From contig NZ_CP036273.1 in the NCBI RefSeq assembly GCF_007747215.1, forward strand, positions 5,378,322 through 5,442,321: DNA of 64,000 nucleotides, read 5' to 3'. How positions within the stretch are numbered: position 1 is the stretch's first letter; every line of letters begins with the position of its first letter. Under the pieces are notes generated by a model. It saw nothing but the letters and a program-made list of their open reading frames with translations. It was not told the origin of the DNA and searched no databases. Shown here piece by piece: positions 1 through 64,000 of the stretch. Both the position numbers and the translations under genes were made by a program. The stretch comes from Urbifossiella limnaea (GTDB lineage Bacteria > Planctomycetota > Planctomycetia > Gemmatales > Gemmataceae).

Positions 1-3000
1 GAGGGCGTGCGGGCCACGGTGACCGGCGGCGTCACGCCGGTGTACGCCGCGCCCGAGACGTTCGAGGGCTACGTCTCGCGGTTCTCCGACCAGTACAGCC
101 TCGCCATCGTCTTCCAGGAGCTGCTGACCGGCGCGCGGCCGTTCACCGGGGCGAACACCCGCCAGCTGCTCATGCAGCACCTCAACGGCACCCCGGAGCT
201 GAACTCGCTGCCGGTCGGCGACCGGGCGGTGATCGCGCGGGCGCTCAGCAAGAAGCCCGATGACCGCTGGCCGAGTTGCTCCGAGATGGTGCGGGCGCTC
301 AAGAACTCCGGCTTGCCCGCCCCCCCGCAGACGCCGTCCCCGGACCAGACGCCTCGGCGTCGGCCGCCCGACTCCGAGTTGCCGGCGTCCGAGTGGGCGA
401 CCCGCGTGCAGGTCGGCGGGTCCGGCCGGCTCGGCCACGACGCCGCGGCGAAAGACCCGACACCCGCCCCGCGCCCGACCGGGCCGCTCGGCCCGATGCC
501 GGGGCTGGTCACCGTCGGCCCTGCGGGGACGGTGGTGCCGCGGCTCGTCACCCCGGGGTCGTCGGCGCTCGGCCCCGCGCCAGCAGTCACGCTCCAGAAG
601 CCGGACGTCGTGCAGACGCAGTTGATGAACGCGATCGGCCTGGCGCCGCCGGAGAAGGCCGGCGACGGCGTGCTGTTCCCCGCGCTGGTCGTTGCCGTGG
701 GTGGCATCGGCCGTCAGATCGCCGACCAACTCCGACAGGTGATCGCCGACCGCTACGGGAACACCGACAAGGTGCCGAACATCCGCTTCGTCGCCATCGA
801 CACTGACCCCGCGGTCGCCGACCAACTGGGCGACGCCGCCAGCACCCGCGGCCTCGTGCTGGCACGGCTCAACCGGTCCGTCCATTACCTACAGCGAGAC
901 GGCCTCCCGCCGGTCGACCAGTGGCTGCCGCCAGGGGTGCTGTACAAGCTGCCGCGAAGCCCGGTCGCCGCGGCCGGGGTTCGGGCGTTCGGCCGGCTCG
1001 CGCTCGTCGATCACTACAAGGCCATCGCCCAGCGCCTCCGCCAGGAGATCGGCAACTTCCAGACCGACGAGCCGTTGGCGAAGGCCGAGAAGGCGACGCA
1101 GTTGGGCCTCCGCACGAACCGCCCGCGGGCCTACGTCCTCGCCGGCCTCGGCGGCGGCACCGGCGGCGGCATGTTCCTCGACCTGGCGTTCATCATCCGG
1201 CAGGAACTCCGGGCCGTGGGGTACGTCCGGCCCGAGGTCGCCGGCGTGTTCCTGGTGCCGCCGGCGGAGAAGAACGCCCCGCGGACCGCGGCCCTCGGCA
1301 ACACCCACGCCGCGCTCACGGAGCTGTACCACTACCAGGCTCGCAAGACGAAGTACGTCACCACGTTCGACCGGAGCGAGCCGCCGATCCAGGACGGCGA
1401 CGCCCCGTTCGCCCGCGTCGCCGTGCAGGTGCTCCCCAAGGGCGTGGACCCGAAGGGCCGGGCGCTGGCCGCCGGCCGCGCCGCCCGCGCCCTGTTCAAC
1501 GAGATGCTGACGCCCGCCGGCCGCGTCACCGACGAGCTCCGCGACATCCACCGCAACGCCTTCCCGAGTCCGACCCCGGTCTGCCAGTCGTTCGGCCTGT
1601 TCCGGCTGACGTGGCCGCGGCCCGAGGTGCTGTCGGCGGCGACCCGGCGGTTCGCCATGCGGCTGACGAAGCAGTGGGCGGCGAAGGACGCGGGCGGCCT
1701 CAAGGAGCCGATCCGGGCGTGGCTCGACAGCCAGTGGGCCGAGCGGAAGTTGGCATTCGAGCACGTCGTCGAGGCGTTCGAGGCGGCCGCCCGCAACCAC
1801 CTCCGCGAGGAGCCCGAGCGAGTCATCGACGCGTTCATCGACCCGCTCCGCACCCGCACCCCGTCCGGCTCGCGGATGGAGGTCAACGCCGTGCTCCCGG
1901 TCGTCGAGCAACTGCTGGCGATGGTCGGCCGGCCGGACGCCGAGGACGACGCCCAGCGCGGCGTCCTCCACGCCCCGCTGATGGCCCAGTTCGAGAAGTG
2001 GGCGAAGGAGGCCGAGTCGCACCTGGCCACGATGACGGTCACGTTCATCGAGCAGCCGCAGTACCGGCTGGCGGGCGCGGAGGAGGCCGTGCGGCAGGTC
2101 GGCGACCGGCTGAAGCGGCAGATCGAGGCGCTGGAGCCGATCCACGCCGACCTGACGAAGCAGACGAAGTCCGACTACTCGAAGATGCTCCAGGCGCTGG
2201 CCGCCCTCAGCGAGGGCCGGTGGAAGGTGGCGGCGACGGGCGAGGTGCTCGACCTCCTCCGCCTGTACCCGCGCAGCAAGTTGCGGCTGATGATCCTGTC
2301 GCAGTGCCTGTCGGCGTACCGGAAGCTGTTCGGCAGCACGCCCGAGTACCTGCGCGAGGTGAGCATGTGCCGCGCCGGGCTGGACGGCTTCCACGCCGCG
2401 CTCGACGCCGGGGCCGCCGCCGGCGGGTCGGTCGGGCCGGGGAAGTTGATCCTGCCCGAGGGGTGCGCCACCCTCGACGACGCGGCCGACCGCTTCCTCG
2501 CGGGGCTGAACCCGGACGACGTACTCGACTTCGACGCCCGCTTCCAGAAGGAAGTGTCCCGCAAGTTCCGCGGGCTGGCCGGCGTGTGCCTGAAGCCGAA
2601 CGAGAAGGGGCCGGTGTTCCGCGAGCTCCTGACGACGCGGTCGCGGGAGTTCCTCGACGGCCGGCTCGACGCGGCCGACCCGGCGACGGTGTTCTTCCGG
2701 AACCGCACCGGCAGCCAGGCCGACCACTCGCTCATCGCGGAGGCGTTCGACGGCGCCACCCCGGACCTGCCCGGCTCCGGCGGCGTGCGGCCCGAGGAGG
2801 TCACGGTTCTGGCGGCCCCGCCCGGCGCGGACGGCGACCGCTTCCGCGACGTGGTTGCCGCGGCGATCCCGAGTGTCGAGTTCACCGCGGCCCCGCTGGC
2901 GGACGACATCGCCTTCTACCGCGAGTACCCGCGGCTGGAGCTCGCCGCGCTGCCGCAGTTGGGGCAGTACGGCCGGGAGGCACTCGCCGTGCTACAGTCG

Positions 3001-3054
3001 GGCGACCACCCGCCGCACGCGCGGGGGGACGTGGCGTGGGCCCCCATCGTGTGA
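1..3054 (+). CDS. Ser/Thr kinase fused to tubulin-like domain (5' end outside window)
   Basis: The frame is open from base 1 and enters inside the kinase activation segment, so the N-lobe and catalytic loop lie upstream of the window. Counting from base 7, residues 12-20 hold VYAAPE, then the C-lobe signature SDQYSLA and a proline-rich linker (about 100-215). A tubulin/FtsZ-like fold follows: glycine loop AVGGIG near residue 230, a strand ending in AIDTDP, and the T4-type loop GLGGGTGGG near residue 380, matching the GGGTG signature of tubulins and FtsZ. The last 600 residues are mostly helical and unassigned. A complete paralogue lies at 25440-28961; both end in HAR-x-DV-x-W-x-PI. By motif this fits the bacterial 'tubulin-like' family (PF13809 type). 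That it binds GTP and is controlled by its own kinase domain is inference. Confidence 0.88.
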   Translation, partial: EGVRATVTGGVTPVYAAPETFEGYVSRFSDQYSLAIVFQELLTGARPFTGANTRQLLMQHLNGTPELNSLPVGDRAVIARALSKKPDDRWPSCSEMVRALKNSGLPAPPQTPSPDQTPRRRPPDSELPASEWATRVQVGGSGRLGHDAAAKDPTPAPRPTGPLGPMPGLVTVGPAGTVVPRLVTPGSSALGPAPAVTLQKPDVVQTQLMNAIGLAPPEKAGDGVLFPALVVAVGGIGRQIADQLRQVIADRYGNTDKVPNIRFVAIDTDPAVADQLGDAASTRGLVLARLNRSVHYLQRDGLPPVDQWLPPGVLYKLPRSPVAAAGVRAFGRLALVDHYKAIAQRLRQEIGNFQTDEPLAKAEKATQLGLRTNRPRAYVLAGLGGGTGGGMFLDLAFIIRQELRAVGYVRPEVAGVFLVPPAEKNAPRTAALGNTHAALTELYHYQARKTKYVTTFDRSEPPIQDGDAPFARVAVQVLPKGVDPKGRALAAGRAARALFNEMLTPAGRVTDELRDIHRNAFPSPTPVCQSFGLFRLTWPRPEVLSAATRRFAMRLTKQWAAKDAGGLKEPIRAWLDSQWAERKLAFEHVVEAFEAAARNHLREEPERVIDAFIDPLRTRTPSGSRMEVNAVLPVVEQLLAMVGRPDAEDDAQRGVLHAPLMAQFEKWAKEAESHLATMTVTFIEQPQYRLAGAEEAVRQVGDRLKRQIEALEPIHADLTKQTKSDYSKMLQALAALSEGRWKVAATGEVLDLLRLYPRSKLRLMILSQCLSAYRKLFGSTPEYLREVSMCRAGLDGFHAALDAGAAAGGSVGPGKLILPEGCATLDDAADRFLAGLNPDDVLDFDARFQKEVSRKFRGLAGVCLKPNEKGPVFRELLTTRSREFLDGRLDAADPATVFFRNRTGSQADHSLIAEAFDGATPDLPGSGGVRPEEVTVLAAPPGADGDRFRDVVAAAIPSVEFTAAPLADDIAFYREYPRLELAALPQLGQYGREALAVLQSGDHPPHARGDVAWAPIV

Positions 3055-3074
3055 ACGACCGAACCCCCGGCGAC

Positions 3075-3704
3075 TCACTGCGGCGGGGGAATCAACTTCG
3101 CGGCGGCCAGGCCGTTCAACACGAACTGCACCGCGATGCCGGCGAGCACGAGCCCGAGCACGCGGTCGAGGACGTGGACGCCGGTCCGCCCGAGCCGCCG
3201 CTGGATCGGCTCCGCGAGCCGCAGCGTCAGGTAGCACACCACCCCCGTCAGCGCGATCGCCGCGAACACGAGCCCGACCGCGGCCGTCTCCTCGGCCTGC
3301 GCCATCAGCACCGTCACCGTGGACAGCGCTGCCGGCCCGGCGAGCATCGGGATGGCCAGTGGGGCGATCGCGACCTCCGCGGCGGCCGACGTTTCTTCCA
3401 TGTCGGACGGCTCCTCCTGCGTCGTCCGCTGGGCGCGGATCATGTCGAGGGCGACGACGAAGAGTACGAGCCCGCCGGCAATCTGGAACGCCGGCAGGGT
3501 GAGGCCGAGGACGCGGAAGAGGTAGTTCCCGACGGCCGCGAAGGCCATGAGGATGAGGGTCGCGGCGACGCTGGCGACGAGGGCGGTGCGGCGGCGCTTG
3601 GCGGGCGTGAAGCGGCTCGTCAGGGCGATGAACGCGGGGACGGTGCCGGGCGGGTCCACGAGGAACAGCACGGACACGAACGCGGTGGTGGCGAAGTCGA
3701 GCAT
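3075..3704 (-). CDS. MarC family integral membrane protein
   Basis: A 209-residue, very hydrophobic protein with about six membrane segments. It shows the family-typical N-terminal stretch LFLVDPPGTVPAFIALT, a middle segment PLAIPMLAGPAALSTV, and a polar loop between helices 3 and 4. The length suits the MarC/UPF0056 family (200-220 residues), inner-membrane proteins whose transport substrate is unresolved. The ATG at 3702-3704 was chosen because the longer open frame runs backward through the tRNA gene at 3764-3848. It converges on the kinase-tubulin gene with a 20-base gap. Confidence 0.9.
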   Translation of the reverse strand: MLDFATTAFVSVLFLVDPPGTVPAFIALTSRFTPAKRRRTALVASVAATLILMAFAAVGNYLFRVLGLTLPAFQIAGGLVLFVVALDMIRAQRTTQEEPSDMEETSAAAEVAIAPLAIPMLAGPAALSTVTVLMAQAEETAAVGLVFAAIALTGVVCYLTLRLAEPIQRRLGRTGVHVLDRVLGLVLAGIAVQFVLNGLAAAKLIPPPQ

Positions 3705-3763
3705 CGGGGCTGTTGTACGGCCCTTGCCGGGCGCCGCCGCGGGCGGGAAGATGACGACCCACC

Positions 3764-3848
3764 GGGCACCTGGTGGAATGGCAGACACAGCGGCCTTAAA
3801 AGCCGCAGGCGGGCAACCGCCGTGCGGGTTCGAGTCCCGCGGTGCCCA
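3764..3848 (+). tRNA. tRNA-Leu (anticodon UAA)
   Basis: An 85-nt class II cloverleaf can be folded by eye. Acceptor arms GGGCACC (3764-3770) and GGTGCCC (3841-3847) pair, with A3848 as discriminator. The anticodon stem GCGGC/GCCGC encloses the loop CTTAAAA, giving UAA. A long variable arm GGCGGGCAACCGCC follows, then the T-arm GCGGG-TTCGAGT-CCCGC. The anticodon and long variable arm both indicate leucine. No CCA is encoded. The gene lies on the strand opposite to marC, in its upstream region. Confidence 0.96.
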
Positions 3849-3859
3849 CATCAAACGAG

Positions 3860-3889
3860 AACGCCCAGGGACGGTCATCCCCGGGCGTT
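3860..3889. terminator. Hairpin between tRNA-Leu and the BI-1 gene
   Basis: Arms AACGCCC (3860-3866) and GGGCGTT (3883-3889), extended by GGG/CCC pairs, form a stable stem. It lies 12 bases after the tRNA and 23 bases from the stop of the convergent BI-1 gene, so it could end transcription from both sides. There is no long T-run. Confidence 0.5.
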
Positions 3890-3911
3890 GTCGTTCAACC
3901 CAGTGCGCCGG

Positions 3912-4685
3912 TCAGTTGTCCCGCGACGCCATGAAGATGCGGAGGACGTAGTAGAACATCGTCGCCACCGACGCGAACAGCGCCAGGCTCGCTGCCACGT
4001 GCTCCCGCGGGCCATAGTGGTGCATCACGTTCGACGTCTGGTAGATGATCGCCGCCGCCGCCAGCCCGACCATCGCCACCGAGAAGATTAGCCCGAGGTT
4101 GAACCCGAACACCACGGCCGCGATCACCAGCCCGAGGGCCAGCATCGACGCCACCCCGATGATCGGCCCCATCCACGAGAAGTCCTTGCCGGACAGGAAC
4201 ACACCGGCCGTGAGCCCGCCGCACACCAGCAGCGTCACCATCCCGGCCTGCATCGGCACGTTCGCGTACGCCGGGACCAACTGCGTGATCGTGAGGATGG
4301 GCAGGAAGATCAGCACCTCGAGCAGCACGTAGAGGCTCAGGCCGGCGTACTGCACGCCGACCGACTGGCCGGACCGGGCCATGTACTGGGCCACGTACCC
4401 GCCGCCGATGAACAGCACCATCAGGCCGATCCACGCCACCCGGCCGACGAACACTGTCTGCACGATCTCCAGCGCGACGCCGGACGAGATGAGCGCCGCC
4501 TCGATGGCGACGAACGCCAGGACGGCGCCGCCGAGGTGGAGGTAGGTGCGCTTGATGAACGCCGCCCGCTCGCTGACGGGCCGGGACGCGACGGAGTAGC
4601 CGTCGCCGTAGGTGTCGTCGTACGCGTAACTCACGGGCGCCTCCGAAGGTTGGGCCGGCGCGGACGCCGCCGGGGACTCGAACAT
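3912..4685 (-). CDS. BAX inhibitor-1/YccA family membrane protein
   Basis: A 257-residue protein with a polar N-terminus of about 55 residues, then seven hydrophobic segments. Features typical of the BI-1/YccA (TMBIM) family are the first helix after RAAFIKRTYLHL, the stretch SLYVLLEVLIFLPIL, the GKDFSWMG loop and a C-terminal helix ending MFYYVLRIFMASRDN. Family members are membrane proteins linked to calcium leak or membrane-protease control; the role here is inferred only. The ATG is one base after the stop of the upstream nucleotidyltransferase gene, so translation is probably coupled in the msrA operon. Confidence 0.9.
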   Translation of the reverse strand: MFESPAASAPAQPSEAPVSYAYDDTYGDGYSVASRPVSERAAFIKRTYLHLGGAVLAFVAIEAALISSGVALEIVQTVFVGRVAWIGLMVLFIGGGYVAQYMARSGQSVGVQYAGLSLYVLLEVLIFLPILTITQLVPAYANVPMQAGMVTLLVCGGLTAGVFLSGKDFSWMGPIIGVASMLALGLVIAAVVFGFNLGLIFSVAMVGLAAAAIIYQTSNVMHHYGPREHVAASLALFASVATMFYYVLRIFMASRDN

Positions 4686-4686
4686 T

Positions 4687-5322
4687 CTATCCCACTGTAC
4701 TACCGCGCGCGGCAGCAATCCACGCCGCCCGCAGCGCCGTGCTCGAAACGTCGGTGCGAAAGTCGGACTCCGCGAGCGCGACGAACAGCTCGGGGAACGG
4801 CCCACCTCCCCCGTCCCACGTTCGGAACACGCCCGCGGCATCGACCCGCCCGCCGACCACGACGCGGCAGCCGGTCGCCGCGAGTCGCGCCAGCGCCGCA
4901 TCCCGGAGGCGGTCGTCGTTCGCGTAATAGTGGCGGTCGACGAGGCGGACCGCCGTGTCGTACCCGACGACGAACGCGGCCCCGGGGAAGAGCTCGGCCT
5001 TCTCGGCGAACGTGGCCGCGCGGGTGACCCACACCGGCCCCGCGGCGGCGAACTGCGCAACGCGCCGCTCGACTTCGGCGGCGTCGAGATCCGGCTTGTC
5101 CACGTTGGCGACGCTGAGCTCGAACGCGACCGGCGTCCCGAGCCGCCGGGCCGCAACGGCCGCGAGCGAGACGTGGCCGTGGTGCAGCGGGTTGAACGAG
5201 CCCGGGAGGAGTGCCCGCGGCGGGGCATGACCCCGGACCACGGCCCCGCCGACAACGGGGTACGGGAACCGTACCGCCTCAGGACCCGGTGCAGGGGCGT
5301 GGGGCATGGGGGTTCTCGTCAC
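4687..5322 (-). CDS. NadD-like nucleotidyltransferase
   Basis: A 211-residue protein with the nucleotidyltransferase signature LLPGSFNPLHHGHVSLA (about residues 38-54), in which HxGH is intact, and a C-terminal DVSSTALR corresponding to the ISSTxxR motif. These mark the HIGH-superfamily adenylyl/cytidylyltransferases such as NadD. It lacks other clear NadD hallmarks, so the nucleotide and acceptor are unknown. The GTG start (5320-5322) overlaps the msrA stop as GTGA, favouring it over the ATG at 5305-5307. It lies between msrA and BI-1 in one tightly packed unit. Confidence 0.75.
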   Translation of the reverse strand: MTRTPMPHAPAPGPEAVRFPYPVVGGAVVRGHAPPRALLPGSFNPLHHGHVSLAAVAARRLGTPVAFELSVANVDKPDLDAAEVERRVAQFAAAGPVWVTRAATFAEKAELFPGAAFVVGYDTAVRLVDRHYYANDDRLRDAALARLAATGCRVVVGGRVDAAGVFRTWDGGGGPFPELFVALAESDFRTDVSSTALRAAWIAAARGSTVG

Positions 5323-5999
5323 TCGGCCAGCAACCGGCCCTTGAACACCTGCCGCAGTTTCTCCACCTTCGGCCCCACCACCGCCCGGCAGTACGGCTGC
5401 CGCGGGTTGTCGTTGAAGAAGTTCTGGTGGTACGCTTCCGCCGGGTAGAACGTCGCCGCCGGGGTGATCTCCGTGACGATCGGCGACGCGAACACGCCGG
5501 CCTCGTCCACCTTCCGCTTGTAGCGATCGGCCAGCTCACGCTGCCGATCCGTGTGGTAGAAGATCGCCGAGCGGTACTGCGTCCCCACGTCGGCGCCCTG
5601 GCGGTTGAGCGTGGTCGGGTCGTGCGACCGCCAGAACACTTCTAGCAGCTCCGGGTAACTCACCACGGCCGGGTCGAACGTCACCTGCACGGCCTCGGCG
5701 TGGCCGGTGGTGCCGGTGCAAATCTGCTCGTAGGTCGGGTTCGGCCGCTGCCCGCCGGTGTACCCGGACACGACGCGCTTCACGCCACGGATCTGCTGGA
5801 ACACGGCTTCAGTACACCAGAAGCAGCCGGTGCCGAAGGTGGCGACCTCGTCGCCGGCCGCGGCGGTCGTGGGGCCGAGCTCGTCGGCCGTCAGGGTCGG
5901 CAGGTCGGTCGGCATCGGGGCATCCCGGTGGGTAAGGGTGAAGACGGCGACCGCGACGCCGGCGGCGACGAGGGCGAGCGGCAGGAGGCGAACCCACAT
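5319..5999 (-). CDS. msrA: Peptide-methionine (S)-S-oxide reductase, membrane-anchored
   Basis: A 226-residue MsrA with the catalytic motif GTGCFWCTE, nucleophile Cys59, and the conserved GVKRVVSGYTGG, GTTGHAEAVQV and QYRSAIFYH stretches. A likely resolving Cys sits in NPRQPYC near the C-terminus. The first 25 residues form one hydrophobic helix (RLLPLALVAAGVAVAVFTL), so the enzyme is probably tethered outside the cytoplasm, where it would repair oxidised Met-S-sulfoxide in envelope proteins. The ATG at 5997-5999 has GGAG about 9 bases upstream. It is first in a coupled operon with the NadD-like and BI-1 genes. Confidence 0.95.
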   Translation of the reverse strand: MWVRLLPLALVAAGVAVAVFTLTHRDAPMPTDLPTLTADELGPTTAAAGDEVATFGTGCFWCTEAVFQQIRGVKRVVSGYTGGQRPNPTYEQICTGTTGHAEAVQVTFDPAVVSYPELLEVFWRSHDPTTLNRQGADVGTQYRSAIFYHTDRQRELADRYKRKVDEAGVFASPIVTEITPAATFYPAEAYHQNFFNDNPRQPYCRAVVGPKVEKLRQVFKGRLLAE

Positions 6000-6023
6000 T
6001 CGTCGGCGCTCCGGGGCGGCGGC

Positions 6024-6029
6024 TAGAAT
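6024..6029 (+). promoter_or_regulatory. Putative -10 element for the SDR gene
   Basis: GGCTAGAAT lies 50 bases upstream of the ATG at 6080, back to back with a minus-strand TAGAAT at 6051-6056, as expected for a divergent promoter region. Confidence 0.4.
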
Positions 6030-6050
6030 CGGATACACCGCGGCCACCCG

Positions 6051-6056
6051 ATTCTA
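6051..6056 (-). promoter_or_regulatory. Putative -10 element for the msrA operon
   Basis: The minus strand reads TAGAAT here, 52 bases upstream of the msrA ATG. The same hexamer recurs upstream of several genes in the window. No convincing -35 is seen at 17 bases. Confidence 0.4.
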
Positions 6057-6079
6057 TCACCGCGGGGGGAGGAACGCAC

Positions 6080-6826
6080 ATGCGGCGGGTCGCGCTGGTC
6101 ACCGGCAGCGGCAAGAAGCGCGTCGGCGCCGTGGTCGCGGAGGAACTGGCCCGCCGCGGGTACAACATCGCCGTTCACTACCGCACGTCGGAAGCCGAGG
6201 CCGCGGACACGGTCGCGGCACTGCGGGCGCTCGGCGTCGAGGCCGAGGCCTTCCGCGCCGACCTGGGCGACGAGGCCGACGTGAAGGGGATGGTGGCCGG
6301 CGTGCTGACCCGCTTCGGCCGCATCGACGTGCTGGTGAACTGCGCCGCCGTCTGGCAGCCGAAGCGACTCGAAGACGTGACCGCGGCCGACGTGCGCTTC
6401 CACTTCGACGCCAACGCCCTGGGTACGTTCCTGTGTTCGCAGCACACCGGGCTGGCGATGGTGAAGCAGCCGGAGGGTGGGCTGATCGTGTGCGTCGGCG
6501 ACTGGGCGGAGGTGCGGCCGTACCTGAACTACGCGGCGTACTTCCCGAGCAAGGGGGCGGTGACGGCGCTGACCCGGTGCCTGGCGGTCGAGCTCGGCAC
6601 CCGTAACCCGAACGTGCGGGTGAACGCGGTGCTGCCCGGCCCGGTGATGCTGCCGCCGGAGTTGACAGACGCCGAAAAGACCGAGGCCGTCCGCGCCACG
6701 CTGGTGAAGCGAGAGGGGAGCCCGCGGCACGTGGCTTTGGCGGTGCTGTCGTTTCTCGACAACGATTTCGTCACCGGGGTGTGCCTCCCCGTGGACGGCG
6801 GCCGCACCGTGTACGCGCCGGAGTGA
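6080..6826 (+). CDS. SDR oxidoreductase, pteridine-reductase (FolM/PTR1)-like
   Basis: A 248-residue short-chain dehydrogenase. The N-terminal VALVTGSGKKRVG is the NAD(P)-binding glycine loop, and the Arg/Lys-rich form suggests NADPH. NCAA replaces the usual NNAG. The active site reads VGDWAEVRPYLNYAAYFPSK: Tyr and Lys of YxxxK are present, and an Asp takes the place of the usual catalytic Ser. That is typical of pteridine reductases such as FolM and PTR1, so reduction of a pterin or folate is the best guess. GGAGG stands 7 bases upstream of the ATG. The next gene follows after 3 bases. Confidence 0.82.
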   Translation: MRRVALVTGSGKKRVGAVVAEELARRGYNIAVHYRTSEAEAADTVAALRALGVEAEAFRADLGDEADVKGMVAGVLTRFGRIDVLVNCAAVWQPKRLEDVTAADVRFHFDANALGTFLCSQHTGLAMVKQPEGGLIVCVGDWAEVRPYLNYAAYFPSKGAVTALTRCLAVELGTRNPNVRVNAVLPGPVMLPPELTDAEKTEAVRATLVKREGSPRHVALAVLSFLDNDFVTGVCLPVDGGRTVYAPE

Positions 6827-6829
6827 AAC

Positions 6830-7195
6830 ATGCTGCCACGTCCCGAACTACTCGACGACCCGATGCGGTTCGTCCCACTGTATCTGAAAGGTGCGATCAC
6901 CGAGTCGGAGTTTCGCAACTGCTCTCTGTGGTCACTGAATGACGCGAACGTGAACCAGTTTCTCGCCTCGTGTCCAGCCGATCTGCTGGAGATGGTCCTG
7001 TCCGAAGTTGCCGGCTTGCCGTCCGACGAGGATGAAGCTGGGTGGGCATCCCACTGCTTTTTCCAAATCAGCACCGCTACAAGGGCGTTTACGACCGCGG
7101 AGTATGAGCAACAACTGCGAGAGGTTCGGCAGGCGTTTCGCAACGGGGCGCGTGTGCTCCGCGCCGCGATAGCACAGCACACGGTCCCCCGCTAG
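6830..7195 (+). CDS. Hypothetical protein, 121 residues
   Basis: No recognised family. The protein is soluble and acidic, starts MLPRPELLDDPMRF and has a helical C-terminal half (YEQQLREVRQAFRNGARVLRAA). It follows the SDR gene by 3 bases and is probably co-transcribed. Third-position GC is visibly lower than in its neighbours, which may mean recent arrival or a fast-evolving protein. The length and clean position between two well-supported genes argue that it is real. Confidence 0.6.
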   Translation: MLPRPELLDDPMRFVPLYLKGAITESEFRNCSLWSLNDANVNQFLASCPADLLEMVLSEVAGLPSDEDEAGWASHCFFQISTATRAFTTAEYEQQLREVRQAFRNGARVLRAAIAQHTVPR

Positions 7196-7198
7196 AAT
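7193..7198 (+). promoter_or_regulatory. Putative -10 element (TAGAAT)
   Basis: GCTAGAAT lies 34 bases before the ATG of the enolase-superfamily gene and overlaps the stop codon of the preceding gene. No clear -35. Confidence 0.4.
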
Positions 7199-7231
7199 GC
7201 CCGCCAGTCCAACGGGCGAACGGGGTTCCTC

Positions 7232-8335
7232 ATGCGCATCACGCGGGTGTCGGCTTACCGGGTCGGGCTGCCGCTCCACGAGGGCACCTACAAGTGGTCC
7301 GGCGGCAACGCCGTCACCGTCTTCGACAGCACCGTCGTGAAGATCGAGACCGACGCCGGGCTCGTCGGCTGGGGTGAGTCCTGCCCGCTCGGGCCGGCGT
7401 ACCTGCCGGCCTACGCCGCGGGTGTGCGCTCGGGCCTCGCCGAACTCGCGCCGCACCTGCTCGGCCAGAACCCGCTCGAACTCACGAAGCTCAACCGCCG
7501 CATGGACGCCGCCCTGAAGGGGCACCCCTACGTCAAGGCGCCCGTGGACGTGGCCTGCTGGGACATCCTCGGCCAACACGCGGGGATGCCCGTGTGCGAA
7601 CTCCTCGGCGGCCGCTACGGCGACGACTTTCATCTGTACCGGGCCATCTCGCAGGAGAGCCCCGCCGACATGGCCGGCAAGGTGGCCGGGTACCGCGCCG
7701 AAGGCTACCGCCGCTTCCAGCTGAAGGTCGGCGGCGACCCCGACACCGACATCGAGCGCATCCGCGCCGTTGCCGCCGAACTGCAACCCGGCGACCGCCT
7801 CGTCGCCGACGCCAACACCGGCTGGCGACTCCACGAAGCGGTCCGCGTCGTGCGCGCCGTCCGCGACGTGGACGTGTACATCGAGCAACCGTGCCTCAGC
7901 TACGAGGAGTGTCTGAGCGTGCGGCGGGCGACGGACCACCCGTTCGTGCTCGACGAAGTAGTGGACAACGTGGGGATGCTCGTCCGCGGCCACGCCGACC
8001 GCGCGATGGACGTGGTCAACCTGAAGATCAGCAAGCTCGGCGGCCTCACGAAGACGCGGCAGGCCCGCGACCTGTGCGTCGAGCTGGGCGTCGCCATGAC
8101 GCTCGAAGACACCTGGGGCGGCGACATCGTCACGGCCGCGATCGCGCACCTGGCGCACAGCTGCCCGACGGAATTTCTGTTCACCGCGACGGACTTCAAC
8201 AGCTACGTCACGCTGTCGATCGCCGACGGCGCCCCGCGGCGGGCGCACGGCCGGCTGGCCGCGCCGACGGCGCCGGGCCTCGGCGTGAAGCCGCGGCCCG
8301 AAGTGCTCGGCGAGCCGGTGCTGGTGGTGGGGTGA
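7232..8335 (+). CDS. Mandelate racemase/muconate lactonizing enzyme family protein
   Basis: A 367-residue enolase-superfamily enzyme. The N-terminal capping domain is [15 protein letters not shown]. In the barrel, QLKVGG supplies one active-site Lys, metal ligands are likely Asp in ADANTGW, Glu in EQPC and Asp/Glu in LDEVV, and a second catalytic Lys is in LKISKLGGL. Family members abstract a proton alpha to a carboxylate to racemise, dehydrate or cycloisomerise. The QLK-plus-KISK pattern recalls the hydroxyproline dehydratase/epimerase subgroup, but the substrate cannot be fixed from sequence and no pathway partner is adjacent. Confidence 0.85.
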
Positions 8336-8407
8336 GCCGCGCCACTTCCTGCCGCCGGCCGCCCCCTGTATCGTGAACCGCGGACGACGCCCCCCGCGGA
8401 ACCCCTC

Positions 8408-9502
8408 ATGACCGAAACCGACTGGCTCGCCGGGACCGACGGCGACGACATGCTGCTGTTCGTCGCCGACCGGCTCACGCCCCGGCAGTGGGCGTTTCTC
8501 GCCGCCGCCCACGTCCGCCGCCTGTGGGACACCCTGCCGGACGGCCCGTTCCGCGCCGCCGTCGAAGCCGTGGAGTCGGAAGAAACCCTATCGGCGGACG
8601 CCCGCGCCGAGTGGGTGCGGCGGGTCACGGCGGCCGAGCCGGAAGCCGCGGAAGCCGCGGGCGCGGCCCAACTCGAGGTTGTGAGGTTGGCCGACCCGGA
8701 CGCGGCCGACGTGTCCGGCCCGGTGCTGGCGCGGCCGACGCAGATCGCCCCGGCGTTCCCCCTGTTCGCCGCCGCGAGCCGCCACGCCCGCAACGCCATC
8801 GAGTGGGCGTCGGACGCCGTGACCGACGCCGCAGAGGCCGTCCGCCGACTCCTGGAGGAGCCGGGGGAGCACACGTTCTCGCGCGTCCGCCGGGCGGTCG
8901 ATCGGGCGGCCGAGACGCGGAACAACGCCGCCCGCGCCGCGAACCTGGCCCGCCGCTTCAAGCAAGAGGGTGACGAACTCGCCGACACCGCGGCGGGGTC
9001 GAAGAATAAGCGGCTCGAAGCGGCAAGGGCCGAGGAGATGGTCCGCAAGGGCGAGGAGGGCGCCGGCCTGGCGCCGGGCAGCGAGGGCACGGGCGATGAC
9101 CGGCTGCGGCTCGCCGCCGAGAAGCTGTTGGCGCGGACGCTCCGCGAGGTCGTCGGCAACCCGTTCAAGGAACCGCGCTTCGAGCCGAGCTGGCGCACCG
9201 AGGCGGCCGTGGGGCTGGCGCGCGGCATCTTCGCGGAACGGGCGTGGGACCGGCTGCCGGTGCTGGCGGACGCGCTGCTCGACGCCGACTGCGACGAGGA
9301 GCAACTGCTGCGGCACCTGCGCGGCACCGAGAAGGTGGTGAAGGAGCCGCCACAGCACGCCCGCGGCTGCTGGGCGGTGGAGCTGGTGCTGGGCCGCTGG
9401 CAGCCGCTACCGCCGCCCGACCCGAATGCCCCGAAGCGGAAGCTCGTGGACGACGACTTCTGGGACTCGATCGACGACCTGGACGAGGAAGACGTGGCTT
9501 GA
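8408..9502 (+). CDS. Gemmataceae-type hypothetical protein (MTExxWL...RGCW family)
   Basis: A 364-residue soluble protein beginning MTETDWLAGTDGDDMLLFV and ending in an acidic tail. The segment WRTEAAVGLARGIFAERAW, then LPVLADALLDADCDEEQLLRHLR and RGCWAVELVLGRW, recalls a C-terminal block that I associate with a large paralogous family in Gemmata-like genomes. This is memory, not a search. No catalytic motif can be named. The middle (about 130-220) is rich in Ala, Arg and Glu and is probably helical. Confidence 0.75.
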   Translation: MTETDWLAGTDGDDMLLFVADRLTPRQWAFLAAAHVRRLWDTLPDGPFRAAVEAVESEETLSADARAEWVRRVTAAEPEAAEAAGAAQLEVVRLADPDAADVSGPVLARPTQIAPAFPLFAAASRHARNAIEWASDAVTDAAEAVRRLLEEPGEHTFSRVRRAVDRAAETRNNAARAANLARRFKQEGDELADTAAGSKNKRLEAARAEEMVRKGEEGAGLAPGSEGTGDDRLRLAAEKLLARTLREVVGNPFKEPRFEPSWRTEAAVGLARGIFAERAWDRLPVLADALLDADCDEEQLLRHLRGTEKVVKEPPQHARGCWAVELVLGRWQPLPPPDPNAPKRKLVDDDFWDSIDDLDEEDVA

Positions 9503-9510
9503 GGCGCTTT

Positions 9511-9554
9511 GCCGCTTGCGGCTTCGCGTCGCCCAGCGCGAAGCCGCGAGCGGC
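9511..9554. terminator. Palindrome, copy 1 of the GCCGCTTGCGGC family
   Basis: Left arm 9511-9528 and right arm 9537-9554 pair with one T-G mismatch; core words are GCCGCTTGCGGCTTCGCG and CGCGAAGCCGCGAGCGGC. An outer pair GAGGCG/CGCCTC extends the stem. It fills the 60-base gap between two convergent genes. Near-copies occur at 22467-22510 and 51575-51616, also at convergent junctions, suggesting a bidirectional terminator or a dispersed palindromic repeat. Confidence 0.7.
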
Positions 9555-9562
9555 GAACCGCC

Positions 9563-10255
9563 TCACGCCACCCGAATGCGGTACAGCGTCCCCTTGACGC
9601 GCTCGCCGCCGGGCTCGCCGGCGCGGATCAACTCCGGCGCCACCGCGTACCCGGCCTCCTCCAGCTTCCACCGAAACACCCGTGCCGCCAGCCGGTCCGG
9701 GTCGGCGATCAGGCACACGCCGCCCGGCGCCAGCACCACCTCCAGCAGCCCGATTAGCGGCTCGACGAGCCGCTCCTCGTACATCAGGTCGGAACCGATC
9801 ACCACCGGGAAGCGGCCGACGCCCTCCGGGGCGCGAAAGTCGAGCGGCCGCGTGCGAAAGCCGGCCGTAAAGCCGTTCAGCCGGGCGTTGCGGTCGGCGA
9901 AGCTCAGGGCCGTCTCGTCCACGTCGGTGAACGTCACGTCGAGCCCGCGGGCCAGGCACGCGACCCCGGCCAGCCCGAGCCCGCAGCCGACTTCGAGCAC
10001 CCGCACCGGCTGCGGGTAGCTCTCCCACTTCTCGCGCACCACGACCTTCGCCAGCATCCGCGCCGCCGGCCACAGTTGCGCCCAGTACGGCACGTACTCG
10101 TCGGCCGCGTACGCCGAGCGCACCCAGGGGTGGTCCAGCAGCTTGTCCGAGTCGGCCGGCCGGTCGATGCGGAAGCGGTAGTCGTCGATGAAGACGGTGT
10201 CCTGAACCGTCTCGGTGACGGCCTCGGGCGGCGTGGCGTGGTAGTGCGGCGGCAT
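9563..10255 (-). CDS. Class I SAM-dependent methyltransferase (protein N-methyltransferase-like)
   Basis: A 230-residue protein with motif I VLEVGCGLGLAGVACLARG, post-I acidic residue in VTFTDVD, and SDLMYEERLVEPLI in the place of motif IV. The arrangement, including YWAQLWPAARMLAKVV before motif I, matches the METTL21/nicotinamide-type methyltransferase-16 group that modifies protein lysines. Target unknown. The ATG at 10253-10255 was taken; a GTG at 10265-10267 overlaps the stop of the upstream phosphoesterase gene (GTGA) and is a real alternative adding four residues. Confidence 0.8.
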   Translation of the reverse strand: MPPHYHATPPEAVTETVQDTVFIDDYRFRIDRPADSDKLLDHPWVRSAYAADEYVPYWAQLWPAARMLAKVVVREKWESYPQPVRVLEVGCGLGLAGVACLARGLDVTFTDVDETALSFADRNARLNGFTAGFRTRPLDFRAPEGVGRFPVVIGSDLMYEERLVEPLIGLLEVVLAPGGVCLIADPDRLAARVFRWKLEEAGYAVAPELIRAGEPGGERVKGTLYRIRVA

Positions 10256-10263
10256 TTCGAGGT

Positions 10264-11121
10264 TCACAGGAAGCGGACGGACGCGACGAGCTCCTCGTGC
10301 GTCAGCGGGCGGTCGGCGGGGAACAGGGCGTAGCCGGCGGGGCTCTCGGCGCAGTCCACGATCAGTTGCATGTCGTTCGGCACGCTGTACCCGGTGTCGC
10401 TGGCGATGTGGCCGCTCACGAGGAAGTCGGCGGCCATACGCCGGAGGTAGTCGGCCACGTTCGCCGGCGTCACGTCGCGGCCCCACAGCACGCCGTGGAC
10501 CGAGCCGCCCGGTTGCAGGTCGGCGTCGGTGTACTCGGCGGCCAGCAGCCGGAGCGGGTCGAACTGCGACATCTGACGGGCCGACGGCAGACTGTGGCTG
10601 ACCAGCACCCGGTTCGGGGTGCGGAGGGCCACCGGAAGCGCCTTGAACAGGTCGAGGTAGGTTTGGTACACCTGCGGCCCGAACTCCGGCCCGTAGGCGG
10701 CCGTCGCCCCCTGCTCGAAGGCCGCGTTCAGGTCCGCGTCGGCCTTGAGCACCTTCCGGCCGGTCCACTGGGCGAGTTCGTGGTTGCCAGGAAGGTAGTG
10801 GACCTGCCGCGGGAACTGGGCCTTCAGCGCGGCGAACAGGTCGACCAGCTGGTGCGACTTGTCGCCGCCCGACGGGTAGCGGTAGTTGCCGTGGATGAGC
10901 TCCTGGAACACGAGGTGCCGGCCGGCGTGGTTCGCCAGGTCGGCGGCCTTGAGCAGCCCCTGGAAGTGGCCGACGTGGCCGTGCAGGTCGCCGGCCACGA
11001 GGACTTCGGTGCAGCCGACGGGTTCAATCATGCGGCCGCGCCGCCCCGGCGTCGCCCGGGCCAGGACGATGGCCTGGCGCAGGAAGGTGAGCATCCGGTC
11101 GGGGGCGGGCATTCGCGGCAT
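10264..11121 (-). CDS. Calcineurin-like metallophosphoesterase
   Basis: A 285-residue protein with the dimetal motifs GDLHGHVGH (about residues 44-52), GNHELAQW (about 111-118) and later His-containing strands LVSHSLPSARQ and SGHIASDTGY. GDxH...GNH[ED] places it among PPP-type/calcineurin-like phosphoesterases, which use two metal ions to split phosphomonoesters or diesters. Substrate unknown; it has no signal peptide. It overlaps or abuts the downstream methyltransferase, so the two are probably co-transcribed. Confidence 0.85.
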   Translation of the reverse strand: MPRMPAPDRMLTFLRQAIVLARATPGRRGRMIEPVGCTEVLVAGDLHGHVGHFQGLLKAADLANHAGRHLVFQELIHGNYRYPSGGDKSHQLVDLFAALKAQFPRQVHYLPGNHELAQWTGRKVLKADADLNAAFEQGATAAYGPEFGPQVYQTYLDLFKALPVALRTPNRVLVSHSLPSARQMSQFDPLRLLAAEYTDADLQPGGSVHGVLWGRDVTPANVADYLRRMAADFLVSGHIASDTGYSVPNDMQLIVDCAESPAGYALFPADRPLTHEELVASVRFL

Positions 11122-11295
11122 CCGGCGGGCAGGTCGTGCGGGTCATTCTACCACGCCGGGCGCCGCGGACAGGGCGGCTCCACGACGTAGGCGTCGTTCG
11201 TGTGTCATACTTCGGCGGCGGCTGTTACGCACAGCCCCTTGCCGGGTGCCGGACGGGTCGGACAATCCCCATACCAGACCGAGCACACCCCCAGC

Positions 11296-11832
11296 ATGAG
11301 CCCGCTTCCGAACCCGGACCGGTCGCGTTCCGCCCCGCCTCCGCCACCGCTCAGCCTCTACCCGGTCGAACTCGCACGGAACCTCCGTGTCGAGAGCGTG
11401 TCGCGCCTCGACCCAACGCCGCCGTTCGCCGTCGACGACATGGCCCCGGTGTCGGCCGCGGTCGAGTCGATGCGCCGCGAGAAGGTCGGCTGCGTGCTCG
11501 TGACGCGCGCCGGGAAACTGGTCGGCCTGTTCACCGACCGCGACCTGCTGACGCGGGTGCTGGCGACCGGCCTGCCGCTGTCGGCGCCGATGGCCGAGTG
11601 CCTGACGCCGAACCCGGTGTGCGTTCACCCGAAGGACCCGGTGCAAACGGCGCTGCGGAAGATGGAGAAGGGCGGCTACCGCCACCTGCCGGTCATTGAC
11701 GACGCCCACCGGCCGGTCGGCATCCTGTCGGTGCGGCGGGTGATGCACTACCTGGTCGAGCACTTCCCGGCGCTGGTGTACAACCACCCGCCCGACCCGC
11801 ACCGCTACCCGGACGCGCCGGAAGGGGCGTAA
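11296..11832 (+). CDS. Two-CBS-domain protein
   Basis: A 178-residue protein. After a proline-rich N-terminus come two CBS modules: about residues 48-105 (PVSAAVESMRREKVGCVLV, then GLFTDRDLLTRV) and 110-165 (PVQTALRKMEKGGYRHLPVI, then GILSVRRVMHYL). CBS pairs bind adenine nucleotides and act as energy sensors; with no fused effector its partner is unknown. The ATG was chosen just before the conserved part; an upstream in-frame start at 11200 would add a low-complexity leader of 32 residues. Confidence 0.85.
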   Translation: MSPLPNPDRSRSAPPPPPLSLYPVELARNLRVESVSRLDPTPPFAVDDMAPVSAAVESMRREKVGCVLVTRAGKLVGLFTDRDLLTRVLATGLPLSAPMAECLTPNPVCVHPKDPVQTALRKMEKGGYRHLPVIDDAHRPVGILSVRRVMHYLVEHFPALVYNHPPDPHRYPDAPEGA

Positions 11833-11840
11833 CGAGCCTG

Positions 11841-11869
11841 TTGCACCCCGCCCGCCCGTCGGCTAGAAT
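11841..11869 (+). promoter_or_regulatory. Promoter for the DUF1549/DUF1553 gene
   Basis: TTGCAC (11841-11846), 17 bases, then TAGAAT (11864-11869), lying 75 bases before the ATG at 11944. This is the best -35/-10 pair seen in the window and has the spacing expected of a housekeeping sigma factor. Confidence 0.6.
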
Positions 11870-11943
11870 CTTCTCGTCGGCCCACCCTCCCGCCGCCGAC
11901 TCCCGCCGGTCCGCCCCCGTTCGTTCCCGCCGCCGAGGCGCTC

Positions 11944-14589
11944 ATGCGGTTCCCGCTCGTTGTCGCGCTCGCCGCTCTGGCCGCGCCCGCCGCCCGTGCC
12001 GCGGACGACCCCAAAGCCGTCGAGTTCTTCGAGACGAAAATTCGCCCCGTGCTCGTCGAGCACTGCGTGAAGTGCCACTCCGCCGACGCCGAGAGCAAGA
12101 ACAAGCTCCGCGGCGGCCTCAAGCTCGACACCAGGGCCCACTGGGAGAAGGGCGGCGACACCGGCCCCGCGGTCGTCCCCGGCGACCCGAGTAAGGGCAC
12201 GCTGCTGAAGTCGCTCCGCTACGACGGCGACGTGCAGATGCCGCCGAGCGGGAAGCTGGCGGCCGCGGTCGCCGCCGACTTCGAGCGCTGGATCAAGATG
12301 GGCGCCCCCGACCCGCGCACCGGCACCGCCGGCGTGGCGAAGGCGCTCAAGGGGCTGAGCCTCGACGAAGGCCGCGCCTTCTGGTCGATCCAGCCGCCGA
12401 AGGCCTCGGCCGGTGAGCGAACCGTCGACAGCTTCATCGCCGCGAAGCTCGCCGAGAAGAAGCTCACCCCCGTCGGCAGTGCCGACCGCCGCACGCTGAT
12501 CCGCCGCGCCACGTTCGACCTGCACGGCCTGCCGCCGACGCCGGAGGAGGTCGAGGCGTTCGTGAGCGACGCCGACCCGAAGGCGTTCGAGAAGCTGATC
12601 GACCGCCTGCTCGCGTCGCCGCGGTACGGCGAGCGCTGGGCGCGGCACTGGCTCGACGTCGCCCGCTACGCCGAGGACCAGGCACACACCTTCGCCGTGA
12701 CGCCGAAGCGGAACGCCTACCTGTACCGCGACTGGGTCGTCCGCGCGTTCAACGCCGACATGCCGTTCGACCGCTTCGTGACACTGCAACTCGCCGGCGA
12801 CCTGTTGCCAGGGAACGCCAACGAGAGCGCCGACGAACTGTTCACGCGGCTTGCCGGCATGGGCTTCCTGGGGCTGGGCGCCGAGTACTACAAGAACACC
12901 GCCCGCGAGCAGGCCATCGCCGAGGAGCTCGACGACCGCGTGGACGTGGTCAGCCGGGCGTTCCTGGGGCTGACGGTCAGCTGTGCCCGCTGCCACGACC
13001 ACAAGTTCGACCCCATCCCGACGCGCGACTATTACTCGCTGGCCGGCCTGTTCTACGGCACGAACCTGAGCGACGCGCCGCTCGCCACGCAGGCCGAACT
13101 CAAGACCTACAACGAGGCGCAGGGCCGGGTGAAGCAGCAAGAAGCCGCCATCACCGGCGTGCTGACCGCCGCCGGGAAGGCCGCCGCGACGAAGGCCGTG
13201 GCCCGCACCGCCGACTACCTCGTCGCCGCCCGCGACGTGCAGGCCGGCAAGGCGAAGGTGAACACCGCCGCGAAGGCGAACGAACTGGAGCCGTACTTCC
13301 TCGACCGGTGGGTGAAGTTCACCGACCCCGCGAACGCGAGCAAGGCGCCGGCGATCACGAAGGACTGGTTCGCGCTGAAGGCCGACGCCAAGGCCGACGC
13401 CGTGAAGGCCGCCGCGGCCGCGGTGCAGGCGAAGCTGGCGGCGTTGGAGGTGCCCGACCCGCTGCCGCCGAAGGGGAAGGCGAAAGGTGCCGACCCGCTG
13501 GCCAAGGCGATGTTCCTCGACGCGAACGCCCCCCTGTTCGTGACGCCCGAGAACGCCGAGAAGCTGTTCGTGTCCGCGGATCAGAAGCCGAAGCTCGCAT
13601 CGATGCGGACCGAGCTAGACGCCCGCAAGAAGGCATCCCCCCCTGCCCCGCTCCAGGCACACATCCTGAGCGGCGCCGGCAGCGGCATGAAAGTGTACAT
13701 CCGCGGCAACCCCGCGACGAAGGGCGAGGACGCACCGAAGGGCTTCTTGCAGGTGCTGGCCGCGGCGCCGGCGAAGGATTTTTCGCGGCTCGACCTGGCC
13801 AAGAGCATCGCCACGCCGGACAACCCGCTGACGGCGCGGGTGTTCGTCAACCGGGTGTGGGCGTGGCACTTCGGCCGGGGGCTGGTGGACACGCCGAGCA
13901 ACTTCGGCGTCCAGGGCGGCCGCCCGAGCCACCCGGAGTTGCTCGACTGGCTCGCCGTCGGCTTCGTGCAGAACGGCTGGAGTACGAAGTGGCTCCACCG
14001 CCAGATCATGCTGAGCGCGACGTACCAGCGTGCCGCCGAGCCGCAGGCCGGGAACACGACGATCGACGCGGCGAACGTGTTCCTGTGGCGCGGCAGCCGC
14101 CGCCGGCTCGACGTGGAGGCGTGGCGCGACTCGCTGTTGGCCGTGAGCGGCAACCTCGACGACAAGCTCGGCGGTCCGACGTTCGACCTCCACGACGCGA
14201 ACGCCAGGCGCCGCACGCTGTACGCCAAGGTGAGCCGCCACGAGCTCGACGGCCTCCTGCGGCTGTTCGACTTCCCCGATGCGAACGTGACCGCCGACCG
14301 CCGCACCGTGACGACCGTGCCGCAGCAACAGCTGTTCGCGCTGAACAGCGAGTTCATGGTGAACCAGGCCCGCGCTTTCGCTGCCCGCGTCGAGAAGCTG
14401 GGACCGACGGACGAGGCGCGGGTGGACGCGGCGTACCGGCTGGCGTTCAACCGCCCGCCGGCGTCCGAGGAGGCGGCGTTGGGGCTCGCGTTCCTTCGCC
14501 AGCCGACGACGCCCGACGACCGTCTGACACGCTGGCAGCAGTACGCCCAGGCGCTGCTGGCGAGCAACGAGATGATGTACGTAGACTGA
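11944..14589 (+). CDS. Planctomycete DUF1549/DUF1553 secreted cytochrome-type protein
   Basis: An 881-residue exported protein. The signal peptide MRFPLVVALAALAAPAARA is followed by a cytochrome c-like module with the haem-attachment motif CVKCH (about residues 41-45), then DUF1549 (about 150-360, with RHWLDVARYAED and CARCHDHKFDPIPTRDYYSL) and DUF1553 (about 600-860, with NRVWAWHFGRGLVDTPSNFG and FDFPDANVTADRRTVTTVPQ). Such proteins are very abundant in planctomycetes and usually stand directly before a DUF1501 gene. Their biochemistry is unproven; a role in processing sulfated polysaccharides has been suggested from context. Here the DUF1501 partner is 850 bases away. Confidence 0.93.
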   Translation: MRFPLVVALAALAAPAARAADDPKAVEFFETKIRPVLVEHCVKCHSADAESKNKLRGGLKLDTRAHWEKGGDTGPAVVPGDPSKGTLLKSLRYDGDVQMPPSGKLAAAVAADFERWIKMGAPDPRTGTAGVAKALKGLSLDEGRAFWSIQPPKASAGERTVDSFIAAKLAEKKLTPVGSADRRTLIRRATFDLHGLPPTPEEVEAFVSDADPKAFEKLIDRLLASPRYGERWARHWLDVARYAEDQAHTFAVTPKRNAYLYRDWVVRAFNADMPFDRFVTLQLAGDLLPGNANESADELFTRLAGMGFLGLGAEYYKNTAREQAIAEELDDRVDVVSRAFLGLTVSCARCHDHKFDPIPTRDYYSLAGLFYGTNLSDAPLATQAELKTYNEAQGRVKQQEAAITGVLTAAGKAAATKAVARTADYLVAARDVQAGKAKVNTAAKANELEPYFLDRWVKFTDPANASKAPAITKDWFALKADAKADAVKAAAAAVQAKLAALEVPDPLPPKGKAKGADPLAKAMFLDANAPLFVTPENAEKLFVSADQKPKLASMRTELDARKKASPPAPLQAHILSGAGSGMKVYIRGNPATKGEDAPKGFLQVLAAAPAKDFSRLDLAKSIATPDNPLTARVFVNRVWAWHFGRGLVDTPSNFGVQGGRPSHPELLDWLAVGFVQNGWSTKWLHRQIMLSATYQRAAEPQAGNTTIDAANVFLWRGSRRRLDVEAWRDSLLAVSGNLDDKLGGPTFDLHDANARRRTLYAKVSRHELDGLLRLFDFPDANVTADRRTVTTVPQQQLFALNSEFMVNQARAFAARVEKLGPTDEARVDAAYRLAFNRPPASEEAALGLAFLRQPTTPDDRLTRWQQYAQALLASNEMMYVD

Positions 14590-14684
14590 CCTCAGGATCA
14601 CAAACGCGGTGCCTTTATTGGTGGTGCAGAGTGCAATGGGGGACTGGCTGAATTGCGTCAGCACACAAGATGAGTGGGTGACCG

Positions 14685-14951
14685 ATGAATGCGAAGGATT
14701 ATCTTCTGTGGCGTTTAGGCCGCTACACCCCGAATCCAGCTCCGGTACCGCGGGTCCAACCTGCTGCTTCGCCGCCTCCGACGTGGTTCATGGAAGAAAA
14801 CGTGGGTGGCAGATGGAAAGAGCAATGGGTGAGTAGCGATATCGGAGAGGCATGCTCTATGGCTAGCCAATACGCGCGTGCAAATTCGCTCGTAGGCATG
14901 GGTCGGGTTCGCGTTAGGTGTTCCGTGGGGAACAGCTGTACCTATTTCTAG
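14685..14951 (+). CDS. Small hypothetical protein, 88 residues
   Basis: Begins MNAKDYLLWRLGRYTPNP and contains the aromatic-rich stretch PPPTWFMEENVGGRWKEQW. No family is recognised. The ribosome-binding site is weak. Base composition is distinctly less GC-rich than flanking genes. An overlapping frame at 14609-14836 is less protein-like. Together with 15075-15419 it splits the usual DUF1549/DUF1553-DUF1501 neighbourhood. If it is not a gene, 14590-15074 is non-coding. Confidence 0.45.
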   Translation: MNAKDYLLWRLGRYTPNPAPVPRVQPAASPPPTWFMEENVGGRWKEQWVSSDIGEACSMASQYARANSLVGMGRVRVRCSVGNSCTYF

Positions 14952-15074
14952 TCCTGTAGGTCGGGTCAAGGCTGGGCGGAAACCCATCGTGGGGGTCGTA
15001 AATGGCAGCGGCGGCAAGGGCACAACAAGGCTGAACCAACGATTCTCTTCGCCATCGTGGCGTGGGAGGCAACA

Positions 15075-15419
15075 ATGCCGAACGCGAGATCGCTAGGTCA
15101 GAAACGGGCAGAAGCGAGAGGAAGCAGCAAAACTTTGATAAAGACGATTCGAGAGATCGAGGCACTGCTGAAGGGCGAGGACATTCATCCAAGTGCAGAA
15201 CTCCGACAGTTGATGCATGACAAGTTGCGGTTGCTCGTGGAGGCCAAGTTCAAGGAAGGGTGCGAGTACGGATTTGCGGCGGCACACGCCGTTTGCCGAG
15301 ATCACAGTAAGGCTGTCCCCAAGAAGATTAAGCGATTTGTAGCCCCAACGGTGCTGGGGACTTCGGATCTGCTCGGCGAGAACGACGTTCCAATCTCGTT
15401 GGTATCGGAAGTGAAGTAA
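15075..15419 (+). CDS. Small hypothetical protein, 114 residues
   Basis: A basic, helical protein (KTLIKTIREIEALLKGEDIH, then LRQLMHDKLRLLVEAKFKEG). The ATG at 15075 has GGAGG five bases upstream, which decides it over the earlier in-frame GTG at 15057. Low GC and codon use unlike the neighbours suggest acquisition. It ends 22 bases before the DUF1501 gene, so it could be co-transcribed with it. No function can be assigned. Confidence 0.6.
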   Translation: MPNARSLGQKRAEARGSSKTLIKTIREIEALLKGEDIHPSAELRQLMHDKLRLLVEAKFKEGCEYGFAAAHAVCRDHSKAVPKKIKRFVAPTVLGTSDLLGENDVPISLVSEVK

Positions 15420-15441
15420 GCGGACGTATGGAGCTAACGTT

Positions 15442-16821
15442 ATGACCTTTCCGATCAGCCGCCGCGAACTCCTCGCCCGGTCGGGCACCGGCCTCGGCCT
15501 GCTCGGCCTCGCCGGGCTCCTCGGCGACCGCGCCGTCGCCCGGCCGCCGGCCGCCAACCCGCTCGCGGCCCGCGCCGCGCACTTCGCACCGAAGGCGAAG
15601 CACGTCATCCACCTGTTCATGAACGGCGGCCCGTCGCAGGTCGATACGTTCGACCCCAAGCCGAGCCTGGAGAAGTACCACGGCCAGCAGCCGCCGGGCG
15701 CCGGCCTCCGCACCGAGCGGCGCACCGGCGGGCTGTACAAGTCGCCGTTCGCCTTCAAGCGCTGCGGCCAGAGTGGCATCGAGGTCAGCGAGATCTTCCC
15801 GGAAATCGGCAAGTGCATCGACGACATCTGCGTCGTCCGGTCGATGCACACCGACATCCCGAACCACGAGCCGGGCCTGCTGCTGATGACGTGCGGCAAC
15901 ACGCAGCCGATCCGCCCCAGCATGGGGAGCTGGCTGCTGTACGGCCTCGGCACCGAGAACCAGAACCTCCCCGGGTTCGTCGTGCTCTGCCCCGGCAAGC
16001 CCGTGGTCGGGCCCGCGCTGTGGAACAACAGCTTCCTCCCGGGCGTGTTCCAGGGCTGCCACATCCAGAACCTCGACCCGAAGCGCGTCATCGACCACAT
16101 CCGCAACGGCAACCTCACCCCCGCCACGCAGCGGCAGCAGCTCGACCTGCTCAACGGGCTCAACCGGATGCACCTGGAGCGCCGCGCCGGCGACGACCAA
16201 CTCGACGCCCGCATCCAGTCGCTCGAAATGGCCTTCCGCATGCAGACGGAAGCCACCGACGCCTTCGACGTGAACAAGGAGCCGGTCCGAGTGCGCGAGC
16301 AGTACGGGAAGGGCTACTTCGCCGACGCCTGCCTGTCGGCCCGCCGGCTGGTCGAGCGCGGGGTGCGGATGGTGCAGGTCTTCTACGGCAACGGCCAGCC
16401 GTGGGACGACCACGGCGACGTGGCGAACGGCCACCGCAACAAGGCGAAGGACAGCGACAAGGCGGTGGCCGCGCTGCTCCGCGACCTGAAGGCCCGCGGC
16501 CTCCTCGACGAGACGCTGGTGCTGTGGGGCGGCGAGTTCGGCCGCACGCCGACGAGCGAGGGCTCGAACGGCCGCGACCACAACAACCACGGGTTCAGCG
16601 TGTGGATGGCGGGCGGCGGGGTGAAGGGCGGCATGGCCTACGGGGCGACGGATGAGTTCGGGTTCGCGGCGGTGGAGAAGAAGGTCCACGTCCACGACCT
16701 GCACGCGACGATCCTGCACCAGCTCGGCCTCGACCACGAGAAGCTGACGTACCACTACAGCGGCCGCGACTTCCGGCTGACGGACGTGAGCGGCGTGGTC
16801 GTGAAGGACATCCTGAAGTAG
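15442..16821 (+). CDS. DUF1501 domain protein with Tat-type signal
   Basis: A 459-residue protein with an N-terminal twin-arginine signal (PISRRELLARSGTGLGLLGL) and the DUF1501 body: FMNGGPSQVDTFDPKP, VRSMHTDIPNHEPG, VQVFYGNGQPWDDHGD and LWGGEFGRTPTSEG. The fold belongs to the alkaline phosphatase/sulfatase superfamily by family knowledge, and the Asp/His-rich motifs would be metal ligands. It is exported folded and is expected to work with the DUF1549/DUF1553 protein encoded upstream; the pair is here interrupted by two small genes. Confidence 0.93.
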   Translation: MTFPISRRELLARSGTGLGLLGLAGLLGDRAVARPPAANPLAARAAHFAPKAKHVIHLFMNGGPSQVDTFDPKPSLEKYHGQQPPGAGLRTERRTGGLYKSPFAFKRCGQSGIEVSEIFPEIGKCIDDICVVRSMHTDIPNHEPGLLLMTCGNTQPIRPSMGSWLLYGLGTENQNLPGFVVLCPGKPVVGPALWNNSFLPGVFQGCHIQNLDPKRVIDHIRNGNLTPATQRQQLDLLNGLNRMHLERRAGDDQLDARIQSLEMAFRMQTEATDAFDVNKEPVRVREQYGKGYFADACLSARRLVERGVRMVQVFYGNGQPWDDHGDVANGHRNKAKDSDKAVAALLRDLKARGLLDETLVLWGGEFGRTPTSEGSNGRDHNNHGFSVWMAGGGVKGGMAYGATDEFGFAAVEKKVHVHDLHATILHQLGLDHEKLTYHYSGRDFRLTDVSGVVVKDILK

Positions 16822-16852
16822 AACCGGAGGATGGCCGCCTGATATCGCACCG

Positions 16853-16970
16853 GAGATTGGCCGCAAAAAGGCACAAAAGACGCAAAATGAAGAGAGGCAG
16901 AGTTTGATCCGAACTCTGATTTCGACCTCTCCCTTTTTGTGTCTTTTTGTGCCTTTTTGTGGCCAATCTC
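16853..16970. repeat. AT-rich long inverted repeat (AAAAGGCACAAAA type)
   Basis: Left arm from 16853 (GAGATTGGCCGCAAAAAGGC...) and right arm ending at 16970 (...GCCTTTTTGTGGCCAATCTC) pair over about 34 bases with only a few differences. The interior holds a second small stem CAGAGTT/AACTCTG (16899-16919) and GAGAGG/CCTCTC. A-rich tracts are out of character for this genome. It lies after the DUF1501 gene and before the alcohol dehydrogenase gene, so it may also act as a terminator. Confidence 0.75.
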
Positions 16971-16993
16971 TCTTCCTCTCTCCGAGCCACACC

Positions 16994-18022
16994 GTGAAAG
17001 CACTTCAGCTCGAACAGCCCAAGCAGTTCCGGTTCATCGACATCCCCGAGCCGCCGCCGCCGGGGCCGGGCGAGGCCGTGGTGCGGGTGTCGCGCGTCGG
17101 TGTCTGCGGCACCGACTACAGCGGCTACCTCGGCAAGATGCCGTTCTTCAGCTACCCGCGGATCCCCGGCCACGAACTCGGCGTCGAGGTGCTCGCGGTC
17201 GGGCCGGGCGTGACGAACGTGAAGCCCGGCGACCGGGCGGCGGTGGAGCCGTACATCAACTGCCAGAACTGCTACAGCTGCGCCCGCGGCCACACCAACG
17301 CCTGCGAGAACCACCAGACGCTCGGCGTCCACTGCGACGGCGGCCTGCGGCCGCGCTTCACCATCCCCGCCCGCAAGCTGCACGTCTCGGAGAAGCTCAC
17401 GTTCGAGCAGCTGGCCCTGGTCGAGACGCTCGGCATCGGCCTCCACGCGGTCAACCGCGCCAACCCGAAGGCGGACGAGACGGTGCTGGTAATCGGCGCC
17501 GGCCCGATCGGCCTGAGCGTGATCGAGTTCGCCAAGCTGGCCGGGTCGCGGGTGGTGGTGATGGACCTGAACGAGCAGCGGCTGGCGTTCGCGCGGGACA
17601 AGATGGGCGTGTGCGACACGCTGCTGTCGAAGGGCGACTTCGACGCCGACGTGAAGGCGTTCACCGACCTGACCGCCGGCAAGCTCGGCAACGTGGTGGT
17701 GGACGCGACCGGTTCCGCGAAGAGCATGTCGAGCGCGTACCACTACGTCGGCTTCGCCGGCCGGCTGGTGTGGGTCGGCATCACGCAGGACCAGCTCGGG
17801 TTCACGCAGCCGCTGATGCACCGCCGCGAGATGACGTTCCTGGCGAGCCGGAACGCCTTGTCGCCGGAGTTCACGCGGATCATCCGGCTGATCGAGGGCG
17901 GGATGCTGGACACCCGGCCGTGGATCACCCACACCGCCCCGTTCGACGCCGTGCTGGACGTGTTCCCGACGTGGCTGAAGCCCGAAACGGGTGTGGTCAA
18001 GGCCGTCGTCGAGATCAACTGA
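16994..18022 (+). CDS. Zinc-dependent alcohol/polyol dehydrogenase family protein
   Basis: A 342-residue medium-chain dehydrogenase. Catalytic zinc site: Cys in GVCGTDYSGY and His-Glu in IPGHELGVEV. Structural zinc site: NCQNCYSCARGHTNAC, four Cys with classic spacing. NAD(P) loop: VIGAGPIGLSV. The set resembles sorbitol, threonine and galactitol dehydrogenases, so oxidation of a sugar alcohol or sugar acid is likely; the exact substrate is open. The GTG at 16994 was chosen because the longer frame runs back into the inverted repeat at 16853-16970. Confidence 0.88.
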   Translation: MKALQLEQPKQFRFIDIPEPPPPGPGEAVVRVSRVGVCGTDYSGYLGKMPFFSYPRIPGHELGVEVLAVGPGVTNVKPGDRAAVEPYINCQNCYSCARGHTNACENHQTLGVHCDGGLRPRFTIPARKLHVSEKLTFEQLALVETLGIGLHAVNRANPKADETVLVIGAGPIGLSVIEFAKLAGSRVVVMDLNEQRLAFARDKMGVCDTLLSKGDFDADVKAFTDLTAGKLGNVVVDATGSAKSMSSAYHYVGFAGRLVWVGITQDQLGFTQPLMHRREMTFLASRNALSPEFTRIIRLIEGGMLDTRPWITHTAPFDAVLDVFPTWLKPETGVVKAVVEIN

Positions 18023-18038
18023 CCCGCCGGCCTTACCT

Positions 18039-20024
18039 ATGCCGGCCTACGCCCGATACACCCTGGCCGAGTTCGCCCAGACGGACCCGGACGCCGTCCG
18101 CGGACGACTGGCCGCAGGCCACGCCGCTGAGGGGTACGCGACCCAACGGCGCGACGCGGTTGACGCTTGGGACGTGCAGGTTGACGCGCTACAACAGATG
18201 GCCCGCGAGCTACTCTTGGTCGAGCCACTCAGCACGGGCTGGCACGTGCTCCTGGAATACCCGATACCCCGTCGGGCGAGACGGGTCGACGCGGTGCTCC
18301 TCGCCGGCGACGTGATCGGTGTCCTTGAACTCAAGACCGGGCGTGGAGGCCTGACCGCCGCAGACCGACGTCAGGTCGAAGACTACGCCCTCGACCTCCG
18401 CGATTTCCACGTTGCGAGCCGCGGGCGGGTCATCGTTCCGGTCCTGCTGACGCCGCAACACACGCCGGGGGTTGAAGCTCCGGGCGTGCTCCCCGGCGAA
18501 GCGGTGCAACGTGTTCACGTCCTGGCGGGGCCGTCGATCGCCCAGCCCCTTGCGGAAGTTGTCAGGAGCCATCGGCGCATCGGGACAGAGCCGATCGAGG
18601 CGGCATCCTGGGACCTGGGCGAGTACCGGCCGGTCCCGACCATCATCGAAGCCGCCCAGCACCTCTACGCGAACCACAGCGTTCACGACATTGCGCGGTC
18701 TCACGCGGGGGCAGAGAACCTCACGGCGACGGCCGAGGCGGTCCTGCGTGTCATCGCAGACGCTCAGCGGGACCGGGGGAAGGTCATCTGCTTCGTGACC
18801 GGTGTGCCCGGAGCCGGCAAGACTCTTGCCGGGCTCAACATCGTCCACGCCAGAGGGCTTCACCAGGACCGTGACACCCTCGGCGTCTTCCTGTCCGGAA
18901 ATGGGCCGCTCGTCCGAGTCCTGACAGAGGCGTTGGCGCAAGACCGGGCGGCTCGTCTCGGGGAGCGAGTCGGCGACGCCCGTCGCCGGGTGACCACGTT
19001 CATCCAGAACGTGCACCGCTTCCTCCCCACGCATACCGGGTCGAACGCCCCGATCCCGCCAGAAAACGTTGTCGTCTTCGACGAGGCACAGCGAGCCTGG
19101 GACCTCGAACAATCCCGCCGGAAGTTTAACCGCGAGTTGTCCGAGCCCGAGCAACTCCTCGGCGTGATGGACCGACTCGACTGGGCGGTGGTGGTCGCGC
19201 TCGTCGGGAACGGGCAGGAGATCAACACCGGGGAGGCGGGACTTCCCGAGTGGGGACGGGTGCTGCGGGAACGATTCCCACACTGGCAGGTTCGGGCGTC
19301 GTCAGAGATGCTAGGTACGACGGGCGGTGCGTTCCCACCGTTATTCGCGGAGGGTGCCGGCGACGTTCTCGTCGGCGCTGACCCGCGACTCCACCTGTCG
19401 ATCCCGCTCCGGTCGTTCCGGGCCGAGGCATACGCGGACTGGGTCGAGGCGGTCCTGGCTGGGGATGAGGCATTGGCCGCGTCGATCCGACAGTCGCTGC
19501 CCGACTTCCCGCTCGCACTGACCCGCGATCTCGAAGCGGCCAGGTACTGGTTACGATGTCGTGCCCGGGGCCTACGGCGCGCCGGACTCATCGCCAGTTC
19601 TGGCAGCCGACGCCTCAGACCCTATGGGCTTGACGTCACTGCCGAACTCGACGAAGCGCAATGGTTCCTTCAACCGGAGGACGATGTTCGGTCGTCATCG
19701 TTCCTGGAACTGGTCGCGACCGAGTTCGCGGTGCAGGGGTTGGAGTTGGATTGGGTCGGGCTCGGGTGGGATGCGGACTTGCGGCGAGTGGGTGGGAAGT
19801 GGTCGTGCCACCGGTTCGTCGGTACGAGTTGGCAGCGGGTAGCGGATGCCACTCGGCAGCGTTACCTTCTCAACAAGTACCGGGTGCTCCTCACCCGGGC
19901 TCGCGAAGGGCTTGTGATTTGGGTGCCACCCGGGTCATCCGCGGATCAGACCCGGCCGCCGGTACATTACGATGAAGCTGCAGCGTACCTGGCGGCCTGT
20001 GGTGTCGGCCAGTTGGATCCGTGA
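18039..20024 (+). CDS. PD-(D/E)XK nuclease-like/DUF2075 helicase fusion
   Basis: A 661-residue protein. The N-terminal third contains RRVDAVLLAGDVIGVLELKTG (Asp about residue 82, ELK about 94), matching the D...(D/E)xK nuclease core. Then a P-loop ATPase: Walker A TGVPGAGKT (about 252-260), Walker B VVVFDEAQRAW (about 345), and an SF1-type C-terminal motif NKYRVLLTRAREGLVIW (about 618-634). This layout matches DUF2075 (Schlafen-type) proteins, often seen in defence islands. The role is inferred. It follows the dehydrogenase by 16 bases but has lower GC, hinting at transfer. Confidence 0.78.
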   Translation: MPAYARYTLAEFAQTDPDAVRGRLAAGHAAEGYATQRRDAVDAWDVQVDALQQMARELLLVEPLSTGWHVLLEYPIPRRARRVDAVLLAGDVIGVLELKTGRGGLTAADRRQVEDYALDLRDFHVASRGRVIVPVLLTPQHTPGVEAPGVLPGEAVQRVHVLAGPSIAQPLAEVVRSHRRIGTEPIEAASWDLGEYRPVPTIIEAAQHLYANHSVHDIARSHAGAENLTATAEAVLRVIADAQRDRGKVICFVTGVPGAGKTLAGLNIVHARGLHQDRDTLGVFLSGNGPLVRVLTEALAQDRAARLGERVGDARRRVTTFIQNVHRFLPTHTGSNAPIPPENVVVFDEAQRAWDLEQSRRKFNRELSEPEQLLGVMDRLDWAVVVALVGNGQEINTGEAGLPEWGRVLRERFPHWQVRASSEMLGTTGGAFPPLFAEGAGDVLVGADPRLHLSIPLRSFRAEAYADWVEAVLAGDEALAASIRQSLPDFPLALTRDLEAARYWLRCRARGLRRAGLIASSGSRRLRPYGLDVTAELDEAQWFLQPEDDVRSSSFLELVATEFAVQGLELDWVGLGWDADLRRVGGKWSCHRFVGTSWQRVADATRQRYLLNKYRVLLTRAREGLVIWVPPGSSADQTRPPVHYDEAAAYLAACGVGQLDP

Positions 20025-20027
20025 GGC

Positions 20028-20918
20028 TTACTTCTTCGCGTCGAGGTAGCCCCGTGTCTTGAGCCAGTCGGCACACCGGGCCGGCCAGCTCGACACCGGG
20101 TTCGGCCCCGCCCGCATCCCGTAGCCGTGGCCGCCGCGCTCGTACACGTGCACCTCCGCCGGCACCCCCGCCTTCTGAAGCGCCAGGTACATCGCCACGC
20201 TCCCCACCGGGGTCACGTTGTCGTCGTGGGCGTGGGCCATGAACATCGGCGGGCTCGCCTTCGTCACCGGGTACTCGGCCTTCAGCTTCCCGTCCTTGTC
20301 CGTCAGGTACGCGGGGTAGATCAGTGCCGCGAAGCTCGGCCGGCTCGACGCCTTGTCGGCGTCGTCGATCGCGTCGTAGTGGCGCTTCTCGGTGAGGGCG
20401 GCCCACGCGGTCAGGTTGCCGCCGGCGGAGAAGCCGAGCATGCCGATGCGGTTCGGGTCGAGGTTCCAGTCGGCCGCCTTGCTGCGAACGAGGCTCACGG
20501 CCCGCTGGGCGTCCTGGATCGCGGCGAGGTTGTCGGGCAGTTGCATGGCGCGCTTCGGCACGCGGTACTTCAGCAGGAACGCCGTCACGCCGAGCGAGTT
20601 CAGCCACTCGCACGTCTGCGTCCCCTCGTGCTCGAACGCCAGGATGCTGTAGCCGCCGCCGGGCGCGACGATGACCGCGGTCCCGTTCGCCTTCCCCTTC
20701 GGCGCGGGGTACACGAGCAACTGCGGCTTCGACACGTTCGCCAGCCGCTTCACGTCGATCTGGCCGGCCTTCGGCTCGTTGTACACCTCGGGGCCGATGT
20801 CCTTCGTCTCGCCGGGCGCCTTGCCGGGCCAGAGGTCGATGGCCGCGGCCGGATCGGCGGCGGGGACGGCGGCCGGGAGGAGGGCCGCGAGGGCGGCTGT
20901 GAACAGCAGACGGCGCAT
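20028..20918 (-). CDS. Secreted alpha/beta-hydrolase (esterase/lipase-like)
   Basis: A 296-residue protein with signal peptide MRRLLFTAALAALLPAAVPA. VIVAPGGGYSILA forms the oxyanion-hole strand, GFSAGGNLTAW carries the nucleophile Ser (GxSxG), an acid is likely in HAHDDNVTP and the catalytic His in ERGGHGYGMR. This is the hormone-sensitive-lipase/acetylxylan-esterase-like group common in planctomycetes, so removal of acetyl or other esters from polysaccharide is plausible. It converges on the nuclease-helicase gene with a 3-base gap and no terminator hairpin. Confidence 0.88.
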   Translation of the reverse strand: MRRLLFTAALAALLPAAVPAADPAAAIDLWPGKAPGETKDIGPEVYNEPKAGQIDVKRLANVSKPQLLVYPAPKGKANGTAVIVAPGGGYSILAFEHEGTQTCEWLNSLGVTAFLLKYRVPKRAMQLPDNLAAIQDAQRAVSLVRSKAADWNLDPNRIGMLGFSAGGNLTAWAALTEKRHYDAIDDADKASSRPSFAALIYPAYLTDKDGKLKAEYPVTKASPPMFMAHAHDDNVTPVGSVAMYLALQKAGVPAEVHVYERGGHGYGMRAGPNPVSSWPARCADWLKTRGYLDAKK

Positions 20919-20957
20919 GGGAGGGATTCCGGCGTGAACCCGGGGCAGCCGGTGGGG

Positions 20958-20963
20958 TAGAAT
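20958..20963 (+). promoter_or_regulatory. Putative -10 element (TAGAAT)
   Basis: GGGTAGAAT lies 71 bases before the GTG at 21029, with TGAACC 17 bases upstream as a weak -35 candidate. Confidence 0.35.
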
Positions 20964-21028
20964 GACCCCCCGGTCGGCATATTGTGCCCGCCCGCCGGCC
21001 CCGCCTCAACACCCTTTCCGAGTCGGCC

Positions 21029-21355
21029 GTGGACGACCACGACACCCGCACGCCGTCGAATCACCTCACCGGGTTCGACTGCGACGACTACTTTTCGGGA
21101 GGCTATGCCCAGCGCGGGCACTACGACGCGCCCGCCCACTTGTGGGTGGTAAAGCCGTTCCACGAACTCGACGCCGGGATGCGTCTCGGCTTCCTGGCAG
21201 TCGGCGACGCCGGCGCCGACGGGATTCGCTTCGGCTACCGGTTCGGGTTGCAAGGACTCTGGGCGTACTATCCGATCGGACATGAATTCGTCTGGAAGGC
21301 CGCGACCCTGGCGGAACTGGTCGAAGGCTGGTGTTCCGGTACGATCAGCGTTTAG
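21029..21355 (+). CDS. Small protein, possibly SMI1/KNR4 (SUKH)-like
   Basis: A 108-residue protein. The C-terminal half RLGFLAVGDAGADGIRFGY, then GLWAYYP and LAELVEGWCSG, resembles the strand-turn-helix end of SUKH/SMI1 proteins, which occur as immunity proteins and general adaptors. The match is by pattern only and weak. The GTG at 21029 is preferred because upstream residues look like untranslated leader; an earlier GTG at 20984 adds 15 residues. It ends 26 bases before the DUF1080 gene. Confidence 0.5.
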   Translation: MDDHDTRTPSNHLTGFDCDDYFSGGYAQRGHYDAPAHLWVVKPFHELDAGMRLGFLAVGDAGADGIRFGYRFGLQGLWAYYPIGHEFVWKAATLAELVEGWCSGTISV

Positions 21356-21381
21356 CCCCCCACCCGACGGAGCCCCCTCCC

Positions 21382-22449
21382 ATGCGCCCCGCCCTCCTCG
21401 CCGCCGCGGCCGTGCTCGCCGCGGTGCTCCCCGCCCCGGCCGTACAGCCCGACGGCACACGCGACCTGTTCAACGGCAAGGACCTCACCGGGTTCCGGAA
21501 CGTCAACTGCGCCCCCGGCACGTTCTTCGTGAAGGACGGCGAGATCGTCACCACGGGCAACCCGACCGGGTTCCTCGCCACCGACAAGCACTACGAGAAC
21601 TTCGAGCTCGACTTCGACTGGATGCACGTTGAGAAGAAGAACATGGCCAACAGCGGCCTGTTCGTGTGGGGCGACCCGCTCCCGGCCGTCGGCACCCCGT
21701 ACACCCGCGGCATCGAGGTGCAGGTGCTCATCAACTTCGCCCCGAAGGACGGCTGGGCCACCAGCCACGGCGACATCTTCAGCATCTGGGGGGCGAAGTG
21801 CACGCCCGACCGCGTCCACCCGGTGAACCCCAAGATGGAGCGCTGCCTGCCGAGCGAGAACCGCGTGAAGGGCGGCGGCGAGTGGAACCACTACAAGGTG
21901 ATCGCCAACGACGGCGCCATCAAGCTGCACGTGAACGGCAAGGAGGTGTCCGGCGTCAGCAAGAGCAGCCCGCGCAAGGGCTACCTGGCGTTCGAGAGCG
22001 AGGGCGCGGAGTGCCACTTCAAGAACGTGAAGATCAAGGAGCTGCCCAGCACCAACCCGAAGGCCGACGAGGTGGCGAAGGTGTGGGAGGGGCACGTCAG
22101 CCTGTTCACAGGGCTCGACCTGACCGGCTGGAAGACGGAGGCCGGGGCGTGGAAGGCCGGCGGGGGCGTGCTGCGGGCCACAGGGAAGGCGCCGCTGACG
22201 AGCGAGAAGCAATTCGGGGCTTGCGAGCTGATCTTCGACTGGAAGGTGTCCGCAAAGGTCGACGCGGTGGCGGTGCCGGTGAAGGTCGGCGGGCCGACGC
22301 CGATCATGGTGAGCCTCCCGGCCGGCGCGAAGGGCGGCGGCTGGCACCGCCAGACGATCCGCCGCGAGGCCGGGCCGGTGGGGCCGATCGTGTTCCCGCC
22401 GATGGCCGGGCTGGAGCTGATGAACGTGTTCGTCAAGGAATTGAAGTAG
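21382..22449 (+). CDS. DUF1080 (3-keto-disaccharide hydrolase-type) secreted protein, duplicated
   Basis: A 355-residue protein with signal peptide MRPALLAAAAVLAAVLPAPA. The first domain (about 23-225) is a complete concanavalin-like DUF1080: DLFNGKDLTGFRNVN, NSGLFVWGDP, WNHYKVIANDGAIKLHVNGK, GYLAFESEGAECHFKNVKIKEL. A second, shorter copy begins at SLFTGLDLTGWKTEAG (about 245) but lacks the middle of the fold and ends NVFVKELK. Family members bind or cleave glycosides outside the cytoplasm. The second half is probably a degenerate or binding-only copy. Confidence 0.9.
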   Translation: MRPALLAAAAVLAAVLPAPAVQPDGTRDLFNGKDLTGFRNVNCAPGTFFVKDGEIVTTGNPTGFLATDKHYENFELDFDWMHVEKKNMANSGLFVWGDPLPAVGTPYTRGIEVQVLINFAPKDGWATSHGDIFSIWGAKCTPDRVHPVNPKMERCLPSENRVKGGGEWNHYKVIANDGAIKLHVNGKEVSGVSKSSPRKGYLAFESEGAECHFKNVKIKELPSTNPKADEVAKVWEGHVSLFTGLDLTGWKTEAGAWKAGGGVLRATGKAPLTSEKQFGACELIFDWKVSAKVDAVAVPVKVGGPTPIMVSLPAGAKGGGWHRQTIRREAGPVGPIVFPPMAGLELMNVFVKELK

Positions 22450-22466
22450 GCGGCGGGAGCGGGGTT

Positions 22467-22510
22467 GCCGCTTGCGGCTTCGCGCGGGGCAGCGCGAAGC
22501 CGCAAGCGGC
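22467..22510. terminator. Palindrome, copy 2 of the GCCGCTTGCGGC family
   Basis: Perfect 19-base arms 22467-22485 and 22492-22510 with a 6-base loop GGGGCA. It sits between the convergent DUF1080 and peroxiredoxin genes and is nearly identical in sequence to the palindrome at 9511-9554. Confidence 0.75.
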
Positions 22511-22521
22511 GGCCGGTTCGG

Positions 22522-23070
22522 TTACTTGAGCCCCTTCACGAACGCCAGCACCTCGGCCGGGTGCGTGGCCGGGTTCACCGCCTCGTAAATCTTGGCGATC
22601 TTGCCGTCCTTGCCGACCACGAACGTCTTCCGCAGCGGCGTCTTCCCCTTCGGGCTCTGGATGCCGAGCGCCTGGATCAGCTTCAGGTCGGTGTCGCACA
22701 GCAGCGGGTACGGCAGCATCTCCTTCTCGATGAACTTGTCCTGCAACTTCTCGTCGTCGGCGCTGGCGCCCATGATCACCGTGTCCGCCGGAAAGTCCTT
22801 CGCGATGTCGCGGAACCCGCACGACTCGATGGTGCAGCCCTTCGTCAGCGCCTTCGGGTAGAAGAAGACCACGACGTTCTTCCCCTTCAGGTCGGCGATG
22901 CCGACGGTGTCGCCGGCCTTCTTGCCGGGGAGCTTCTCGACCTGGGCGGCGACGAGCGGCACGTTCGGGAAGGCGTCGCCGGCCTTCACCTTGAGGGTGC
23001 TGACGTCCTGGGCGGACGCGGCGGACAGGCACAGGCCGACGGCGGCGGCGAGCGAGGCGAAGCGGGTCAC
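22522..23070 (-). CDS. Exported peroxiredoxin (AhpC/TSA, BCP-like)
   Basis: A 182-residue protein with signal peptide VTRFASLAAAVGLCLSAASA. The thioredoxin-fold core has VVFFYPKALTKGCTIESCGFRD, where the Cys after KG is the peroxidatic residue and the Cys five positions later the likely resolving one (BCP/PrxQ pattern), and later FVVGKDGKIAKIY. It would reduce peroxides in the periplasm with a thioredoxin-like donor. The start is GTG. Confidence 0.88.
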   Translation of the reverse strand: MTRFASLAAAVGLCLSAASAQDVSTLKVKAGDAFPNVPLVAAQVEKLPGKKAGDTVGIADLKGKNVVVFFYPKALTKGCTIESCGFRDIAKDFPADTVIMGASADDEKLQDKFIEKEMLPYPLLCDTDLKLIQALGIQSPKGKTPLRKTFVVGKDGKIAKIYEAVNPATHPAEVLAFVKGLK

Positions 23071-23291
23071 GGGGAGGCTCCGGTGCAGGAAAGGGATGCG
23101 GGCGGCTACCGACGGGGGCTAGAGTGCGCCCCGCCGCACCGGATTCAACCCCCGCCGGGGCCGGTCGGACCGGTCGCGCCGGTGGGGCCGGCCGCGGCGG
23201 GCGGCGCCGGCGGGGGGTCCGCTTGATCGCGGAGCGGCGGGCGGGTATGGTTCAGGATGACGCCCGTCCCCGCTCACCACGGCCCAGGCCC

Positions 23292-24101
23292 ATGACGCAC
23301 CGACCCGACCGCCGGCGGTTCCTGGCCGCGGCCCTCGCCGGGGCCGCCGCCCCCGCCGTGCTCGCGCAAGAAACCCGCGGCCTCCAGCCCGGCGAGCGGC
23401 CGGTGGACCCCGCCGACCTGCCCCTCGACCGGGCCGGCGTGTGGACTCTCCACTTCCGCTACAAGCCGCCGCGCATCATGGAGGTGGACGGCTTCGACGC
23501 CCGCGGCAACCCCGCCCGGCAGACCGCGTGGTACCTGTGGTACCAGGTGTACAACCGGTCCGGCGAGCCGGTGTTCTTCACGCCCGAGTTCGAGCTAGTG
23601 ACGCGGAACCCGCCCACGGCCAACCTGGACGAGCCGCAGCCGTACATCTTCGACCAGATCAAGCGGTTCGAAGACCGGAACATCACGCCGGAGCGGCCGG
23701 GCGGCGACCAGAACCTGATGAGCACGATCCAGATCAGCCGCCGGCCGATCCCCCCGAGCCTGCCGGACGCCTTCCCGCGGCTCGTGTCCGGGCTGGCCAT
23801 CTGGACGAACATGGCCGAACGCGCCCCGCGGGCGGCGCAGTTCTCGATCTTCGTCACGGGGCTGTCGAACGGCGTGGCGACGCAGCAGTCGCGGCCGGTG
23901 CCGCCGAGCAACGAGCCGATCACGCTCATCACCCGCAAGACGCTGCGGCTCGACTTCATCCGCCCGACCGACGACAACCGCCCGGAGCCGACCGACATCC
24001 GCCCGGACACCGGCAACGGCCCGGCGGAGACGTGGCTGTACCGCGCGAGCGGCCGCCTCCAGCGGAGGGGGCCGGCGGCGCCAGCCGAGCCGAAGCAGTA
24101 G
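23292..24101 (+). CDS. Exported hypothetical protein with Tat-like signal
   Basis: A 269-residue protein. The start DRRRFLAAALAGAAAPAVLA is a twin-arginine-like signal peptide. The mature part is beta-rich (VWTLHFRYKPPRIMEVDG, TAWYLWYQVYNRSGEPVFF) and ends in a proline/alanine tail. No family can be named with certainty; similar exported proteins of this size occur in Gemmataceae. The ATG at 23292 was chosen because the upstream frame is GC-rich spacer. Confidence 0.7.
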   Translation: MTHRPDRRRFLAAALAGAAAPAVLAQETRGLQPGERPVDPADLPLDRAGVWTLHFRYKPPRIMEVDGFDARGNPARQTAWYLWYQVYNRSGEPVFFTPEFELVTRNPPTANLDEPQPYIFDQIKRFEDRNITPERPGGDQNLMSTIQISRRPIPPSLPDAFPRLVSGLAIWTNMAERAPRAAQFSIFVTGLSNGVATQQSRPVPPSNEPITLITRKTLRLDFIRPTDDNRPEPTDIRPDTGNGPAETWLYRASGRLQRRGPAAPAEPKQ

Positions 24102-24112
24102 CCGTTCGGACC

Positions 24113-24142
24113 GAAGCCCACCCGCGGCAACGGGTGGGCTTC
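24113..24142. terminator. Bidirectional terminator
   Basis: Perfect 12-base stem GAAGCCCACCCG (24113-24124)/CGGGTGGGCTTC (24131-24142) with loop CGGCAA, followed by TTCGTTT. It lies between convergent genes and is the most classical intrinsic terminator in the window. Confidence 0.8.
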
Positions 24143-24147
24143 TTCGT

Positions 24148-25257
24148 TTACAGCACCTCGCGGACGCGCACCTCGCCGCCGGGCTCCCAGTCGAACACGA
24201 CCAACTCCGCGGCCGCGCCGACTTCCAGCCGCGGTACCGGCAGCCCCAGCAACTCGCGCGGCCGGACCGACGCCATCTCCACCGACTCGGCCAGCGTCAC
24301 CCCGGCGTCGCGGATCAGCCTGCCGACGCAGCGGTCGGTGAAGTGCCCGCTGCCGGCGAGGTACGGCGTGCCGGCCAACACCACCTTGCCGCTCGGCAGC
24401 ACGTCGAGTTCGGTGCCCCACTCGTGGTAGCGGCCCGGCGGCATCCCCGCCAGGCTACTCGCGTCGCAGGTGACGAGCGTGCGCGATACGCCCTTCGCCC
24501 GCACCAGGCACTTCACGACCGCGGCGGGGAGGTGGTGCCCGTCGGGGATCACGCTCATCCACAGGCGGTCGTCGGCGAGCTGGTCCCAGAGGTAATTCGG
24601 GTGCCGCGGCAGCACGGCGTGGGCGCCGTTGCCGAGGTGCGTGCTCGTCCTCGCGCCGGCGTCCACGGCGGCGCGCAGCTGCTCGGTCGTCGCCGCGGTG
24701 TGGCCGATCGCCACGACCACGCCCGCCGCGGCGAGCTGTTCGATGAAGCGGACGGCGCCGGTCCGCTCCGGCGCGACCGTGACCATGAGGACGCGCCCGG
24801 CCGCGGCGTCCTGGAGGCGGCGGAACTCGTCCCAGTCCGGGTCGCGGGCGTGCTCCCGCGGGTGGGCGCCGCGCGGGCCGTCCTCCCCGGACAGGTACGG
24901 CCCCTCGAGGTGGTAGCCGGGGATGGCGCGGGCGAGCTCCGCGTCGGCGTCGCGCGCCGCGGCCAGGGTGGCGAAGCCGTGGCGGAGCGAATCGAAGCTC
25001 GCGGTGATCAGCGTGGGAAGAAAGCCGCCGATGCCGTGGCGCCGACACTCGGCCGCGACCACGCGGACGCCGTCGGCGGTGAGCGTCGGCGAGTTGAAGC
25101 CGACGCCGAGGCAGCCATTGATTTGCGGGTCGAAGAACGCCGGCGCCACCCATGCCGTGGGCGACTCACTCGACCGGCCTAGCGCGGCGATGCGGCCGTC
25201 GGCGACCGCGACTTCGAGCGGTTCGCCGGTGGCGTAGTGGCGGGCGTGGAGGGGCAT
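24148..25257 (-). CDS. nagA: N-acetylglucosamine-6-phosphate deacetylase
   Basis: A 369-residue amidohydrolase. Metal and substrate motifs are in order: FFDPQINGCLGVGF near the N-terminus, GYHLEGPYL with the metal-binding Glu, GHTAATTEQL and STHLGNGAHAV (metal His residues), IPDGHHL, and the catalytic Asp in LVTCDASSLAGM. It removes acetate from GlcNAc-6-phosphate in amino-sugar recycling or chitin use. No nagB or nagE gene is adjacent. It is divergent from the kinase-tubulin gene across 182 bases. Confidence 0.88.
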   Translation of the reverse strand: MPLHARHYATGEPLEVAVADGRIAALGRSSESPTAWVAPAFFDPQINGCLGVGFNSPTLTADGVRVVAAECRRHGIGGFLPTLITASFDSLRHGFATLAAARDADAELARAIPGYHLEGPYLSGEDGPRGAHPREHARDPDWDEFRRLQDAAAGRVLMVTVAPERTGAVRFIEQLAAAGVVVAIGHTAATTEQLRAAVDAGARTSTHLGNGAHAVLPRHPNYLWDQLADDRLWMSVIPDGHHLPAAVVKCLVRAKGVSRTLVTCDASSLAGMPPGRYHEWGTELDVLPSGKVVLAGTPYLAGSGHFTDRCVGRLIRDAGVTLAESVEMASVRPRELLGLPVPRLEVGAAAELVVFDWEPGGEVRVREVL

Positions 25258-25439
25258 CGGTGGGTTCCCGTCGGGCGGCCCGGTTCGCGTCCGCCCTCAA
25301 CTCGTTGTACGCCCCGCGGCGCGAATCCCGCACCACACCCGCCCCCCGATTGGACTTCGGGCCGGGTGTGAATTACGGTTCAGGCGACGCACTCCGGCCC
25401 CGACCGCCCCGGCGCCCGGCCCCCACCGGCGGACCCGCG

Positions 25440-28400
25440 ATGAATTGGATGCGCGAACCCGACACGGAACCGATCCCGGGGTACCGGCTCGTCGAGCCGA
25501 TCGGCACCGGCGGGTTCGGCGAGGTGTGGAAGTGCGTCGCCCCCGGCGGCATCCACAAGGCCATCAAGTTCGTCTACGGCAACCTCAACTCGCTCGACGG
25601 CGACGACGCGCGCGCCCTCCAGGAGATGAAGGCGCTCGAGCGCGTGAAGGAAGCCCGCCACCCGTTCCTGCTGTCGATCGAGCAGATCCGCGAGATCGGC
25701 GGCGAGCTCCTGATCGTGATGGAGTTGGCCGACAAGAACCTGCACGACGTCCTCTGCGAGTACCAGGCGGCGGGCCGCCCCGGCATCCCGCGGGACGTGC
25801 TCCTCGGCTACCTGGACGACGCCGCGGTCGGCCTCGACCACCTCATCGAGAAGCACGCCCTGCAACACCTCGACGTGAAGCCGCGGAACCTGTTCACCGT
25901 CGCGGACCGCGTCAAGGTCGCCGACTTCGGTCTGGTCAAGCAGCTCGAGCGCTCCAGCAGTTCCGGCCTCATGGGCGGCGTCACGCCCGTGTACGCCGCG
26001 CCCGAGACGTTCTCGAACAAGGTGAGCCGGCACTCCGACCAGTACAGCCTCGCGATCGTCTACTGTGAGCTGATTTCGGGGAAGAAGCCGTTCAACGGGA
26101 AGAACATCCGGCAGCTCGCGCTCCAGCACATGACCGAGGCGCCGGACCTGTCGATCATCCCGGAGTGCGACCGGCCGGCGGTGGCGCGGGCGCTCGCCAA
26201 GAACGCCGACGAGCGCTTCCCGAACTGCGCGTCGTTCATCCGCGCCCTCTCGGGCGTGGTCCGCAGCGGCGACAGCAGCGGCGGCACCGGCCCGGCCGTC
26301 GCCGACCCGGCCGCGTGGGCGAAGGCCCGCAAGACGGCCCACGACGTGGACTTGACCCCGCGGGCGCCGAGCCGCGGCGGCGCCGCCGTGATGGAACGGC
26401 CGGCGAGGAAGTCCGCCCCGGTCGTGGAGATCGACGAGGACCACCTGCTGGCCTCGTCGATGCCGCTGAAGGAAGTCGGCGTCCTCCGGCCGACGGTGCT
26501 CATCGGCGTCGGCAGTTTCGGCCGCCGGGCGCTGCAGGAGATCCGCTGCCGCCTCATCGACCGCCTCGGCGACGTGGCCCAGGTACCGGCGTTCCGCTTC
26601 CTGTACGTCGACTGCGACCCCGACGCCGCCGCGAAGGCCGTGGCGGCGCCGCCGGACGTGGCGCTGTCGCCGGACGAAGTCTTCCCCGTGCCGCTCCAGC
26701 CGGTGACCGGCTACCGCCGCCGGCAGCTCGACCAGATCCTCGACTGGCTGCCGCGCGAGAAGCTCTACGCCATCCCGCGGACGCTCCAGGTCGGCGGCCA
26801 GCGGGCGCTCGGCCGGCTCGCCTTCTGCGACAACTACCTCCGCTTCGTCACCCGGATGCGGCGCGAGCTCCAGATCGCCACGCACCCCGAGTCGCTGACG
26901 CAGTCCGCCGACCAGACCGGCCTGCTGGCCCGCGACGGGGCGCCGCGGGTGTACGTGTTCGCCAGCGGCACCGGCGGCTCGGGCGGGATGCTGCCCGACC
27001 TCGGTTACGCCGTCCGCCGCGTACTGGCGCGGATGAACACCCCCGACGCCCCGGTCACGGCGTTCGTGTACGCCGCGGCCCCGACCGACCCCGGCAGCCC
27101 CGACCACGAGCTCGCCAACGTCCACGCCACGCTCACCGAGTTGAACCACTTCGCCGACCCCGAGGTGTCGTTCGTGGCCCACTACGGCGGGCCCGAGGGG
27201 CCGAAGGTGGAAGGGACCGGCCTGCCTTTCTCGGCGACGTACCTGCTGCCGATGGCCGAGCGCACCGGGCAGGCGTTCCGCGACTGCGTCTCGCACCTGG
27301 CCGGGTACGTCAGTCACGACCTGACGACGCCGCTGGGGGCCGCCCTGGAGAAGGTGCGGGCCGCGCCGCAGCCGTTCGGCCGCACGCCGTTCCGCGGCTT
27401 CGGCACGTACGGGGTGTGGTTCCCGCGCGGCCTCCTCCTCCGCACCGCGGCCTCGAAGATTTGTCTGCGGCTGCTCCGCACGTGGGGCGCGGACGTTCAC
27501 CCGGCCGACCCGGTGAAGATCGACCTGGCCGTGACGCAGGTGATGGGCGACCCGAGGCTGCGCCCCGAGGCGGTGCAGTTGCAGCTCGACGAGGCCGCCC
27601 CGCGCGGCCCCGAGGGCCCGCCGGCCGACCAGATCGAGCGCTGGCTGCACGGCCTCGAAGGGCAGATCGAGGCCGCCGCCCGCCGCGCGGAAGCCGGCAA
27701 ATGGGCCGGCGGGGCGTGGGAGCAGGCCCGCGAGTTCATCGGCGTCCGGCCCGCGTCCGACGCGGACAGCACCGTCCGCCGCGGCCGGCTGAGCAGGTCG
27801 CTGGACGAGGCCGTCCGCCGTGTGGCCGAGGCGTGGGGCAACGAGTTCGCCGAGCAGACCCGCACGCTGGAAGAGTACCCCGGCAACCGGCTCGCGTCGG
27901 TCGAGGCGGCGCTGAAGCGGCTCGTCGGCCTGTGCGACGACGCGGCCGCGGCGGTGGACAAGAAGCTCAACACGTTCGGCCTGAAGGTGCGGCAGTCCCG
28001 CGCCGACGTGCAGTCCGCGATGGACGCCTGCAAGGCCGGCAGCGGCGCGTTCAGCTTCTTCGGCGGCCGCGGCAACCGCAGCATGCGGCACTTCCTCGAA
28101 CAGCTCCGCGGCTACGCCCGACTGCGGTTGCAGGAGGACATGCACGACGCCACCGGCCGGTTCTACCGCGCCCTCCGCGGCCAGGTGGAGGCGCGGCTGC
28201 GGACGCTCGCGTACTGCCGGTCGCGGCTGGACCACCTCGTCGCCACGATGGAGTCGCCGCTGGCGCACCTGCCGGCGGCGGGCGACACGCCCGTGGCCAT
28301 GCCCGAGGAGTCGCTCCAGCAGACGATCCACCCGACGAACACCCTCCAGGTCGTCCTGCCGAGCGGCGACAACCACATCGACCGCTCCGCCGGCCGGGTC

Positions 28401-28961
28401 GTGAAGTCGCTCAAGCCGAGCGACCTGCTCCGGCTCGAACACGCGCTGCAGAAGCTCGTGCTGGAGCCGCGGCGGGGGCTGCTGAGCCTGTGCGGCATCA
28501 ACGCCGACCTGAGCCGCACGCTGCTGGCGCCGATGATCGAGCAGACGACCGCGTTCCTCAGCGACCTGCTGCCGGTGACGGACGTGACGGAGGTGGAGGT
28601 ATCGGCGTGCCGCGCCCGCAACGTGGACGCGGCCGACCGGGTGCGCGACTACCACGACAAGGCCCACCCGCCGGCCGAGAGCGCGGCCGAGCAGCGGACG
28701 TTCGTGATCGTACCGGACAGCGAGGCGGGCAAGTCGTTCGCCGAGACGGTGCGGCGGGCGGTGAGCGCGGCCCAGACGATTCCGGTGTCCGGCTCGGCGA
28801 CGGACCTGATGTTCTGCCGCGAGCAGGCGTGCCTGAAGCCCGCCGAGCTGGCGGGGATGCTGTCGGGCTGCCTGCATGCGTACTACCAGGCCGTGGCCAG
28901 CCCGCACACGAACCCGCACGCCCGGTTCGACGTGACCGACTGGATGCCGATCGGGGAGTAG
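25440..28961 (+). CDS. Ser/Thr kinase fused to tubulin-like domain, full length
   Basis: A 1173-residue protein. Kinase (about 14-275): glycine loop GTGGFGEVW, Lys in HKAIKF, catalytic loop HLDVKPRN, DFG, and VYAAPE, all intact, so it should be active. The linker is about 280-340. Tubulin-like part: T1-type loop LIGVGSFGRR (about 352), strand FLYVDCDPD, T4-type loop ASGTGGSGG (about 507-515). The helical C-terminal region runs to residue 1173. The ATG at 25440 has a weak ribosome-binding site; TTGGAC at 25350-25355 could be a -35. It ends 1 base from the convergent gene 28963-29184. Inferred: a nucleotide-binding, possibly filament-forming protein joined to a signalling kinase. Paralogue of the gene at 1-3054. 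Confidence 0.92.
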   Translation: MNWMREPDTEPIPGYRLVEPIGTGGFGEVWKCVAPGGIHKAIKFVYGNLNSLDGDDARALQEMKALERVKEARHPFLLSIEQIREIGGELLIVMELADKNLHDVLCEYQAAGRPGIPRDVLLGYLDDAAVGLDHLIEKHALQHLDVKPRNLFTVADRVKVADFGLVKQLERSSSSGLMGGVTPVYAAPETFSNKVSRHSDQYSLAIVYCELISGKKPFNGKNIRQLALQHMTEAPDLSIIPECDRPAVARALAKNADERFPNCASFIRALSGVVRSGDSSGGTGPAVADPAAWAKARKTAHDVDLTPRAPSRGGAAVMERPARKSAPVVEIDEDHLLASSMPLKEVGVLRPTVLIGVGSFGRRALQEIRCRLIDRLGDVAQVPAFRFLYVDCDPDAAAKAVAAPPDVALSPDEVFPVPLQPVTGYRRRQLDQILDWLPREKLYAIPRTLQVGGQRALGRLAFCDNYLRFVTRMRRELQIATHPESLTQSADQTGLLARDGAPRVYVFASGTGGSGGMLPDLGYAVRRVLARMNTPDAPVTAFVYAAAPTDPGSPDHELANVHATLTELNHFADPEVSFVAHYGGPEGPKVEGTGLPFSATYLLPMAERTGQAFRDCVSHLAGYVSHDLTTPLGAALEKVRAAPQPFGRTPFRGFGTYGVWFPRGLLLRTAASKICLRLLRTWGADVHPADPVKIDLAVTQVMGDPRLRPEAVQLQLDEAAPRGPEGPPADQIERWLHGLEGQIEAAARRAEAGKWAGGAWEQAREFIGVRPASDADSTVRRGRLSRSLDEAVRRVAEAWGNEFAEQTRTLEEYPGNRLASVEAALKRLVGLCDDAAAAVDKKLNTFGLKVRQSRADVQSAMDACKAGSGAFSFFGGRGNRSMRHFLEQLRGYARLRLQEDMHDATGRFYRALRGQVEARLRTLAYCRSRLDHLVATMESPLAHLPAAGDTPVAMPEESLQQTIHPTNTLQVVLPSGDNHIDRSAGRVVKSLKPSDLLRLEHALQKLVLEPRRGLLSLCGINADLSRTLLAPMIEQTTAFLSDLLPVTDVTEVEVSACRARNVDAADRVRDYHDKAHPPAESAAEQRTFVIVPDSEAGKSFAETVRRAVSAAQTIPVSGSATDLMFCREQACLKPAELAGMLSGCLHAYYQAVASPHTNPHARFDVTDWMPIGE

Positions 28962-28962
28962 G

Positions 28963-29184
28963 TCACCGCCGCCGGTCGAGGGCGACGGCGGCGGCGACGC
29001 CGGCGAGCCCGCCGAACGTGCCGCCCATCATCACCGCCACCGGGACGACGAGCCCGTCCCCCAGCACCCGCCTCCCGTCTGACTTCGCGCCCGCGAGGTA
29101 CGCCGCCCCGCCCGCCGCAGCAGCTCCGAGGCCAACGCCGGCGGCGATGACGGCGTAGTAGGTGCGGGCCCGGAGGCGGGTCAT
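28963..29184 (-). CDS. Small membrane protein, 73 residues
   Basis: Two hydrophobic segments (YYAVIAAGVGLGAAAAGGAA and VVPVAVMMGGTFGGLAGVAA) separated by a short polar loop, ending in basic residues DRRR. Its ATG overlaps the stop of the large upstream membrane-protein gene as ATGA, a strong sign of translational coupling and joint function. No family is recognised. Confidence 0.65.
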   Translation of the reverse strand: MTRLRARTYYAVIAAGVGLGAAAAGGAAYLAGAKSDGRRVLGDGLVVPVAVMMGGTFGGLAGVAAAVALDRRR

Positions 29185-32100
29185 CGTGCGTCCGCCTTCG
29201 GCTCCCACCGCGCCACCCAGTCGGCCCACGGGTACGGCCGCACGAGCTCGCCGAGCGGCCCCGCCGGGATCGCCTCCGGCGTGCGGTCGTGCTCGCCGAG
29301 CCGCGCCGCGGCGCCCATGTCGAACAGCCCGCGCAGCGCCGCCAGCAGCGCCGCCCGCTCCCGCTCGCCCAGCGCCGACGTCCACCCGGTCGCGGCGAGT
29401 TCGGCGGTGATCACCCCGTCGCGGTTCTCGAACGCCACCGCCACCGTGCCCTCCAGCCCCGGAGCCTGGAGTTCGATCACCACCCGCTGCGCCCCGAACC
29501 GCACGGCCGACACCGCCACCGCGCGACCGCCCCAGTCGGCGCTCGCGAGCAGCACGCCGACGAGCTCGCGCTCGGCGAACCGGCGGACGCCCTCGGCCGC
29601 GTGCTCGAGGTCGTGGTGCAGCCGGGCCTCGCGGTCGTGGTCGTGCCTGCGGCGGGCGGCCCGCAGCTTGCGGTACAGCTTCGGCACCGTGCCCGAGTGG
29701 AAGCCCGGCCGCAGCAGGCCGCGCACCGACTCGCCGTGCGAGCCCACCAGCACCGGCCGCAGCCGCTCCGGGCGGTTGGCCCGGTACAGCCGCCAGTTCT
29801 CCTTCAGCTCCCACGCGATGAACCCGAAGATGCCGGGGCAGCCGTTGATGACGAAGGCGGCCAGCCCGCCGCCGTACACCTCCGCCTTCCCGGCCTCGAC
29901 GCCGAGCGCCACCAGCTTGCCGTCGAGGAACTCGGCGAACTCGGGCAGGAACGGCCAGATCACCTTGTGCGACACGGTGACCACCGGGAAGTGCTTCAGC
30001 GGGTTCACCTGCGGCTCGAACAGGAGGTAGAACACGAACCGCGTCACGTAGGCGACCGGGAACCACAGCAGGCCGAACGCCGCCTTCCACACGAGCGTCC
30101 CCTTCGAGTCGCCGCCGCGGTAGCGGAGCCACTCGTCCACGGCGTACAGCTGCCGCTCCACCCAGTTCGCCAGCCGGCGGAACGCCTCGAGGATCGCCCC
30201 CAGGATGCCGGGCAGCATCTCGACGCGGACGACGCGCCACCAGTCCGCGAGGCGCTCGGCCAGGCGCTCCTGCAGCAGCCAGCCCCACGACGTGTTGAAG
30301 AACACGACCGCCAGCGCGAACACGAACAGCCCCCAGCGCAGCAGCCGGCCCGGGCTCGCGCCGAGGAGCACGAGGACGACCAGCACGACGGCGGTGAACG
30401 ACACCGCGCCGGACATGTGCCGGTTGAACAGCCGCACCGGCCCGCTGTACCGCACGGCGCGGACCGCCTCCGACCGCAGCGCCATCCGCGGCACCTCCCA
30501 CAGGACGAACCGCACCGCCCGGCCGAGCGCGCGCAGCACCGCGAACACGGCCCGGCGGAACGGCGGCACGTAGAAGACGAGCAGCAGGAAGACGCCGCAG
30601 CAGAACACCGACGGCACCGACGTGACGCCGTGGTGCGCTTCCGGCGCCCCGGTCTTCGCCGACGACGTGACCGTCTGCTTGCCGAGGCTGATGGCCGCCT
30701 GCGGGTTGAGAACGACCCACCCGTCCTCGTCCAGGGCGAAGGTGTCGTCGGCCGGCACCGCGGCCTCCGGCTCCGGCTTCGGCTTCCCGGCGAACGACCT
30801 GGCGACGAACCGGCCCGCGCTGCCGCCGAGGTGCGTCACCTCGTCCACCATCATGAGCGCGAGGTACGCGGCGAGGAACGGCGCGAGCACGTACAGCGTG
30901 AGGAGGCGGCCCCACGGCGTGCCGAAGAACACGGCACTGAGGCGCTGCAGCAGCCGCAGGTAGAACTCGCCGCGGCGGTAGACGCCGTCCAGGTCGTGGG
31001 CCAGCCGGGTGTCGGCGCGGAGGAGCGGGTCGCCGAACAGCAGCTCGCCGGGGCCGGCCAGGTCGGGCATCTTGAGCTGGTTGCGGGCCACCGTGTCGCG
31101 CAAGTCGCCGAGGCGGAAGAACCCGCGCTCGCACGCCCGGTCCAGCAGCTCCGCCACCACCTTCTCGCGGGCCACCTCCTCGACGCGGCTCGCCGGCACG
31201 AACCCACTGGCCCCCAGCGCCTCGCGCACGACCGGCGCCAGGTCGTGGCGGACGTGGTGCTCCAGCCGGTGCAACTCGTGGTGGAACAGCCGGTCGAGCC
31301 GCAGGTGCTCGCGCGGCGGGAGGCCGGCGCGGACGAGCTGCCCGTACGCGGCGCGGAGGCGCACCAGCAGCATCACGCCGCGGGCGTGCGGCAGCGGCCG
31401 CTTCACGGGCCGGCGGCCGAACGTGCGCAGGTACTCGGCCAGGTCCACCGCGAACACCTCGCGGCCGAGGTCGGCGGGGATCGTTTGCAGCTCGTAGAGG
31501 CACCGCGCGGCCCGCGACCAGTTCGCCCGCGCGGCCGGCGCCAGCAGCGGCAGCAGCGCCTGCCGCCACTCGCGGCGGGTGTCGTCGTCCCAGTGGAGGA
31601 CGTGGCCGAGCGCCTCGACCAGTTGGCCGATCGTGGCCTGCGCCGCCTGCCGCGCCGGCTCGCCGTCGCCGGCCGCGGCGGCCTGCGTGCGCAGCACCGC
31701 GGCGCGGACCAGGTTCCCCTTCCCCTCGGCGTCCTGAGCGCGTGCCAACAGCGACGAACGTTCGCCGACCGCGGACGGCGCTGGTTCCGTCGGCTCGCCG
31801 GACTCGGCCCACGTCGCGGCGGGGTCGTCGGGGACGTGGGCGTCGGCGGCGCCGGCCGGGCGCGTCTTCGGCAGCAGCTCCCGGAACGGCACGTCCGTCT
31901 GGAGCACGGCCAGCACGTCGGCCGGCGGCGGGAGGGACGGGAAGAACTCGTCCAGCGACTCGGGGGCGAAGGCGTGCAGGTCGAGGTACGTCGCCGCGAA
32001 GGCCCGGTAAACGCCGGCCGCGGTCTCCTCGTGGTCCGCGAGGTGGTCCGTTTCCAGCACGTACTCGATTTCCCGCGCCGCGACCGCGCCGAGCCGATGG

Positions 32101-32480
32101 AGCCGGTCGCGGCAGCGGCCGACGGTCAACGCGTCCTTCATCAATTTGGCGTCGATCGCGGCCCGGACGGCGCCCTGGTACAGGAGGCGCCAGTAGTGAC
32201 GGAGCAGGTCCGGCGGGGAGTAGTGGTGCCAGCCGCGGTCGTCGGGCGGGGTGAGGAGGAGGAGCCGCGGTTCGGTGCCGGCGAGGGTGTCGGGGAGGAA
32301 CACGTCGGCGGCGATGGCGTCCTGGCGGTCGATCCACAGCGGCAAGTCGGGGTTCGGCGGCAGGGCGAACCCGTGGTCGCGGAGGTACATGAGCACCTTC
32401 CGCAGCTTCCGCTCGGACACCAGCCGCGCCGCCGGCTCGACGGCCCGGAGGGCGGCTTCCAGGTCGGGGGGTACGCTCAC
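29181..32480 (-). CDS. Large multi-pass membrane protein of unknown function
   Basis: A 1099-residue protein. The soluble N-terminal half (about 1-500) is helical and Arg/Leu-rich. Hydrophobic segments lie near 523-546, 622-641, 692-735 (two) and 800-822, followed by a cytoplasmic-type C-terminal region of about 270 residues. No named domain is recognised. The GTG at 32478-32480 has GGAG six bases upstream; a TTG at 32537 would add 19 residues. It is coupled by ATGA to the small membrane protein and meets the kinase-tubulin gene tail to tail, so a functional link to that system is possible but unproven. Confidence 0.75.
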   Translation of the reverse strand: MSVPPDLEAALRAVEPAARLVSERKLRKVLMYLRDHGFALPPNPDLPLWIDRQDAIAADVFLPDTLAGTEPRLLLLTPPDDRGWHHYSPPDLLRHYWRLLYQGAVRAAIDAKLMKDALTVGRCRDRLHRLGAVAAREIEYVLETDHLADHEETAAGVYRAFAATYLDLHAFAPESLDEFFPSLPPPADVLAVLQTDVPFRELLPKTRPAGAADAHVPDDPAATWAESGEPTEPAPSAVGERSSLLARAQDAEGKGNLVRAAVLRTQAAAAGDGEPARQAAQATIGQLVEALGHVLHWDDDTRREWRQALLPLLAPAARANWSRAARCLYELQTIPADLGREVFAVDLAEYLRTFGRRPVKRPLPHARGVMLLVRLRAAYGQLVRAGLPPREHLRLDRLFHHELHRLEHHVRHDLAPVVREALGASGFVPASRVEEVAREKVVAELLDRACERGFFRLGDLRDTVARNQLKMPDLAGPGELLFGDPLLRADTRLAHDLDGVYRRGEFYLRLLQRLSAVFFGTPWGRLLTLYVLAPFLAAYLALMMVDEVTHLGGSAGRFVARSFAGKPKPEPEAAVPADDTFALDEDGWVVLNPQAAISLGKQTVTSSAKTGAPEAHHGVTSVPSVFCCGVFLLLVFYVPPFRRAVFAVLRALGRAVRFVLWEVPRMALRSEAVRAVRYSGPVRLFNRHMSGAVSFTAVVLVVLVLLGASPGRLLRWGLFVFALAVVFFNTSWGWLLQERLAERLADWWRVVRVEMLPGILGAILEAFRRLANWVERQLYAVDEWLRYRGGDSKGTLVWKAAFGLLWFPVAYVTRFVFYLLFEPQVNPLKHFPVVTVSHKVIWPFLPEFAEFLDGKLVALGVEAGKAEVYGGGLAAFVINGCPGIFGFIAWELKENWRLYRANRPERLRPVLVGSHGESVRGLLRPGFHSGTVPKLYRKLRAARRRHDHDREARLHHDLEHAAEGVRRFAERELVGVLLASADWGGRAVAVSAVRFGAQRVVIELQAPGLEGTVAVAFENRDGVITAELAATGWTSALGERERAALLAALRGLFDMGAAARLGEHDRTPEAIPAGPLGELVRPYPWADWVARWEPKADAR

Positions 32481-32562
32481 GCGGCGCTCCGGCGGACGGG
32501 GGTACGGGAATCTTCCGGTTTCGCGGGGGCGGGTCAACCCCGCCCCGCCGGCGCCGATGCGC

Positions 32563-32568
32563 TACAAT
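32563..32568 (+). promoter_or_regulatory. Putative -10 element (TACAAT)
   Basis: GCTACAAT lies 32 bases before the ATG of the first aspartyl protease-PDZ gene; no -35 is visible. Confidence 0.35.
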
Positions 32569-32599
32569 AGCGGCAGTGCTCACCCGAGGACCGACCCGC

Positions 32600-33466
32600 A
32601 TGAGACGCTTTCTCGCACCCCCGGCGTTCCTCGCCGGGGTCCTGCTCGTGTTGTCCGCCGCGCCCGCCGCCGACCCCGCGCCCGCGACGGCGGCGGCGAA
32701 GGGGAAGCGCGTCGAAATCCCCTACCGGCTCACCGACACCAAGCACGTCATGGTGCGGGTGAAGATCAACGGGAAGGGGCCGTTCAACCTCATCCTCGAC
32801 ACCGGCGCCCCGGCCGTGTTCGTCACCAAGGCCGTCGCCAAGAAGGCCGGGGTGCCGGTCACCGAGAAGGGGCTGTCCGAGTTCGACAAGTTCGAAATCG
32901 AGGGCGGGCTCGTCGTGCCCGGGGCCAAGGGCCGCGTCGAAGACCTGTTCCAGCTCGACGGCATGAACGGCATGGGCCTCGCCGGCGTCGAGCTGCACGG
33001 CGTCGTCGGGTACAACGTGCTCGCCAAGTACCGCATCGAGTACGACTTCACCGCCGACCGGCTCGGGTTCGAGGAGATCCCCGGGTTCGAGCCGCCGGGG
33101 TTCGTCCGCATCAACGGCGGCAAGGGGAGCGGGCAGCTCGAAATGATGGGGCCGCTGATGAAGACGCTGGCGGCGCTCATGGGGATGAAGCCGAACTTCG
33201 ACGTGGCCCCGCGCGGGTTCGTCGGCGTCGAGTTCGACGACAAGGACGGCGTGGTCGTCACGAAGGTGCTGGCCGGGAGCCCGGCCGAGAAGGGCGGCGT
33301 GAAGACCGGCGACAAGCTCGTCGAGGTGCGGAACGTCGAGATCGAGACGAGCCGCAGCCTGGCCCGGGCGCTGGCCAAGGCCGGCGTCGGCCAGCGGCTC
33401 CGCGTGACCGTGAAGCGCGGCGGCGAAGACGTGGAACTGACCATCGACCTCGGGCGGGGGCTGTAA
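32600..33466 (+). CDS. Exported retropepsin-type aspartyl protease with PDZ domain, copy 1
   Basis: A 288-residue protein: signal peptide ending SAAPAA, then a single-domain aspartyl protease (VKINGKGPFNLILDTGAPAVFV, active-site DTG at about residues 73-75, and VVGYNVLAKYRIEYDF as the following hallmark), then a PDZ domain (about 200-285: GVVVTKVLAGSPAEKGGVKT, GDKLVEV). Family members are dimeric periplasmic proteases or peptide binders. It is followed after two bases by a paralogue with the same architecture. Confidence 0.85.
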   Translation: MRRFLAPPAFLAGVLLVLSAAPAADPAPATAAAKGKRVEIPYRLTDTKHVMVRVKINGKGPFNLILDTGAPAVFVTKAVAKKAGVPVTEKGLSEFDKFEIEGGLVVPGAKGRVEDLFQLDGMNGMGLAGVELHGVVGYNVLAKYRIEYDFTADRLGFEEIPGFEPPGFVRINGGKGSGQLEMMGPLMKTLAALMGMKPNFDVAPRGFVGVEFDDKDGVVVTKVLAGSPAEKGGVKTGDKLVEVRNVEIETSRSLARALAKAGVGQRLRVTVKRGGEDVELTIDLGRGL

Positions 33467-33468
33467 CC

Positions 33469-34317
33469 ATGCGCAACCTGATCGCACTCGCGCTGTTCGC
33501 CGCCGCGCCGGCCCTGGCCGTGTCGCAGGACCGCGTGCCGAACAAGACGCCCGGCTCCGGCGAGAAGGTGGTGGTGCCGTTCGAGCTGCTCGACAGCCGG
33601 CACATGGCCGTGATGGTGAAGCTCAACGGCAAGGGGCCGTACAGGCTGATCTTCGACACCGGCGCCCCGATGAACCTCATCAACAACCGCATCGCCAAGG
33701 AGTCCGGCGTCCTCGACCCGAAAAACAAGCAGGGGCCGGTCGGCCTGTTCGGCACGATGGGGCAGAAGAAGGTGGCGCTGCTCGAAGTCGGCCCGGCGAA
33801 GCTGGAGAACGCCACGGCGGTGGTGATGGACCACCCCACGGTGGCGGCCATCTCCGAGGCGCTGGGGCCGATCGACGGCATCGTCGGGTTCCCATTCTTC
33901 GCCCGGTACAAGGCGACGATCGACTACCAGAAGCGCGAGATGACGCTGGTGCCGAACGGCTACGTGCCGACGGACGCGATGGAGGCGCTGATGGGGAAGA
34001 TGATGGCGGCCCAGAGCGGCGACAAGGGGCCGCGGATCGTCGGCCCGGCGGCGCTGTTCGGGTTCGCGGTGGACAAGCCGAAGGGCGACGACGCGGCCGG
34101 CGTGGCGGTGACCGACGTGCTGAAGGACGGCGCCGCCGGCAAGGCGGGGCTGAAGGCCGGCGACCGGCTGCTGACGCTCGACGCCCGGTGGACGGACACG
34201 ATCGGCGACACGTACCTGGCGGCGAGCCTGGTGCGCGCCGGCCGCGACGTGGTGCTGGTGGTGGAGCGCGGCGGCAAGGAGGTGCGGCTGACCGTGCGCC
34301 CGGTCCGCGGGGTGTGA
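33469..34317 (+). CDS. Exported retropepsin-type aspartyl protease with PDZ domain, copy 2
   Basis: A 282-residue paralogue of the preceding gene: signal peptide MRNLIALALFAAAPALAVSQ, active-site strand VKLNGKGPYRLIFDTGAPMNL, IDGIVGFPFFARYKATIDY, and a C-terminal PDZ (AVTDVLKDGAAGKAGLKAGDRLLTL). The two-base gap and matching layout show a tandem duplication. DTG is intact in both, so both may be active. The sequences have diverged well outside the core, implying different targets. Confidence 0.85.
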   Translation: MRNLIALALFAAAPALAVSQDRVPNKTPGSGEKVVVPFELLDSRHMAVMVKLNGKGPYRLIFDTGAPMNLINNRIAKESGVLDPKNKQGPVGLFGTMGQKKVALLEVGPAKLENATAVVMDHPTVAAISEALGPIDGIVGFPFFARYKATIDYQKREMTLVPNGYVPTDAMEALMGKMMAAQSGDKGPRIVGPAALFGFAVDKPKGDDAAGVAVTDVLKDGAAGKAGLKAGDRLLTLDARWTDTIGDTYLAASLVRAGRDVVLVVERGGKEVRLTVRPVRGV

Positions 34318-34485
34318 GCAGGCAACCTGAATCTCCCTAGCGCCGAACTGCCCATACCTTTTGGTAACGAGAAGGCTCCCGCGCCCGGTTCAGGTTGGAA
34401 AGACGCAGTGAAGTAGTGCGAACCGGGTTGCAGGGCGCTCGGTTAGGTGATGAGTTGAGGTGAATCACGCCACACTCAGAAAATC

Positions 34486-35172
34486 GTGCACATGACCCAA
34501 GACATCCTTAAGAAGGCGCTTCGTAACGCGCTCCACGCAGGCACTGTGGCTAAGGGCTCGATTCACGAGCGGAAGCCACCGAAAAACGGGAGGTTTTTGG
34601 GTGAGCCTCCGAAAGACCTCGATGTAGAGGTGTTCGGTCGTTTTAGGGCGGCTTGCCTGAACCTTGTCCGGTTGCTTGGCCCTATCGGCCAGACTTGGGC
34701 GGAGGACTTCGCTTCCGACGAGGCGACACCAAATCGTGCCCTGCTCATGCTCGGGTCTGTCTTGGCGATCCAAGAAGCCGCGAACGACAACCTCCTCGCT
34801 CGTGTCGAAGATTTGGTGCGGGCTGAGGCGTTCGATGACTTACTCGGTCAAGCCGACTACTTGCTCAGGGAAGGGTTTTCGCTTGCGGCTGGAGCGCTTG
34901 GCCGTGCTGTTTTGGAGCAGCATTTGCGACGGTGGTGCGAGGCCAAGTGTTTGGTCGAAGCGAAGGCCGGAAAGAAGCCCGCTATGCTCGGTGACTACAA
35001 CCAATGGCTCTACAAGGGCAGTGAGTTGAGTGTAATGCAGATGAAACACGTCGAGGCGATGGCGGCTGTCGGCAATACCGCTGCCCACAACAAGCCCGGG
35101 CTCAAACTGGACGAGGTCTCGTGGCTGCTGAGAGAGGTTCGCGAGTTCCTCGGTAAGAACCCTATCACCTGA
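34486..35172 (+). CDS. Hypothetical protein with possible HEPN/DUF4145-like C-terminus
   Basis: A 228-residue soluble helical protein. The C-terminal region AAGALGRAVLEQHLRRWCEA followed by VGNTAAHNKPGLKLDEVSW resembles the DUF4145/HEPN arrangement in which a helix precedes a (G/R)N-x-x-AH motif; the canonical Arg of RNxxxH is not present (GNTAAH). GC content and codon use are lower than in the flanking genes. The start is GTG at 34486 or ATG at 34492. Possible link to stress or defence; weak. Confidence 0.5.
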   Translation: MHMTQDILKKALRNALHAGTVAKGSIHERKPPKNGRFLGEPPKDLDVEVFGRFRAACLNLVRLLGPIGQTWAEDFASDEATPNRALLMLGSVLAIQEAANDNLLARVEDLVRAEAFDDLLGQADYLLREGFSLAAGALGRAVLEQHLRRWCEAKCLVEAKAGKKPAMLGDYNQWLYKGSELSVMQMKHVEAMAAVGNTAAHNKPGLKLDEVSWLLREVREFLGKNPIT

Positions 35173-35230
35173 CGCGCCACTCGTTGCTGCAAAGGCCGCG
35201 CGGGACAGACATTGAGGATCAGAAATGCGT

Positions 35231-35254
35231 GCCGAGGGGCTGACGCCCCCCGGC
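35231..35254. repeat. Short GC-rich hairpin
   Basis: GCCGAGGGGC and GCCCCCCGGC flank TGAC and pair almost fully. It lies in the 98-base gap between the convergent genes ending at 35172 and 35271, so it may terminate both. Confidence 0.45.
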
Positions 35255-35270
35255 TCGCCTGCCGATTCAA

Positions 35271-36551
35271 CTACGCCGCCCGGCGGTCCGGGAACGGCAG
35301 GATCGTCGGCGGTGGCTCGTCCGACTCCTCGCCGCCCCACGGCAGCTGGCTGTCCGGCGGCTCCGGCAGGTCGGCCTTGATCAGCACCGCCGCCAGCCGC
35401 TCGAACTCGTCCCGCAGTGTCGTCCCCTCCGACGGCACCACCCGCGCCTCGTCGGCCACCGGCAGTTCGTCGTCGACCAGTTCGCCGCCGTGCTCGCGCT
35501 CCAGCAGCGCGTGCAACCGGCGGGCGTACTCGGCGTCGCGGGCCTCGCGCTCGGCGTGCCAGCGGCGCTCGGTCGCCACCAGCTTCGACTGCCACGCTTC
35601 GAGCCGCAGCCGCAGCTGCCACAGGTCGTACCCTTCCTCCCGCCGCCGCGCGTCGGACCGCACCAGCCACTCGTCGCGGGCCGCGCTTTCGGCTTCCTTC
35701 TGCCGCAGGGCGCGGGTCAGGTCTTCCAGGTCGGCCAGCGCCCGCCGCTCCGCCTCCTGCCACCCGCCGCGGGCCTGCGCCAGCAGCACGAACTGCTCGG
35801 CCAGCACGCGCCGCTGGTCCTCGGCGTCCACCGCCTCGCGGTCGAGCCGCGCCCGCAGTTCGGTCAGCGCGGCCCGCTCCGCTCCCAGCCTCAGGGCCTC
35901 GGCGTCGAGCGCCGCGGAGAAGTCGGCGAGGTCTTGGTCGGCGGACCGTGACAGGGCGAACTTCACCGTTCCGGGCGGGTCGGGGTTCACCTTCGGCGCC
36001 GCGGCCAGCAACTCGGCGTGGAGCTTGTCGCGCCTCGCCTCCAATTCTGCGACCACGGCGCGGGCGTTCTCGGCACGGGCGGCGAGCCCGGCGGCCTCGC
36101 CCCGCACCGCAGCGGCCTGCGCCGCGAGTTCGTTCCTGCCGCGGGCCAGTTCCTTTTCGCGCGCCGCCAGCTCGGCCTCGCGCTGCGCCACCGCGGCTTC
36201 CTGCCGGCCGACGGTCGCCTGCATCTCGGTCCACTCGGCGTGGAGCCGCTGGCGCTGGGCGTCGAGCGCGTCCCACTCCTGGCGGAGGCGCTGCGATTCT
36301 TCCGTGGCGCGGCCGGCGTAATCCGAGCGTGCCTGCTGGAAGCGCATCGCCTCGGCGGTGAGCTGGCCGCGGGCCTCGTCGAGTTCGGCCCGGCGGGCGA
36401 GGAGATCGGCGCGCACCGCGGACCACTTCTCGCGGACGCGGCGGGCGAAGCGGACGGCCAGCTTGCGGGCGCGGGCGCGGTCCTTCGCCGCGGCCTCGCG
36501 GAGGAAGTGGGCGTCGCGGAGGAGGTCGGCGGGGTCGGGTTCGTGGGCCAA
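35271..36551 (-). CDS. Long coiled-coil protein
   Basis: A 426-residue protein that is almost entirely heptad-like Glu/Arg/Ala/Leu sequence from about residue 20 to 370 (for example QREAELAAREKELARGRNEL), with a short break near 190 (PKVNPDPPG) and an acidic, proline-rich tail ending PFPDRRAA. No catalytic domain is seen. It could be a cytoskeletal or scaffold-like element. The start is an unusual TTG at 36549-36551, supported by AGGGGG about eight bases upstream; no better start exists nearby. Confidence 0.72.
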   Translation of the reverse strand: MAHEPDPADLLRDAHFLREAAAKDRARARKLAVRFARRVREKWSAVRADLLARRAELDEARGQLTAEAMRFQQARSDYAGRATEESQRLRQEWDALDAQRQRLHAEWTEMQATVGRQEAAVAQREAELAAREKELARGRNELAAQAAAVRGEAAGLAARAENARAVVAELEARRDKLHAELLAAAPKVNPDPPGTVKFALSRSADQDLADFSAALDAEALRLGAERAALTELRARLDREAVDAEDQRRVLAEQFVLLAQARGGWQEAERRALADLEDLTRALRQKEAESAARDEWLVRSDARRREEGYDLWQLRLRLEAWQSKLVATERRWHAEREARDAEYARRLHALLEREHGGELVDDELPVADEARVVPSEGTTLRDEFERLAAVLIKADLPEPPDSQLPWGGEESDEPPPTILPFPDRRAA

Positions 36552-36650
36552 CGCGGAACCCCCTGCAAGCGGAACAACCCGCAGGGTTTATCGGCACGCG
36601 GGGCCGGGGAACTTGAGCCGGCGAGACGGGGTGTAGCCGGAGGCACAACG

Positions 36651-36711
36651 GAGCCGGCCCCGTCAGGGGTCGGAGTGCGCGTGACACTCCGACCCCTGAC
36701 GGGGCCGGCTC
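36651..36711. repeat. Perfect 27-base inverted repeat
   Basis: Arms 36651-36677 and 36685-36711 are exactly complementary around a 7-base loop. Core words are GAGCCGGCCCCGTCAGGGGT and ACCCCTGACGGGGCCGGCTC. It lies 18 bases past the trxA stop and before the coiled-coil gene on the same strand, so it can form a terminator for trxA. Confidence 0.85.
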
Positions 36712-36728
36712 AGAGGTCGATCTGCCGC

Positions 36729-37061
36729 TCACCCGCTGTACTTCTTCACCAGCTTCTCCAGCTCCACCTTCGGCAGCACGCCGATCTCCTGGTGGACGGG
36801 CGTGTCGCTCCCCTTGAAGAACAGCACGCGCGGGATGGTCATCACGTCGTACTTCACCGCGATGGCGCTGTTCTCGTCCACGTTCAGCTTGCCGACGGTG
36901 ACCTGGCCGGCGTATTGGTCGGCCAGCTGGTCGATGACCGGCGACAGCTGCCGGCACGGGCCGCACCACGGCGCCCAGAAGTCGGCGACCACCAGCTTGC
37001 CGCTGGTCACGTGCTCGTTCCAGTTGTCAGTCGTGAACTCGACCACGTTCGGGCTGGCCAT
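36729..37061 (-). CDS. trxA: Thioredoxin
   Basis: A 110-residue classical thioredoxin: VVADFWAPWCGPCRQLSPVI with the redox pair in WCGPC, KLNVDENSAIAVKYDV, and the cis-Pro loop TIPRVLFFKGS. It reduces protein disulfides in the cytoplasm using thioredoxin reductase, which is not encoded here. A TAGAAT on the minus strand (37107-37112) gives it its own likely promoter. Confidence 0.97.
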   Translation of the reverse strand: MASPNVVEFTTDNWNEHVTSGKLVVADFWAPWCGPCRQLSPVIDQLADQYAGQVTVGKLNVDENSAIAVKYDVMTIPRVLFFKGSDTPVHQEIGVLPKVELEKLVKKYSG

Positions 37062-37106
37062 GTCGTCTCCCGGGTAGGCGCGGCCACCGGCCGCGGTTGG
37101 ACTTTT

Positions 37107-37112
37107 ATTCTA
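37107..37112 (-). promoter_or_regulatory. Putative -10 element for trxA
   Basis: TAGAAT on the minus strand, 46 bases before the trxA ATG, in the gap after miaB. No clear -35. Confidence 0.4.
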
Positions 37113-37145
37113 CTTGCGATCGGATACCGCACCAGTGGCGTGCTC

Positions 37146-38672
37146 TTACGCCAGCGGCAGGCCGATTCGCTTCTCGGCCGGCGGGGCGAAGTCGAGCGGC
37201 GCCGGGTACGCCGGGGCGTCCTCGCCGTCGGCCGCGGCGCGGGCGGCGTCCGGGGTGAACGCTACCACCGCCCCGACGCCCTCGCCGGTCTGCACGCGGC
37301 CGTACAGCGTGAACGCGCTGGCGTCGTCCACGCGCACCCGCACCGTGTTGCCCACCAATCGCGTCGGGCCGTCGAAGACGACGATGTGGTCGGCCATCGA
37401 CCGGCCCGTCAGTTGGAGCACCTCGCCCCCCGCATCGGTTCGCGCCGACCGCTTACTCGGCCCTTCCACCAGCACCTCGACGGTGGTGCCGATCTGCGCC
37501 CGGTGGTCGGCGAGGCTGTTCGCATTCTGCACCATCAGCAGGTCGTTGTTGCGGCGCTTCTTCACGTCCTCGGGCACGTCGTCCGGGTAGCGCTCGGCGG
37601 CCTTCGTCCCCGGCCGCTCGCTGTACTTGAAGATGAAGCTGTTTTTGAACCGCGCCTCGCGCACCAGCTCCATCGACTTCGCAAAGCTCGCCTCCGTCTC
37701 GCCGCAGAAGCCGACGATAAAGTCCGAGCTGACCGACACGCCGGGCACCAACTCGCGGCAGCGGGCGAGCATGTCACGGTACTCGCCGGCGGTGTAGAGC
37801 CGCTTCATCCGCTTCAGCACGTCGTCGCACCCACTCTGCGCCGGCACGTGGAGGTACTTCACGACCGTCGGCAGGTCGCGCACGGCCGTCAGCAGGTCGT
37901 CGGTCATGTCCTTCGGGAAGTTGGTGACGAACCGCACCCGCTCCAGGCCCGGCACGGCGTCGAGCTTCGCCAGCACGTCCGACAGGCGGGTGCGGCGGCC
38001 GTCGCCGTGGTCGAATTCGTAGCTGTTGACAGTCTGGCCGATGAGGGTGATTTCCTTGCACCCCTGCCCGGCGAGTTGCTTCGCCTCGGCGAGGATGTGG
38101 TCCGGGGGCCGGCTCTGCTCGGGGCCGCGGGTGCTCGGCACGACGCAGTACGTGCAGAACTTGTCGCACCCGAACTGGACGCGGACGAACGCCTGGAACG
38201 GCGTCGGCCGGGCGGCCGAGTCGCGGGCCGGGTCGAAGCTGACGAAGCTGGCCTCGACCGCGTGCTTCCCGGCGTCGGCCCGCCCGAGGCTGAGCGCGAA
38301 CTGCGGCTGCCCCGTGGCGCGAACCGCCTCGACGAGCTCCGGCACCCGCGCCAGCTGCCCCGTGCCGACGACCAGGTCGACGAACGGCGCCCGCTTGCGG
38401 ATGAGGTCCTGGTCCTTCTGCGCCATGCACCCGAGGACGCCGACGACGGTGCCGGGCCGGGCCTTCTTCAGCGGCGCGACGCGGCCGAGGGCGGAGTACA
38501 CCTTGTCCTCGGCGTGCTCGCGGACGGAGCAGGTGTTGAACAGGAGGAGGTCGGCGTCGGCGGGCTGGTCGGCGATGCGGTAGCCGGCCTTGTGGAGGGC
38601 GGCGACGACGAGCTCGCTGTCGAGCACGTTCATCTGGCAGCCGACGGTCTCGATGTACACGGTCCGGGGCAT
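37146..38672 (-). CDS. miaB: tRNA-2-methylthio-N6-dimethylallyladenosine synthase
   Basis: A 508-residue radical-SAM methylthiotransferase. The N-terminal UPF0004 domain has Cys12, Cys48 and Cys82 (VGCQMN, NTCSVRE, LGCMAQ) for the auxiliary cluster. The radical-SAM triad is in CDKFCTYC (about 170-177), followed by IGQTVNSY, HVPAQSG and VGFCGETE. A TRAM domain lies near 385-450. It adds the 2-methylthio group to isopentenyl-A37 in tRNAs reading UNN codons. The C-terminal 60 residues are Ala/Pro-rich and longer than usual. It is in line with rsmB, fmt and def. Confidence 0.95.
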   Translation of the reverse strand: MPRTVYIETVGCQMNVLDSELVVAALHKAGYRIADQPADADLLLFNTCSVREHAEDKVYSALGRVAPLKKARPGTVVGVLGCMAQKDQDLIRKRAPFVDLVVGTGQLARVPELVEAVRATGQPQFALSLGRADAGKHAVEASFVSFDPARDSAARPTPFQAFVRVQFGCDKFCTYCVVPSTRGPEQSRPPDHILAEAKQLAGQGCKEITLIGQTVNSYEFDHGDGRRTRLSDVLAKLDAVPGLERVRFVTNFPKDMTDDLLTAVRDLPTVVKYLHVPAQSGCDDVLKRMKRLYTAGEYRDMLARCRELVPGVSVSSDFIVGFCGETEASFAKSMELVREARFKNSFIFKYSERPGTKAAERYPDDVPEDVKKRRNNDLLMVQNANSLADHRAQIGTTVEVLVEGPSKRSARTDAGGEVLQLTGRSMADHIVVFDGPTRLVGNTVRVRVDDASAFTLYGRVQTGEGVGAVVAFTPDAARAAADGEDAPAYPAPLDFAPPAEKRIGLPLA

Positions 38673-38719
38673 GATCGGGGGGTCCGTTGTAAAGACGGGG
38701 CCGACGCGGGGAAGCCGTT

Positions 38720-38725
38720 ATTGTA
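38720..38725 (-). promoter_or_regulatory. Putative -10 element for miaB
   Basis: TACAAT on the minus strand, 48 bases before the miaB ATG, in the short gap after rsmB. It would allow miaB to be made independently of the upstream genes. Confidence 0.35.
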
Positions 38726-38729
38726 GCGG

Positions 38730-40109
38730 CTACGACCGCGGGTGGGGTGCGACGCGCGGCACGCGCAGCCGCGCCCAGTAGCCGCCGTCGGACGGGCGGC
38801 CGGGTACGGAGTGGTGCTCCGCCTCCAGCGTCAGCCCGCGGAGCGCTCGGACCACGACGGCCACCACGCCCTCGTTCTCGTCCGGCTCGATGCTGCACGT
38901 CGAGTACACCACCACGCCGCCCGGCTTCACCCGCTCCACCGCCTGGATCAGCAGCTTCGTCTGCAGCCGGATCAGGTGCTCGAACTCGGTCGGCTTCAGC
39001 CGCCACCGCACCTCGGGGCGGCGGCCCAGCACGCCGGTGTTGCTGCACGGCACGTCCACCAGCGCCGCGTCGAACGGCCCCGCGGGCGGGTCGCCTCCCT
39101 CCTTCAACTGCACCGTCTCGACGCCCTTGATGCCGAGCCGCTGACACAGCGCGGTCACCGTTTCGAGGCGGCGGGCGTCCGGGTCGCAGGCGACGATCTT
39201 CGCGCGGTTGTCGGCCAGCTCGGCGAGGTGCGTCGTCTTCCCGCCGGGGGCGGCGCACAGGTCGAGGATGCGGTTCCCCGGCTGCGGGTTCAGCGCCGAC
39301 GCCACCAGCATCGACGAGTGGTCCTGCACCGCGAAGTCGCCGGCGGCGTAGCCGGGCAGGTCGCGCACCGGGTGGTGCTCGGCGAACCGCAGCGACTGCG
39401 GGTGCGACCCGGGCTCGGCGTCGATCATCGCGGCGGCGAGTTGCAGGCGGTAGCTCTCGCGGTCGGTGCGGAGCTTGTTCGTGCGCACCCACAGCGGCGG
39501 CGCGGCGTTGAACCAGAACCCGAGCCGGGCCGCCTCCCAGTCGCCGTACCGGGCGTGCCACCGCGTCGCCAGCCACTTCGGCCACGAGAACCCGGCCGCG
39601 AGATACCCCACCGGGTCGGCAACGGGGTCGGGCAGCATCGGCACGGCCAGCACGCGGAAGCGTGGCTCCGCGCCCGCGTCGAACGGCAGCGCCGCGGGGC
39701 CGGGCGTCTCGGTGAAGGCGTCGGTGATCAGGTCGGCGACGCGGCGCAGCACGCCGTTGACGAACCCGGTCGCCTGCGGCAGCCCGACGTGGGCGGCGAG
39801 CGACACCGTCTCGTTCACCGCAGCGTGTTTGGGGACGTGCGTGAGGAACGCGAGCTGGAACGCGCCGAGGTGGAGCACGTCCCACAGACGGTCGTCCACG
39901 GTGCTCGGCGCGCGGTTCACGAACGGGCGGACGAGGGCGTCGAGCGTGGCCCGGCGGCGGACGACGCCGAACACCAGCTGTGTGACGAACCGCCGGTCCT
40001 GCGGCGACAGCGGGGCGCGGGCGAGTTGGTCGTCGATCAGGTCGGCGACGAACCCGTCGCGGCTGACGGAGCGGTGAAGGATGTCGGCCGCGGCCTGTCG
40101 GGCAGTCAA
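38730..40109 (-). CDS. rsmB: 16S rRNA (cytosine-967-C5)-methyltransferase
   Basis: A 459-residue protein: N-terminal NusB-like RNA-binding domain (about 1-150), then the RsmB/NOL1 methyltransferase. SAM motif DLCAAPGGKTTHLAEL, motif IV DVPCSNTG and motif VI STCSIEPDENEG supply the two Cys residues used in m5C chemistry. The start is TTG at 40107-40109, overlapping the fmt stop as TTGA, so translation is coupled to fmt; fmt and rsmB are neighbours in many bacteria. Confidence 0.93.
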   Translation of the reverse strand: MTARQAAADILHRSVSRDGFVADLIDDQLARAPLSPQDRRFVTQLVFGVVRRRATLDALVRPFVNRAPSTVDDRLWDVLHLGAFQLAFLTHVPKHAAVNETVSLAAHVGLPQATGFVNGVLRRVADLITDAFTETPGPAALPFDAGAEPRFRVLAVPMLPDPVADPVGYLAAGFSWPKWLATRWHARYGDWEAARLGFWFNAAPPLWVRTNKLRTDRESYRLQLAAAMIDAEPGSHPQSLRFAEHHPVRDLPGYAAGDFAVQDHSSMLVASALNPQPGNRILDLCAAPGGKTTHLAELADNRAKIVACDPDARRLETVTALCQRLGIKGVETVQLKEGGDPPAGPFDAALVDVPCSNTGVLGRRPEVRWRLKPTEFEHLIRLQTKLLIQAVERVKPGGVVVYSTCSIEPDENEGVVAVVVRALRGLTLEAEHHSVPGRPSDGGYWARLRVPRVAPHPRS

Positions 40110-41101
40110 GACAGCACCTCCGGCCCGAACCGCATCCCGGGCACGATCGGGTGGCCGCGGAGGAACTCGGCCGCGGTCATCCGCTTCTTCCCGGCGGGCT
40201 GGAGTTCCAGAACGGGCAGCACGAACAGGTCATCGGGGTTGCCACACTTCACACCCAGCCCGCCGCCCACGAAATCGATTGCCGCTCCGATCTCTGCCAC
40301 CCGTTCGGGTGGAACCGAGCAGCCCTCCCCTATTCGACTCACGATCACCCGCATCGGCTCCTTGCCGGGGCGATGGAGGAACGTGTACGCCGTCGGCCAC
40401 GGCTGCATCGCCCGGACGTGCCGCTCGACCTCCGCGGCGGGCTTCGACCAGTCGATCAGGCCGAACTCCTTCTTGATCTTCGGCGCCTTCGTGACCAGCG
40501 CGGCGTCCTGCTTCGCCCCCTCGACGGGGCCGCCGGCGCGGTACTTCCGCACCGCCTCCACCGCCAGCCGCGCCCCCAGCCCCGCGAGGCGCGCTTCGAG
40601 CGTGCCGGTAGTGTCGTCGGGAAAGATGTCGGTCGCCTCCTGAAGGATCATGTCGCCACTGTCGAGCCCGGGGGTGACCTTGATGATCGTCACGCCCGTC
40701 CGCGCCTCGCCGCTCAGGATGGCATACGCAACCGGGGCCGCGCCGCGGAATTTGGGCAGCAGCGAGGCGTGGACGTTGATGATGCCGACGGTCGGCGTTG
40801 CGATCACGTCCTTCGACAGGATTTGCCCGTAGGCGGCGACGACGACCAGCTCGGGCCGTAGGTCGCGGTACGCCGCCAGCCCCTCCGGCGTGTTGATGCT
40901 CTCCGGCTGCACGACCGGCAACCCGGCCGCGGCGGCGATGGCGGCCATCCCCTTCCCCGTCTGGCGGGTGCTGCCGCGCTTGTTGCCGCCGTCGCGCTCC
41001 GGCTGCGTGACGAGGCCGACCACCTCGCCCGGGAACGCCGCGAGCAGCGCCTCGAACGTCGGCTCGGCGAACGTGCCGGTGCCCATCATCAGGAGACGCA
41101 T
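40106..41101 (-). CDS. fmt: Methionyl-tRNA formyltransferase
   Basis: A 331-residue enzyme. The N-terminal formyltransferase fold has GTGTFAEPTFEALL and the active-site motifs INVHASLLPKFRGAAP (Asn and His) and GLDSGDMILQ (Asp); the C-terminal tRNA-binding domain covers about 210-331. It formylates Met-tRNA for initiation using 10-formyl-THF. It precedes rsmB with a 4-base overlap and follows def across a 246-base palindromic spacer. Confidence 0.95.
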   Translation of the reverse strand: MRLLMMGTGTFAEPTFEALLAAFPGEVVGLVTQPERDGGNKRGSTRQTGKGMAAIAAAAGLPVVQPESINTPEGLAAYRDLRPELVVVAAYGQILSKDVIATPTVGIINVHASLLPKFRGAAPVAYAILSGEARTGVTIIKVTPGLDSGDMILQEATDIFPDDTTGTLEARLAGLGARLAVEAVRKYRAGGPVEGAKQDAALVTKAPKIKKEFGLIDWSKPAAEVERHVRAMQPWPTAYTFLHRPGKEPMRVIVSRIGEGCSVPPERVAEIGAAIDFVGGGLGVKCGNPDDLFVLPVLELQPAGKKRMTAAEFLRGHPIVPGMRFGPEVLS

Positions 41102-41137
41102 ACGACTCTGGGGTGGTGCGGATCGGGTCGATGGACT

Positions 41138-41328
41138 TCAGGCCGAAGGCCTGGGAGCCCTCAGCCCAGGGCAACGCCCTGGGTTCGGGGTGTCGTTGAG
41201 TTTGCAGGCTGAAGGCCTGCGAGCCGGCTCGCAGGCCTTCAGCCTGCGGGGTGGTTCGCGCCGCCGACCCAGGGCGGCGGTGCTGCGCACCTTGCCCTGG
41301 GCTGAGGGCTGTCAGGCCTTCGGCCTGA
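41138..41328. repeat. Nested palindrome between def and fmt
   Basis: Three levels of complementarity: outer TCAGGCCGAAGGCCT (41138-41152) with AGGCCTTCGGCCTGA (41314-41328); middle 19-base arms 41156-41174 and 41292-41310, exact; inner 22-base arms 41204-41225 and 41226-41247, exact and loop-free. Smaller stems such as CCCAGGGCAACGCCCTGGG lie within. The block fills the whole def-fmt gap and has no plausible gene. Confidence 0.85.
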
Positions 41329-41347
41329 TTACCACCAACCGCGGTCG

Positions 41348-41899
41348 TCACAGCTTCGGCGCCAGGTCCGCCGGCAGCTCGCCCTTCTTCTTGTCCTTCT
41401 CGAAGTCGGCGAGGAACTTCTCGATGTCGCGCTTGCTGCCGAGCTTCCCGAGCGGGCCCATCTTGTCGATGAACAGCTCGCCCTTCAGGTGGTCGATCTC
41501 GTGCTGCCACACCCGGGCCGGCAGGTCGCTGCACGTCATCTCGTACAGCTCGCCCTTCAGGTTGTACGCCTGCACCTTCACGCTCTTGGCCCGCCGCACG
41601 TTCTGGTACAACCCGGGGAAGCTCAGGCACCCCTCGCGGTCGTTCAGGGTGCCCTTGCTCTCCACGATCACCGGGTTGATGGCGACGAACTCGGCCTCCT
41701 TCACGGCCGGGTCGCCCTCGAAGTTCATGACGATGAGCTGGAAGTCGAGTGTGACCTGCGGGGCGGCGAGGCCGAGGCCGGCGGCGGTGTACATCAGGTC
41801 GAGCATGGCGCCGGCGGCGAGCTGCACGTCCTTGTCGATGGCGGTCACCGGCCGGGCGACCGCCCGGAGCGCGGGGTGCGGGTACTTGACGATCTTCAT
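41348..41899 (-). CDS. def: Peptide deformylase
   Basis: A 183-residue deformylase with all three metal-site motifs: GLGLAAPQV, EGCLSFPG (Cys ligand) and QHEIDHLKG (two His ligands and catalytic Glu). It removes the formyl group from new proteins. TATAAT on the minus strand (41937-41942) is a good -10, about 38 bases upstream. The lysine-rich C-terminal tail (EKDKKKGELPADLAPKL) is a common extension. First gene of the def-fmt-rsmB-miaB cluster. Confidence 0.96.
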   Translation of the reverse strand: MKIVKYPHPALRAVARPVTAIDKDVQLAAGAMLDLMYTAAGLGLAAPQVTLDFQLIVMNFEGDPAVKEAEFVAINPVIVESKGTLNDREGCLSFPGLYQNVRRAKSVKVQAYNLKGELYEMTCSDLPARVWQHEIDHLKGELFIDKMGPLGKLGSKRDIEKFLADFEKDKKKGELPADLAPKL

Positions 41900-41936
41900 G
41901 GGTGCGGCGGTTCGGGGCGGGGCGGGCGGAGCTTGA

Positions 41937-41942
41937 ATTATA
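41937..41942 (-). promoter_or_regulatory. -10 element for def
   Basis: The minus strand reads TATAAT, a consensus -10, 38 bases before the def ATG. The expected -35 position reads GGTGGT and is unconvincing. Confidence 0.5.
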
Positions 41943-41965
41943 GCAACTCCGCCCGCCGAACCACC

Positions 41966-42032
41966 CGTTAGGCCGGGGCGCCAGCCCCGTCGGGCGTCAG
42001 GAACCCGACGGGGCTGGCGCCCCGGCCTAACG
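41966..42032. repeat. Perfect 29-base inverted repeat
   Basis: Arms 41966-41994 and 42004-42032 are exactly complementary around a 9-base loop; core words GGCCGGGGCGCCAGCCCCGT and ACGGGGCTGGCGCCCCGGCC. A 19-base piece spanning the loop (41989-42007) is repeated directly at 42039-42057, so a second, decayed unit follows. It lies between the stop of the small exported protein gene (42076) and the def promoter. Confidence 0.85.
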
Positions 42033-42075
42033 CCCGCAGTCGGGCGTCAGGAACCCGCCGGGGCCGGTCCCCCGG

Positions 42076-42507
42076 TCAGCGCCCACAGTCCCGCGTCAGC
42101 ACGAACTTGCCGTGATCGCCCCTGGCCGTGAAGTCGGCGTCGAACGTGGTCGCGGTGGCGGTCGCGCTCATCGAGAAGGTGCCCAGCACCGGCCCGAGAG
42201 TCTTGCTCGCCGACAGCAGCGCCACCCCGTCGCCGCCGCCGACCACGGTGAGCGGCGTGCTGTAGCGGAACGGGATGACCTTCGCGAATCGACCGGCGAA
42301 CCGGACCTGGTAGCAGTTCGGCCCGACCCGCGTGAACGTGGCCCGGAGCGGCCCGCGGTGGCCGTTCTTGCCGCTCTCCCAGTAGCCGGACCAGTCGCCC
42401 GACAGGTCGGGGGCTGCGGCGGCGACCACGACCGGCGGTGCGTCGTCCGCACCCAGGGGGGCGACACTCGCGGCAAGAAGGGCAGCAACGATCAGGGTGC
42501 GGAGCAT
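42076..42507 (-). CDS. Small exported hypothetical protein
   Basis: A 143-residue protein with signal peptide MLRTLIVAALLAASVAPLGA. The mature part is beta-rich: LSGDWSGYWESGKNGHRGPL, RATFTRVGPNCYQVRFAGRF, FDADFTARGDHGKFVLTRDC. The two Cys residues might pair. The Gly-Trp start of the mature domain recalls small lipocalin-like or extracellular beta-sandwich proteins, but no family is certain. Confidence 0.7.
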   Translation of the reverse strand: MLRTLIVAALLAASVAPLGADDAPPVVVAAAAPDLSGDWSGYWESGKNGHRGPLRATFTRVGPNCYQVRFAGRFAKVIPFRYSTPLTVVGGGDGVALLSASKTLGPVLGTFSMSATATATTFDADFTARGDHGKFVLTRDCGR

Positions 42508-42651
42508 GTCGGGAACCCGGGTGCGGAGCAGGATGTATCGCTGCCATCGGCCGGCGGACCGCGGAACTTGAACCTATTCCGTGGCACCGATGTTGCTCAT
42601 GTCTCGCTCATGCGACGGGGATTGCTCGTCGCCCCACGTGGAGGAGCGATC

Positions 42652-42831
42652 ATGGGCTTGCTGAAGTGGGCGTTGATCTTCCTGGTCCTGGCCGGCCTGT
42701 CGGCCCTGTTCGGCTTCGGCGGCATGGCCGAGGGCTTCGCCGACGTCGCCAAGGTGCTGTTCGGCATCTTCCTCCTGCTGGTCGTGGTGTTCGCCGTGCT
42801 GGGGGTCACGGCGTACAAGGCGGTGACGTAG
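42652..42831 (+). CDS. DUF1328 (YtjA-like) small membrane protein
   Basis: A 59-residue protein with two hydrophobic helices, MGLLKWALIFLVLAGLSALF and VLFGIFLLLVVVFAVLG, linked by the family signature GFGGMAEGFADVAK. DUF1328 proteins are small inner-membrane proteins of unknown role, often stress-induced. GGAG lies about 8 bases before the ATG. Confidence 0.88.
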   Translation: MGLLKWALIFLVLAGLSALFGFGGMAEGFADVAKVLFGIFLLLVVVFAVLGVTAYKAVT

Positions 42832-42848
42832 CGGCCCTCGACCGCGCG

Positions 42849-42916
42849 ACGAGCCGACCGCCGTGAGGCGGCGGGTGATGTGTGCATCACCCGCCGCCTC
42901 ACGGCGGTCGGCTCGT
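42849..42916. repeat. Perfect 32-base hairpin with 4-base loop
   Basis: Arms 42849-42880 and 42885-42916 are exactly complementary; the loop is TGTG. Core words are ACGAGCCGACCGCCGTGAGG and CCTCACGGCGGTCGGCTCGT. It starts 18 bases after the DUF1328 stop and ends 46 bases before the next ATG, so a terminator or RNA-stability role is possible. Confidence 0.85.
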
Positions 42917-42961
42917 CTGCGTGCGGTTGCGTGCGGGCGACTCGTCGGCTACGCTTCTGAC

Positions 42962-43258
42962 ATGAGTTCGCCCACCCGCCAGGTCGATCCGGCCGACCTG
43001 CGGCTGCCGCCGACTCGGGCGGGTGGGGCCGACCCACTCAAGCTTCACCAGCAGATTCGGAAGTACGGAGCGGCCACCGACGGGATGCCACCGCTGTTCG
43101 TCTACGAAGACCCGGACGGCCTGCTGGAGATCATCGACGGCGTGACCCGCGCGACCCGCGCCGCCAAGCTGGCCCCGGGCACGCCCGTTCCCGTTGTGGT
43201 GATCGGCCGCTACCGCCGGAGCCGGGCCGGCTCACCGACCGTGAGGGACCGCCTGTGA
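42962..43258 (+). CDS. Small ParB/Srx-like domain protein
   Basis: A 98-residue protein. QQIRKYGAATDGMPPLFVYE followed by LEIIDGVTRATRAAKL matches the ParB-like fold, in which a strand pair is followed by a (D)G-x-x-R helix. ParB-like folds bind nucleotides or DNA; a stand-alone copy of this size is of unknown use. Its stop overlaps the next gene's GTG as GTGA. Confidence 0.65.
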   Translation: MSSPTRQVDPADLRLPPTRAGGADPLKLHQQIRKYGAATDGMPPLFVYEDPDGLLEIIDGVTRATRAAKLAPGTPVPVVVIGRYRRSRAGSPTVRDRL

Positions 43259-43476
43259 CCGACCCCCGTGCCGACCTGCTCACCGCCCTCCACGCCCTCG
43301 CCGACGAGGTGCCGGACATGCGCGTCGGCCAGCTCGTCGCGGCGCTCGGCGAACTCGCCGCCGACGAGTGCGGCAGGACGTTGTGGGACGCCGACGACAC
43401 CGAACTGCTGGCCGCCGCCCGCCGCTTCCGCCACGACCTGGAAGCTCGCGGCGTGACGCCAACCCCCACGGTCTGA
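43255..43476 (+). CDS. Small hypothetical protein coupled to the ParB-like gene
   Basis: A 73-residue acidic helical protein (LLTALHALADEVPDMRVGQL). It starts with GTG inside the stop region of the preceding gene and ends 24 bases before the sialidase gene. No family is recognised; the tight overlap implies it works with the ParB-like protein. Confidence 0.6.
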   Translation: MTDPRADLLTALHALADEVPDMRVGQLVAALGELAADECGRTLWDADDTELLAAARRFRHDLEARGVTPTPTV

Positions 43477-43500
43477 CACCTCACCCGCCCTGGTGCCCGC

Positions 43501-44694
43501 ATGTCCCGTGCGCTCCTCCTTGCCCTCCTCGGCACGGCCGCGGCCGCCGTCGCCGCCGACCCGCCGCCGGCGCAGCTCGACCTGTTCGAGTCGCGCACCG
43601 GCGGGTACGCGCTCTACCGCATCCCCGGCGTCGTCGTCACCGCGAAGGGGAGCGTCCTCGTGTACTGCGAGGCCCGCAAGTCGGAGCGCGGCGACTGGGG
43701 GCACATCGACCTGCTCGTGCGGCGCTCCGCCGACCGCGGTAAGACGTTCGACCCGCCGGCGCCGTTGCCGACCGCCCCCGGCCCGCACCGCCGCAACCCG
43801 CTCGCCGAGAAGCAGAAGCTCGGGAAGGAAGGCGAGGTGACGTACAACAACCCCGTCATGATCGCCGACCGCGACGGCAGCGTTCACCTGCTGTTCTGCG
43901 TCGAGTACATGCGATGCTTCTACAGCCGCAGCACCGACGACGGCCGTACCTGGGCCGCCCCGCGCGAGATCACCTCGGCCTTCGACGCCTTCCGCCCCGA
44001 GTACGCCTGGCAGGTACTCGCCACCGGCCCCGGCCACGGCATCCAGCTCAAGAGCGGCCGGCTCGTCGTCCCCGTGTGGCTGTCGCTCGGCACCGGCGGC
44101 CACGCCCACCGGCCGTCCGTGACCACAACCGTCGTCAGCGACGACGGCGGCGCCACCTGGACGCGCGGCGACATCGCCGTCCCCAACACGGCGGAGTGGG
44201 TGAACCCGAACGAGGCGACGGTGGCCGAGATGCCCGACGGCCGCGTGATGCTGAACGCCCGCACCGAGTCGAAGGCGAACCGCCGCGTCGTGACCGTCAG
44301 CCCCGACGGGGCGACGAAGTGGAGCCCCCCGGCGTTCGACGCGGCGCTGCCGGAGCCGATCTGCTTCGGCAGCCTGCTGAGCCTCCCCGGCCCGCGGCCG
44401 CTGCTGGTGTTCAGCAACCCCGACACGCTGGAGAAGACCGGCGGCAAGGCCGTACCCGGGCAGGGGCGCGACCGCAAGAACGTGAGCCTGCGCGTGAGTG
44501 CCGACGCCGGCAAGACGTGGGGCAAGGCAAAGGTCGTGGAGCCGGGTTGGAGCGCCTACTCGGACCTGGCGCCGGCCCCCGACGGCGGGGCGTATCTCTT
44601 CTACGAACGTGCCCGAACTGAAGGGGCGACCGAGCTTCGCTACGGCCGGCTGACGCTGGCCCACCTCCCCGCCGCGTGGCTACGGCCGGACTGA
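43501..44694 (+). CDS. Exported sialidase (BNR repeat, GH33-like)
   Basis: A 397-residue protein with signal peptide MSRALLLALLGTAAAAVAA. YRIPGVVVTAKGSVLVYCEAR is the sialidase RIP motif plus strand; four Asp-boxes follow: SADRGKTF, STDDGRTW, SDDGGATW and SADAGKTW, marking a six-bladed propeller. A late ELRYGRL strand carries another Arg, and YLFYER could hold the Tyr/Glu pair. It should release sialic or related acidic sugars outside the cytoplasm; BNR proteins of this type are also found as non-catalytic members in planctomycetes. Confidence 0.85.
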   Translation: MSRALLLALLGTAAAAVAADPPPAQLDLFESRTGGYALYRIPGVVVTAKGSVLVYCEARKSERGDWGHIDLLVRRSADRGKTFDPPAPLPTAPGPHRRNPLAEKQKLGKEGEVTYNNPVMIADRDGSVHLLFCVEYMRCFYSRSTDDGRTWAAPREITSAFDAFRPEYAWQVLATGPGHGIQLKSGRLVVPVWLSLGTGGHAHRPSVTTTVVSDDGGATWTRGDIAVPNTAEWVNPNEATVAEMPDGRVMLNARTESKANRRVVTVSPDGATKWSPPAFDAALPEPICFGSLLSLPGPRPLLVFSNPDTLEKTGGKAVPGQGRDRKNVSLRVSADAGKTWGKAKVVEPGWSAYSDLAPAPDGGAYLFYERARTEGATELRYGRLTLAHLPAAWLRPD

Positions 44695-44758
44695 ACGGCA
44701 GCGTAACCCGTGTCCGAGTTGGGCGCTGCGGCGGAAACAGGATCAAAACCTGGATCGA

Positions 44759-44780
44759 ACCGACTTTTTTATGAGTCGGT
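44759..44780. terminator. Weak hairpin between sialidase and NadD-like/NadK genes
   Basis: ACCGAC (44759-44764) and GTCGGT (44775-44780) enclose a T-rich loop TTTTTTATGA. The 150-base convergent gap is AT-richer than its surroundings. The short stem makes terminator function uncertain. Confidence 0.3.
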
Positions 44781-44844
44781 GACATGTTTCCGGGAATCGA
44801 CCCCCCTCGGCCGGAAACAAGTATCCCGGCTTGAGGGTGGGCCG

Positions 44845-46416
44845 TCAGTACCCTTCGTCGGGCGGGAACAGCGACCGCAACAGCCGGGCGGACAGGTCGA
44901 ACGCCGGGGTGAACGCCAGCTCAACGGCCGCAACCTGACTGACGCGCACCTCCATCGCCGTGACGCGACCGAGCGGCAGACCGTCGAGGAACCCGCGGAC
45001 GGGCCGCTTGCCGGGGTCGCCGGTGCTGGTCATCTTCACGACGGTGTCGTCGGGCAGGGCCAGCGGCTTCCAGAACCGCGGGTGGAAGACGTTCGACCCG
45101 GCCAGGGTGAGCACGGGCGAACTGAGCGGCACCGGCGTGCCGCCCATGGCGCGGGCGTAGGCGCTGGACCCGGACGGCGTCGCCATCAGCAGGCCATCGC
45201 ACACCACTTTCTTGAGCCGCGTCTCGCCGTCCACGTCGACGCGGAGCCACGCCCCCTGGCCGCTGTCGCGCTCGACCCAGGCGTCGTTGAAGCCCAGCCC
45301 GCGGCCCTCCACGCCGTCGTCGGTCACGTAATCGACGCGGAGCATCGGCATGCGGTGGAGGACGAACTCGGCGCCGTGGAGGTCAGCGGAGACGATCTCG
45401 TTCATGAGGTGGCCGAGGTGGCCGGCGTTGAGCCCGAGGAACGGCCGCCGCAGCCGCCAGTGCTGCCGGATGGCGTGGAGCATCGTGCCGTCGCCGCCGA
45501 CGACCAGGATGAGGTTCGGGTCCGGGTCTTCGAGGTGGCGGAAGGCGGCGGCGCGGTCCTGGGCCTCCTTCTGCGGGCCGCAGACGATCAGGAGCCGCGG
45601 GCGGTCGAAGCGGGTGCGCACCTCGCCGCGCGGGATGGCGCTGGTGAACAGCCCGTGCCGGCGGATGTACTCGGCGACGGAGGGGCAGACGAACCCCTCG
45701 ATGGCGTCGGCCCCGCCGTTGAACACCATCGCCCGCACATCTGCGGTGGGCATGTGGCCGTCGATTTCGAGCAACTGATGGTGCGGCGGCAGGTCGGCGG
45801 CGGCGGGCGGCGAGCCCGGCGGGTGGTACACGACGAACCGCGACTGCTGCCACATCCGCGCGCCGTCCTCCCAGCGCGTCTGCACCACCGACGTACCCTC
45901 GGCCCCGCCGGCGACGAACTCGTCGGACACGACGTGCCACACCTCGCCGCGGGCGGCGTACTTCCGCTCCAGCGCGGCGTGCGGGGTGAACCGCTGGTCG
46001 TCGAGGTCGTCCAGGTCGATGGTGACGCCGGGGGCGTCGGCGAACGCCAGGTCGGTCATCACGGCGCGGTGGATGGACGCCGCGTGTTCGGCCTCGGGCC
46101 GGTCGGGGCGTGGGAAGTCCGGGCGGAGCACCACCTCGGCGAAGCCGCCGGCGCGGAGGCGGTCGGCGCCGTCGCGGTGAAAGCGGGTGGGCGGGTCGAA
46201 GTAGCCGGCGTACAGGGCGATGCGGCGGGCCGAGAGGACCGCGGGAACTGGTACGGCGTCGGGCGGCGGTTCGACCTGGGCCGCGGCGGCGAGTTCGTCG
46301 GCGTCCCACCCGCGGGCGGCGCAGAGTGCCCGCGCGGCGGCGAGGACGGCGCCGACGGCGGCGGGGTCGTCGGGGTCGGCGGCGGCGCGGCGGGCGGCGG
46401 TGGCGAGGTCGGTCAT
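44845..46416 (-). CDS. Fused NadD-like nucleotidyltransferase and NAD kinase
   Basis: A 523-residue protein. Residues about 1-60 are an Ala-rich lead. About 63-255 is a NadD-like nucleotidyltransferase: LYAGYFDPPTRFHRDGADRL, in which the first His of HxGH is replaced by Thr while the second remains, and TADVRAM in the place of ISSTxVR. About 265-523 is an NAD kinase: VVGGDGTMLHAI (GGDGT, about 307), FLGLNAGHLGHL, and MATPSGSSAYARAMGG (substrate and ATP loop). NAD kinase turns NAD into NADP. The NadD part may be inactive or specific for another nucleotide. A separate NadD-like gene with intact HxGH is at 4687-5322. Confidence 0.85.
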   Translation of the reverse strand: MTDLATAARRAAADPDDPAAVGAVLAAARALCAARGWDADELAAAAQVEPPPDAVPVPAVLSARRIALYAGYFDPPTRFHRDGADRLRAGGFAEVVLRPDFPRPDRPEAEHAASIHRAVMTDLAFADAPGVTIDLDDLDDQRFTPHAALERKYAARGEVWHVVSDEFVAGGAEGTSVVQTRWEDGARMWQQSRFVVYHPPGSPPAAADLPPHHQLLEIDGHMPTADVRAMVFNGGADAIEGFVCPSVAEYIRRHGLFTSAIPRGEVRTRFDRPRLLIVCGPQKEAQDRAAAFRHLEDPDPNLILVVGGDGTMLHAIRQHWRLRRPFLGLNAGHLGHLMNEIVSADLHGAEFVLHRMPMLRVDYVTDDGVEGRGLGFNDAWVERDSGQGAWLRVDVDGETRLKKVVCDGLLMATPSGSSAYARAMGGTPVPLSSPVLTLAGSNVFHPRFWKPLALPDDTVVKMTSTGDPGKRPVRGFLDGLPLGRVTAMEVRVSQVAAVELAFTPAFDLSARLLRSLFPPDEGY

Positions 46417-46433
46417 TCGGCCAGTGTACCCGT

Positions 46434-47618
46434 TCAGCGCGCCGGGGCGAACGCAGCCGTCACTTGCAAGCCCACGAACCGAGCCGCGACCGGCGCGCTC
46501 CCGGCGTCGAGCCGGGCCGTGACCTCGACCACGCGGCGGTCGGCGTCCTCGCGCGGGCCGAGCGGGAAGACCTGGTTGCGGGCGATCATGCGGGCCACGT
46601 CCGACTCCGACTTCAGCACGCCCTTCAGCGGCCTCGGCAGCGCCGGGTGTGTGATCTCGACCGGGACCGGCCCGGCCTTCACCCACTCGCTCAGGCGGTC
46701 CACGTCGGACTCGTACACTTCTGCGACCACGACCATGTCGCCGAGCGCCGCCATCTGCAACACCGGCTCGCCGGCCCCGGTCGGCTGGCCGGCCCGCCCT
46801 GCGACGCGGAGCACCACGCCATCGACCGGAGCCGTCAGCGTCGCCAGTTCGAGTGCCTTGCGGGCGACGGTCAGCTTCTCCTCGCCGGACTTCACCGGGG
46901 CGCGGGCCTCCGCTTCGGCCAGTTCCGCCTCCGCGGCCTTGACCCGCGCTTCGGCGGCGGTGCGGCTGCCGGCGTAGGTCGCCGCCGCCTTCTCCCGCGC
47001 CGCCGTCGTCGCGGTCAGCTCGGCGTCGGCCTGGTCGATCAGCAGCCGAACCTTGTCGAGGTCCTCGTCGGCGATGCGGGCGCCGGCGGCGCGGGCGTCG
47101 GCGATACGGGCCAGTTGCCGGGCGGCGGCGTCGCGCTGCTTGACCACCAGACTGGCTTTCGCGTCCAGCGCTGCCAGGTCGGCCTTCTCGCCGGCCTGCG
47201 CGGAAGCGATCTCCGCCTTCGCGGCAGCGATCTTCTTCGCCCCCGCCTCCGTCGCCGCGGCGACGGCCGCCTTCGCCTCGGCCAGCTGCACCTCGGCCAC
47301 CTTCACTTCGGCGGCCCGGATGTCGCGACTGGCCAGCACCGCGATCGCGTCGCCGGCCTTCAACTTGTCGCCGGGGGCGAGCGGCCTCATCTCGGAGAGG
47401 CGGTCGCCCGGCGGGCCGTATACGGGAACCACGCCGCCCGCCGGCTGGATGCGGCCCAGCGCCGCGACGCGGGTCGGCGCCGGGCCGTCGGTGCGCCCGG
47501 AGTGGGGCTGTACGACGGGGGCTGGGAGGAAAAGGTAGTAGACGACGGCGCCACCCGCCGCGAAGGCGACCAGGACCACCAGCAGGGTCACCCACGCGCG
47601 GGCATCGCGGCGGACCAC
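46434..47618 (-). CDS. HlyD/DevB-type membrane fusion protein
   Basis: A 394-residue protein. A short N-terminal basic stretch and one membrane helix (WVTLLVVLVAFAAGGAVVYYLF) lead to the first half of a lipoyl domain (PAGGVVPVYGPPGDRL), a long coiled-coil hairpin rich in Ala/Glu/Lys (about 120-270), the second lipoyl half (LTAPVDGVVLRVAGRAGQP) and a beta-barrel domain. This is the periplasmic adaptor of an ABC exporter, most like DevB. No ABC permease or ATPase gene stands next to it. The GTG at 47616-47618 has GGAGG upstream. Confidence 0.85.
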   Translation of the reverse strand: MVRRDARAWVTLLVVLVAFAAGGAVVYYLFLPAPVVQPHSGRTDGPAPTRVAALGRIQPAGGVVPVYGPPGDRLSEMRPLAPGDKLKAGDAIAVLASRDIRAAEVKVAEVQLAEAKAAVAAATEAGAKKIAAAKAEIASAQAGEKADLAALDAKASLVVKQRDAAARQLARIADARAAGARIADEDLDKVRLLIDQADAELTATTAAREKAAATYAGSRTAAEARVKAAEAELAEAEARAPVKSGEEKLTVARKALELATLTAPVDGVVLRVAGRAGQPTGAGEPVLQMAALGDMVVVAEVYESDVDRLSEWVKAGPVPVEITHPALPRPLKGVLKSESDVARMIARNQVFPLGPREDADRRVVEVTARLDAGSAPVAARFVGLQVTAAFAPAR

Positions 47619-47634
47619 ACCTCGCCCTCCCGTG

Positions 47635-48000
47635 CTACACGGCCCCGTAGGACACCACGCCGCCGGCGAACAGCGCCCACCACGCCACCTTGCACAGCAC
47701 GTGCAGCCCCTGGTCGATGTGGATGCTGTACAGCTTCTCACACTTCCCCAGGTCGATGAACCAGTGGAGGATCGTCTCGGCGAACCCGAACATGACGGCG
47801 ACTTCGTACTGGGCGCCGGACCACCGGACGATCACACCAACGGCTGCCCCGTGCAGCAAGGCGTGCGCCGACAGCCAGTAGTACCAGGGAACGGCTTGCT
47901 GGAGCGGGTTGGTCGTCCGCCGACACTTGCACGCCGCCATCGCGTCGTTCTGAAGCGAGTAATCCATCAGGGCGTGGCCGGCGAGCAGGAAGAACAGCAT
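47635..48000 (-). CDS. DUF3307-like membrane protein
   Basis: A 121-residue protein: LLAGHALMDYSLQNDAMA at the start, a His-rich helix WYYWLSAHALLHGAAVGVIV, and LHWFIDLGKCEKLYSIHIDQ near the end, all typical of DUF3307, whose function is unknown. Several His and Asp residues in membrane helices suggest metal binding. It stops 16 bases before the membrane fusion protein start and may be co-transcribed with it. Confidence 0.75.
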   Translation of the reverse strand: MLFFLLAGHALMDYSLQNDAMAACKCRRTTNPLQQAVPWYYWLSAHALLHGAAVGVIVRWSGAQYEVAVMFGFAETILHWFIDLGKCEKLYSIHIDQGLHVLCKVAWWALFAGGVVSYGAV

Positions 48001-48253
48001 GTCGCCTCCCCGGCGGGTGTCTCACGATCTTACCCCCCGCCGGACGGTCCGGGGAGATTCTCCCGCCCGGTTGATGCCCCCGATTCCCCCCGCATCGCCC
48101 CCCCAATCCCACCTCCCGGCCCGCCCCCCGGATTCGTGCCAGGCTCCCCCCCGGGGGGTCGCGGCACGCATTGAGTCAATGACACGAATTAGTGTTGGAG
48201 CGACGCGCCGCCGGGCGTCCGCTATGATGGCGCCCGCTCCCCCGGAGGCCGCC

Positions 48254-49540
48254 ATGACCCGCCGTTCCCTCGCGCTGCTCGCCGTCCCGCTGCTCCTCGC
48301 CGCCGACTGGCCCACCTTCCTCGGCCCCACGCAGGACGGCGTCAGCCCCGAAACCGGCATCATCCGCCCGTGGCCCAAGGACGGCTTGAAGAAGCTGTGG
48401 GAGTGCCCCCTCGGCGTCGGCTACGCCCCGCCCGTCGTCGCCGGCGGCAAACTCTACCACTTCGACCGCCACGCCGACGCCTGCCGGCTCACCTGCCGCG
48501 AGGCCACCACCGGCAAACAGCTGTGGAGCTACGAGTACCCCACCGCCTACGAGGACTTCTACGGCTACGACCCCGGCCCCCGCGCCTGCCCGGTCGTGGA
48601 CGGCGACCGCGTCTACGTCCTCGGCCCGGAGGGCATCCTGGCGTGCGTCTCGGCCGCCGACGGCAAGGAGCGCTGGAAGCTGGACACCCGCGCGAAGTAC
48701 CGCTTCCACCAGAACTTCTTCGGGGTGGGGAGCGTTCCCGTGGTCGAAGGGGACACCCTCATCGTCGCCGTCGGCGGCAGCCCGAAGGGGCCGCGGCCGG
48801 TGGACCTGCGCGACGCCACGCCCGACGGCTCCGCGGTGGTCGGCCTCGACAAGCTCAGCGGCGCCGAGCGGTACCGGGCCGGCGACGAGCTGGCGAGCTA
48901 CAGCAGCCCGGTCGTGCGCACGATCGACGGCAAGCGAACGGGCCTCTACTTCGCCCGCGGCGGGCTGTTCGCCTTCGACCCGCAGACGGGGGCGAAGCGC
49001 TTCACGTTCCGCTGGCGGGCGAAGAGCGAGGAGAGCGTGAACGCCGCGAACCCGCTCGTGGTCGGCGACCGCATCCTGCTGACGGAGTGCTACGGCCCCG
49101 GGGCGGCGCTCCTGGAGGCAAAGAACGGCGGCGTGAAGGCCGTTTGGACCGACGACGACAAGGACCGATTTGAGAAGTCGCTGCTGTCGCACTGGAGTAC
49201 CCCGATTCACGCCGGCGGCTTCGTGTACGGCAGCAGCGGCCGGCACGACAACGACGCCGACGTGCGCTGCGTCGAGCTGGCGACGGGCGACGTGAAGTGG
49301 ACACTGCGGCGGGCGTCGCGCTGCACGTTCACGGCGGTGGACGGGCACCTGGTGGGGCTCGGCGAGTTCGGCGAGCTGTTCCTCTTCAGGCCGAACCCGG
49401 CCCGGTACGAGGAGGTGAGCCGCTACCGGCTCCAAGAGCTGAGCTACCCGTGCTGGGCGCCGCCGGTGGTGAGTGACGGGCGGATGTACGTACGCGGCAA
49501 GGAAAAACTGGTTTGCCTGGAGTTGGTCGGCAAGAAGTGA
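48254..49540 (+). CDS. Exported PQQ-type beta-propeller protein
   Basis: A 428-residue protein with a short signal peptide and a mature start DWPTFLGPTQDGVSPETGI that is characteristic of planctomycete PQQ-binding-like repeat proteins. Propeller blades recur as VYVLGPEGILACVSAADGKE, GLYFARGGLFAFDPQTGAKR and CVELATGDVKWTLRR. No catalytic Asp/Glu/Cys set of PQQ dehydrogenases is seen, so a binding or scaffold role is more likely. TATGAT at 48223-48228 could be its -10. Confidence 0.85.
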   Translation: MTRRSLALLAVPLLLAADWPTFLGPTQDGVSPETGIIRPWPKDGLKKLWECPLGVGYAPPVVAGGKLYHFDRHADACRLTCREATTGKQLWSYEYPTAYEDFYGYDPGPRACPVVDGDRVYVLGPEGILACVSAADGKERWKLDTRAKYRFHQNFFGVGSVPVVEGDTLIVAVGGSPKGPRPVDLRDATPDGSAVVGLDKLSGAERYRAGDELASYSSPVVRTIDGKRTGLYFARGGLFAFDPQTGAKRFTFRWRAKSEESVNAANPLVVGDRILLTECYGPGAALLEAKNGGVKAVWTDDDKDRFEKSLLSHWSTPIHAGGFVYGSSGRHDNDADVRCVELATGDVKWTLRRASRCTFTAVDGHLVGLGEFGELFLFRPNPARYEEVSRYRLQELSYPCWAPPVVSDGRMYVRGKEKLVCLELVGKK

Positions 49541-49584
49541 CGCCGGTTGCGGCACAGCACCGCGGTGCTGCGCCGCAACCGGCG
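49541..49584. terminator. Palindrome after the PQQ-propeller gene
   Basis: Arms 49541-49560 and 49565-49584 (CGCCGGTTGCGGCACAGCAC/GTGCTGCGCCGCAACCGGCG) pair with one A-C mismatch around a CGCG loop. It begins directly after the stop codon and precedes the moxR promoter. Confidence 0.65.
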
Positions 49585-49588
49585 GGCC

Positions 49589-49594
49589 TATAAT
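49589..49594 (+). promoter_or_regulatory. -10 element for the MoxR-DUF58 operon
   Basis: A consensus TATAAT, 34 bases before the GTG at 49628. The -35 position falls inside the preceding palindrome. Confidence 0.5.
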
Positions 49595-49627
49595 TGTCTC
49601 ATCCCGACGCCCACCCGAGGGTCTTGC

Positions 49628-50680
<1,053 letters not shown>

Positions 50681-50683
50681 GTC

Positions 50684-51565
50684 ATGCCGCCGCTGCCCGA
50701 TCCGACGGTACTGGCCCGCGTCGACCGACTCGAACTCGAGGCCCGGCAGTTCGTCGAGGGCTACCTCGCCGGCCGCCACCGCAGCCCGCGGCACGGGTTC
50801 GCCGTCGAGTTCGCCCAGCACCGCGAGTACGCCCCCGGCGACGACATCAAGCACATCGACTGGAAGGTCTACGGCCGCACCGAGCGGTTCCACCTCAAGC
50901 AGTACGAGCAGGAGACCAACCTCGTCGCCTGGCTCGTCGTCGACGCCAGCGACTCCATGCGGTACGGCTCCGCGAAGCTCACCAAATACGACCTGGCGTG
51001 TTCCGCCGCCGCCGCGATGGGCTACCTCGTGCTGCGCCAGTCGGACAGCGTCGGGCTCGCCACCGTGGCAGGCGGGCTGCGGGCGTTCCTGCGACCGTCG
51101 GGGCAGATGAACCAGCTCCGCGAGGCGTGCCGGGCGCTGGCCGACGGGCCGCACGCCGGCCCGGCGAACCTCGGCCGCACCCTCCACGAACTGGCCGGCC
51201 GCACCGGCCGCCGTGGCATCGTGTTCGTCTTCAGTGACCTGCTCGACGACGTACCCGACATCCTCGCGGGCCTGCAGCACCTCCGCTACCACAAGCACGA
51301 GGTGGTGCTGTTCCACACCCTCGACGCGGCCGAGGTGGACTTCCCGTTCCGGCACACGACGCTGTTCCGCGGGCTGGAGGGGTTGCCCGAAATCCTCACC
51401 GACCCGCTCGGCGTCCGCGAGGGGTACTTGAAGGCGTTCGCCGACCACGTCGCGGCGCTCGAGAACGGCTGCCGCGGCATGGAGATCGACATGGTGCGGC
51501 TGCGCACCGACGCCGACCTGGGTCACGACCTGACGGCGTATTTGCAGAGTCGCCGGGGCCGGTGA
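50684..51565 (+). CDS. DUF58 (vWA-like) protein
   Basis: A 293-residue protein. YLAGRHRSPRHGFAVEFAQH and DIKHIDWKVYGRTERFHLKQ are the DUF58 hallmark; the vWA-like core follows with the metal-site motif VVDASDSMRYG. No membrane helix is seen, unlike the longer DUF58 proteins. It forms a two-gene unit with moxR. BatA/BatB-type partner genes are not in this window. Confidence 0.92.
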   Translation: MPPLPDPTVLARVDRLELEARQFVEGYLAGRHRSPRHGFAVEFAQHREYAPGDDIKHIDWKVYGRTERFHLKQYEQETNLVAWLVVDASDSMRYGSAKLTKYDLACSAAAAMGYLVLRQSDSVGLATVAGGLRAFLRPSGQMNQLREACRALADGPHAGPANLGRTLHELAGRTGRRGIVFVFSDLLDDVPDILAGLQHLRYHKHEVVLFHTLDAAEVDFPFRHTTLFRGLEGLPEILTDPLGVREGYLKAFADHVAALENGCRGMEIDMVRLRTDADLGHDLTAYLQSRRGR

Positions 51566-51574
51566 CCGACGTCC

Positions 51575-51616
51575 GCCGCTTGCGGCGTAGCGCCGCGGCG
51601 CTACGCCGCGAGCGGC
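51575..51616. terminator. Palindrome, copy 3 of the GCCGCTTGCGGC family
   Basis: Arms 51575-51594 and 51597-51616 (GCCGCTTGCGGCGTAGCGCC and its near complement GGCGCTACGCCGCGAGCGGC) with a GC loop and one T-G mismatch. It fills the 59-base gap between the convergent DUF58 and SNF2 genes and shares its outer half with the palindromes at 9511 and 22467. Confidence 0.72.
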
Positions 51617-51624
51617 GAAACCAG

Positions 51625-54600
51625 TCACGACAGCAGCAGTTCCAGATCCTCGCGCTTCAACTCGGTGATCGGCCCCGCGTCGCCGCCGAGGATCGCGTCG
51701 GCCAGCTCGCGCTTGCTCGCCTGCAGCGCCAGCACTTTCTCCTCGACCGTGTCCCGCGCGATCAGCCGGTACGCGAACACCGGTTTCGTCTGGCCGATGC
51801 GGTGCGTGCGGTCAACGGCCTGCGCCTCGGCCGCGGGGTTCCACCAGGGGTCGAGCAGGAACACGTACCCGGCCGCGGTCAGGTTCAGCCCCACGCCGCC
51901 GGCCTTCAGGCTGATGAGGAACAACCGACACTCCGGGTCCGACTGGAAGTGTTCGACCCGCGCCGCCCGGTCCCGGGTGCGGCCGTCGAGCGACTCGTAC
52001 ACCAGCCCGGCCGCGTCCAGCCGCTTCTTGACGATCGCCAGCAGCGACGTGAACTGCGAGAACACCAGGACCTTCTGCCCGCTCTCGACCAACTCCTCCA
52101 GGTGGGGGACCAGCTCGTCGAGCTTCGCCGACGGCTCGCCGACGCGCTTGGGATCGACGAGCCCCGGGTGGCACGCCGCCTGCCGCAGCCGCAGCAGCGC
52201 CGACAACACTTGCAGCTTCGCCTTCCCGATGCCCACGGCGTCGACGCGGTCGAGGAGTACCTGTCGGTAGTGGTCGCGCAGCTCGTCGTAGAGCTTCCGC
52301 TGCTCCGGCCCCAGGTCGCAGTACACGGTCTGCTCCGTCTTCGCCGGCAGGTCTTTGGCAACCTGGTCCTTCGTGCGGCGGAGGATGTACGGCCGCAGGG
52401 CGCGGGCCAGCAGCTCCCGCGCCTCGGGGTCGATGCTGCGGCCGCCGGCCCCGACGCCGAACAGCGCCGCCTTGCCGAGCATCCCGGGGTTGAGGAAGTC
52501 GAACAGTGTCCACAACTCGCCAAGGTGGTTCTCGACCGGCGTACCGCTGAGCGCCAGCCGGTGGTCGGCGCGGATCAGCCGCACGGCCTTCGCCGTCTCC
52601 GTCTCGGCGTTCTTCGCCGCCTGCGACTCGTCGAGCACGCACGTGTCGAACCGGAAGGTCGAGAACGTCTCCGCGTCGTTGCGGAGGGTGCCGTAGGTGG
52701 TCAGCACGAGGTCGTACTTGTGGAAGTCGGAGCCGGTGCGGTCGCGGGCGGTGCCGGTGTGGTCGAGCACCTTCAGCCTCGGGGCGAACCGCGCCGCCTC
52801 GGCCTTCCAGTTGAACACCAGCGATTTCGGCACCACCACGAGCGCCGGGCCGCCGCGCGTGCCGGCGAGCAGGGCCAGCACCTGCACGGTCTTGCCGAGC
52901 CCCATGTCGTCGGCGAGGCAGCCGCCGAAACCGAACCGGCGCAGGAACCGCAGCCAGCCGAGGCCTTCCTTCTGGTAATCACGCAGCTCGCCGACGAACC
53001 CCTTCGGCGGGTCGGCGGGCGCGACGCCGGTGAACTTCTTCAGCTCGGCGCGGGCGCGGGCGAAGGCAGCATCGAACTCCACTTCCGGTCGGCTCGCCAG
53101 CAGCGCGTCCAGCACGCCGACCTGCGCCTTGGCGTAGCGGACGGAGTCGCCCTCGACGGTGCCGAGCGCCGCGAGGAGGCCGTTCTTCTTCAGCCAGTCT
53201 TCGGGGAGCAGCCCCAGGCTGCCGTCGCCGAGGACGACCGTGCCGTCGCCGCGGCGGAGCGCTTCGAGCAGCTTCGGCAGGGCCACGAGTTCGCCGCCGA
53301 AGTCGGCGCTGGCGCTGAGGTCGAACCAGTCGGTGCCGGTGCGGACGGCGAGCTTGAACAGGCCCGGCGTGCGGTACACCTTGCCGTCGGCCTCGACAAG
53401 CCACCCGGCCGCGGCCAGCTCGCGGGCGATCTTCGGCAGCGCCGCCGGCTTCACCTCAGGCACCTGCTCCTTGCCATTCCACGTCGGACGGAAGCCGAGC
53501 CGCGCGAGTTCGGACTGCGCCGCCGCCTCGGCGGCGGGGTCGCGCAGCAGGAAGCGGCGTTCGTCCTTCAGCAGCACGCCGCGGCCGGGCGTGTTTGCGG
53601 GTACCGACCGATCGGCGTAGAGGAACGTCAGTTCGCCGCGGAGCATCGGCGGGCCGTAGGTGCGGTCGGTCGGCCGCACCACGAGCCGCGGCCGCGGGGT
53701 GACCGCTTCCTCGGTAAGGCGGAGTTCGTCGGGCAAGATGACGCGCGGCAGCCGCGGCATTTGCAGCAGCTGCGCGGCGAGGTCGGCCCCCTGTTTCTCC
53801 GGCACGCGAACAGGTCCGCGGGCGAGCGTCTGCACCCAGGCGAAGGCGCCGCCGTCGCGGAACGCGGCGAACGTGTCGCCGAGCACGACCAGCCCCGGCG
53901 TCAGCAGGTCGGGCGCGGCGAGTGTGCGAGCCTCGTCGCCGCGGCGGAGCGAGCCGACGAGCCGCCATTCCTTGCCGGCGGGGTCGCGGGCAACCTCCAC
54001 GGCCAGCTCCCACGGCGGACCGGCGTCGTGCGTCAGCGGGCGCAGCTCGGCATCCTGCTGTGGGCGGAGGCGGACGCGGCCGCTCTCGGCGAGCAGCGGA
54101 ATGACCACGTCGAGTAGCGGCCCCTCGACCTGAACTCGGCTGCGGTTGGAAGCGGAGTAGTGGTTGTACCAGCCGCTGGAACTGTACACGGGTTCGGAGG
54201 CGTTCAGGAGCGTGAGGAGGCGGCGATCGACGGGGTCGGGGAGGTGCGGCACCTGCGTCTGCGAGACGACGCGGGCCTGCGGCTTGCCCCAGTCGCCGTT
54301 CTTCTTGCGCTCCGACACGGCCGTCTCGACCGTCAGGCGCGGGGTGACGGCGCCGCCGGTGGCGTCGAGGACGTAGACGATGAGGCGCTCGGGCTGTGCC
54401 CCCGCGGACGGTTCGAGCTGGCGGCGGAGGGCGTCGAGTTGGTCGAGCCACGCCTCGCGGGGCACGGCACGCGGCCGGCGCTCGCGGCGGCCGGGCTCGA
54501 ACTCCAGGGTCGAATCGTCGGGGTCGTCGTCCTCGCCTTCGAGGACGAGGCGGAGCGGCGGCGTGAGGGCGGCGCCGAACCCGCGCGCCTCCGCGGCGAG

Positions 54601-54846
54601 GACGGTGGCCCAGATGTGCTTGCACACGGCGCCGTACTCGGCAAGGTACGGGCAGGTACACCACGCATGAACCACGCGGCCCTCGACGACGAGATCGACC
54701 TCGTATTCGTCGGTGCCGGAGACAGTGGCGGCGACCTCGGAGGCGCGGACCGAGTCGAGGCGGACTGCACCGGCCCGGAGGTACGTGCAGCCGCGGTCGC
54801 GGACCGGGGACGACACGTGCGACGCGAGCGCGGCCGAGATGCCCAT
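51625..54846 (-). CDS. SWIM zinc-finger SNF2/RapA-type helicase
   Basis: A 1073-residue protein. The SWIM zinc finger CTCPYLAEYGAVCKH is at about 60-75. The SNF2 ATPase has ADDMGLGKTVQVLALLAG (motif I, about 644), VLDESQAAKN (motif II, DESQ in place of DEAH, about 737), LALSGTPVENHLGELW, then helicase C with VFSQFTSLL, GGVGLNLTAAGYVFLLDPWW and DRTHRIGQTKP (about 1010-1020). It would remodel nucleic acid-protein complexes using ATP. The ATG at 54844-54846 stands only 7 bases from a TACAAT (54854-54859), so the mRNA may be leaderless. Confidence 0.92.
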   Translation of the reverse strand: MGISAALASHVSSPVRDRGCTYLRAGAVRLDSVRASEVAATVSGTDEYEVDLVVEGRVVHAWCTCPYLAEYGAVCKHIWATVLAAEARGFGAALTPPLRLVLEGEDDDPDDSTLEFEPGRRERRPRAVPREAWLDQLDALRRQLEPSAGAQPERLIVYVLDATGGAVTPRLTVETAVSERKKNGDWGKPQARVVSQTQVPHLPDPVDRRLLTLLNASEPVYSSSGWYNHYSASNRSRVQVEGPLLDVVIPLLAESGRVRLRPQQDAELRPLTHDAGPPWELAVEVARDPAGKEWRLVGSLRRGDEARTLAAPDLLTPGLVVLGDTFAAFRDGGAFAWVQTLARGPVRVPEKQGADLAAQLLQMPRLPRVILPDELRLTEEAVTPRPRLVVRPTDRTYGPPMLRGELTFLYADRSVPANTPGRGVLLKDERRFLLRDPAAEAAAQSELARLGFRPTWNGKEQVPEVKPAALPKIARELAAAGWLVEADGKVYRTPGLFKLAVRTGTDWFDLSASADFGGELVALPKLLEALRRGDGTVVLGDGSLGLLPEDWLKKNGLLAALGTVEGDSVRYAKAQVGVLDALLASRPEVEFDAAFARARAELKKFTGVAPADPPKGFVGELRDYQKEGLGWLRFLRRFGFGGCLADDMGLGKTVQVLALLAGTRGGPALVVVPKSLVFNWKAEAARFAPRLKVLDHTGTARDRTGSDFHKYDLVLTTYGTLRNDAETFSTFRFDTCVLDESQAAKNAETETAKAVRLIRADHRLALSGTPVENHLGELWTLFDFLNPGMLGKAALFGVGAGGRSIDPEARELLARALRPYILRRTKDQVAKDLPAKTEQTVYCDLGPEQRKLYDELRDHYRQVLLDRVDAVGIGKAKLQVLSALLRLRQAACHPGLVDPKRVGEPSAKLDELVPHLEELVESGQKVLVFSQFTSLLAIVKKRLDAAGLVYESLDGRTRDRAARVEHFQSDPECRLFLISLKAGGVGLNLTAAGYVFLLDPWWNPAAEAQAVDRTHRIGQTKPVFAYRLIARDTVEEKVLALQASKRELADAILGGDAGPITELKREDLELLLS

Positions 54847-54853
54847 GCCGGTG

Positions 54854-54859
54854 ATTGTA
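54854..54859 (-). promoter_or_regulatory. Putative -10 element of a leaderless SNF2 mRNA
   Basis: TACAAT on the minus strand ends 7 bases before the ATG, placing the expected transcription start at or next to the start codon. No ribosome-binding site is visible. Confidence 0.35.
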
Positions 54860-54869
54860 GCGGCGCGGC

Positions 54870-55802
54870 CTACGACGGCGGCGATGGTTGCGGCGGGTAC
54901 GCCACCCGCACCGCGCACCACAACACGCCGCCGACGCATGACATTCCCGTCGCCAGCAGGAACACACTCACACCGACGAGCACGCGCTCGTTCGGCGGCC
55001 ACGGGTCCGGGCCGGCGTGCGTCACCACGTGGGCGCCAGCCGCGGCCGCCAGCGCGGCGCCGAGAGTCGCTTGCGATCCGGCCAGCACACGGAGCCATCG
55101 CCCCCCGGGCCGGCCCGGCGGCGCCACCGGTGCGAGGGCAATCACAGGCCCGCACCAGACGAGCCCCGCAGCCACGACGGCTACCGCACCCGCCACCACC
55201 GCGACGCCGCGCCGGCCGATCGCGCCCCACGAGTTGCCCGCCCCGTCCCACGTCAGCCACGCCGTGGCGGACGCGGTGCCGACCGTGGCGCCGAGCGCGA
55301 TCAACCCCGCACTCCCGCTGACGAAGGAGCGGGCCGGACGGAGCGCGGCCGTGGGAGTCGCGTCCGCCGGCCGATCGGGGTAGGCCAGCCGCACGAGGCA
55401 CCACAAGACCGCGCCGGCTCCGGCGAGCCCGAGCGTGGCGAACGTCACGACCAGCACGATCGCCCCGGAGCCCCCGGGTTGCGGACGGATTGGGTCGACC
55501 GCGAGGCCGACCGCCGCGGCAGGCGCCCCGGACATCAGCACCAGTGAGAGGACGCGCAGGCCGAATCGCGCCCCGGGCGGGGCGGACGGCGCGGGTGGGG
55601 GGGCCGTCAGAACCGTGAGGCACCACAAGATGCCGCCGACGGACGCGACGAGGGCGGCGGCCAACGCGACCGGGACCAGGAAGTACACCGCGCCCGATTC
55701 GCCGGCGGCCACGAACACGACGGTACCGAACCCGGCAAGACCGCAGACCGCCGCGGCCGTCCACGTCTGGACTGCGGCGAGGACGCGCAGCAACTTCCGC
55801 AT
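54870..55802 (-). CDS. Multi-pass membrane protein with internal (G)xLWC repeats
   Basis: A 310-residue, very hydrophobic protein with about eight membrane segments. Four related segments occur: GGILWCLTVL, GAVLWCLVRLAYP, AGLVWCGPVIAL and GGVLWCAVRVAYP, pointing to internal duplication of a two-helix unit. No transporter family is recognised. It starts at the ATG 55800-55802, 45 bases after the permease gene on the same strand. Confidence 0.65.
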   Translation of the reverse strand: MRKLLRVLAAVQTWTAAAVCGLAGFGTVVFVAAGESGAVYFLVPVALAAALVASVGGILWCLTVLTAPPPAPSAPPGARFGLRVLSLVLMSGAPAAAVGLAVDPIRPQPGGSGAIVLVVTFATLGLAGAGAVLWCLVRLAYPDRPADATPTAALRPARSFVSGSAGLIALGATVGTASATAWLTWDGAGNSWGAIGRRGVAVVAGAVAVVAAGLVWCGPVIALAPVAPPGRPGGRWLRVLAGSQATLGAALAAAAGAHVVTHAGPDPWPPNERVLVGVSVFLLATGMSCVGGVLWCAVRVAYPPQPSPPS

Positions 55803-55846
55803 CGCGGTTCCCTCCGCCGACACGACGACGGTCGGGGGCGGACGTT

Positions 55847-57229
55847 TCACCTCGGGTCGGACGACGCCGGACGAACGTCCGGCAGCAGCCGCGCAAGCGG
55901 CACGCCGACGGCGATCGTCGCCAGCCCCCACAGCGCCGGCTCGCGCGTCTTGTCGTCGTACAGCGCGTACCCCACCGTCCACGCCGTCAGCACCAGGAAC
56001 GCCAGCGGCGGCAGCGGGTACAACGGCAGCCCGTACGGCCGCGGCAGCGCCGCCCGCCGCAGGGGGAACACGCTCGCGATCGTCAGCCCCGTCAGCGCCG
56101 CCAGCCCCACCGTGGTGTAGCTCAGCAGTTGCTCGAACGTGCCCGACCACAGCAGCCCCACGGCCAGCGCCGCCTGCGTCAGGGTCGCCGCGGCGGGGGT
56201 GGCTCGCACGGGGTGGAGGCGGCCGGCGTAGGCGGGGAAGGCGCCGTCGCGGGCCATCGCGTACGCCACCCGCGGGCCGGTCAGCAGGTACGCACTCACC
56301 GCCGCCGTGAGGCTCAGGCCCAGCGCCGCCGATGTGGCCCGAGCGAAGTCAGAGCCGAACAGCGCCGCGGCCGCCAGCTCCGCGACGCGCTCCACGTCGC
56401 CCCGCGGCCGGGTCGTCATGCCCGCCGGGTCGAGGGCGTACACGTAGGCCACGTTCACCAACAGGTAGAGCGCCGTCACCGTCACCGCACCGCCGACCAG
56501 GCAGCGCGGCAGCGACCGCGCCGGGTCGCGCAACTCCCCGGCGATGTACGCCGCGCCGTTCCACCCGGCGTAGGCGTAGCCGACGTAGATGAGCCCGATC
56601 GCCAGCGCCGGCCAGCTGTCGCCGCGCGGCCACCCGCCCTGCTCGAAGTGCGTCCAGCTTCCGCGTCCGAACAGCAGCCCGCCGACGCTCAGGGCCAACA
56701 GCACGGCCACCGTCAGGAGCGTCGCCCCGGTCTGGAGCCAGGCGCTGTGCCGGTGGCCGAGCGTGTGCCCGAGCGCGACCGCCGTCACGAGCAGCGTCGC
56801 CCCGCCCTTCACCGCCACTTCCGTGTTCCACCACGGGAACACGCCTGACAGCGACGCGGCGAACGGGCCGACGAGGTGGGCCAGAGCCATGTGCGCGATC
56901 AGGGCCGTCGGCGCGGCGAAGCCGAGTGCGAACCCGGCCCACCCGGCGACGACGCCGGTGCCGCGGCCGAACGCCGCGCGGACGTACACGTAGTCGCCGC
57001 CGGAGCGCGGCAGCGTCGTCGCCAGCTCCGCGACGGTCAAGGCGCCGCACACGGCGAGGACGCCGCCGAGCGCCCATACGGCGAGCAGGCCGGCGGGGTT
57101 GCCGGTGTCGCGGAGGGTGTAGCCGGACGTGGACAGGATGCCGGCGCCGATCATGCTGCCGACGACGACCAGGTAGCCGGCCCACGGCCCGAACCGGCGG
57201 GCGTCGGCGGGCGCGGTCTGGTCGGGCAC
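55847..57229 (-). CDS. APC-superfamily amino acid permease
   Basis: A 460-residue protein with 12 hydrophobic segments. First helix VVVGSMIGAGILSTSGYTLR contains the GSxIGxGI substrate-binding turn; ELATTLPRSGGDYVYVRAAF is the APC signature; later YAYAGWNGAAYIAGELRDPA and GPRVAYAMARDGAFP. It should import or exchange an amino acid or related amine. The GTG at 57227-57229 was chosen because it leaves a normal 12-residue lead before helix 1; a GTG at 57286 would add 19 residues. Confidence 0.9.
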   Translation of the reverse strand: MPDQTAPADARRFGPWAGYLVVVGSMIGAGILSTSGYTLRDTGNPAGLLAVWALGGVLAVCGALTVAELATTLPRSGGDYVYVRAAFGRGTGVVAGWAGFALGFAAPTALIAHMALAHLVGPFAASLSGVFPWWNTEVAVKGGATLLVTAVALGHTLGHRHSAWLQTGATLLTVAVLLALSVGGLLFGRGSWTHFEQGGWPRGDSWPALAIGLIYVGYAYAGWNGAAYIAGELRDPARSLPRCLVGGAVTVTALYLLVNVAYVYALDPAGMTTRPRGDVERVAELAAAALFGSDFARATSAALGLSLTAAVSAYLLTGPRVAYAMARDGAFPAYAGRLHPVRATPAAATLTQAALAVGLLWSGTFEQLLSYTTVGLAALTGLTIASVFPLRRAALPRPYGLPLYPLPPLAFLVLTAWTVGYALYDDKTREPALWGLATIAVGVPLARLLPDVRPASSDPR

Positions 57230-57308
57230 GGGGATTGGTCCGGGGGCGAAGGAGGTTCTGCGAGGTCGGGCGGGCGCCGGCCCCACGCCCCCTTCATACC
57301 ACTACATC

Positions 57309-58163
57309 ATGCTTCTCACCAAGGCCGTCATCACCGCCGCCGGCCGCGCCCAGCGCGGCCTCCCCCTGCAAACCCTGGTCGACCGCGACGGCGCCGAGAA
57401 GAAGGCCCTCGAGGTCGTGCTCGACGAGGCGGTGGACGCCGGGGCCGAGGAGGTGTGCCTCGTCGTCGCCCCCGGCGACGAGGCCGCCTACCGCGCCGCC
57501 GCCGGCCCGCATGCCGGCCGATTGCACTTCGTGACGCAGGAGCAGCCGACCGGCTACGGCCCGGCGCTCTTGCTGGCACGCGGCTTCACCGCGGGTCAGC
57601 CGTTCCTGCACCTCGTGGGCGACCACCTGTACGTGGCGCGGGGGCCGGTGCGGTCGGCGAAGCAGGTGGCCGACCTGGCGCGGGCCGAGGGGTGCGCCGT
57701 GTCGGCGGTGCAGCCGACGCGGGAGGGCGTGCTGCGGTTCTACGGCGCGGTCGGCGGCCGCCGGGTGCCGCAGCGGGCCGACCTGTACGAGGTGCAGGAG
57801 GTGTTGGAGAAGCCGACGCCGAGCGAGGCCGAGCAGGTGCTGCACGTGCCGGGGCTACGGGCCGGCTTCTACCTGTGCTTCTTCGGCGTCCACGTGTTCA
57901 CGCCGGCGCTGCTGGACGTGCTGGCCGAGGGGGCGGGGGCGAACCCGCCGGACCTCGCGTGGGCGCTGCGGGAGCTGGCGCGGCGGGAGCGCTACCTGGC
58001 GCTGGAGGTGGCCGGCCAGCGGTACGACACGGGGCGGAAGTACGGCCTGCTGACGGCGCAGCTGGCGCTGGCGCTCGACGGCGTGGACCGCGACCGCATC
58101 CTGACGCAGATCGTGGACCTGCTGGCCGCCGACCCGCTACCTTCCGCCGCGGGACGGTGTTAG
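57309..58163 (+). CDS. GalU-like sugar-phosphate nucleotidyltransferase, diverged
   Basis: A 284-residue protein of the nucleotidyltransferase fold: VITAAGRAQRGLPLQTLVD at the N-terminus, AGAEEVCLVVAPGDE, EQPTGYGPALLLAR and LHLVGDHLYV (the Asp that binds metal and sugar phosphate). UTP-glucose-1-phosphate uridylyltransferases have GxGTR-x-x-P-x-TK at the start; here the loop reads AAGRAQRGLPLQ and the Lys is displaced, so nucleotide preference or activity may differ. No partner genes for polysaccharide synthesis are adjacent. Confidence 0.75.
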   Translation: MLLTKAVITAAGRAQRGLPLQTLVDRDGAEKKALEVVLDEAVDAGAEEVCLVVAPGDEAAYRAAAGPHAGRLHFVTQEQPTGYGPALLLARGFTAGQPFLHLVGDHLYVARGPVRSAKQVADLARAEGCAVSAVQPTREGVLRFYGAVGGRRVPQRADLYEVQEVLEKPTPSEAEQVLHVPGLRAGFYLCFFGVHVFTPALLDVLAEGAGANPPDLAWALRELARRERYLALEVAGQRYDTGRKYGLLTAQLALALDGVDRDRILTQIVDLLAADPLPSAAGRC

Positions 58164-58166
58164 AAT
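58161..58166 (+). promoter_or_regulatory. Putative -10 element (TAGAAT)
   Basis: TAGAAT overlaps the stop codon of the GalU-like gene and lies 38 bases before the ATG at 58199; no clear -35. Confidence 0.35.
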
Positions 58167-58198
58167 TGCCGTGGCTCCTCGACGGCCGAGGGACGGCG

Positions 58199-58447
58199 AT
58201 GGTGATGCGGAACCGACACGACGGCGGTACCTCCGGCTGGTGGGACGACCTGCCGCCGGCGATCAAGGCTCGGTTCGCCGAGCCGCCTCTCGTTTCCGCC
58301 GAGAGTCGGTCGCGGCCGTCCGCCCTGGAGTGGGTGCGCGAGCTGAGCCGCGTCGCCCTGTTGTTCCTGGCCGTGGCCGTCGCCAACGTGCTTTTCCTGC
58401 TCGTGGCACTGTCGTTCCTCGGGCACGGCCGCCCCACCCCGCCGTAA
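58199..58447 (+). CDS. Small single-pass membrane protein, 82 residues
   Basis: The soluble N-terminal half (GGTSGWWDDLPPAIKARF) is followed by one hydrophobic helix (VALLFLAVAVANVLFLLVAL) and a short tail. GAGGGA lies six bases before the ATG. No family is recognised. It ends 30 bases before the YHS-like gene. Confidence 0.6.
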   Translation: MVMRNRHDGGTSGWWDDLPPAIKARFAEPPLVSAESRSRPSALEWVRELSRVALLFLAVAVANVLFLLVALSFLGHGRPTPP

Positions 58448-58477
58448 CCCGCCCGTACCCTCTTCCTGGAGCCCCCA

Positions 58478-58927
58478 ATGCGCCGCCTGGTGCTGCCGTT
58501 CCTGTTCGCCGCCTTTGCCGTCGTCGCGCCGTCCGGCGTCGCCCAGGACAAGGCCAAGGCCCAGAAGTTCTGCCCCGTGATGACCCAGGACGAGATCGAC
58601 CCGCAGGCGTCCGAGTCGGTCATGTTCATGGGGGTGAAGGTGTACCTGTGCTGCGACACGTGTGTGAGCCGGTGGAAGCGCGACCCGGCCGCCTACGCCG
58701 ACCCGAAGCTCATCCCCGGACTGGCCGGCAAGCAACTGCCGCCGCGCGACATCCAGCAGGCGTACTGCCCCGTGTACCCCGACAAGCGGGTGTCGTCGAA
58801 GGACCCGTCCACGACGTACCAGGGGGTGAAGGTGTACTTCTGGAACGAGCTGGCGAAGAAGCGGTTCGAGGGCGACCCGGCCCGGTACGCGAAGGCCGAG
58901 CTACTGCCGCAGCTGCCCAAGAAGTAA
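58478..58927 (+). CDS. Exported tandem YHS/TRASH-like protein
   Basis: A 149-residue protein with signal peptide MRRLVLPFLFAAFAVVAPSGVA. Two copies of a YHS-like unit follow: FCPVM...VMFMGVKVYLCCDTC...WKRDPAAYA, with three Cys residues suitable for metal binding, and YCPVYPDKRV...YQGVKVYFWNELAKKRFEGD, in which the CxxC pair is replaced by WNEL. Family proteins bind metals such as copper or handle them; here the first unit may bind metal and the second be structural. Confidence 0.75.
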   Translation: MRRLVLPFLFAAFAVVAPSGVAQDKAKAQKFCPVMTQDEIDPQASESVMFMGVKVYLCCDTCVSRWKRDPAAYADPKLIPGLAGKQLPPRDIQQAYCPVYPDKRVSSKDPSTTYQGVKVYFWNELAKKRFEGDPARYAKAELLPQLPKK

Positions 58928-58949
58928 CGCGGGCGTGGGGATCGACAGA

Positions 58950-58977
58950 AAGCCCGGTGACGGCCGTCTCCGGGCTT
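58950..58977 (+). terminator. Terminator hairpin after the YHS-like gene
   Basis: AAGCCCGG (58950-58957) and CCGGGCTT (58970-58977) form an eight-base stem, 23 bases after the stop codon. A weak T-run follows. Confidence 0.55.
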
Positions 58978-59031
58978 CGTCGCGCATACACTGACCTGGC
59001 GCCCACCCCACCCTCACAACCCACCCTCCCC

Positions 59032-59811
59032 ATGCGCCTCCTCGTCCCCGTCGCCGGCCTCACCGCCGCCCTCGCCATGCTCACCCCCCCTGCCCCGGCC
59101 CAGGAAAAAAAGGCCACCCCGCTCTACGAGATGCGGACGTACTACAGCCCGCCCGGCAAGCTCGACGCGCTCCACGCCCGCTTCCGCGACCACACCGTCA
59201 AGCTGTTCGCCAAGCACGGCATCACCAACGTCGGCTACTTCGTCCCCGAGGGGGAGAACAAGGACAACAAGCTCGTCTACTTCATCTCGTTCCCGGACAA
59301 GGCGGCGCGAGACGCGTCGTTCAAGGCGTTCGCCGCCGACCCCGCCTGGAAGGCCGCCGCCGCCGCGTCCGAGAAGGACGGCAAGATTCTCACCAAGATC
59401 GAGTCGGTGTTCCTGACGCCGACCGACTACTCGCCGGTGCCGAAGATCGAGGCGAAGGGGAACCGCGTGTTCGAGCTGCGGACGTACACGACGACGAAGG
59501 GGAACCTGCCCGGCCTGGACGCCCGGTTCCGCGACCACACGATGAAGCTGTTCGAGAAGCACGGGATGACGAACGTGGTGTACTGGCACCGCGCCGCCGG
59601 CCAGCCGGGCGCCGAGAACAACCTGACGTACTTGATGGCGCACCCGTCGAAGGCGGCGGGGCTGAAGGCGTTCGACGCCTTCCGGATGGACCCGGACTGG
59701 CTGGCCGCCCGGAAGGCGAGCGAGGACAAGGCCGGCGGCTCGCTCACGGAGGCGACCAACGGCGTGTTGTCGGAGTACCTGGTGCCGACCGACTACTCGC
59801 CGCTGAAGTGA
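59032..59811 (+). CDS. Exported tandem NIPSNAP protein
   Basis: A 259-residue protein with signal peptide MRLLVPVAGLTAALAMLTPPAPA. Two NIPSNAP units: LYEMRTYYSPPGKLDALHAR...VGYF...FISFPDKAARD (about 31-130) and VFELRTYTTTKGNLPGLDAR...VVYWHRA...LTYLMAHPSKAAG (about 145-250). They share RFRDHT-x-KLF-x-KHG-x-TNV almost exactly, showing duplication within the gene. The fold is a ferredoxin-like dimeric barrel; function in bacteria is unknown. Exported tandem NIPSNAP proteins are common in planctomycetes. Confidence 0.9.
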   Translation: MRLLVPVAGLTAALAMLTPPAPAQEKKATPLYEMRTYYSPPGKLDALHARFRDHTVKLFAKHGITNVGYFVPEGENKDNKLVYFISFPDKAARDASFKAFAADPAWKAAAAASEKDGKILTKIESVFLTPTDYSPVPKIEAKGNRVFELRTYTTTKGNLPGLDARFRDHTMKLFEKHGMTNVVYWHRAAGQPGAENNLTYLMAHPSKAAGLKAFDAFRMDPDWLAARKASEDKAGGSLTEATNGVLSEYLVPTDYSPLK

Positions 59812-59863
59812 GGTGCTCTGGGAAGTCGGACAGGGTCTTCGAGGCCCGACCTGAATACCCAAC

Positions 59864-59902
59864 GACGTGCCGCGACCGCCTGACGCGTCGGCGCGGCACG
59901 TC
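59864..59902. terminator. Hairpin between NIPSNAP and the large convergent gene
   Basis: Arms GACGTGCCGCG (59864-59874) and CGCGGCACGTC (59892-59902) are exact complements. It lies between the two convergent stop codons at 59811 and 59956. Confidence 0.6.
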
Positions 59903-59955
59903 TTCATCTCACGCCCCTGGCGCCCCCGCGTCGGGCCGCGACGCCCCGAACCGAC

Positions 59956-62900
59956 CTACGAATTCACTCGCCGCCAGCGGTCCGCAGCCCACACCGCCCG
60001 AGCCGTCACCCACACCCCCAACCCCACGAACGACACCCCGGCAACCGCGTGGCCGAACAGCGCGGCCAGCGCCGCGACCTGTTCTGGCCAAGTCGCCTGC
60101 GGTAGGCGTGCGAACAGCACGCCGACCGCCAGCATCGCTAGAAGCCACCCCGCCGCCTCCGCGGCGCCGGGCGGCGGGGCGGCGTGCGGGGCGGGCGCCG
60201 TTACGACCGGCGGTGGAGACGCCGCGGGGAGTACCGGTACGGGCGCCGGGGCCAGGAACTCCAGCGTCACGGGGCCGCCTGCTGAGAAGAGTTCGCCGCC
60301 CGTCCGCCGCAACCGTTCGACCTCCCCTGGCCAGATCGCACGGGCTTCCGCGTACTCGATTGGCGTGGCTTCCGTCGCCCCAATCAATCGCGCGGCCGGC
60401 CGCCCGATCCGTCCGACGAACCGCACGACGCTCGCATCACCGGGCACGGCGTCGCCGGCGCCGGCCCACACGGTGGGCAGCGGCCCCACCCACGCCGACG
60501 GCAGCCGGACGGACACCACGACTCGGAGTGACGACGACGGCGACGGCAGGTCCACGTCCCACGCCGCCTCGTCGTCCTCGGACCGGCGGCCGGTCACCTT
60601 CGCGCCGGCGAGTGATTCGAACTCCGGCACCGTCCCCGACGGTAACCCCGACACACGAACCCGTACGTTCGCCGGCCGCCCGGCCGCGACCGGCAGGTCG
60701 ACCGCGACGCGGTACGTCGGCTCCGTCGCGGTCAGGTCGAGGAGGCCGCACCCCGCCACCCGGCCGACGCGGGTGGTCGCCAACTGTACCCGCACCGGGG
60801 CCGCCGCGCCGGGCGCCTTGAAGCCCCACTCGCGGCCGTCGCCGAGCCGCTCGGCCGTCCACCCGGCGTCGCGCTCGACCGCTAGCCCCACACCCTCAGC
60901 CGGCCGGACGCGCAACGCCGTCGCTCCGACCGAAGCGCCGATCGGCCTGGGCAGCGGCGGCTCGAACACCACCTCGTCGGCACCCTTCCCGCCCGGCGTC
61001 GCGTCCGCGAACCATTCGACCGCCGCCGCGGTCACCGGCTTGCGGAACCACACCTGAACGCGCTCGCCCGCCTGTGCCCAGCCGGCCAGGTCCGCGGAGC
61101 GGATCTCCCGCACCCGCGCCGCGAGTTCGAACTCCAGCAGCGCCGCCGGCTCGGCCGAGGTCCACGTCAGAGTCCCGGCCCCGGCCGCCACTCGCACGTC
61201 GGCGCCCCACGCGGCTTCGAGGCGGACCGTGCCCGGGTCGGTGGTGACGCGGAGCAGCGGCCGGAGTTCGGGCGGGTCGCCGTCGGGCCGCGGGCTGAAC
61301 GCCTGGAGGCCCGGCACCAGGACGAGCCGCAGTTCCGGCACCGACCCGAACTCGCGGACGAGCCCGTCGGCGGCGAAGTCGATCACACCGGCCCGCGGCA
61401 CACCGCCGACGGTGACGCCGGCGGGTCGGAGGCCGTACACGCCGCCGGTCGGCTGCATCCCGAGCGGCTTCGGGAAGCGGAGTACCGGCTGCGCGGTCGG
61501 CGCCGCCCGCGCGTGGCACTCGACTGTCACCAGCACGCGGCCGTCGGCCGGCGCCGCCAGGTCCACGCGGAGGGTTCGGCCGCCGCCCTTCTCGGCGGTG
61601 ACGTCCCACGACTGCACCGCCGCGGCGCCGCCGGCGGCGTCGAGCCCGCGGGCGGCGACGCGGACCGGCTCCAGCCCCGGCGGCAGGTCGAAGCGGAATC
61701 CGGCGGCGGCGTCGGGCCGGATGTCGTAGCACGCCGTCAGCACGGCCCCGGCCTCGGACACGTCCCACACGCACCCCTCGCGGACGGTCGTCTTCCCGGC
61801 CCCGGTCGGGGCGTCGCGCCACCGCACGCTCACCGTCTTCAACGCCCCCAACTCGGCGGCGATGCGCGTCGGGTCGCCCGCCTGCCGTTGCTCGCCGAAC
61901 CGGCCGACCGCCTGAACCTGCCGGGCGGCCGGCGGCGCGGCGAACGTGAGCCGCGCGTCCGGCACCTCGGGCACGCCGAACTTCACCTCGCGCTCGCCGA
62001 CGCTCCCGCCGACCGGCACCGCGAACCGCACCTCGACGGCGTGCCGCCCCGGCCCCGGCAGCGGCACCGCGTACCTCCCACCGCCCAGCGCGGCCGGGTT
62101 CGCTGCCGCGCCGTTCACGGCCACCCGTTCCAGCCGCACGTCGGCAAGCGGCAGCAGAACCGATTGCTCCCCGCCGCCGAACGCCTGCACGGTGTAAGCC
62201 GCCGTGACTCGAGCCAGGCCGTCGTCGACGCGCCCGTCGTAGGCCGCGGAGGCGACCACCGGCGCCGGCGCGGCCGGGTTCGCCAGTGCCTCTAGCCGGT
62301 CGAGCAGAGCCGGCGGCGCGAGCACGGTCTCGCCGTCGGCGCCGGTCAGGACGAGCACCACGTCCGCCCCGCCGGTCTGGGCCGAAACGCCGACCGCCGC
62401 CGTGATGATCGTCGCGACCGCAGCGGCCCGCCGCGGCAACCGCCCGCGCACGAGTACGACGGCCAAGGCCGCCGGTAGGCCGACGCCGAGCACCGGCCAG
62501 CCGACGCGCGCCCACGCCGCGGGCCCGACCGAGACCGCCACGCCGGCCGCCGCCAGCAGCGTCAGCAGCGCGAATCCGGCGGACCGATGCGCGCTGCGCA
62601 CGCCCACCCAGCCAAGCCCGAATACCAGCGCCGCCAGCCCGAACCCGGCCGCAGTCGCCAGCGGGACGGGGATCACGACCGCGGTGTCGTCGGCGTCCCG
62701 GCCGAACGGCCACGCGGCGGTGACGCCCGGCCCGTACAGCCACGCGCGCCGCGCGCCGTCGGTCGCGCCGGCGACTTCGGGCAGCGGGCTCGTCACCTGC
62801 CACGCCACGCCGCGCGGCTCTCGCGGCAGCCGGTAGCGTAGTTCGACCGCCACCGGTCCGTCCCCGGTGGGCACCGGCAGTCGCAGGTCGGTCCGAGCCA

Positions 62901-64000
62901 GCGACGCCGGATCGACCAGCTTGCCCGCCACGGTCGCCCACCGCACTGCCGCGCCCGGCGGAATCCGGACGGGCAGTTCGTTCCCGCCGCGGCCGCTGAC
63001 CGTACCGCGAAGTGTGGCCGACTGGTCGTGCGTGCCGCACTCGGTGGTCAACACCAGGTCGCCGACCACCCACTCGGCCCGCTCGGGGGCCGCGTGGGCG
63101 GCACCGCCCAGCGCCGGCGGCAAGTCGGTCCGCGTCGCCCGGGAAGACGCGCCGAAGACGGCCAATCCGGTCCACGCCGCGGCCCGGCGGGCGGCCTCGG
63201 TGTGCGACAGGCCGGTGCCGAGCACCGCCGTCGTCTCCAGGACCAGTTCGCCTTCGACGGGCCGCGCGAACCGCACGAGCCAAGTCGTCCCCGGTTCGAG
63301 GCGCCCGGCTGCGGCCGACGCGGCGAAGGGGCCGAGTCCGTTGCCGCCGAGCAGTGCCATTGCCGCGGAGAGGCCGCCGAGGCGGGCGGAGGTCGCGGCG
63401 GCGACGGTGTTCGACCCGTCGGCCACCTTCCACGTCCGGCCGGTGCCACCCGCCGGGTCGACCACGGCGACTCCGCCGACCAGACCCGCGGACACGTCTA
63501 GTCGCACGACCGAAGTGGCTGTCATCTGCCCGTTCGTGAAGTCGATCCGCGTGTCGACCGACGACGCGAATGACGGCCTGACCGCCGCTAGGAGGAGGTA
63601 ACCGGCCGGTTCCGGGCCGCGGTACGCGTGGCGGAAGGACTCGTGCGGCAGGTGTGGCACGTCGGCCGGCTCGGCGTGCGGCACGGGCAGTACCGGCACG
63701 ACCGGGTACGCCTCCCACGCCGGGGCGGCGACGACTCGAACGCACCCCTGCCGCTCCGCGGCCCCGACCACAGCGACGCCCGGAAAGGGGAGCCGCGCCA
63801 CCGGCCCGGCCGGGACCGCCGGGCCTCGGAACTCCAGCGTCAGCCCGATCTCCTGACCGGCCGCGAGCGGCCGCGCGAACTCGACCGTCACGGCACCCGC
63901 GGGACCAGGGCGGGCGGACGCCAACCCGTCGGCGGGGTCGGTCGTGACCCGACCGAGCGTGAAGCCCGGCGTGGGGCGGACGGTCACGCGGAACAGCGGC
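59956..64000 (-). CDS. Very large membrane-associated protein (N-terminus outside window)
   Basis: At least 1348 residues; the frame stays open to the window end (PLFR precedes the GTG at 63987 with no stop), so the true start lies beyond. The sequence is dominated by beta-type segments with recurrent Val/Ala-Gly patterns. Hydrophobic clusters occur in the middle (FGLAALVFGLGWVG, GFALLTLLAAAGVAVSVG) and at the C-terminus (WLLAMLAVGVLFARL, FVGLGVWVTARAVWAA). No catalytic motif is recognised. It could be a surface or envelope scaffold. Confidence 0.75.
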   Translation of the reverse strand, partial: PLFRVTVRPTPGFTLGRVTTDPADGLASARPGPAGAVTVEFARPLAAGQEIGLTLEFRGPAVPAGPVARLPFPGVAVVGAAERQGCVRVVAAPAWEAYPVVPVLPVPHAEPADVPHLPHESFRHAYRGPEPAGYLLLAAVRPSFASSVDTRIDFTNGQMTATSVVRLDVSAGLVGGVAVVDPAGGTGRTWKVADGSNTVAAATSARLGGLSAAMALLGGNGLGPFAASAAAGRLEPGTTWLVRFARPVEGELVLETTAVLGTGLSHTEAARRAAAWTGLAVFGASSRATRTDLPPALGGAAHAAPERAEWVVGDLVLTTECGTHDQSATLRGTVSGRGGNELPVRIPPGAAVRWATVAGKLVDPASLARTDLRLPVPTGDGPVAVELRYRLPREPRGVAWQVTSPLPEVAGATDGARRAWLYGPGVTAAWPFGRDADDTAVVIPVPLATAAGFGLAALVFGLGWVGVRSAHRSAGFALLTLLAAAGVAVSVGPAAWARVGWPVLGVGLPAALAVVLVRGRLPRRAAAVATIITAAVGVSAQTGGADVVLVLTGADGETVLAPPALLDRLEALANPAAPAPVVASAAYDGRVDDGLARVTAAYTVQAFGGGEQSVLLPLADVRLERVAVNGAAANPAALGGGRYAVPLPGPGRHAVEVRFAVPVGGSVGEREVKFGVPEVPDARLTFAAPPAARQVQAVGRFGEQRQAGDPTRIAAELGALKTVSVRWRDAPTGAGKTTVREGCVWDVSEAGAVLTACYDIRPDAAAGFRFDLPPGLEPVRVAARGLDAAGGAAAVQSWDVTAEKGGGRTLRVDLAAPADGRVLVTVECHARAAPTAQPVLRFPKPLGMQPTGGVYGLRPAGVTVGGVPRAGVIDFAADGLVREFGSVPELRLVLVPGLQAFSPRPDGDPPELRPLLRVTTDPGTVRLEAAWGADVRVAAGAGTLTWTSAEPAALLEFELAARVREIRSADLAGWAQAGERVQVWFRKPVTAAAVEWFADATPGGKGADEVVFEPPLPRPIGASVGATALRVRPAEGVGLAVERDAGWTAERLGDGREWGFKAPGAAAPVRVQLATTRVGRVAGCGLLDLTATEPTYRVAVDLPVAAGRPANVRVRVSGLPSGTVPEFESLAGAKVTGRRSEDDEAAWDVDLPSPSSSLRVVVSVRLPSAWVGPLPTVWAGAGDAVPGDASVVRFVGRIGRPAARLIGATEATPIEYAEARAIWPGEVERLRRTGGELFSAGGPVTLEFLAPAPVPVLPAASPPPVVTAPAPHAAPPPGAAEAAGWLLAMLAVGVLFARLPQATWPEQVAALAALFGHAVAGVSFVGLGVWVTARAVWAADRWRRVNS

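Follow-up and report, generated by a model that had tools for sequence, protein, structure and literature searches.

The 64,000-nucleotide stretch of DNA analysed here (the window) carries on its minus strand a gene coding for a NadD-like domain fused to a NAD kinase. Its open reading frame comprises 523 codons from a plausible ATG at position 46416 (minus strand, 46416..44845), and its limits are exactly those proposed in an earlier sequence-only reading, 44845..46416, which had left the strand unstated; the frame is open for 916 codons when counted from the nearest upstream GTG. Within the 523-aa product, delimited by ORF reading and by its orthologues, a short N-terminal stub (aa 20-45; 46282..46359, minus strand) resembles the C-terminal helices of a domain of MazG type. 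It is followed on the same strand by a NadD-fold half (aa 63-258; 45643..46230) and a NAD kinase half (aa 270-519; 44860..45609). Alignment with H16, G18 and H19 of Escherichia coli NadD places the HxGH motif at T77-R78-F79-H80 (46177..46188, minus strand), and the equivalent of SSTxIR reads PTADVR (aa 223-228; 45733..45750, minus strand). In the kinase half, GGDGT (aa 307-311; 45484..45498, minus strand) is invariant across the fusion family, and motif conservation assigns DGLLMATPSGSSAY (aa 407-420; 45157..45198, minus strand) to the NAD/ATP site of NadK.

A gene coding for an HlyD-type membrane fusion protein (46434..47741, minus strand) lies directly upstream of the fusion gene with a gap of 17 bp, and the two may be co-transcribed. 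All-against-all BLAST of the flanking frames revealed no neighbour family shared around the fusion genes, the clusters obtained being mostly shadow frames of the fusion gene itself. About 40 kb away, the window also codes for a 211-aa CTP_transf_like protein (4687..5322, minus strand; PF01467, 31.7 bits), in which the motifs GSFNPLHHGH and SSTALR are intact and which matches NadD weakly (17.9 bits).

The fusion of NadD and NadK that the sequence-only reading had recognized was confirmed by profile matches, by orthologues and by predicted structures. Orthologues whose identity is 81%, 66%, 56% or as low as 42-43% retain both halves, and AlphaFold models of the two parts match NADK and NadD, indicating that the fusion is not due to chance.

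The kinase half matches PF01513 with 39 bits, above the Pfam gathering score of 25.5, while its match to the C-terminal NAD kinase domain PF20143 (21.2 bits) lies slightly below the cut-off of 23.7 and its match to NF003406 (145.7 bits) lies under the equivalog cut-off of 211; NAD kinase motifs and fold are present. In the AlphaFold model of the whole chain (pLDDT 86), this half aligns with the NADK of Pseudomonas aeruginosa (7qvs; VIA-align Z 25.3, rmsd 2.8 over 247 residues). GGDGT (307-311) and TPSGSSAY (413-420) are both there as first read. Among 42 kinases of the clade, GGDG, D177 and Y190 are each found in all 42 and DG..T..GS..Y is conserved; the Asn of the NE motif is replaced in about half of the fusion family. 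In 34 of the 38 carriers tested (7/9 and 27/29), including the complete genome of the window, no NAD kinase other than the fusion exceeds the Pfam cut-off; the exceptions are G015, G046, G201 and G383. Three carriers outside the window's class (G474, G558 and G749) contain another match above the cut-off besides the fusion. A second NadK hidden in the window's own genome was sought and rejected: PF01513 matches L007 and L008 read as DAGK/YegS-like proteins, and two further matches (L009 and L010; 16.7 and 12.4 bits) fall below the cut-off. Based on the motifs, on the essentiality of NADP and on its status as sole kinase, the C-terminal half is predicted to phosphorylate NAD.

When the whole chain was submitted to a fold search, the matches listed were all NADK, and the N-terminal half was therefore modelled alone (pLDDT 82). 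The resulting structure has a NadD fold (VIA-align Z 19.9 to NadD 9fyb_A, rmsd 2.3 over 177 residues, compared to a Z of 13.7 for PPAT). The NadD model TIGR00482 matches aa 68-256 with 29.1 bits, below its curated cut-off of 112.45. FDPPTRFH (73-80) had been read in this half as a damaged HxGH motif in which Thr replaces the first catalytic His, a view that holds in part. The motif is altered (TRFH), the half is unlikely to carry out normal NaMN adenylylation, and nearly all relatives have Thr, Gly or Ser, any residue, then Phe, His or Tyr, and His at this place. However, the motif of the nucleotidyltransferase superfamily is T/HxGH (PMC1249556), so an initial Thr alone does not amount to damage. 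The window motif departs even from this broader form, since Thr and His are there but Gly has become Phe. The usable His that the sequence-only reading would have counted against damage is half present: the second His is kept as His80 and the first is Thr.

The case for loss of activity rests on several positions together. We aligned 40 fusion NadD halves with E. coli NadD, whose numbering is used here. H16 is kept in one of the 40, G18 in none, H45 in none, G107 in two and R134 in three; D109 is kept in 15 and replaced by Glu in 19. In contrast, H19 is kept in 36, W117 in 39 and R185, which corresponds to the invariant Arg228 of the window protein, in all 40. Stronger signs of erosion than Thr77 in the window protein are the replacements of Gly18 by Phe, Gly107 by Ser, Arg134 by Pro and His45 by Asp; K46 to R (Arg being E. 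coli's own residue), D109 to E and S181 to T are milder. Of 17 active-site positions that are invariant in NadD, nine are kept in the window protein, 7-10 in most Gemmataceae and 13-14 in carriers outside the class, whose NadD half is near-intact with HxGH rewritten as GxHH (AxHH in G474, SxHH in L092) and H45 replaced by Asp. The fusions L250, L251 and L254-L261 are of this kind (AxHH in L250). Conserved across the fusion NadD halves are Arg228, Phe73, Pro75, Trp182 and mostly His80, and R81, W189, F194, D208 and P210 are conserved residues specific to the family.

The search for a standard NadD elsewhere in the genome, which the sequence-only reading had proposed, located one at C1:5210540-5211124 (169 bits). 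Two further sets of genomes were searched for a standard NadD above the cut-off, which is present in 11 of the 13 genomes of one set and in all 33 of the other. The two genomes without such a match are G001, which is 84% complete, and G020, in which a fragment at a contig end matches. HxGH is intact in all 42 stand-alone NadDs read. Since a separate NadD with an intact motif is found in the window genome and in nearly every carrier tested, NaMN adenylylation does not depend on the fused half.

A search with the window protein gave a match somewhere in 52 of 59 genomes, with both halves in nine, the window included. Among 397 genomes of the class, 45 were matched by a profile of nine fusions. 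Four of the 45 (genus g51) code for a kinase that lacks the NadD half, and in three others (G011, G208 and G313) the gene is cut or broken; in all, the fusion is present in about 39 of the 397. Frame changes or stops, or splitting over contigs, are seen in L209 (G208:C21:2536-4036) and in G011 (C101 and C348). Two planctomycete genomes at a greater distance carry the fusion as well, as do 10 of 286 genomes sampled from the class to which G749, a Chthoniobacteraceae (Verrucomicrobiota) carrier, belongs. Among members of the window's genus, the fusion is present in G001 and G003, whereas G002, G004 and G005 have a standard NAD kinase in its place. In the kinase tree, the fused sequences group in a single clade, separate from the standard planctomycete NadKs (SH-aLRT 100; 100/98 in a second tree). 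This patchy distribution suggests transfer with replacement of the native NadK; the family is old, is present in two phyla and has apparently been passed between lineages. The g51 kinases are nested inside the fusion clade. They were kept alone and are the sole NadK of their genomes, showing that in this genus the kinase can work in the absence of the NadD half. Across 12 close pairs, the NadD half is under purifying selection, weaker than that on the kinase: dN/dS is 0.07-0.33 for the NadD half compared to 0.01-0.17 for the kinase, and is always higher in the former.

In three relatives (L205, L207 and L206 of G201, G341 and G373, respectively), a longer protein consists of a MazG-like part, a NadD-like copy, an eroded NadD half and the kinase. 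HxGH is intact in the first NadD copy of G201 and G373 and reads DNHH in that of G341. The MazG model PF03819 reaches at most 22.2 bits in these chains against a cut-off of 22 and does not match the first 80 aa of the window protein. A profile built from the MazG part of the three chains scored 30.8 bits in G003 and 12.9 bits in the window protein, values that none of 1000 shuffles reached; the first 60 residues of the proteins of the window's genus thus appear to contain a stub of this part. A stand-alone MazG-NadD protein as source was considered and rejected, since apart from the three four-part chains the 397 genomes yielded none. The tree of the kinases places the four-part sequences at the base of the fused clade without resolving their order, compatible with derivation of two-part from four-part proteins or the reverse.

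The explanation we favour, with a probability of roughly 0.55, is that the organism's only NAD kinase is fused to a NadD-fold domain that has been retired from NaMN adenylylation and kept for structure or regulation. The C-terminal half would convert NAD and ATP to NADP, and the N-terminal half would either hold the kinase oligomer together or bind a nucleotide to tune the kinase. Conservation of Arg228, Phe73, Pro75, Trp182 and mostly His80 argues for a retained ligand site, and the NadD half would be a folded, probably nucleotide-binding part of the kinase. Both the loss of adenylyltransferase activity and the structural or regulatory role are what we infer from these observations. The occurrence of near-intact, eroded and lost NadD halves in different lineages suggests repeated retirement of a half that was ancestrally an enzyme. 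Two points bear against regulation: the residues specific to the family could be marks of a new activity, and loss of the half in g51 speaks against an essential regulatory role. Some residual chemistry is possible, His80 and Arg228 being kept and the changes at K46, D109 and S181 being mild. A bolder version, which we put forward tentatively and hold to be distinctly less probable than the retired domain, is that the NadD half acts in cis on the organism's sole NAD kinase as a new nucleotidyltransferase of GxHH/TxxH type or as a sensor of NAD precursors. If true, a built-in, repurposed domain of NAD synthesis sets the supply of NADP.

A related but rather unlikely alternative is a bifunctional enzyme whose NadD half is a nucleotidyltransferase with a changed acceptor (TxxH/GxHH), such as another mononucleotide or a phosphate ester. 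The second His, Arg228, GxF[DN]P and the Trp are kept, as are R81, an R/PxD loop, W189 and F194, which are specific to the family. Outside the class, nearly all ATP-side residues, K46, G107, D109, R134 and SST-R are intact, with only HxGH changed to GxHH and H45 to Asp; judging from these residues, another acceptor is a live possibility for the near-intact halves. In the Gemmataceae, however, the G107, R134 and SST positions decay too, lineage by lineage, up to loss of the domain in g51. We consider it improbable that the half is merely an inert passenger left over from a larger MazG-NadD-NadD-NadK chain and kept only through its tether to an essential kinase. The MazG stub in the window's genus, the existing four-part relatives, the lower constraint on the NadD half and its complete loss in g51 would all fit a passenger, but dN/dS lies far under 1, many positions are invariant across two phyla and the half persists in most carriers.

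It is also improbable that the half is a working NMN/NaMN adenylyltransferase, with which the chain would carry NMN and ATP through two consecutive steps to NADP. The sequence-only reading had described two steps of NAD(P) synthesis joined in one chain; both folds are indeed those of NAD(P) enzymes, but on the NaMN route NadE acts between them, and only NMN as substrate would make the steps consecutive. TxGH is a normal variant of the superfamily, and E. coli NadD retains 0.62% of its activity in the H19A mutant, 0.038% in D109A and 4% in H45A (PMC1249556), the first of these showing that loss of a single residue is not all-or-none. Against this stand the Asp at the pyridine-stacking H45, the Phe, Ser and Pro at G18, G107 and R134, and the dedicated NadD retained by carriers. 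An artefact of assembly or gene calling, which the sequence-only reading expected to betray itself by loss of the fusion in all relatives, deserves virtually no credence and was rejected, since dozens of independent genomes retain the fusion, several being single-contig assemblies, and the window contig is a complete 7.8-Mb chromosome.

None of the open-access papers searched describes a NadD-NadK fusion, and NCBIfam has no model for it. The two parts are members of known families, and the novelty lies in their architecture and in the graded decay of the NadD half. The NADP pool is controlled by NAD kinase, and a built-in NadD-like domain would offer a case for how an enzyme domain turns regulatory, and the near-intact, eroded and lost states among relatives make this question of domain repurposing testable by comparison. 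For annotators, these proteins should not be labelled as bifunctional NadD/NadK.

Compared with known systems, the N-terminal half resembles NadD (TIGR00482) in its full fold, with a Z of about 20 compared to about 13.7 for PPAT, but differs in lacking HxGH, H45, G107 and R134, in its sub-threshold profile score and in being fused to NadK. CoaD, the phosphopantetheine adenylyltransferase of TxGH type, has a T/HxGH motif with Thr first; the window motif likewise begins with Thr and ends with His, but is devoid of the Gly, and the fold score to PPAT is clearly lower than that to NadD. The kinase half shares fold, GGDGT and DG..TP.GS..Y with NAD kinases of the NF003406/PRK04761 type (PF01513). 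NF003406 is its best NCBIfam match and proteobacterial kinases of this type are the nearest outgroup of the fused kinases in the tree, from which the fusion differs by the extra N-terminal NadD domain, a score of 145.7 instead of 211 bits and an often replaced NE-motif Asn. NadM-Nudix, NadR and glutamine-dependent NadE are other fused enzymes of NAD metabolism in which both halves are regarded as working domains; the protein described here is likewise a fusion within this metabolism, but with other partners.
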